A stretch of DNA of 25,346 nt from a virus. Of the stretch, positions 1-25,346 are shown piece by piece. The stretch covers positions 1 through 25,346 of IMG/VR virus record IMGVR_UViG_3300042731_002647. One strand, written 5' to 3'. Made by a program: the position numbers and the translations under genes. The notes beneath the pieces are model-generated. The model was not told where the DNA came from. It ran no database searches and worked only from the letters and a program-made list of their open reading frames with translations. How positions within the stretch are numbered: position 1 is the stretch's first letter; every line of letters begins with the position of its first letter.

Positions 1-69
1 GGCGGAAAAGTTTTTATAAAAAATAAAGACGGTAATGTCGAAGAACTTTTAAATGTACGAGAGGAATAA
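1..69 (+). CDS. 3' end of an unidentified gene
   Basis: Frame 1 is open from the window edge and ends at TAA (67-69), giving 22 residues that end in NVREE. The stop abuts the ATG of the next gene (TAAATG), which is typical of tightly packed phage operons. The C-terminal part is charged and shows no recognisable motif. The start lies outside the window, so function cannot be assigned. Confidence 0.6.
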   Translation, partial: GGKVFIKNKDGNVEELLNVREE

Positions 70-630
70 ATGGATTATGTAATTTCTGATACTCATTTTG
101 GGCACTCAGCAATAATCAAGCATTGTCATCGTCCATTCCCAAATGTAAGAGAAATGGATGAGATAATGATTAGAAACTGGAATTCTGTTGTTGGCCCACG
201 CGATACAGTGCACCATGGAGGAGACATTGCTTTTAGATGTAGTGATAGCAGAATGTATGAAATAATAACGTCTCTTAATGGAAACATAAAATTAGTACAA
301 GGAGACCATGACAAAGATTTTCTGAAAATGTTGAGAAAAAGAGGACTTGAAGAAAAAGTAGAAGTCGTAGGATATATGGAAATTATAAAGTTTAACCACG
401 AAAAAATAACCCTATGCCATTGGGCGATGGCTTCGTGGAACAGAGCTCATTTTAATAGTTTTCATATACATGGTCATCATCATGGAAGATTTCATGGAAA
501 CGGTAAGTCTATTGACATATCCGTAGAAAGTGAATATATAAATTATACTCCAATTTCTATACCAAGAGTTATTGAGATAATGAAGACAAGACCAGATAAT
601 TGGAACTATATAAAAAATAGGAGAAAATAA
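70..630 (+). CDS. calcineurin-like metallophosphoesterase
   Basis: Predicted metal-dependent phosphoesterase of 186 residues, the size of the compact phage and bacterial YfcE-like members. The family motifs appear in order: SDTHFGH (D7, H9), GGDIAF (D52), GDHD (78-81), CHW (H117) and HGHHHG (H134, H136). These normally coordinate two metal ions and hydrolyse phosphomono- or diesters. The usual Asn of the GNHD motif is Asp here (D79), which could alter metal binding. The start is supported by GAGG just upstream, and the ATG touches the previous stop. It lies in an accessory block ahead of the virion genes. Phage members are often suggested to act on nucleotides or nucleic acid ends, but the substrate cannot be read from sequence. 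Confidence 0.88.
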   Translation: MDYVISDTHFGHSAIIKHCHRPFPNVREMDEIMIRNWNSVVGPRDTVHHGGDIAFRCSDSRMYEIITSLNGNIKLVQGDHDKDFLKMLRKRGLEEKVEVVGYMEIIKFNHEKITLCHWAMASWNRAHFNSFHIHGHHHGRFHGNGKSIDISVESEYINYTPISIPRVIEIMKTRPDNWNYIKNRRK

Positions 631-631
631 T

Positions 632-1255
632 ATGAAGATAACTGTCGAGCTTGGAGCAGGAAAGATAGATCCAGAATTTATTCAGAAGACTTATAAAACA
701 CCTAATCATATTTATATTGTAGTAGATAGATGTTATGAAACATCAATGTCTATGAAAGACATAGAAGGTGAAATACGATCTAGTATTGGAAAGAATTTTC
801 CATATGGAACATTTCTTTTCTGTAATGAGGATATTTTTAAATTTATAGAAAAAATGTCTCTTAAAGTAGATGAGATTATAGCAAACAGAATATTCGAACA
901 CATTCCTGCTAAAGATCTTCCGTACTTTCTTTTTATGCTACACTCAGCTATTAAACCTTCAGGAGTACTAAAATTTATAGTTCCTGATCATCTGCATTAT
1001 GCTAAAGAAATTATATACTTAGATACAGTTATTAATAGACAAACTATTGGAGCTAAAGAAGTATATAATAAACTCTTAAATATCACTACTGAATTTTGTA
1101 ATGAACCTTCTGACCCACATATGAGTATATGGACTCCTGAGTTTGCTAGATTTTATTTAGAGCTTGAAGGTTATTGGGAAATGAAAAAATGCGAACAGAT
1201 AAAAATGGGGAACAGACCGTATTTATCTGTAGAAGCTAAACCAGTAAAATTATAA
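632..1255 (+). CDS. probable SAM-dependent methyltransferase (class I-like)
   Basis: A 207-residue protein resembling small class I methyltransferases. VELGAGKID (5-13) matches the SAM-binding motif I region, followed by a strand ending in an acidic residue (VVD, about 30-32). Residues 84-119 show the later motif pattern: an FEHIP segment, a helix, then KPSGVLKFIVPD, as in the 'EHi..l..lkpgG.l.i.vPd' region of Methyltransf_11-type enzymes. The second glycine-rich half of motif I is poor, so the fold is likely but activity is less certain. The start follows the previous stop by one base, with AGGAG at 620-624. The substrate is unknown; a small molecule, nucleotide or sugar is as plausible as DNA, since no target-recognition domain is seen. 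Confidence 0.65.
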   Translation: MKITVELGAGKIDPEFIQKTYKTPNHIYIVVDRCYETSMSMKDIEGEIRSSIGKNFPYGTFLFCNEDIFKFIEKMSLKVDEIIANRIFEHIPAKDLPYFLFMLHSAIKPSGVLKFIVPDHLHYAKEIIYLDTVINRQTIGAKEVYNKLLNITTEFCNEPSDPHMSIWTPEFARFYLELEGYWEMKKCEQIKMGNRPYLSVEAKPVKL

Positions 1256-1271
1256 GTTAAGGAGATATTAA

Positions 1272-1661
1272 ATGGAACCCTTCATGACGAAGAAAGAAAA
1301 ATTTTCAATTATATCTATTGTTATAATAGCATCTATTCTTGGAATGTGTCTTATTGGATTAAATAAACTTGAAGAATTCGGAAAATCTATAGATGGTGAA
1401 AATCCTAAAGTAGAAATAGTTAAAATAGAAGAAGAAACTTATCAAGAATATTTAAAGTCTTTGGTAGATAAAAAAGTTGAAATAATTGAAAACTTAAGTA
1501 AATCAGAAAGGTTAGGTTTGTACGGAACTCTTAAAAAAGTATATCCGGAAGGTATAGTAATACATGCAGCCTCTACAGATCCTAATTCAAGATATGTAGA
1601 AGTTTTTGTAAAACAAGACTTGATCAAATGGATTGTAGTAACAGAAAAGGATCTAGAATGA
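1272..1661 (+). CDS. small membrane-anchored protein of unknown function
   Basis: A 129-residue protein with a short basic N-terminus (MTKKEK), one hydrophobic segment at about residues 12-30 (rich in Ile, Ser, Leu) and a charged soluble remainder. The layout suggests a single-pass inner-membrane protein with the C-terminal part outside (N-in), or an uncleaved signal anchor. No lipobox is convincing, although a Cys lies inside the segment (LGMC). The start at 1272 is favoured by AGGAG at 1260-1264; an internal ATG at 1284 is possible. The stop overlaps the next start (ATGA at 1658-1661), indicating translational coupling. I do not recognise a family; a spanin or superinfection-exclusion role would be a guess. 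Confidence 0.7.
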   Translation: MEPFMTKKEKFSIISIVIIASILGMCLIGLNKLEEFGKSIDGENPKVEIVKIEEETYQEYLKSLVDKKVEIIENLSKSERLGLYGTLKKVYPEGIVIHAASTDPNSRYVEVFVKQDLIKWIVVTEKDLE

Positions 1662-2239
1662 CAGAAGAAAATATAGAACCAAAAATAGATCATATCTTAG
1701 AATTTAGAGATCTAATTAGTAAAGAATGTATTCGTGTCTTTAACCAAGAAGGAGATATTGTTCAATCTTATTTTATAATTGTATGGTTAAAAAGAAAGAA
1801 AAAGTTTTTCTTAAACTCATTTAGAATGGATGATGCAGCTTTTGTAAGATATGGTACAAAAGAACTTACTTATGGAAATGTAATATCAGGTATAATAAGA
1901 AAGCAAGTCCAGTCTTTATCTACAAAAAAAGAACCTATTTTTGGAGTAGTCTTAGCTTATAGAGATTACTTTCTCATAGATAATGATCCAAAGAATTTAA
2001 AGAAAGGTTCTAAAATATATTGTGTATGTGAGATTAGTCCAAACGTTACAGAAAATGACAAACTCACATATAGATATGAAGGAACTTCACAAATATTAGC
2101 TCTTGCTGGAAGTGGTGATAAAGCAGGAGATTTTACTTGGAGTGAATCAAGTTATGAAATAAACATTAGAGATTTCTTTCCCGAAAGAGTTAAGGAGGAC
2201 AAAATTGCCGAAGTCAAAAGACTCGATGAAGTTAAATAA
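1658..2239 (+). CDS. hypothetical protein
   Basis: A 193-residue protein starting MTEENIEPK. I prefer ATG 1658 over an in-frame ATG at 1628: 1658 overlaps the upstream stop as ATGA and has AAAGGA about eight bases upstream, whereas 1628 lies inside the upstream gene without a binding site. The protein has mixed alpha/beta character (for example YFIIVWL and FGVVLAYRDYFLID), no membrane segment and no catalytic motif I can name. Its C-terminus is acidic and basic, and its last 35 bases overlap the next gene. Function unknown. Confidence 0.75.
   Translation: MTEENIEPKIDHILEFRDLISKECIRVFNQEGDIVQSYFIIVWLKRKKKFFLNSFRMDDAAFVRYGTKELTYGNVISGIIRKQVQSLSTKKEPIFGVVLAYRDYFLIDNDPKNLKKGSKIYCVCEISPNVTENDKLTYRYEGTSQILALAGSGDKAGDFTWSESSYEINIRDFFPERVKEDKIAEVKRLDEVK
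2192..2198 (+). promoter_or_regulatory. ribosome binding site fixing a TTG start at 2205
   Basis: AAGGAGG lies six bases before TTG 2205. It is the only strong Shine-Dalgarno sequence for this gene and argues for the non-ATG start inside the upstream coding region. Confidence 0.75.
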
Positions 2240-2588
2240 GATAAAAGAAATTTTTGGAGGTAGACCAAGAATAGGTCACTCATATAGAAAGATTTCTGTA
2301 AATTATAAAAATTCAAAAAAGGCCCTAAATAAAGCCCATCCTGGACTTGGAGATATATTCGAAGAGCGTCTAAGAGGAGTACAGAATAAAGATAATTTTA
2401 CATCAATTTCCCAGAGATTAATAAGAGAAAATCTTGAAGATTTTGAAGAAATATTAGGACGTCTTCCTGAGGGGGTAGATTTTGGTATAAAGAGAAAATG
2501 TAATAACTGGGTCAGACCCCCCAGATTTAGATGGGGTCTAAAAATTTCTTTTGAAAAAAATAAAGCGTCTTGGTACCCAACTTGGTGA
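2205..2588 (+). CDS. small basic hypothetical protein (TTG start)
   Basis: A 127-residue basic protein of unknown function. The TTG at 2205 is chosen because a near-perfect AAGGAGG (2192-2198) sits six bases upstream; the first ATG in frame (2226) has no such site. The coding start overlaps the preceding gene by 35 bases. Lys and Arg are frequent (KLNKIKEIFGGRPR, KRKCNNWVRPPRFRW), suggesting nucleic-acid contact, but there is no recognisable domain. A GC-rich inverted repeat (2514-2539) lies inside the 3' end of the gene. Confidence 0.7.
   Translation: MPKSKDSMKLNKIKEIFGGRPRIGHSYRKISVNYKNSKKALNKAHPGLGDIFEERLRGVQNKDNFTSISQRLIRENLEDFEEILGRLPEGVDFGIKRKCNNWVRPPRFRWGLKISFEKNKASWYPTW
2514..2539 (+). 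repeat. GC-rich inverted repeat inside a coding region
   Basis: AGACCCC (2514-2520) and GGGGTCT (2533-2539) form a perfect 7-bp stem with a 12-base loop, followed by an A/T-rich stretch. It stands out as a G/C run in AT-rich DNA but has no clear T-tract, so it is not called a terminator. Confidence 0.55.
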
Positions 2589-2604
2589 TAAAACTGGAGG
2601 TAAA

Positions 2605-2691
2605 ATGACAGTCATCGCAATAATCATTGCTTTAACCACGATAGCATTTCATATCATTTCAATGATTGAAGCAATAAAAGGAGTTTTCTAA
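2605..2691 (+). CDS. 28-residue hydrophobic microprotein
   Basis: An ATG with GGAGG (2596-2600) four bases upstream opens a 28-codon frame ending in TAA at 2689-2691. The product (MTVIAIIIALTT... GVF) is almost entirely hydrophobic until an IEAIKG tail and would form one membrane-spanning helix. It sits between a phage gene and a strong terminator, as the last gene of its transcript, with normal spacing to the upstream stop. Too short for family recognition. A membrane regulator, small holin-like or toxin-like peptide are all possible; none can be chosen from sequence. Confidence 0.6.
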   Translation: MTVIAIIIALTTIAFHIISMIEAIKGVF

Positions 2692-2696
2692 TCCTT

Positions 2697-2738
2697 AAAT
2701 AAGGGAAGGTGATTTATTATCTTCCCTTATTTTTTTTG
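2697..2738 (+). terminator. intrinsic (Rho-independent) terminator
   Basis: AATAAGGGAAG (2698-2708) pairs perfectly with CTTCCCTTATT (2721-2731) across a 12-base loop, and the stem runs into a T tract through 2737. It separates the accessory block from the tail/packaging block. The stem is partly symmetrical, but the T tract favours termination of + strand transcripts. Confidence 0.9.
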
Positions 2739-2793
2739 TTATTTTTCGGTAAAATTGTGAACAAAATAATAGGAATACATTTAGATTCAACTT

Positions 2794-2801
2794 AAAGGAG
2801 G
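2794..2801 (+). promoter_or_regulatory. ribosome binding site fixing a TTG start at 2810
   Basis: AAAGGAGG is spaced eight bases from TTG 2810. The 70 bases between the terminator and this site must hold the promoter of the downstream block unless transcription reads through. I see no convincing sigma70 pair there. Confidence 0.75.
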
Positions 2802-2809
2802 TTGACACC

Positions 2810-4051
2810 TTGGAAACAAAAAGTCCATGGACATTCGAAGATAATAGAGTAGACTTGTATATTGGGAATAAAGAATACTCTGAAAACTTGAGAAGAATAC
2901 GTATTGTTAATAGCTTAAGTCATGTTTATCCTTTTGTAATTCTTGATCTTTTTATAGATGCTAAAGAAGTTATAAAAGATAAAATATTTGGACAAGAACC
3001 ATTAAATATAAAAATAACAATACAAGACCAAAATACAGAAAAAGATGAAATTGATTTAGAATTAATGTACATTCAGTCAGACATTAATATGGTTATGGAA
3101 AATATGGCTGCTGAAGAAACACAATCAGATAGATCTCTAAATAAGTTTCTTACTGTATGTCGTAAACCATATAAAACAATGACAGCTTTAGTAAATAATG
3201 TTTACGAGAATAAATCTATCCGAGAAATAGTTCAAGATTTTACAAATAAGCTCAATACTCAAGCTACTTTAGAAATGACAAATAGAGGTGAAAATACTGA
3301 AAAGATAGACCAAGTTTTAATACCTCCGCTTCCATACGATAAATCTTTACAATATTTAGACCAGATGTTTGGTTTCTTTAATGGGCCAATGACTAGATTT
3401 TGTAAATATGATAATACAGTACATATAAAAAATCTTTCTTCTCAAATGAAAGAAAAAACTACAATAGTCATTTATTATATAGCTACGGATGATCCAAAAG
3501 GTGGAGATACAATGACTAGGTGTAATGATGGAATAAAATTTTATTCTAATTATCCAATAATTTCAAAATATATCGGAAACTCTAAATTCACACTTATTGC
3601 TCCAAATTTACATTTTATAGTAAAACCAGCAGACAGACTTTATTCTCAAGTAGATATAAGTATGCCTGAGTTATCTAAAGAATATGGATTAGTATCAACT
3701 CCAAGACCTATTCTCTTTGACTCAATAATTGATAGAGAAAGATATGTTACTAATCACACTGGATATAGTGTTGATAATAAAGATGACGACCATTTTGCTA
3801 TAGCCGATTTAAGTAAGGAAGTTTCTTCGCTTTCTTCTTTAAATGTAACTATAAATGGAAAAATGTTACTAAGAAATCTTTTAGATCCAGGAGCTACAGT
3901 AGAATTTATTCCTGGTACAGCAGAATATACTCCACTAAACGGAAGATATATTTTAAAAGCTTCTGATATAACTATAAGACAAGTAAGAAATAAAGAATGG
4001 CGATCTTCTGCTAATCTTTATTTAATAAGAACTAACAAACTAGCTGGGTAA
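2810..4051 (+). CDS. baseplate hub protein, gp27/gpD-like
   Basis: Predicted hub protein (413 residues, TTG start with a strong binding site) that would form the central ring linking tail tube and spike. The N-terminal part is beta-rich (VDLYIGNKEY, ILDLFIDAKEV), like the first barrel of hub proteins. The middle has the pattern of a hub insertion (LPYDKSLQYLDQMFGFFNGP, about 175-194). The last about 65 residues (TINGKMLLRNLLDPGATVEF, then LNGRYILKASDITIRQ) match the closing barrel typical of gp27, gpD and related hub proteins, where a strand pair 'l.G.y.v....h.' precedes W...L.L.R. Position ahead of terminase, tape measure and tube-junction genes supports a tail role. Assignment rests on this architecture and context, so a different tail barrel protein remains possible. 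Confidence 0.6.
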   Translation: METKSPWTFEDNRVDLYIGNKEYSENLRRIRIVNSLSHVYPFVILDLFIDAKEVIKDKIFGQEPLNIKITIQDQNTEKDEIDLELMYIQSDINMVMENMAAEETQSDRSLNKFLTVCRKPYKTMTALVNNVYENKSIREIVQDFTNKLNTQATLEMTNRGENTEKIDQVLIPPLPYDKSLQYLDQMFGFFNGPMTRFCKYDNTVHIKNLSSQMKEKTTIVIYYIATDDPKGGDTMTRCNDGIKFYSNYPIISKYIGNSKFTLIAPNLHFIVKPADRLYSQVDISMPELSKEYGLVSTPRPILFDSIIDRERYVTNHTGYSVDNKDDDHFAIADLSKEVSSLSSLNVTINGKMLLRNLLDPGATVEFIPGTAEYTPLNGRYILKASDITIRQVRNKEWRSSANLYLIRTNKLAG

Positions 4052-4057
4052 TTTAAA

Positions 4058-5821
4058 ATGAGTGAAATTAGTTACGAAGAGGAAGTCTTAAGTGACTCGG
4101 ACGTATGGGGAATTGAACCAGAAACTATTGAAATAGAACAGTATAATGGAGATTCTAAACCTGACGAAGAACTTGGAATTCAAAGTTTACAAGATGCTAT
4201 AATAAATCCAGATGTTGATTTAGATCCTATAGTCCAAGAAAGACTAGAAGAATATTATAAATGTAAGAATGATTACTTATATTTTTTCAAACATTACATA
4301 TATTTAGAACTTCCTGGCGGAAATCAACTAATGAATCCATATAGGAAACAAACGGATCTAATTAAATTAATACATGATGAAAAATATGTTTTAGTTTTAA
4401 AATCAAGACAGATAGGTATATCTACTGTTATCCAAGCATATATTGTTTGGTTGTTTATATTCTTTAGGAATGTTGTTGTTGGAGTTATCTCTAAAAATGG
4501 AGCCGAAGCTACTGATTTTAATAGGTTCATCTTGAGTATGATTGACAACCTTCCTGGTTGGTTAAAACCAAAATTTGTTAAGAGAGCAGAGCAAAGTTTT
4601 ATCTTAGATAATGGATGTAAATGTTATGCAAGTACAGTTAACCCAAGCAATCCAGAAAAAACTCTTCGTGGTAAAGCAGTAACATTTTTAATCATTGACG
4701 AAGCAGCATTTGTTAGCTATATTGATAAAGCTTATAGTGGTATTGTTTCTGCACTTTCAACTAACCAGATGCATGCTCGAAAAGCCAATGTTCCTTTTGG
4801 TACTGTTATATGTTCTACTCCAAATAAAACTACTGGAATTGGGAAATGGTATTTTGAGAGATATCAAACATCTATCTCAGGTACTGATATTTTCAAGCCT
4901 TTTAGAATACACTGGAGAGAAGTAGATGAATTAGCCAATGATCCACATTGGTATAAATCTCAGTGTGAACTGTCTGGAAATGATACAAACTTAATTGAGC
5001 AGGAGCTAGAACTTAAATTCTTACCAGCTGAAGGAGGTTTCCTTCCAGAAGCAACATGTATCGCTTTACAGAATAGTGCTGACAAACATGAACCAATAGA
5101 AATCTTAAAATTATTTAATGGTGAGGCTTGGGTATTCCAAAAACCTTTTCAGGGTGTTCATTATATAATTGGAGTAGATACAGCTACTGAATATGGTTTA
5201 GATAAAAGTGCAATTGTTGTCTTAAACTATAAAACTTTAGAACAAGTATGGGAATACCAAGGAAAATTGTCAGTTACAGATTTTTGTAGGGTTGTCCACT
5301 CGGTTGCAAACCTATACCGAGGAACAATAGTAATTGAAAGAAATAGTGTTGGAAACCAAGTAATGGAAACTCTAATAAGAACTCATCTGTCAGGAATGGT
5401 CTATTCTGAACGGCGTAAAGATAAAATTACTGGCGGATTAAATGTTGATACATTAACTAGACCATTAATAGGTGAAGCATTATATACTTATATAACTCAG
5501 TTTCCAGAAACTGTAAGAAGTAAAAGATTAGTTACTGAATTAATAGGTCTTGTTAGAAAATCAAATGGAAGAATTGAAGCTGATAGGGGAGCACATGACG
5601 ATGTTGCTTTAGCATATTCTTTCTGTGCGTATGTAAGAAAATATGACCCAGTTCTTGAAGTAGTAGATGAATATAATGGAGATCTTTCTAACTTTAGTGA
5701 AGTTGTAGAATATAATTTACCAGTAACAAAAATTACAAATGCAAATATAAGAAAGATGATAAAAGAGTCACCTGATGATTTTAACGGATGGATTGACGTA
5801 TTACAATATTATAAAGAGTAG
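4058..5821 (+). CDS. terL: terminase large subunit (packaging ATPase/nuclease)
   Basis: The DNA-packaging motor, 587 residues, the usual size of T4 gp17-type terminases. ATPase motifs: Walker A KSRQIGIST (115-123), Walker B LIIDEAAF with catalytic Glu (about 211-218) and coupling motif CSTPN (252-256). The RNase H-like nuclease follows: GVDTATEYG with D373, VIERNS with E427 and GAHDDVALAY with H513, D514 and D515. All key acidic residues are present, so both activities should be intact. It would bind the portal, pump DNA into the prohead and cut concatemers. The start follows the hub stop by six bases with only a weak binding site, so it is probably coupled. No small terminase subunit is recognisable nearby. 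Confidence 0.97.
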   Translation: MSEISYEEEVLSDSDVWGIEPETIEIEQYNGDSKPDEELGIQSLQDAIINPDVDLDPIVQERLEEYYKCKNDYLYFFKHYIYLELPGGNQLMNPYRKQTDLIKLIHDEKYVLVLKSRQIGISTVIQAYIVWLFIFFRNVVVGVISKNGAEATDFNRFILSMIDNLPGWLKPKFVKRAEQSFILDNGCKCYASTVNPSNPEKTLRGKAVTFLIIDEAAFVSYIDKAYSGIVSALSTNQMHARKANVPFGTVICSTPNKTTGIGKWYFERYQTSISGTDIFKPFRIHWREVDELANDPHWYKSQCELSGNDTNLIEQELELKFLPAEGGFLPEATCIALQNSADKHEPIEILKLFNGEAWVFQKPFQGVHYIIGVDTATEYGLDKSAIVVLNYKTLEQVWEYQGKLSVTDFCRVVHSVANLYRGTIVIERNSVGNQVMETLIRTHLSGMVYSERRKDKITGGLNVDTLTRPLIGEALYTYITQFPETVRSKRLVTELIGLVRKSNGRIEADRGAHDDVALAYSFCAYVRKYDPVLEVVDEYNGDLSNFSEVVEYNLPVTKITNANIRKMIKESPDDFNGWIDVLQYYKE

Positions 5822-5830
5822 GAGAAATAA

Positions 5831-6721
5831 ATGGATAATGTTCAAGAAATGCTAGCACTACCTTTTAAAGTAAAGCCAGTTGCTACGTTTGATAATATGT
5901 TCACCTTATACTCTTCTAATCGACTAAAATTAAAATTCGCTAAGATGCTTACTAAAGAGAAACTTACAAGACCAGCTTCTTCAAAGCTATCTAAATTAGT
6001 ATTTAAAGGTAAGATAGTTCCTGCTTTTGTTTCAAAAGGAATGTTACGATATTTTGCTTCTAAACTACTTGGAAATCCTATGCGAGGTATTGCAGGATTT
6101 TATAATCCAAAAACAAAAAAGATATATGTTTTAGTTGATACACAGAGTAATATTTTTGGTTTTTCTTCAGATAAAATTCTTTCATATACAGCTGTTCATG
6201 AATGTATGCATATGTGTGCTTCTTTCCATCCTGGAAGATTTTGGTCTCTATTTAAAGATTATATAACAAAGTATTATGATTATGTCTTTAGATATTGTCT
6301 TGGAATAGAACCTGGTGTAGACTTTGATGTAGGTCCGATAAGAGATTTCTTATGGAATAATTTTGAGTTAGGATGGAAATCTGCTTCTAAAAGTACTATA
6401 GTAAAATATGGAAAGTTGCTTCAAGAATACAAAAAAGTTTCTTTTCTACCTCCGAATAAATTTGAGGAAAGAGTTGAGCACATACAATTTATAATGATAG
6501 CTGCTATGTGGAAACCACAAGCTATTCAAGGAATGTATTATAAAAAAGATTATGAAGATTTATTTAGATGTTTATATAATGGATATAAAAAAGTATTTAA
6601 AATAAAGAAACCTTATAATTATACTTTTGCTTATCAAGAATTTTTAATACCTTCTGAAATAATATGTATCCAAGCAGCAAACCCAAATTCTAAAAATTAT
6701 GCTGCAATAAATGCAATTTAA
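5831..6721 (+). CDS. putative zinc metalloprotease with metzincin-like signature
   Basis: A 296-residue protein with HECMHMCASFH at 123-133. H123, E124, H127 and H133 match HExxHxxGxxH, the zinc-binding signature of metzincin proteases, except that Gly130 is Ala. A hydrophobic strand (YVLVDT, about 99-104) precedes the motif, as in an active-site cleft. A Met-turn is not obvious; candidates are in FIMIAAM (220-226). No signal peptide, so it would act in the cytoplasm or in the virion. Start ATG 5831 has AGGAG at 5820-5824. It lies between terminase and the tape measure gene, which suggests virion maturation, cleavage of a structural protein or host attack. The zinc site is seen; protease activity is inferred. 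An inactive or scaffold-like relative is the main alternative. Confidence 0.6.
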   Translation: MDNVQEMLALPFKVKPVATFDNMFTLYSSNRLKLKFAKMLTKEKLTRPASSKLSKLVFKGKIVPAFVSKGMLRYFASKLLGNPMRGIAGFYNPKTKKIYVLVDTQSNIFGFSSDKILSYTAVHECMHMCASFHPGRFWSLFKDYITKYYDYVFRYCLGIEPGVDFDVGPIRDFLWNNFELGWKSASKSTIVKYGKLLQEYKKVSFLPPNKFEERVEHIQFIMIAAMWKPQAIQGMYYKKDYEDLFRCLYNGYKKVFKIKKPYNYTFAYQEFLIPSEIICIQAANPNSKNYAAINAI

Positions 6722-6736
6722 AAGGAGATAAATTAA

Positions 6737-9451
6737 ATGGCAGTAAATAAAATTATGGCTTCAGAATTTGCTAAAGCTGCTAAAAAGACAAAGACTCCGA
6801 CAGCCATGGCTAACATAGAAAAGACTATGGCAGAGATAACTAAAGCTGGAGAAGGTGCGGCTAAAGGTGCAGGAAGAGGAGGACTAATTACTGCAAAAGA
6901 AGCTGAATCTATAGCTAAAGGGAAAAAAGAAACAAGAGCTTTAGCTGGAGAGATGGGTAAGATAGCAAGAGAATCTAGAGCTTTCTTATCTAAGGTTGGT
7001 CTTGTAATGAAGTCTGTAGCTCTTAGTGCAGCTCATGCAACACAAGCAGTAGCTAAATCTTCAGCAGAAGCTGTATCTCAATATACAAACGCAATTAAAG
7101 AAGATATCAATATAAATAAAAGAAATTTTGTTGCTATGATGCTTGGGAGATCTAGTCCAATAATAGGGTATTTTGCGGCTAAAGTTTTTGAAACTGATAT
7201 ATTCAAGAGATTTACATCAGCAGCTAAAGAAAAAGTAGGAGCTGCTTTTAGAAAGATTGGTGGATTCTTAAGAGGAAGAAAAGCTGGAGCAGGTGGAATT
7301 GGTGGAGCAGAAGATATGGCTATGATCGAAGCAGCTTCAATGTCTGCTGTAGGTCCACCGAGATTAAAAAGACACAGTCCTGGTGTCTTGGAGATACCAT
7401 TAGAAAAGAAAGCTCCTGCTGGACTCGAAGAGACAGTAACTGAAGAAAGAGGAAGAATGTCTATCCGTGCTACTTCAGTAACAGTTAGAGGCGAAAGAGT
7501 AACTTTAGTTGGAGCTTTAGAAAAGTCAGTACAACAAGAACAAACTAAAATCTTTGAAAAATTCTCAAAACAATTTGGGCAATTTAGTGAAAAACAAGAA
7601 CAGCAATGGTCTATGTTTGCTTGGAGTATCACAGGTGGAGCTCCAAAGAAAGGCTCTAGTTTCTTAAAAGATTTTAGAACTTATTTCTCAAGAATGATAT
7701 TCCCTTCATTTATGTCAGTACAAGACCAAATGCTAGAAAATACAATAGCTATGCGAAATGCTATAGCTGGTCCTAGAAAGAAAGTAAGTACTCCAAGGGC
7801 CCTATGGGAATCTTTAATGTTTGTCTTTAAACGTACTGCCTTCTATAGATATGGAAAGATGGTTTTCACAAGTATTTGGAACGTTCTTCTTAAACCTTTA
7901 ACTAAATTAGTAAAATGGACTGGTAAAGCTGTATGGGCTCCTTTTAGTTGGTTCTTTTTCAAAAGGTTCAAAAAGTTTGGACCAGAAAATTATAAACTTC
8001 CAAAATTGAGAAAAGGAGCAACAGCTGCTCAACATCAAGTTCAAATGCTTGGAGCTCTTTATCAGGGAACTATGTACAAATTTGATGAAGTAATCCATTA
8101 TCTAAAACTCATGGGAACTGCAATGGGTGCTGAAATGAAACCATTTGCAAGACCAGGATTTACTCTATATAGAAGAGTTTTAGGCCCTCTTATTAATAAA
8201 CTTGGTGTAAAATTAATAGGTCCAATAGCAGCCAAATCTGTTACAGAAGTTTCTAAAATGGCAGGAAAAGGAATCCTTAAAGGAGTAGGTAAAGGATTTA
8301 AGGGTGCTTGGAGTTGGTTAATGGGACCAGGAGTTCCAGGACCAGGTGAACAATTAGGACTTCCTGGAATGAGAAAACGTGGTGCTCTAAAAAGAGGACT
8401 TGGTGCGGCTGCAGGATTTATAAGTGGAATTGTTGCTAAAATAAAAAGTAAAGATATAAAACCAAGATCTATAGAAGAAGCTGTAGTATTATATTCTGGA
8501 AAAACTGCTAGTGCTGTAACAGGACTTCTTGGTCATTTTAAAGAAAAAGCCCGTAAAGAAAGAATTGAAAAATTAAGAGAAAAAGGAAAAGGTTTATTTA
8601 AGAAAATTCTTGGTTGGATAACAACTGCTTTTGGTATGCTTAAAACATTTATTTCAAATACTATCGGAACTATCGTACCAAAACTTATAGGTGGATTATC
8701 TAGTGTCTTAACTAATCCAGGAGTTCTAAAAGCTCTTGGCAGTGCTGGTGCTGTTATTGGTGCTGGAGTTGTCGGGTATCAAGTAGGTAAATATCTAAAT
8801 ACTTGGTTAAATAAAGCAGTAAAGAAATTCACAGGAGAAAATACTCTTGGTGAATGGGCAGCTTCTCAATTCCAAAAACATCCAATAGCTAAAAGAATAT
8901 GGCTTGGGATGGCTACAGGTGGACTAAGTGAACTTTATGGTTGGTTTAAAAGAAGAGCAGAAAGAAATAGAGTAGCTACTGTAAGACAAAAATATTATCA
9001 AGCTAAGATGAGTGCTTCAGCATATAGTCTAATGGGCGACCTAAGTAAGATGGGTATAGAAGAGATGGCCCAGAAATTTGTAACTCTACGTGAAGAAGGA
9101 TCAATAACCAAGAAAGGCGGAAAATGGGTAACTTTAGACGAAGCCGCTAAAATCGCTCTAACAGAAAAACCACCTACACATATAGGTAAAGAAATGACGG
9201 CTAGAATTGCAACTGGATATGATAGAATGAGAGAGGCAGATTTGAAAAAAATATGGGAAGAGTACGCAGGTAAAACTGGAGAAACATGGGAAGACTTTAA
9301 GAAAAGATTTGGTCCAATGATAGCTCAATCAACACAATCAGTTATTCAAAATACTCAGAATATAAGTAATTTTATACAACAGCAAGGTGGACGTGCTGTA
9401 GAAACATTTGATCGTAATCTTGATCAGTTAATTTCAAACGAAGCACAATAA
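6737..9451 (+). CDS. probable tail tape measure protein
   Basis: The longest protein in the window (904 residues), rich in Ala, Lys and Gly with long amphipathic helices, as expected for a tape measure protein that sets tail length and is expelled at infection. The N-terminal about 130 residues are Ala/Lys-rich helix (KAAKKTKT, EAESIAKGKKE). Hydrophobic stretches occur at about 365-410 (Trp/Phe-rich, WAPFSWFFFKRF) and 620-690 (ITTAFGMLKTFISN, GAVIGAGVVGYQVG), of the membrane-inserting kind common in these proteins. No lysozyme or peptidase domain is seen. The C-terminus is Gln/Asn-rich. A gp48/54-like junction gene follows directly, matching the T4 order 29-48-54. Strong AAAGGAGA binding site. 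Another large internal virion protein is the alternative. Confidence 0.65.
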   Translation: MAVNKIMASEFAKAAKKTKTPTAMANIEKTMAEITKAGEGAAKGAGRGGLITAKEAESIAKGKKETRALAGEMGKIARESRAFLSKVGLVMKSVALSAAHATQAVAKSSAEAVSQYTNAIKEDININKRNFVAMMLGRSSPIIGYFAAKVFETDIFKRFTSAAKEKVGAAFRKIGGFLRGRKAGAGGIGGAEDMAMIEAASMSAVGPPRLKRHSPGVLEIPLEKKAPAGLEETVTEERGRMSIRATSVTVRGERVTLVGALEKSVQQEQTKIFEKFSKQFGQFSEKQEQQWSMFAWSITGGAPKKGSSFLKDFRTYFSRMIFPSFMSVQDQMLENTIAMRNAIAGPRKKVSTPRALWESLMFVFKRTAFYRYGKMVFTSIWNVLLKPLTKLVKWTGKAVWAPFSWFFFKRFKKFGPENYKLPKLRKGATAAQHQVQMLGALYQGTMYKFDEVIHYLKLMGTAMGAEMKPFARPGFTLYRRVLGPLINKLGVKLIGPIAAKSVTEVSKMAGKGILKGVGKGFKGAWSWLMGPGVPGPGEQLGLPGMRKRGALKRGLGAAAGFISGIVAKIKSKDIKPRSIEEAVVLYSGKTASAVTGLLGHFKEKARKERIEKLREKGKGLFKKILGWITTAFGMLKTFISNTIGTIVPKLIGGLSSVLTNPGVLKALGSAGAVIGAGVVGYQVGKYLNTWLNKAVKKFTGENTLGEWAASQFQKHPIAKRIWLGMATGGLSELYGWFKRRAERNRVATVRQKYYQAKMSASAYSLMGDLSKMGIEEMAQKFVTLREEGSITKKGGKWVTLDEAAKIALTEKPPTHIGKEMTARIATGYDRMREADLKKIWEEYAGKTGETWEDFKKRFGPMIAQSTQSVIQNTQNISNFIQQQGGRAVETFDRNLDQLISNEAQ

Positions 9452-9462
9452 GGAGATAAAAA

Positions 9463-10686
9463 ATGTCATCAGTAGAAAAAAATAATGTTAAAAATTTAGA
9501 CTTTATTGGGCTTCCTCCTGATGCAGATAATGAATATGGTAGAGCTCAAAGATTTGACTTTCTTCCTAAAGTAGAGATAACACCAGCACTACCAAATCTA
9601 AAAGCTGGTCTTCATGGTTTTACTTTAAGAGATGCAAAAACACAGTTTAGTAATGACTTTAATGACATAGCTAGAAGAGCACTAACTTATATAAGAACAG
9701 CATCTACTCCACTTCAAGTATATTATCTAGCCGAATCTTTTCCGTCTGAAACCTTTCAGTCGGAGTATGGAGAATCTTTCCTAGAAAAATTTGCTGACGT
9801 TGCTAGTGGAGGGTTGTCTGAAATAGCTTTTATGATGGGAGCTCCGGATATAAGTACAGCAACAAAAGCTATAGAAGCAGCAGCTGGAGCTACAGGATCT
9901 GATATTTTAGGAGCAATAGGTGCAGGAATAGGTACAGCAAGAAAGAAAACAACAGAAACTATAGATAGACTAATTAGAGCAGGTGGAGCTGCTGCAACTT
10001 TAGGTCGAAGTCTTCAATTTGCTAGTAAAATGGTTATGGGTGGAAGAGTCGATCTTCCTCAAGTATGGAAGAATAGTTCATATGGTATATCATATGCAAT
10101 TACGGTAAGATTGTATAATCCTAACCCAGGAAGTCTCTTTGCTACTGAAACATATATATTAGCTCCCTTAATAGCTCTCTTATTACTTGTACTTCCAAGG
10201 TCAAAAAGGTTAGGCGGGAAAATTGGAGAAGCAACAAAAGGAATTTTTCATTTTCCATATTTATGTAAATTAAATTCTCCTGGTATCTTTAATCTTCCTT
10301 CTGGATATGTTTCAAGTATAAATATTATTAAAGGTGGAGACCAAGGACTTTATGCGCATAACCAACATTTAGGTATGTGCGACGTAAGAATTGAGTTTGG
10401 TAACTTATACGGAACAATGGTTCAAGGACTTGGTAATGATAGAGATGTTCCAACTCTAACTAACTATATAATGGGATTACAAGACTTAAAAGTTCTCAAG
10501 GGAGAGAAAACAACTATAAGTACGTTAACTCCAGGAAGAAGAACTTTTACTACAAAACAAGAACAAACTCCAGCTGAAATGACAGACCCTGCTCCGGATA
10601 GAACTAGTAGTTCAGCAAGACAAAAATCAAACGGTATAACAGTAAGAGAGTTATTCCAAGAAATAAAAGATAAATTAATAGGTTAA
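9463..10686 (+). CDS. tail tube-baseplate junction protein, gp48/gp54-like
   Basis: A 407-residue protein likely to cap the baseplate hub and start tube polymerisation. The core (GGRVDLPQVWKNSSYGISY) followed by RLYNPNPGS and the hydrophobic run TYILAPLIALLLLVLP (about 228-246) is the characteristic middle of the T4 gp48/gp54 family: '..P.iW..SsY...y', then a hydrophobic 'PL.ALL.l..P'. The C-terminal half (FPYLCKLNSPGIF, GMCDVRIEFGNLYG) is compatible with the tube-like barrel of these proteins. An Ala/Gly-rich segment at about 130-175 (GAIGAGIGTA) is unusual and may be flexible. AAGGAG binding site 11 bases upstream. It follows the tape measure gene as in T4. The stop overlaps that of the convergent - strand gene. 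Confidence 0.6.
   Translation: MSSVEKNNVKNLDFIGLPPDADNEYGRAQRFDFLPKVEITPALPNLKAGLHGFTLRDAKTQFSNDFNDIARRALTYIRTASTPLQVYYLAESFPSETFQSEYGESFLEKFADVASGGLSEIAFMMGAPDISTATKAIEAAAGATGSDILGAIGAGIGTARKKTTETIDRLIRAGGAAATLGRSLQFASKMVMGGRVDLPQVWKNSSYGISYAITVRLYNPNPGSLFATETYILAPLIALLLLVLPRSKRLGGKIGEATKGIFHFPYLCKLNSPGIFNLPSGYVSSINIIKGGDQGLYAHNQHLGMCDVRIEFGNLYGTMVQGLGNDRDVPTLTNYIMGLQDLKVLKGEKTTISTLTPGRRTFTTKQEQTPAEMTDPAPDRTSSSARQKSNGITVRELFQEIKDKLIG
10683..10686. other. overlapping convergent stop codons in a TTAA palindrome
   Basis: The + strand gene ends in TAA at 10684-10686 and the - strand gene ends in TAA read from 10685 to 10683. Both stops share the palindrome TTAA. No hairpin with a T tract is present on either side, so convergent transcripts must overlap. 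Confidence 0.9.
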
Positions 10687-11789
10687 CAAACTTTATTACG
10701 TAGCACCATAGTTACATATAATGCTATAAATAAATTTGTCATGAATTTGGATTGGAAACTAAGCTTTCTATACGTATCATAAAAATTAAATTCTTTAACC
10801 AATTCTTCTGTAAGTAAGATCACTTGTTGTTTAAAATAAATAGGTTTCTTACTTCTTTTCACAGACATTAAAAGTCTTACGTATTTAAAATACTCAGTTC
10901 TACAAAGGTCAGAAATCTTTGAGAGATCCTTTATAAATAAAGTTAATATGGTAGTTATTCTTTCCGAGAATTTTACATTAGTAATAGCCTTAGCAAGCTT
11001 AGAAGCAGTACTAATACTTATCTTTGTAATAGCTTTTGATTCAGCTAAAGCTTTCTTATCAATCTGCTTGTAGACGGTTATATCGCTTACAACATCATCT
11101 ATTAATTTCTTTCCTTTTTCTAGGGCTATTTTCCCAAATGGTTCTTCTTCTTCAGACGGAGTTTTAAATCCACCTTTTTCTTTAGATATGTGATAATAAG
11201 ATTTTGCAAAAGATTTAACACTCTGAGATATTCTATGTCTAGCTTGTTGAATTAAAGCAATCAAAGAATCTACACTCCAATCTTGTATAGACCTTCTATA
11301 TTTTTTCATTATTTCTCTAGATAAATACATTAAAGAATTTCCTATAGTTTTCTCTCTCTTAAAAAGATGAGTTTTAGGAATTCTTTCTAAAGCTGCAAGA
11401 AATACATTAGAATTACAATATCTAATATTAATTGTCATTGTACTTGTATAGAATTTTAGATGTAAAAATATTAAAGCAGTTTGAGCAGTAACAGCATCTC
11501 TCTGAGTTAAAAAGAAATGTGTTATAATTAATATAAGATTAGTATACAGATCGTTGACTAGTAAGAAGTGCCTTGCTTTAGTGGGGAAATAAGTATCTTT
11601 AACGAAGGTTTTTAGTTCTTTTTCTGAGATTTTGCAAAGATCTAATAGTTCATAGTAATATCTATGCACTTTAGGATAATAACAGGCTTCGCTTAGATTT
11701 CCTAATTCGTTTGTGACAGCCCTAATCAAAAATCTTTTAAGAGCATTTTTATTTGGAAGAATTTTATTAGTTATCTCAGTGATAGTCAT
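10683..11789 (-). CDS. unrecognised helical protein, last gene of the tail operon
   Basis: A 368-residue, mostly alpha-helical, basic protein. It has a hydrophobic segment NLILIITHFFL near residue 84, Ser/Lys-rich helices at about 180-290 (KSFAKSYYHISKEK, SKAITKISISTASKLAKAI) and a hydrophobic end (NLFIALYVTMVLRNKVC). No motif I can name. Its ATG overlaps the stop of the gp6-like wedge gene (ATGA, 11786-11789), so the two are translationally coupled and probably work in the same structure. Being last in a baseplate operon suggests a wedge component or an assembly factor. Its stop codon overlaps that of the opposite gene. Confidence 0.75.
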   Translation of the reverse strand: MTITEITNKILPNKNALKRFLIRAVTNELGNLSEACYYPKVHRYYYELLDLCKISEKELKTFVKDTYFPTKARHFLLVNDLYTNLILIITHFFLTQRDAVTAQTALIFLHLKFYTSTMTINIRYCNSNVFLAALERIPKTHLFKREKTIGNSLMYLSREIMKKYRRSIQDWSVDSLIALIQQARHRISQSVKSFAKSYYHISKEKGGFKTPSEEEEPFGKIALEKGKKLIDDVVSDITVYKQIDKKALAESKAITKISISTASKLAKAITNVKFSERITTILTLFIKDLSKISDLCRTEYFKYVRLLMSVKRSKKPIYFKQQVILLTEELVKEFNFYDTYRKLSFQSKFMTNLFIALYVTMVLRNKVC

Positions 11790-14293
11790 CCTACAGTACC
11801 CACTACAGTTATAGAAATAGTATCTTCAGTGAAGTAAACATATTCCGGGCCGTAGGCAAGTAGTTGTGCTTGTGTTAAATCGGTTGTCTCAAAATCAAAG
11901 AAAATATCAGACTTTGGGTGAGCTAGTCTACAATATGCAACACCGTCTACTCCCATTATGCTTTCTATAATTTCACTTCTATAAATATTTGCATGAGCTC
12001 CAAATCTACTAGTAAAATCTGATATTAGTTGAGTTTTTATAGCACTAGCTAATTCAGCAGATGTTCCGATATATGATCTATTCTTAAATATTTCTATAGT
12101 TATTTGAAGAGGAATTTCATATTCAGGAACAACCCAACCAAATTCTGAATACAAATATCTATCTGACTTATTAGTAACATATACAATGTCATTAGCAGAT
12201 GGAGTTATATAAAACCAAACTGGACCGACTGGATTAGAACACTCTGCTATTTCATTAGCGTGATCTCCTTCTAAAACAATGTACCTGTCTGCTAAACCTG
12301 GAACTCCAGGTAAGGTAGCCACAATATCTATTACAGGATCCTTTGTCGTATTATTATATTTCATATTTTGGAGAACTCCCGCAGTATTAGTAAATTTTAT
12401 ATTCGTAAAGTCAGTAAGCATCCTATAATTAGTCATCTCTAAATTTATAAGAGGTTGAATTACAGAAGACTCAAATTGTGTCTTCTCTGATGTTTCTAAA
12501 TCATCATACCAACTTTTCTTTACTACAGGAATATCATAGACAGTACAATCAGTACCATCAATTCCTATGTTACTCATCATAATAAAATCTAAATTTTGCC
12601 TGATAGTAACAGTAGCTAAATATTGAACAAATATATTTCCGCTCTTATAAAATTTTATATAGAATTGAATTGGAGCATCTGGTAAATCTGTATATGAAGT
12701 AAATTGATATGTAAATCTATTATTTGGAGCATCCAAAGTCATACTAAGGTTTTGACCTGTCTGTCTTGGAGTAAGAATTACTGTTATTCCAGATAAAGAC
12801 TCTTCTGTCTCATATACAGCATAAATATTAATAGCATCTCCTGATCTAGATGCTTGAAAAGAAGTACAAGCCAAGTCAGATGATAATGGAGATATATCAT
12901 AACTTTCTTGTATAGACGGAGCAACTTCAACACTATCTACAACATATTCATAATTAGCTATTTTATTAGGAAACCTCTCAATAGTTATATCAAATAGATT
13001 TCTGTATTGTATTAAGTCTTGTATAATAGTATCTCCAGCAGATATATTATTAACGCCTGGTCCAACTACAGTTGATGCGTTTCTAGAAGGAACAAGTTCG
13101 TTTTGAAAATTTACTTTAGTGTATAGTTGTATTTCATTTACTTTTAGATCACTTCTTTTTAGTACAGAAATAGAATCTTGAATTGGACTACTTGGGATGA
13201 CAACATCTACTTTAGTATAATCATCAGAAGTAACTAATCTCCCAAGAGTAGTAATATTATCAATAGCATTCGATCTAACTTCTTCTATATCTTCAGAGTT
13301 AGTTCCTCCCTCAGCTGGAGCAGTATTTGTAATCGTAGCATTTAATATTTTAGATGTTGGAGATCCATCATCTACTACAATTCTATCTATCTGTGTTATT
13401 GAACTAGCAATGACATTTCCATCTTCACCAAGAGTTTTATAACCTTCCACATCTATAGTCGCTCCTGCTCTTGGTTGTATTCCCATTAAACCATTTCCAA
13501 AATATAATCTATAACCAGAAGCAATAGTTTGGAGTACATATCCATAAGACTCTGAAGTCATTAAATAAATACTAGAGAATCTAGTGTATAGTTTTCTAGT
13601 TTCTCCAGGATTAGTAACATATACTTCAATATCTGTCAACTCTCCTTCTGTAAAAGGAATATCTAAAGAAACAAACTGATATGTTTGGAGATCAGATGGA
13701 ATTTGATATTGAAAACTATTTCCATATTCTGTTTTTCTTGGCTCTTTTTGTTCTAATGGAAGGACAAAATATAAAGAGTTAGTAGTAGTTGTATCTATAG
13801 TAAAGGGAAGACTATATTTCTTATTATCTTTAGTTACTTCAATTTGAGCAGAATTATTATTCCATATAGTAACACTTGTTGAATAATCAGGAATAAATAC
13901 TACTTGCCCAGAGTAAAATTTATGGTCTTCGGGTATGTTAAATTCTACATGTCCATCTGGATATTCAGAAGTAAATGTAAGTGGGACTGTAATAAGGACA
14001 TTAGCTACTGCAGGGTCAGCGCTAGCTATTCTTGCATTATATCCTAGAAATGCAGCCAGATTATAAATACTTTCAGGAAGTTGAGCCAATGTCATAAATT
14101 GTTCTTGATAAGCCGATGTACAATAGAACATTAAGTTAGAAGTTAACGTACCTAGAATATTAATTAGATAGCTTAAAAAAGAACCTCTTGTTAACTGGAC
14201 ATTATCTAACTCTAAATATTCCTGTAGGAAAGTAACAAGTTGATTCCTAATATTATCTCTAGATGAATAAATTTCGTTCGAAATATCTGACAT
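11786..14293 (-). CDS. baseplate wedge protein, gp6/Baseplate_J family
   Basis: An 835-residue wedge protein that forms the inner ring joining wedges in contractile baseplates. The N-terminus (SRDNIRNQLVTFL...YLELD, about 11-30, then LSYLINILGTLTSNLMFY and LPESIYNLAAFLGYNAR) is typical of gp6/gpJ proteins. The middle has YFGNGLMGIQPRAGATI (264-280) and the conserved AEGGTNSEDIEEVRSNAID... RLVTSDDY segment (about 325-365) of the Baseplate_J family. The C-terminal half is an extended set of beta domains ending in EIPLQITIEIF and the acidic tail. T4 gp6 is somewhat shorter, so extra domains are likely. The start has GGAG upstream. It lies downstream of gp25- and gp26-like genes, as expected for a baseplate block. 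Confidence 0.9.
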   Translation of the reverse strand: MSDISNEIYSSRDNIRNQLVTFLQEYLELDNVQLTRGSFLSYLINILGTLTSNLMFYCTSAYQEQFMTLAQLPESIYNLAAFLGYNARIASADPAVANVLITVPLTFTSEYPDGHVEFNIPEDHKFYSGQVVFIPDYSTSVTIWNNNSAQIEVTKDNKKYSLPFTIDTTTTNSLYFVLPLEQKEPRKTEYGNSFQYQIPSDLQTYQFVSLDIPFTEGELTDIEVYVTNPGETRKLYTRFSSIYLMTSESYGYVLQTIASGYRLYFGNGLMGIQPRAGATIDVEGYKTLGEDGNVIASSITQIDRIVVDDGSPTSKILNATITNTAPAEGGTNSEDIEEVRSNAIDNITTLGRLVTSDDYTKVDVVIPSSPIQDSISVLKRSDLKVNEIQLYTKVNFQNELVPSRNASTVVGPGVNNISAGDTIIQDLIQYRNLFDITIERFPNKIANYEYVVDSVEVAPSIQESYDISPLSSDLACTSFQASRSGDAINIYAVYETEESLSGITVILTPRQTGQNLSMTLDAPNNRFTYQFTSYTDLPDAPIQFYIKFYKSGNIFVQYLATVTIRQNLDFIMMSNIGIDGTDCTVYDIPVVKKSWYDDLETSEKTQFESSVIQPLINLEMTNYRMLTDFTNIKFTNTAGVLQNMKYNNTTKDPVIDIVATLPGVPGLADRYIVLEGDHANEIAECSNPVGPVWFYITPSANDIVYVTNKSDRYLYSEFGWVVPEYEIPLQITIEIFKNRSYIGTSAELASAIKTQLISDFTSRFGAHANIYRSEIIESIMGVDGVAYCRLAHPKSDIFFDFETTDLTQAQLLAYGPEYVYFTEDTISITVVGTVG

Positions 14294-14319
14294 ACCCTTT
14301 CTCCAAATCTAAAATATTG

Positions 14320-14976
14320 TTAGAGACTTCTAAGATCTTTTTGTAATTTATCTATTTTCTTATTTACAGATTTTTTACACTTATCAGGATTCTTAGATTT
14401 TGGACAAACTCCATTAAGACTACTTTTAAGAAAATTAATCTGTGATTTAATTGCTGTTTGTTTTCCTTTTTTAATACAAGCCTTTTTTGCATCTCCTGAA
14501 AGGTGTTTACATGCAGCGGGTGTGGCTTTCTTTTTCTTGATAAAGTCTTTGATAAGACTAGAAGTCATAAAAAGCAAAGTTGTTACAGCAGCACCAGGAG
14601 CAAGCAAATAAGCCATAACTTTTGTTCTTTGTTTTGGTGTCATATTTCTCCAAGCCCTAGATACTATCCATGATCCAAATTTTTCTTTTAATCTGGATTC
14701 TGTTATTATAAGTCCTGATTCTTTAGCATACTCACATATACTAGTAACTACTTTTCGGTTAGAAAACATATTATTTATTATAGCTTCTTCTTTTATTGGA
14801 GTACTTTCATGTTGAATATCTTCATCATCAAATTCATGTGTATCAACCTCTCTCAACATCTGTCCATAAACATCTTCTTGATCAGTATCACTTAAAGTAC
14901 TAAAATCATCAGCATCTTTTGTGTTTCTATTATTATAAAGTCTCTGAAGTGCATCATAATTACTGTCATCTTGCAT
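14320..14976 (-). CDS. Cys-hairpin virion-operon protein, member D
   Basis: A 218-residue protein. The N-terminal about 65 residues are very acidic (Asp/Glu-rich) and likely disordered. A hydrophobic helix at about 121-140 (MAYLLAPGAAVTTLLFMTS) is followed by a Lys-rich linker and a four-cysteine module: C156, C167, C191, C200 in the spacing C-x10-C-x23-C-x8-C, with LSGDAKK between the first pair and KNPDK between the second. The same module occurs in two other genes of this operon and in half form in a third. The product probably spans or inserts into a membrane, or packs as a helical hairpin in the virion. Function unknown. Start ATG 14976 has AAGGAG at 14987-14992 on the - strand, overlapping the upstream gene's end. 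Confidence 0.8.
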   Translation of the reverse strand: MQDDSNYDALQRLYNNRNTKDADDFSTLSDTDQEDVYGQMLREVDTHEFDDEDIQHESTPIKEEAIINNMFSNRKVVTSICEYAKESGLIITESRLKEKFGSWIVSRAWRNMTPKQRTKVMAYLLAPGAAVTTLLFMTSSLIKDFIKKKKATPAACKHLSGDAKKACIKKGKQTAIKSQINFLKSSLNGVCPKSKNPDKCKKSVNKKIDKLQKDLRSL

Positions 14977-14987
14977 TGTTATTCTCC

Positions 14988-15641
14988 TTAATGTTTGATA
15001 TAATATAGTCCACTGTTTTTGTCATAAAAATCTTTAAGTCTTTCACTTATTGTTTTTGCTTTAGTTGTTAATTTTGACAGAAAAGCAGCAGAAGCTAACG
15101 AATATATTCTTTTTGTATACTCATAGAAAGTAAGAACTTCGCTTACTTGATTTTCAACTTCTGTAGTTTTTGTTCCTTCATGTATTTCAATTCTTAACTT
15201 CCAAAAAGTAAAATCAGTATTTACAGACTTTTCAACACCAGTAACTTCAAAGACTGGATATACGTCATTAGTTGGTCTAAGAACATTTTGACTTAACTTA
15301 ATTAAATCATGAGCATATGGAGTAATTCCATAAGTAGAAGGTATAACTATAGTAGTAGTATTCTCTTTAATGTATCCTCTTTCTTCAGCAGAGAATGCTG
15401 TAGAAATTTCTTCTGGAAAGTATACTGGGAGGAGAAGTATCTTTTTCCATTTTATACCTGAGTAATCCCCTACTAAGTCGTAAGATCCACCTTTAAGTTT
15501 CTCATCTTCCCACACCGTATTCTCAGTATCAAGATTATAATACGTTACTAAATAAGCAACTGCGTCTCTAGAATAGAACTGATATACAAGTTCTAAATAC
15601 TCATTGATATAATCATATATCCTTAACCAATCAAATGCCAT
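14988..15641 (-). CDS. unrecognised virion-operon protein (mixed beta)
   Basis: A 217-residue protein. An N-terminal helix (FDWLRIYDYINEYLELVYQF) precedes a region of strands (KWKKILLLPVYFPEE, TTTIVIPSTYGITPYAHDLI, PVFEVTGVEK, FWKLRIEIHEGTKTTEVEN) and a C-terminal helix with KTKAKTISERLKDFY. The beta core followed by a helical tail resembles small neck or baseplate wedge proteins, and its place between a gp25-like and a gp6-like wedge gene favours the baseplate (a gp53-like role is conceivable). I do not recognise a family with confidence. The stop is TAA at 14990-14988. Confidence 0.75.
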   Translation of the reverse strand: MAFDWLRIYDYINEYLELVYQFYSRDAVAYLVTYYNLDTENTVWEDEKLKGGSYDLVGDYSGIKWKKILLLPVYFPEEISTAFSAEERGYIKENTTTIVIPSTYGITPYAHDLIKLSQNVLRPTNDVYPVFEVTGVEKSVNTDFTFWKLRIEIHEGTKTTEVENQVSEVLTFYEYTKRIYSLASAAFLSKLTTKAKTISERLKDFYDKNSGLYYIKH

Positions 15642-15650
15642 TAGAATACC

Positions 15651-16187
15651 TTAATGTTTTAAAGTTTTTAACTCTTTTGCCGACATAGACATAAATGCCT
15701 TAAATTTACTTTTTACGTTCATAGCTTTCATTCCAGCTAAAACATCATCTAATTCTTCTTCACTAAAGAACTCAGGAAGATCTCCTTTTACTGAAAAATA
15801 CATATGTTTCTTCTTAGAAAGTTCTTCTTGTTTCTCTATTGTTATAGGTGTTCTTATATATTTTCCTTTAGTAGTTGGAGTTACTGTTATAGAATTACCT
15901 ACGTATTTTACTTTAGCAGGAACTTCGTCTATTAATGTAAAGTGTTCTTTATATGTAGAAGCCATAGAATCTAAAAATGTAGGAATTTCAGATTCACTTA
16001 TACTTCCAGCTAGAACTCCCAAATTTTGAGTCTTCCCAGTTTTTGGATCTTCATATGTTCCTAAGTAAATTATAAATAAATACACAGAAGATTTAGTTGG
16101 AAGAAGAATTCCAACTTCAGCTCTCTCAAATTTTTTACGAAAGAGTCCTTTATAAATCTTAACAGCAAAAAGATAAATATTTTTCAT
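15651..16187 (-). CDS. unrecognised virion-operon protein
   Basis: A 178-residue protein with a basic N-terminus (MKNIYLFAVKIYKGLFRKKF), a beta-rich middle (EVGILLPTKSSVYLFIIYLG, VKYVGNSITVTPT) and a helical, Lys-rich C-terminus (FSEEELDDVLAGMKAMNVKS). No known motif. It starts one base after the preceding stop (TAAGATG arrangement), so it is co-translated with Cys-hairpin member C. Could be a baseplate component or assembly factor; nothing in the sequence decides. Confidence 0.75.
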   Translation of the reverse strand: MKNIYLFAVKIYKGLFRKKFERAEVGILLPTKSSVYLFIIYLGTYEDPKTGKTQNLGVLAGSISESEIPTFLDSMASTYKEHFTLIDEVPAKVKYVGNSITVTPTTKGKYIRTPITIEKQEELSKKKHMYFSVKGDLPEFFSEEELDDVLAGMKAMNVKSKFKAFMSMSAKELKTLKH

Positions 16188-16188
16188 C

Positions 16189-16725
16189 TTACTTCATTAA
16201 TTTTAATGCTTTAAGTTTATTCTTAGCTATCTTAATTTTTTCCTTTAATTTAGGAATACTTTCTTTCTTAATCCTATCTATTGTTTTCTTAATTCCTTTT
16301 TTTCTAGCTTCCATCATTGCCATCTTATAAACTTTCATTTTTTGGTCTAATTCTTTTACTTTTAAGTTAGCAAGACACAAACTTTTCTTAGAACCTTTAT
16401 ACGTGTTACATTTTGCTTTCTCTCTAGACACAAAACTTTTTAAGTTATCGTTAAGAACTTTTGATAACAAAGCTTCAGTTACATGTTTAAAGTGATCATA
16501 TAATACAATTCCAACTGTAGAACTATTAAACCGCTCTTCTAATTTTTCCTTTCCAGGATCATCTAAATTTGAAGTATCTTCGTTGAGAATAATTCCCATT
16601 AAAGTATACTCATCACAGCTATTTATAAATTCTACTAAACCATCTTTCTTACTTTCGTCTATATTAGACTTTAGTGCTGTTTCTGCAATAACTTTTTGCA
16701 AACATTTTTTAATACTATTATCCAT
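16189..16725 (-). CDS. Cys-hairpin family protein, member C (half module)
   Basis: A 178-residue helical, very Lys-rich protein. Its N-terminus resembles those of members A and B: an AETAL helix, IDES at 22-25 and FINSCDEYTLMGIIL (33-47) aligning with the NEATDYEI segment of A and B. C106 and C117 form the same C-x10-C spacing with YKGSKK between them, as in the other members, but the second C-x8-C pair and the preceding hydrophobic helix are absent. The C-terminal 60 residues are a single long basic helix (KIKIAKNKLKALKLMK). Function unknown; soluble relative of the membrane-linked members. AGGATTA-type weak binding site close to gp25's end. Confidence 0.75.
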   Translation of the reverse strand: MDNSIKKCLQKVIAETALKSNIDESKKDGLVEFINSCDEYTLMGIILNEDTSNLDDPGKEKLEERFNSSTVGIVLYDHFKHVTEALLSKVLNDNLKSFVSREKAKCNTYKGSKKSLCLANLKVKELDQKMKVYKMAMMEARKKGIKKTIDRIKKESIPKLKEKIKIAKNKLKALKLMK

Positions 16726-16738
16726 TATTTAATCCTCC

Positions 16739-17167
16739 CTAACTTACCTGCTGGATAAAACTATCTTGCTCTATTGTTAATTGTAATTCACTTTCCTGGC
16801 CTTCGTAGAGGACAGTGATATATATATCTAAAAACTTTTGGCTCTGGTTAAATTTTGACTCTATTTTTAATATTTCTGCCCTATCATCAGCCGCACGAAG
16901 TCTATCAAGAATCTCATCTTCAATCAACTGCATGTTTTCCTCGCTAGCTGGATTAAAAATCATTTTATATAAATCAGATCCAGTATCTGGATCATCTGTA
17001 TATGAACCTAGAGGAATTAACAATATATTATTCCAATTTGCTAAGATAGCATTTAGTCCTTCTACCTTTTTAAAATCTCCACTTGAAGAAATTATAGGTA
17101 AAAAATCTATAGGAACATTACGTTTCCCTGAAACTAATTCTTGAAATCTTTTTAGCTTTGAAGCCAT
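16739..17167 (-). CDS. baseplate wedge protein gp25 (GPW/gp25 family)
   Basis: A 142-residue wedge subunit, close to T4 gp25 (132 residues), which sits at the base of the sheath and helps start sheath assembly. Family pattern: GLNAILANWNNILLIPLGSY (37-56) with the conserved 'i...i.niL..p.GsY' core, DDPDTGSDLYKMIFNPASEE (58-77) and LRAADDR...I, matching 'R...dPr'-type C-terminal features, then two beta strands (FLDIYITVLYEG, SELQLTIEQD). The start has GGAG at 17181-17178 within the upstream frame's end. Directly upstream in the operon is the gp26-like tail assembly protein, the same order as in T4 (25 and 26 adjacent). Confidence 0.88.
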   Translation of the reverse strand: MASKLKRFQELVSGKRNVPIDFLPIISSSGDFKKVEGLNAILANWNNILLIPLGSYTDDPDTGSDLYKMIFNPASEENMQLIEDEILDRLRAADDRAEILKIESKFNQSQKFLDIYITVLYEGQESELQLTIEQDSFIQQVS

Positions 17168-17169
17168 AA

Positions 17170-17361
17170 TTACTTATCTCCAAGAAGCTTACGCTTCTCC
17201 TCCTCTAAGTTTGTTTTCCACTTTAACATATTATAAAATCTTTGTACTGGCATATTCATAATGGAGTCATATTGCTGATGCATTAACTCCATGGCCGCAA
17301 AGATGTTGTCTTCCAATACTTTCTTATATTGGTCTATCTTACGCGGCTGCGAAAACCATTC
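17170..17361 (-). CDS. second-frame extension of the gp26-like protein (tail assembly chaperone, probable frameshift product)
   Basis: An open frame of 63 codons in the +1 frame relative to the gp26-like gene, from just after a T6 run (17368-17363) to TAA at 17172-17170. It continues past that gene's stop (17339) and fills the 171-base gap before gp25. The product reads EWFSQPRKIDQ, helices with FAAMELMHQQYDSIM, then MPVQRFYNMLKWKTNLEEEK. This 'MP..rfy.ml.W...leeek' ending resembles the short C-terminal extensions of tail assembly chaperones (P2 gpE', lambda gpT type). No start in this frame has a good binding site (TTG 17314 and ATG 17292 lack one), unlike almost every other gene here. It is therefore most likely made as a fusion of about 323-324 residues with the first 260 residues of the gp26-like protein. 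Independent initiation is the alternative. Confidence 0.7.
   Translation of the reverse strand, partial: EWFSQPRKIDQYKKVLEDNIFAAMELMHQQYDSIMNMPVQRFYNMLKWKTNLEEEKRKLLGDK
17183..17198 (-). repeat. stem-loop with GTAA loop just before the gp25 binding site
   Basis: On the - strand AGAAGC-GTAA-GCTTCT is a 6-bp stem with a GNRA-type tetraloop, ending two bases before GGAG (17181-17178) of the gp25-like gene. It lies in the coding end of the second-frame extension and could affect ribosome access to gp25. Confidence 0.4.
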
Positions 17362-18142
17362 GAAAAAATTGTTGTACTATATCTATATTAGTATCTTGCT
17401 CTTCTCCACAGAAAGGACATGTTGATTTCATTTTAAGATCTATTCTATACTTTCCAAAATTTTCTTCATATTTATCAACAATAAATTTCCTATCTTTAGG
17501 AGGAAGAGTAAAGAAACCATCAACAATATCAACTCTCTCTGTATAAATAAGAGGTTTCTTTTCACCTTTTTGTGTTGGTTTATATTCTCTGGTAAAATTT
17601 TCAATACATACTGTGTCAGCTATAGCATCTCCATGCTTTGCTTTTCCAAAAACTTCAAGAGCTGATATTTCATCTGCTAATGTAGGTTGTCTAACTGTGA
17701 CACTAACATCTTTAAAAATTTCTAATTTAAATGTAACTTTTTTCTCAAGAATATTTCCATTCTCTTGTGGCCAAACTAATATATTAAAAGTTTTACTAAT
17801 ATCTATATTAATTGGATATGTCTTATCACAACTTAGACAATTAATGTCATAATTTCTAATATCACCATAACTTGTATGGTAAATACCAAACAGTAAAGCT
17901 TCTCTATCTCTTGGAGTAATTGATCTTTCAAAAGTTTTAAAATCTTTAATCTCGTTTGGTTTTTCTACAATAAGATTAAATATAGAACGATTTAAATGAT
18001 CAGTAACTCGACTAGGAGTAAGAAGAGCTGTCTTTAAATTTTCTTCATCACGGACGTTCATACTTTTTACCGTAAATGAAAGATTAGACTGCGGAGTAAT
18101 AACTTCATATTGTGGTAATGGAATATCGAAACCTTTAAACAT
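17339..18142 (-). CDS. T4 gp26-like tail/baseplate assembly protein with zinc ribbon
   Basis: A 267-residue protein of the T4 gp26 type (T4_baseplate family), an assembly factor for the baseplate hub or tape measure. N-terminal MFKGFDIPLPQYEVITPQSN, the helical MNVRDEENLKTALLTPSRVT...SIFN and TPRDREALLFGIYHTSYGD (77-94) match the family, in which a 'd...L...l...tyG' helix precedes a Cys-rich insertion. Two CxxC pairs (C102/C105 in NCLSCDK; C242/C245 in TCPFCGEE) would bind one zinc. The zero-frame C-terminus (FFRMVFAAA) is replaced in a probable frameshift product by a 63-residue extension. It stands just upstream of gp25, as in the T4 25-26 cluster. Strong AAGGAG binding site. T4 gp26 (208 residues) is shorter. 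Confidence 0.82.
   Translation of the reverse strand: MFKGFDIPLPQYEVITPQSNLSFTVKSMNVRDEENLKTALLTPSRVTDHLNRSIFNLIVEKPNEIKDFKTFERSITPRDREALLFGIYHTSYGDIRNYDINCLSCDKTYPINIDISKTFNILVWPQENGNILEKKVTFKLEIFKDVSVTVRQPTLADEISALEVFGKAKHGDAIADTVCIENFTREYKPTQKGEKKPLIYTERVDIVDGFFTLPPKDRKFIVDKYEENFGKYRIDLKMKSTCPFCGEEQDTNIDIVQQFFRMVFAAA
17363..17368 (-). promoter_or_regulatory. candidate slippery site (T6) for +1/-2 frameshift
   Basis: The zero-frame codons are CAA TTT TTT CGA. tRNA-Phe on the second TTT can move one base forward onto TTC, or two back within the T run, both leading to GAA TGG in the extension frame. The extension frame is closed by TAG six codons upstream and the zero frame ends at 17339, so the shift must fall in a window of about 50 bases; the T6 run is its only homopolymer longer than four. 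A -1 shift would hit TAG at once. Confidence 0.55.
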
Positions 18143-18200
18143 TTCATTTCTCCTTTTTAAATGTTTTTTACTTCCTTTAACTTGAAACCTATAATATAAT

Positions 18201-18977
18201 CTATCTTTTTCTTCTGTATATACTAGGAGCTTCTTTAGGCTCAGGCTTTACATTATTACCTTCGAGTTTCTTTTCAAGAGCCTCTATCTTGCTAACAATT
18301 CTACTCATCTTTTTCTTTATAGATGTTCTACATCTATTTGGATTTCTAGTACCTCTACACATAGGATAAGAAGATCTTAACCTACTTAGATGAGTTTTAT
18401 GAGAAGAAATCTTAGCCCTCATAATACATTCAGTTCTTTCTTTACCTTTTAATTTTGTACATCTTTTATAAAGTCTATCCAGTCTAGCTTTATAAGCTTT
18501 ATATGAAGCATATAAAAGAGCACTTAACATTATTAACTCTGAAAGAGAAGACTCTTTATTATCTAAAATATTCTCTTTCAAAACTTCTCTATCTTTAAGT
18601 TTTCTCTGCGAATTAGTAATTAAATGGTTATCTAAAATAAATTTAGCAACCGATGGCTGAGAAGACATATTCCATTCTCTAAGAGAGTATATCTCCTCAA
18701 ATTTAACATTATTTAAATCAAATATATTTCTATTGTTTTCTAAAAACATATTTATATGATTGAGACATCTCTCTTCGTCTTTAGAATCATAAGTCCTCTC
18801 AGGAAAATCTGATTCTACTAAAATATAGAGAATTTCATAGTCTGTAGCTTCGTTAAGAAAATAATTAGATACCATGATTTTTCTTGCCTCTTCTATTGGC
18901 GCAGACTCCATATATATAGAAAGTGCTTCTCTAGCACATGTCATAAAAAGGTAAGAGTCTTTTAATTTATCTATCAT
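18201..18977 (-). CDS. Cys-hairpin family protein, member B
   Basis: A 258-residue paralog of the adjacent gene (member A). Shared N-terminal domain: K..D...F.T.AREAL, NYFLNEATDYEI (38-49) and IL.ES.FPER. A semi-hydrophobic helix at about 144-160 (LSELIMLSALLYASYKAY) precedes the four-cysteine module C173, C184, C207, C216 in the spacing C-x10-C-x22-C-x8-C, with LKGKERTE between the first pair and RNPNR in the second. A basic helix and a Pro/Arg-rich tail follow. The ATG overlaps member A's stop (ATGA, 18974-18977), so both are made together. Unknown function; the pair probably arose by duplication and acts in the virion or at the membrane. Confidence 0.8.
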   Translation of the reverse strand: MIDKLKDSYLFMTCAREALSIYMESAPIEEARKIMVSNYFLNEATDYEILYILVESDFPERTYDSKDEERCLNHINMFLENNRNIFDLNNVKFEEIYSLREWNMSSQPSVAKFILDNHLITNSQRKLKDREVLKENILDNKESSLSELIMLSALLYASYKAYKARLDRLYKRCTKLKGKERTECIMRAKISSHKTHLSRLRSSYPMCRGTRNPNRCRTSIKKKMSRIVSKIEALEKKLEGNNVKPEPKEAPSIYRRKR

Positions 18978-20047
18978 GCTATTTCCTCACTCTCTCCAGT
19001 CCTAAGCTTTCTAAGATTAAGCATTTGCTTATTTATTTTAGCTCGAAGTTTAGCGCTACATACAGCTGGATCTTTAGCGCTTGTACAATATGGAAGTCCA
19101 GCTCTCAAGTCAGTAATTCTCCGTTCCATAGCAGATATCTTATAGTTTTTAATACACTCAGACTTTTCTTCCCCAGATAATCCTCTGCATGCTATTTCTG
19201 CTTTCTTAAAAACAAATTGGAAAGCTCGATAAGAAGCAAAAGATATAAGGGCTACTAACATAGCTCCTCCTATTAATTGCCCAGCAGGACTAGCTAAAAA
19301 ACCTGCTAGTGCTGGACGAAGAGCAACTAGTCCTCCTCTAGCTAATCTATAAAGAGAAGAAAACCCAATTGAAAGAGCATTTACTCCTCGTACTGAAAAA
19401 GGAACTTTCCTTGTTCTTTCAGTCCTAGCTTTAGCAGCATCAGTAGCCGAATCCAATTCAGCTCTTACTCGATCAACTCTTTCGTCTGCTGCGTCAGCTT
19501 GTTGTTTAGCAGTACTAACATCTCCACCTTTTTTCTTTACTATTGAGATATTCTTGTTAGAAACTGCTTGAGTATATTTAGAATAAGCATACTCAGCTTT
19601 TTTATCAAGTAGATTTTGTTGTTCAGGAGGGACATCAGGAAGACCTCCAACTTCATCCCTATTCTCTATTTCTTCTTCTGCTTTTGTCCTCCATTTTTCA
19701 ACAGAATCCTGTTCTAGAAGATTATGCTCAAGAGTAAACCTTCTTATAAGAGGTTGAGAAGAAAAATTATACAACGACAATGGAACAAAGTCAAACGTAG
19801 CTCCATACTCACTTTTAATTTTATCAAAGAAGAACGCTTCCATTACTAAGTCGTTTTGACGTGATGGAAGAGTACCCTCTGAAAGAATATGGATAATCTC
19901 ATAGTCCGTCGCTTCGTTCTTAAAAAATTTCTTTGTTACTTCGATATCTTCGGTACAAAGACTACTCTCATCTATAAATTCACAAAGAGTTTCTCTAGCA
20001 ATGGTTAAGAAAAGAAGCGTGTCTTTAATCTTAACCGTGGTCACCAT
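18974..20047 (-). CDS. Cys-hairpin family protein, member A
   Basis: A 357-residue protein. The N-terminal domain (about 1-110) is shared with member B (LLFLTIARETL at 11-21, NEATDYEI at 44-51, a SSQP..R.F....L segment near 95-110). Residues about 125-225 form an inserted charged coiled coil (EKWRTKAEEEIENRDE, AADERVDRVRAELDSATDAA) absent in B. A hydrophobic region (about 242-282: LASPAGQLIGGAMLVALISF) leads into C287, C298, C321, C330 with spacing C-x10-C-x22-C-x8-C. The start ATG 20047 overlaps the tail tube gene by 17 bases and lacks a strong binding site, so it is probably coupled to tube translation. Member of a family repeated along this operon; function unknown. Confidence 0.8.
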   Translation of the reverse strand: MVTTVKIKDTLLFLTIARETLCEFIDESSLCTEDIEVTKKFFKNEATDYEIIHILSEGTLPSRQNDLVMEAFFFDKIKSEYGATFDFVPLSLYNFSSQPLIRRFTLEHNLLEQDSVEKWRTKAEEEIENRDEVGGLPDVPPEQQNLLDKKAEYAYSKYTQAVSNKNISIVKKKGGDVSTAKQQADAADERVDRVRAELDSATDAAKARTERTRKVPFSVRGVNALSIGFSSLYRLARGGLVALRPALAGFLASPAGQLIGGAMLVALISFASYRAFQFVFKKAEIACRGLSGEEKSECIKNYKISAMERRITDLRAGLPYCTSAKDPAVCSAKLRAKINKQMLNLRKLRTGESEEIA

Positions 20048-20759
20048 AGCGATTTTCTATTTGAGGTCTGATCTGATTTACGTCTTCTGCTAGATTTCTA
20101 CACTTATCATATACCCAACTTTCTGTCCAAGGATAGTCAAGATGAAATTCAATTTCAACATCTAACCTTCCAACAGTTTCAAGATCACTAGAATATAAAT
20201 CCTGTGGATCTTTAGTTGGATAAAGACCATCATAGCAAGAAGCAAATTCAACTGTCTTAGCATCAGGAGCAGTTGTCCAGTAGTAAAGGTCACAAGCATA
20301 TTTAGATTTAGAATAACCAGTTCTTTCATCGCCTTCTTCTAGAGTTGTTGCTCCAAAACGATAATCCCTAATAAGTTTAAACCAGTTGTGAATAACATGA
20401 TAAATTGGAAGTCCTTGAAGTTCTATAAACTTAAGACTTATTGTATTTCCATAATCTATATTCCCAGGAACTCCCCACTTTGTTCCTCCAAGCCCTGGAA
20501 AATCAACTGAAGCTAATGTTCCACCTGGAGGTGTTACTCCAGTACAACACGCTTGGAGAATAAGAGGAATTTCACCTTCACTTATATTGATAACACCGTC
20601 CTGTTTAATTAAGTTAGCTATTTGTCCGAACACTTGAGTTGATCTGAAATGTACAAAGAAATAACCAGTTAAATAAGGATCAGCTACTCCAACATTTGTG
20701 CCTCCGAAATTCCTTGAGAAATTATTACGGATAGCAGCAGAGAAAACATTACTTGGCAT
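20031..20759 (-). CDS. tail tube protein (gp19-like)
   Basis: A 242-residue tube subunit that stacks in rings to form the inner DNA channel. Characteristic features: an N-terminal helix and a strand pair (DPYLTGYFFVHFRSTQVFG), a loop with PGLGGTKWGVPGNIDYGN (88-105), the strand TISLKFIELQGLPIYHVIHN (106-125), whose 'f.e..g...y.....W......' continuation (NWFKLIRDYRFG) is typical of gp19-type tubes, and a closing strand VEIEFHLDYPWTESW. The size is above T4 gp19 (163 residues), so an insertion is present, probably in the region with the Cys pair ACCTG and the YWTTAPD segment. Strong AGGAGG at 20775-20770. Placed after the sheath gene, as is usual. Confidence 0.88.
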   Translation of the reverse strand: MPSNVFSAAIRNNFSRNFGGTNVGVADPYLTGYFFVHFRSTQVFGQIANLIKQDGVINISEGEIPLILQACCTGVTPPGGTLASVDFPGLGGTKWGVPGNIDYGNTISLKFIELQGLPIYHVIHNWFKLIRDYRFGATTLEEGDERTGYSKSKYACDLYYWTTAPDAKTVEFASCYDGLYPTKDPQDLYSSDLETVGRLDVEIEFHLDYPWTESWVYDKCRNLAEDVNQIRPQIENRYGDHG

Positions 20760-20799
20760 AACTTACTTACCTCCTTTTAGGTTTTTTATAAGTAGTTCT

Positions 20800-20994
20800 C
20801 TAACTTAAAATTTCTTTCTCAGTTTCGAGTAACACTTGTTTCTTGTTTTCTATAAATAAACCACAAGTTTCTGACTTGGGTTCTTTAGGAAGGTAGTCAA
20901 ACCTCCCATCAATTGAAATGGGAGGCTTACATCTACACTTATTATCTTTCCAATAATAGCATTCATCACAAGTTCTTTCTTTAAAGTCATTCAT
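20800..20994 (-). CDS. small Cys-rich protein (putative zinc-binding) between sheath and tube
   Basis: A 64-residue protein with C9, C12, C20, C22 and C44 (TCDECYYWKDNKCRC, then ETCGLF). The arrangement 'C.eC.yw.....C.c.PP........CG.f' is found in short phage and prophage proteins thought to bind a metal ion; a Zn or Fe-S site is possible. Pro-Pro-Ile at the turn is typical of these. It has its own binding site (AAGGAAT) upstream of ATG 20994. Lying between the sheath and tube genes suggests a tail assembly role or a regulatory one. A GC-rich hairpin (20902-20925) lies within the coding region. Confidence 0.72.
   Translation of the reverse strand: MNDFKERTCDECYYWKDNKCRCKPPISIDGRFDYLPKEPKSETCGLFIENKKQVLLETEKEILS
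20902..20925 (-). repeat. GC-rich inverted repeat in the small Cys-rich gene
   Basis: CCTCCCAT and ATGGGAGG form a perfect 8-bp stem around an 8-base loop, the strongest hairpin between the sheath and tube genes. It has no following T tract. It could slow RNA polymerase or protect the 3' side of the sheath transcript. Confidence 0.6.
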
Positions 20995-21010
20995 TATTCA
21001 TTCCTTTTTC

Positions 21011-22951
21011 TTACATAATAAAGAAGTTAAGATTGATTTTCTCAACCAATCTCATTGGCTCTAACATAACATTAACATGGAACTGTTTAGTCTTTCTTTC
21101 GTACTCAGACGCACCTACTTCAACATTGTAAGAATATAGTCCTTGCCTATTCTTAATGTCTTCTAAGAATAAACGAATATCGCTATTAACTCTATCCCAT
21201 GTTGCTTGATTATTATAATCAAAAATAAAGAAACGGCAATATTGTTCTAGAGCTCTCTTAACATAAAGAACCATTCTAACAACATTAACATCCTGCAACG
21301 CACTTGGTTTTGCTTGTGATGTCAATTGTCCCCAGAATACATAACCTTGTGTAAACTGGACAATTGGGTTAAGTTGTTTTAGATACATATCATCCCTATC
21401 TGCAAGTTTAGGATTGTATCTAAGTTCTTTAATTCCGTCAAGAGTTCCGCCAGGAAATCCTACAAATCCAGACCATAGCTCTCTTACATTATCATTTCTA
21501 GGTAGTAAATAAGCAACATGATAGTTAGGACTTACCCAAATATCTTGACCTGTAAATTGGTCTCCTACCTTGTTATAGTTACACCAAATTGAAGTGTAAA
21601 AGTTATTCCATGTATGAGTACTTCTTGCAGTAAGCTCATCTGAAACAGTTGGATTATCACCATTATCATTAATAGCTATACAATCTCTTCTTGTAGTTAC
21701 AAGAGAGTTAATAGCATTCTTTACATCATCTGGATATCCAGCATCAAATACAACATTAAAGTAGTATGTTTCTGTATCAAGAACAGAATCATCTACAGTA
21801 GAATTTATTGGGTTTGTCAATAGACCAGTGTATGCTCTAACTAACATATTTGTAGCAACACTTGTATCTAAATTTCCACTAGATATAAGTGATCCCATAG
21901 ACCCTTTTTGTAAAGGAGTACTATCAGGAAGAGCAGTTGCTAGATTTACATTGCTCTTCATAACTCTATATGTAATAGCTCCACCAGCATCAAATTGAGT
22001 AGTATTTCCAATCCAACTTTGGCTTGCTGTAGATAAATTCTTTCCATTAAATACATTACATGTAGAATTTGTATCCCCAGAAGAAGCTCCTAACCATCCC
22101 CAAAGTACATTACCTCTTTGGTCTTTAGCTATAACAACATAGTCAGCCAGACCTGATTCTGGATTAGTTTGCCATTCAGAAAAGTCTTGTTGGTTATCTG
22201 TTATAGTAGATGAGCCAGCAGTCTCAACAACTGTAACTTCACCTACATCATTATCATACACACGAGTACAAAGATTATATCCATCTTCTCCTTGCATTGC
22301 TCTTAGAACACCTGAATAGGTTTCTAATATCTCGTTTATATAAATTGAAGATCCAGCAAGGTCAGTTGCTGTAGGATCAAATGAAACTTCAAAGCTTTCA
22401 ATAATCACTTCAGTTCCATCTGATTGTTTTTCATATATGTCAAGAACATATACTCCATCATACATTGGATTAGAGTGCTCAGTTAGCTTAACACTAATCC
22501 CATTATAATAGTCACCTCTTCCTATTGGATATAATGCGCAAATAGGATAGGTTGTACCGTCTTGCTGTAAAGCAGTCTCAATAGCTGCATGAGTAGTAGC
22601 ATTACTGATATAACTAACAGCAAGAGTAGTAGTTGTATCAGATTCATGTGCATCAATTCTAATATTTGAATATTTAGCATCTGTTGGAAGAGCTCTTATA
22701 ATATTAAGCGCTCCTGTTTCACCAAGTAGATTAAATGCTACGTAAGGACCTTGGCCATAATTCTTTGTAAAATCAGCTATATTTGGCTCACCAAATTCTG
22801 CTACAAAGTCTGCCCTTGAACTTACCCTAACTAACTGATTATCTCTTCCCTTTTTAGTGAGCATAGCGAGAAATACAGAAGTAGAAGGTACAGCCTGAAC
22901 ATATGTGCTTAGGTCAATAATCTTACTATATACACCCGGAGAAATTGGCAT
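21011..22951 (-). CDS. contractile tail sheath protein (gp18-like)
   Basis: A 646-residue sheath subunit, near the size of T4 gp18 (659). N-terminus MPISPGVYSKIIDLSTYV with TSVFLAMLTKKG and RADFVAEFGEP is the standard sheath opening. GPYVAFNLLGETGALNIIRAL follows, as in the family's 'y.a..fl.....l.v.Rv'. The C-terminal core is clearest: GFPGGTLDGIKELRYNPKLA, then LNPIVQFTQGYVFWGQLTSQ, VNVVRMVLYVKRALEQYCRF, FDYNNQATWDRVNSDIRLFL and VMLEPMRLVEKINLNF, which is the six-helix/beta core whose C-terminal strand interlocks with neighbours. The middle (about 100-330) is a variable surface domain. Strong GGAGG upstream. It precedes the Cys-rich gene and tube. Confidence 0.96.
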   Translation of the reverse strand: MPISPGVYSKIIDLSTYVQAVPSTSVFLAMLTKKGRDNQLVRVSSRADFVAEFGEPNIADFTKNYGQGPYVAFNLLGETGALNIIRALPTDAKYSNIRIDAHESDTTTTLAVSYISNATTHAAIETALQQDGTTYPICALYPIGRGDYYNGISVKLTEHSNPMYDGVYVLDIYEKQSDGTEVIIESFEVSFDPTATDLAGSSIYINEILETYSGVLRAMQGEDGYNLCTRVYDNDVGEVTVVETAGSSTITDNQQDFSEWQTNPESGLADYVVIAKDQRGNVLWGWLGASSGDTNSTCNVFNGKNLSTASQSWIGNTTQFDAGGAITYRVMKSNVNLATALPDSTPLQKGSMGSLISSGNLDTSVATNMLVRAYTGLLTNPINSTVDDSVLDTETYYFNVVFDAGYPDDVKNAINSLVTTRRDCIAINDNGDNPTVSDELTARSTHTWNNFYTSIWCNYNKVGDQFTGQDIWVSPNYHVAYLLPRNDNVRELWSGFVGFPGGTLDGIKELRYNPKLADRDDMYLKQLNPIVQFTQGYVFWGQLTSQAKPSALQDVNVVRMVLYVKRALEQYCRFFIFDYNNQATWDRVNSDIRLFLEDIKNRQGLYSYNVEVGASEYERKTKQFHVNVMLEPMRLVEKINLNFFIM

Positions 22952-23026
22952 AATAACTTACCTCCATTAAAATACATAATTTGTCGAAAAGTTCATCTTA
23001 CTTATCGATCTCTCTAATCTATAACC

Positions 23027-23533
23027 TTATTTAAGAACCCTAGCTCCAACATATTGAATTAGAGCAACAGATATCAAATTTCTAATAGAATCTGGAAGAT
23101 TTTTAGCTCCTTCTATTACGGGTTCTAAATGTAGAAGAGCTTTTGGTTTTTGCCTATATTTTACAACAACTCTTGCAATACATTTTTGTATATCTAACTT
23201 ACTTTTTAGATTTGCTATATGTCGTAAACAAATAGCAAGAGATAAAAAGTTAGTTTCTAAATCAGTAATTTCTAAAGAATTCTTAAGTACAGTTTTAACA
23301 TAATCAAACATATTCCTAAAATCTTTACTTTTAGATCTAGGATCTACCCTATACAAAATCTTAAGAAATGTCTCTGGATTCTCAAATTTCCTAAAATCTT
23401 TTTTAAAACTTTTTACTTTTACTGGATTAACTATAACTTGTTTCAAAACTTCTATTGGATTTTTAGTAAACGATATATCAACCTCTGAAATAAATGACCT
23501 AATCTGGTCTAAACATTTCTTTAATTTATCCAT
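23027..23533 (-). CDS. small helical protein of unknown function
   Basis: A 168-residue all-helical, basic protein (MDKLKKCLDQIRSFISEV, then FKKDFRKFENPETFLKIL, LSLAICLRHIANLKSKLD). No membrane segment except a mildly hydrophobic end (NLISVALIQYVGARVLK). No motif recognised. It lies upstream of the sheath in the operon, after the appendage genes, with a separate ATG close to the upstream stop. A tail completion or neck role is possible from position only. Confidence 0.7.
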   Translation of the reverse strand: MDKLKKCLDQIRSFISEVDISFTKNPIEVLKQVIVNPVKVKSFKKDFRKFENPETFLKILYRVDPRSKSKDFRNMFDYVKTVLKNSLEITDLETNFLSLAICLRHIANLKSKLDIQKCIARVVVKYRQKPKALLHLEPVIEGAKNLPDSIRNLISVALIQYVGARVLK

Positions 23534-23545
23534 ATCTTCACCATC

Positions 23546-24247
23546 TTACACATAAATGTACCATGTAAAAACTAAGCTTCTACTAGAAGTTTTCTGAATA
23601 GTAGAAAAAGTAACTCTAGCAAATAATGTCCAAATAGTTGATGATGGAGAATCACTATCACTTATAAAAAGTCCAGCTTCACTTAAGTCATTCCAACTTC
23701 CAGTACCAACAATATTACATTCATCAGTAGCAAGAGTAGTAGTAACTTTTACTATCAAATATTCATTATCATTATTTGGGTCTTGCTCAAACTCTACAGT
23801 ATCAAAAGGATGCTTAAACCAATAGTCAGTACCACTTTTGTCATGCCAGTCTGCATAAATAGTTGTTGTAGAATCACTAGTAATTGGAGATTCGTCTCCT
23901 AAATCAGTATCAGAATTTGTTGGAGGAACAGGAACCAAAGGGTCTCCAGAAGCTCCACCAGATCCAACACCAAACCAATATATAGCTTCTGCAGGATCAG
24001 TTGGAACAGCTCCATTGTCTTTATCAAAAAGCCTTTCAGCAACCCATTCTCTTCCTTGATATATTACTAGGTTTTTTGATTCTTGAAGAAATTCTACTTT
24101 TCCATCTGCATTAATTGCGTGAATTACAACTTTATTTGGAGGCCTATTAGGAGATTGTATTCTTCTTCCAAAAGAATCTCTTAACTTAATTTTATTAGTA
24201 TATCGATCCTTTAGAACTACGTTAATAATTTCTACTTTATTCTCCAT
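23546..24247 (-). CDS. virion appendage/fibre-like structural protein
   Basis: A 233-residue protein of a type common in large myophages. An N-terminal KDRYTNKIKLRDSFG...PPNKVVIHAINADGK region leads to NLVIYQGREWVAERLF (59-74) and YWFGVGSGGAS (about 89-99), a strand-loop pattern in fibre and capsid-decorating proteins. The Asp/Pro/Ser-rich segment follows, then TSRSLVFTWYIYV at the end after LFARVTFSTIQK, matching 'ffaRvtf..i.k.....l...W.i.f'. No catalytic motif. Neighbouring small Ig-like proteins and the edge adhesin suggest a distal tail or baseplate appendage that contacts the host. GGAGATTTT binding site. Confidence 0.6.
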   Translation of the reverse strand: MENKVEIINVVLKDRYTNKIKLRDSFGRRIQSPNRPPNKVVIHAINADGKVEFLQESKNLVIYQGREWVAERLFDKDNGAVPTDPAEAIYWFGVGSGGASGDPLVPVPPTNSDTDLGDESPITSDSTTTIYADWHDKSGTDYWFKHPFDTVEFEQDPNNDNEYLIVKVTTTLATDECNIVGTGSWNDLSEAGLFISDSDSPSSTIWTLFARVTFSTIQKTSSRSLVFTWYIYV

Positions 24248-24261
24248 AATTAAAATCTCCT

Positions 24262-24537
24262 TTACTCAGTCTCTGGAAAAATAACATAATCATTCTGAGC
24301 ACAATCAGTTGCTGTTGCACTTATAATAAGCACATCCGCATCCATTTCATCTGCTGTTAAATCTATTATATACCAGCCTCTACTAATTTCAGATGGAGTA
24401 TTAGTAACAGCTTGGAAAGTAGTACCATCTTTTGAAATCACAATAGTTGGAGACTTTCCTTCTTCCGGAGTATTAAAATCTGCATCACTAACCATCTTTA
24501 CTGGAAAGTTATCAAAAGCTACACCTTTTATAAACAT
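24262..24537 (-). CDS. small Ig-like virion protein, copy 2
   Basis: A 91-residue beta protein and a clear paralog of the next upstream gene: VKMVSDADFNTPEEGKSPTI, ISKDGTTF, EISRGWYIIDLTA, DVLIISATATDCAQNDYV. The 'vkm...d...p..G...tv.iskdg..f.......Ei..GWY.i.lta.....vLi..at' pattern is very common in phage tail and neck appendage proteins with Ig-like folds (BppU N-terminal type). It would decorate or connect a fibre. Strong AGGAGG-type site upstream. Being a duplicate with identical TDCAQNDYV suggests recent duplication. Confidence 0.7.
   Translation of the reverse strand: MFIKGVAFDNFPVKMVSDADFNTPEEGKSPTIVISKDGTTFQAVTNTPSEISRGWYIIDLTADEMDADVLIISATATDCAQNDYVIFPETE
24284..24309 (+). repeat. 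direct repeat copy 1 (paralog-derived)
   Basis: ACATAATC-A-TTCTGAGCACA-A-TCAGT; matches 24599-24624 with two mismatches in 26 bases. It encodes the shared TDCAQNDYV segment on the - strand and marks the duplication of the two small Ig-like genes. Confidence 0.7.
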
Positions 24538-24570
24538 TATATGTTATCCTCCTTATTTATTTGTTCTACT

Positions 24571-24891
24571 CTAAACTCTTAATCTTCCACTAAAAAATAC
24601 ATAATCGTTCTGAGCACAGTCAGTACCAGTAAAACTTAGAATTAAAACGTCTGATCTTAAATCGTCAAGAATGATAGGTATCTTATACCAACCATTTGAA
24701 ATTTCTCTTACTCTCTTTGAGGGAGCAGTAAACTCTCCACCATTTTTTGAAATATCACAATCAACACTCTTGCCTATAGCAGGAGAACTTAGATCTGAAG
24801 CCAGAACCATCTTTACGCATACAAGAGCTGTAGGAGGTTCAGTCCCAACAGGTGGGCGTTTCTTTTTTATTATAATCCTTATCTCTGCCAT
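24571..24891 (-). CDS. small Ig-like virion protein, copy 1
   Basis: A 106-residue paralog of the adjacent gene, with a basic N-terminal tail (IRIIIKKKRPPVG) absent in copy 2. Shared pattern: VKMVLASDLSSPAIGKSVDC, ISKNGGEF, EISNGWYKIPIILDDLRSDV, LILSFTGTDCAQNDYVFF. The fold is likely an Ig-like beta sandwich used in tail appendages. The basic tail may attach the protein to a partner. Its ATG at 24891 is ten bases after the stop of the edge adhesin gene, so they are co-translated. Confidence 0.7.
   Translation of the reverse strand: MAEIRIIIKKKRPPVGTEPPTALVCVKMVLASDLSSPAIGKSVDCDISKNGGEFTAPSKRVREISNGWYKIPIILDDLRSDVLILSFTGTDCAQNDYVFFSGRLRV
24599..24624 (+). repeat. direct repeat copy 2 (paralog-derived)
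   Basis: Second copy of the 26-base repeat described at 24284-24309, within the coding region of the longer Ig-like paralog. Confidence 0.7.
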
Positions 24892-24901
24892 TATTACCTC
24901 T

Positions 24902-25346
24902 TTATGTTGTTTTTAACCATTCTATATGTAACTCTGCTTTATTAGCAGCACCTGAATCAATAGATTTTGCTTGTCTCTGATATTGCCCAGTTGGAGGAGT
25001 ATTATCTTTAATTATTATTTGTAAAGCATTTAATGGTACCCAACCGAGTCTATTAACAACTTCTTGGACAGCTTGTGTACAGTCAATAATATACCAAGTA
25101 TTTGCAAAGAATATTGGTAAAGTAACATTATCGAAATTTGTAGTTAAAGTTAAAAGATCTGCTTGTGCTTTGTTCAAAGGAGCTACTGCATTATCTACAT
25201 CATTACCATATACTTTAACATCACAAGGAACACCACTTTCCGTCCAATGAGCTTTAACTCTCAAGTAAGCACTGACAATAGTAGCTCCTTGTTGAATATT
25301 TACATTTGGAAATCTAAATCCTCCTGCCCACTCAGTAGATCCAGCA
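24902..25346 (-). CDS. adhesin-like protein, C-terminal part (start outside the window)
   Basis: An open frame from the window's right edge (25345) to the stop at 24902, 147 residues visible. The frame is open through 25264, where a TTG could start, but the residues upstream belong to the same domain: AGGFRFPNVNIQQGATIVSA then YLRVKAHWTE. The 'f.F.nv.I..GatI.sAyl.v.a' opening, GNDVDN, WYIIDCTQAVQEVVNRLGW, LQIIIKDN and the A.LHIEW end resemble DNRLRE-type or carbohydrate-binding beta-sandwich modules at the ends of phage fibres and bacterial surface proteins. It is therefore a truncated larger fibre or adhesin. Its host-contact role is inferred from the fold type and from the neighbouring appendage genes. 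Confidence 0.65.
   Translation of the reverse strand, partial: AGSTEWAGGFRFPNVNIQQGATIVSAYLRVKAHWTESGVPCDVKVYGNDVDNAVAPLNKAQADLLTLTTNFDNVTLPIFFANTWYIIDCTQAVQEVVNRLGWVPLNALQIIIKDNTPPTGQYQRQAKSIDSGAANKAELHIEWLKTT

Follow-up and report, generated by a model that had tools for sequence, protein, structure and literature searches.

A probable programmed +1 frameshift at UUU_CGA in the gp26-like tail assembly chaperone gene of a metagenomic virus

Introduction

Does the gp26-like tail assembly gene studied here end at its stop codon, or do some ribosomes carry on in the frame that overlaps its 3' end? The gene lies in a window of 25,346 nucleotides, a 25-kb viral fragment obtained as a metagenome contig, and a sequence-only reading had proposed for it a programmed frameshift, +1 or -2, at a run of six T, leading into an unmarked extension of 63 codons. 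The lambda-type G-T shift of tail chaperone genes has been described as conserved in long-tailed phages except T4, and a +1 shift has been suspected in HSTV-2 (PMC5009743). No general motif has been recognized for forward shifts (PMC10885494).

Results

The gp26-like gene (18142-17339; minus strand, like the shift site, the extension, and the next gene) encodes 267 aa in its zero frame, belongs to the PF12322 (T4_baseplate) family with two CxxC hairpins, and would specify the short form of a tail assembly chaperone. Its final codons are CAA TTT TTT CGA ATG GTT TTC GCA GCC GCG TAA, the TAA occupying 17341-17339. A TAG limits the +1 frame upstream; the frame runs open over 17376-17170 and overlaps the gp26-like gene by 35 nt. 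The next gene, a gp25-like baseplate wedge gene with its own binding site GGAG (17167-16739), starts after a gap of 171 bases, all of which is filled by the +1 frame. The positions first read from the letters alone, the bounding of the overlap by the TAG and the zero-frame stop, and the length of 63 codons after a shift were all verified, and the overlap of the gp26-like gene with an unannotated +1 extension is real. In shuffled sequence, a frame stays open across 171 nt in 0.5% of cases, and among the 25 window genes tested, the gp26-like gene was the only one with an unannotated extension of this kind. The tail tube gene lies upstream, whereas the gene directly after is the gp25-like one and not a tape measure gene; none of the latter was identified in the window.

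Around the tube and gp26 genes, we also observed apparently paralogous genes (18201-18977, 18974-20047, 14320-14976, and 16189-16725, with L180 and L183), and the relative contig holds several more copies. Some members have an N-terminal NEATDYEILYIL motif, and a Cys-containing C-terminal repeat (C..LKG.E...CI...K......L......C..S.NP.KC) is present in other or the same members. The members tested against PHROGs gave no significant match.

Within the overlap, the candidate shift site is TTT TTT CGA (17368-17360), which includes the T6 run (17368-17363). At this site, the P-site TTT (17365-17363) would slip by +1 onto TTC (UUU_CGA), 21 nt before the zero-frame stop, and an in-frame TTT followed by C occurs nowhere else in the window gp26-like gene. 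When TTTC is read as a single Phe step, one continuous protein of 323 aa results (18142-17170), formed by gp26 and the extension (17361-17170, 63 codons and a TAA stop; EWFSQPRKIDQYKKVLEDNIFAAMELMHQQYDSIMNMPVQRFYNMLKWKTNLEEEKRKLLGDK). We take this fusion as the putative long chaperone on the basis of its conserved frame and of the same layout in T4 gp51, where it is a single ORF. In terms of sequence only, the locus thus has the makings of a chaperone pair, with a short form and a C-terminally extended form coming from overlapping frames near the 3' end.

We consider it very probable, from the comparisons described below, that a conserved programmed +1 frameshift at UUU_CGA makes the gp26-like tail assembly chaperone in a short and a long form. 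The frame, the site, their conservation, purifying selection on the extension frame, and the family fold are seen at the sequence level, whereas the occurrence of the shift, its rate, and its role in tail assembly are inferred. Most ribosomes would stop at 17341-17339 and release the 267-aa short form, while a minority would pause at UUU_CGA on the rarely used Arg codon CGA. Slow decoding of CGA is gauged from phage codon usage only, in which this codon represents 18 of 323 Arg codons. The P-site Phe tRNA would then slip forward by one base, from UUU to UUC, and reading would continue in the +1 frame, giving a long form of 323 aa that ends in a helical tail of 63 aa. On the model of lambda gpG/gpGT, the tape measure protein could be bound by many copies of the short form and few of the long one, which would also bring in the tail tube subunit.

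A possible stem, GCCGCG...GCGGC (17347-17294), starts ∼15 nt past the P-site codon. Its CCGCG/CGCGG pairing is kept in the L181 relative described below, and the fold z scores range from -1.4 to -1.9 in the window and from about -0.8 to -0.9 in L181, so that an RNA stem downstream of the shift site is plausible but weak. No Rfam element was found near the shift site, and no tRNA was found in the window.

The window gp26 as bait retrieved no relative from viral contigs, and closer relatives were reached via the sheath and tail tube proteins. L002, whose sheath is 84% identical, was set aside since it is cut inside gp26. The nearest relative carrying the region is L181, a 56-kb contig found by tail tube similarity, whose gp26 is 55% identical to that of the window and ends with CAA TTT TTT CGT ATG GTG TAC GGA TCC GCG TAG. 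Both the site, here TTT TTT CGT, and the extension frame (VWCTDPRRIEEYRKVLSDNIFAAMELMHLQYSEVMCMPVKRFYDMLEWKTKLEDEKKKLLQEKKT) are kept, with no stop in that frame. Between the zero-frame stop and the first ATG shared by the two sequences, the extension frame shows 10 synonymous and 8 non-synonymous differences (pN 0.21, pS saturated), while the two other frames have stops in one or both sequences. This pattern indicates that the extension is under purifying selection in the shifted frame.

These data also bear on the possibility that the extension is a separate small gene, perhaps coupled to gp26, with its own start at TTG 17316 or ATG 17274. In-frame TTG and ATG codons are indeed present in the window extension, and other branches of the family have an ATG at a suitable place, 2 nt past the gp26 stop in cyanophages and near the stop in L194 and L199. 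However, the window TTG is CTT in L181, and the ATG common to both sequences falls within the conserved extension, beyond its first conserved part, which is already under purifying selection. The stretch past the stop therefore behaves as translated sequence without a conserved start of its own. Furthermore, two sequences of the clade described next have no ATG, GTG, or TTG in the extension at all. The claim that the extension lacks a good binding site held up; the internal candidate starts are poor, and none is conserved before the conserved part. We therefore regard a separate gene as very unlikely.

A second group of relatives was collected with L003 as bait, yielding 80 loci, of which 78 were complete and 50 distinct; the counts that follow were taken without correction for relatedness. 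In all 50 distinct genes, TTY TTT CGN stands close ahead of the zero-frame stop, and the +1 extension is 49 to 51 codons long. The P-site codon is TTT in every one, compared to 67% TTT among the other Phe codons of the same genes, and the A-site codon is always CGN, compared to 13% among the other Arg codons. CGG is found 11 times in the A site and never elsewhere in those genes, and no in-frame TTT_CGN was found elsewhere in them. Four codons upstream, Gly is encoded by GGG in 50 of 50 genes versus 5% elsewhere, and the resulting GGGG might serve as an internal signal resembling a binding site. At this GGG, at the TTT of the P site, and at the last two TTC codons, the clade shows no synonymous variation. 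The pattern is, moreover, repeated in several lineages.

Other lineages also have a +1 extension, with shift sites TTC TTT CGT in GXN1, TTT TTT CAC in Bacillus phage SP-15, TTC TTT CCC in QdP_Psa3, TTT CTA in LR756508, TTT TTT TGG in Mel-JY01, TTT TTT AGT in Listeria phage LIS04, and TTC TTT TGG in L184 to L193. GXN1, SP-15, QdP_Psa3, and LR756508 with its relatives would shift at UUU_C or UUU_U, and some more distant relatives have another A-site codon. The overlap in L184 is only 20 nt and has no alternative +1 re-pairing site. In GXN1, LIS04, and L003, gp26 sits between the tail tube and tape measure genes, with the latter directly after it. The QdP_Psa3 gp26 used as bait found nothing, and the phiR1-37 and Va2 regions, considered as further cases, showed no clear gp26 with a shift. 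In SP-15, Mel-JY01, and Atu_ph07 (L086, L092, and L093), the extensions are annotated as separate hypothetical proteins. In L194 and L199, two relatives of the LR756508 group, the extension is at -1 relative to the gene, an ATG is close to the stop, and a slippery run is absent, which suggests a switch from shifting to coupled translation.

A T6 homopolymer in a metagenome contig could also be the mark of a sequencing or assembly error, or of a pseudogene, the real gene being one continuous ORF. The same zero-frame stop and +1 frame are, however, found in L181, in the 50 distinct contigs, and in the isolates GXN1 and SP-15, several of them without T6, and we give this explanation practically no weight. 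The T6 of the window could also be the substrate for transcriptional slippage, with a base added or dropped in some mRNAs. Six T are short for transcriptional slippage, and relatives with TTC TTT CGC have a run of three T only, which makes this explanation extremely improbable. The original view of T6 as the slippery run was right about the region of the slip; what relatives conserve, however, is a UUU with C after it (UUU_CGN), several of them having TTC TTT CGN. All of the proposed refuting conditions that sequence comparison could address spoke for the frameshift: site and frame are kept in relatives, the frame has no stops, and an independent conserved start is absent.

The same relative frame would be reached by a -2 shift of the phage Mu gpGT kind, in which the Phe tRNA moves back from the second TTT along T6 by two bases. 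In the window itself, both +1 and -2 re-pairing at TTT TTT are possible in principle, and a perfect -2 re-pairing in the P site is also allowed in L181 and in most of the L003 clade; in LIS04 (TTT TTT AGT), the second TTT even gives a better re-pairing at -2 than at +1. We listed all P-site re-pairings in the overlap for 20 representatives. A +1 slip at UUU before C or U is possible in all 20 and, in 19, at the shared site, LIS04 allowing it only via the first TTT of its T6. In contrast, -2 re-pairing, which a Mu-type shift would need in all members, is impossible in 7 of the 20 (GXN1, LR756508, QdP_Psa3, L184, L189, L193, and L006), and relatives with TTC TTT CGN, TTC TTT TGG, or TTC TTT CCC keep the same frame relation without it. 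CGN is conserved, and its C is required for +1 re-pairing. Because the sites of several relatives (TTC TTT CGN) allow only the forward re-pairing, we favor +1 over -2, which we judge unlikely, and +1 is the simplest mechanism common to the family. The relative frame that had been proposed, +1/-2, was thus correct, and the direction can be refined to +1. At the sequence level, the site falls in the UUU_CGN +1 class, with UUU in the P site, CGN in the A site, conservation, and a +1 frame.

In another branch, 75 distinct cyanophage-type gp26 genes end in NNT TTT TTC GNN stop GT ATG, which contains a U_UUU_UUC heptamer; their extension is at -1 relative to the gene. The TTC codon of the heptamer is present in 75 of 75 genes, compared to 15% elsewhere. 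The octamer TTTTTTCG makes up the shift site in the window (17361-17368) and recurs in most of the L003 clade and in the majority of the cyanophage branch; between the +1 and the -1 genes, the zero and extension frames have swapped places. PMC12846349 states, with reference to a 2022 paper, that chaperone genes of T4-like phages were already known to carry poly-T -1 signals. We consider it evenly balanced whether T4-type phages have a widespread +1 class (UUU_CGN, with upstream GGGG in one clade), in which TTTTTTCG works as +1 here and as -1 (U_UUU_UUC_G) in cyanophages, the direction having flipped within one gene family. The U_UUU_UUC gene end with a gp51-like ORF in the -1 frame is seen in cyanophage-type, KVP40, and Atu_ph07 genes (L099 to L178, L090, L091, L093, and L096). 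The ATG lies 2 nt past the stop codon in cyanophage gp26, and at or just past the stop in cyanophage-type and KVP40 gp26 taken together; shift and reinitiation at this ATG could coexist there.

The window gp26-like protein matches PF12322 (gp26/gp51) over its full length (residues 10 to 261) with an E value of 2.4e-11 and 44.2 bits, above the curated cutoff of 24.5, and PHROG 150 (baseplate hub) with 2e-13. A PDB sequence search with it found nothing, and the extension alone has no significant match in PHROGs or Pfam. The protein (17339-18142) seems to consist of two halves that resemble each other, both with a CxxC beta hairpin at their end. The AlphaFold model of the fused protein is weak (pLDDT 55.6); in it, the extension forms two helices (266-295 and 297-319), and the matches in a Foldseek viral library are gp26 and hub assembly chaperones. 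A model of the cyanophage L099 gp26, built from 36 sequences, reached a pLDDT of 74.6. Its best structural matches are 3FGX (Z 8.2, rmsd 4.0 over 86), the HK97 tail assembly chaperone 2OB9 (Z 7.7, rmsd 3.6 over 84), and YqbN 3KLU (Z 7.1), with 5IR0 also near the top (Z range 8.2 to 5.1) and the next unrelated match at Z 4.1. Foldseek of this model against the PDB gave no significant E value, and the chaperones came out on top only after re-alignment of the Foldseek candidates with VIA; the fold match is therefore supportive and not proof. The TAC fold of this modeled member supports gp26 as a tail assembly chaperone family.

T4 gp26 matches PF12322 over its whole length, and T4 gp51 does so over residues 1 to 201 of 249, while its C-terminal tail shares homology with the small gp51-like ORF that comes after gp26 in cyanophages and KVP40 (hhalign E value, 6e-6). 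T4 gp51 can accordingly be seen as a gp26-like domain carrying an extension, a putative long form for which T4 has a second gene. The window extension matches that of the L003 clade in hhalign with an E value of 7e-4, and the link from the window extension to T4 gp51 is transitive only, the direct comparison not being significant. The suggestion that the extension is of the tail assembly chaperone type survives, in agreement with the family fold and the layout of T4 gp51.

Discussion

Tail chaperones of T4-like phages are already known. As cited in PMC10885494 and PMC12846349, Vladimirov et al. 2022 describe T4 gp26 and gp51 as such, the summary in PMC10885494 agrees with gp51 as a long form from a second gene, and the title of the 2022 paper announces that T4-like phages use a mechanism that is not frameshifting. 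What had been expected to be an unfamiliar case thus belongs to a chaperone family already described, while the direction and motif of the shift look unusual. We did not find +1 shifting in the gp26 family in the searchable literature, a scope that excludes the 2022 paper and those on HSTV-2, and earlier notice is possible. The chaperone system is known, but its variant in T4-type phages with slipping forward at UUU-CGN seems not to have been described.

The present branch of the gp26 family appears to frameshift, and forwards, although T4 has long been named the exception to the gpG/gpGT shift. One gene family would then solve the same stoichiometry problem by shifting +1, by shifting -1, by coupling, and by duplication, which makes it a natural set of lineages, and UUU_CGN would be a candidate motif for +1 shifting in phages. 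Annotation would be corrected as well, the extensions now being either unannotated or, in SP-15 and Mel-JY01, listed as separate hypothetical genes.

The TAC-family fold and the overlapping extension therefore point to a system of the lambda gpG/gpGT type whose shift, at UUU_CGN, resembles that of PA-X. As in lambda, short and long forms would share their N-terminal part, the shift would come just before the stop of the short form, and the fold is that of the TACs (PMC5009743), but lambda shifts by -1 whereas the shift here would be +1 at UUU_CGN, and gp26 is larger and has CxxC hairpins. T4 gp26/gp51 are of the same PF12322 family, gp51 being a gp26-like domain with a C-terminal tail; T4, however, uses separate genes, and in cyanophages and KVP40 the arrangement is -1, at U_UUU_UUC, in contrast to +1 here. 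The haloarchaeal myovirus HSTV-2, with a +1 shift inferred for its tail chaperone (PMC5009743, PMC8211752), is comparable in direction. Phage Mu gpGT (-2) reaches the same relative frame (PMC3498833), but its kind of re-pairing is impossible in several gp26-family members. A counterpart of the site is UUU_CGU, the influenza A PA-X +1 site, for which a slow A-site codon has been proposed as stimulus, and which likewise combines a +1 slip in the P site on UUU_C with CGN as the A-site codon (PMC3498833); PA-X has a eukaryotic host and is an unrelated gene, whereas here the gene would make a phage assembly chaperone.
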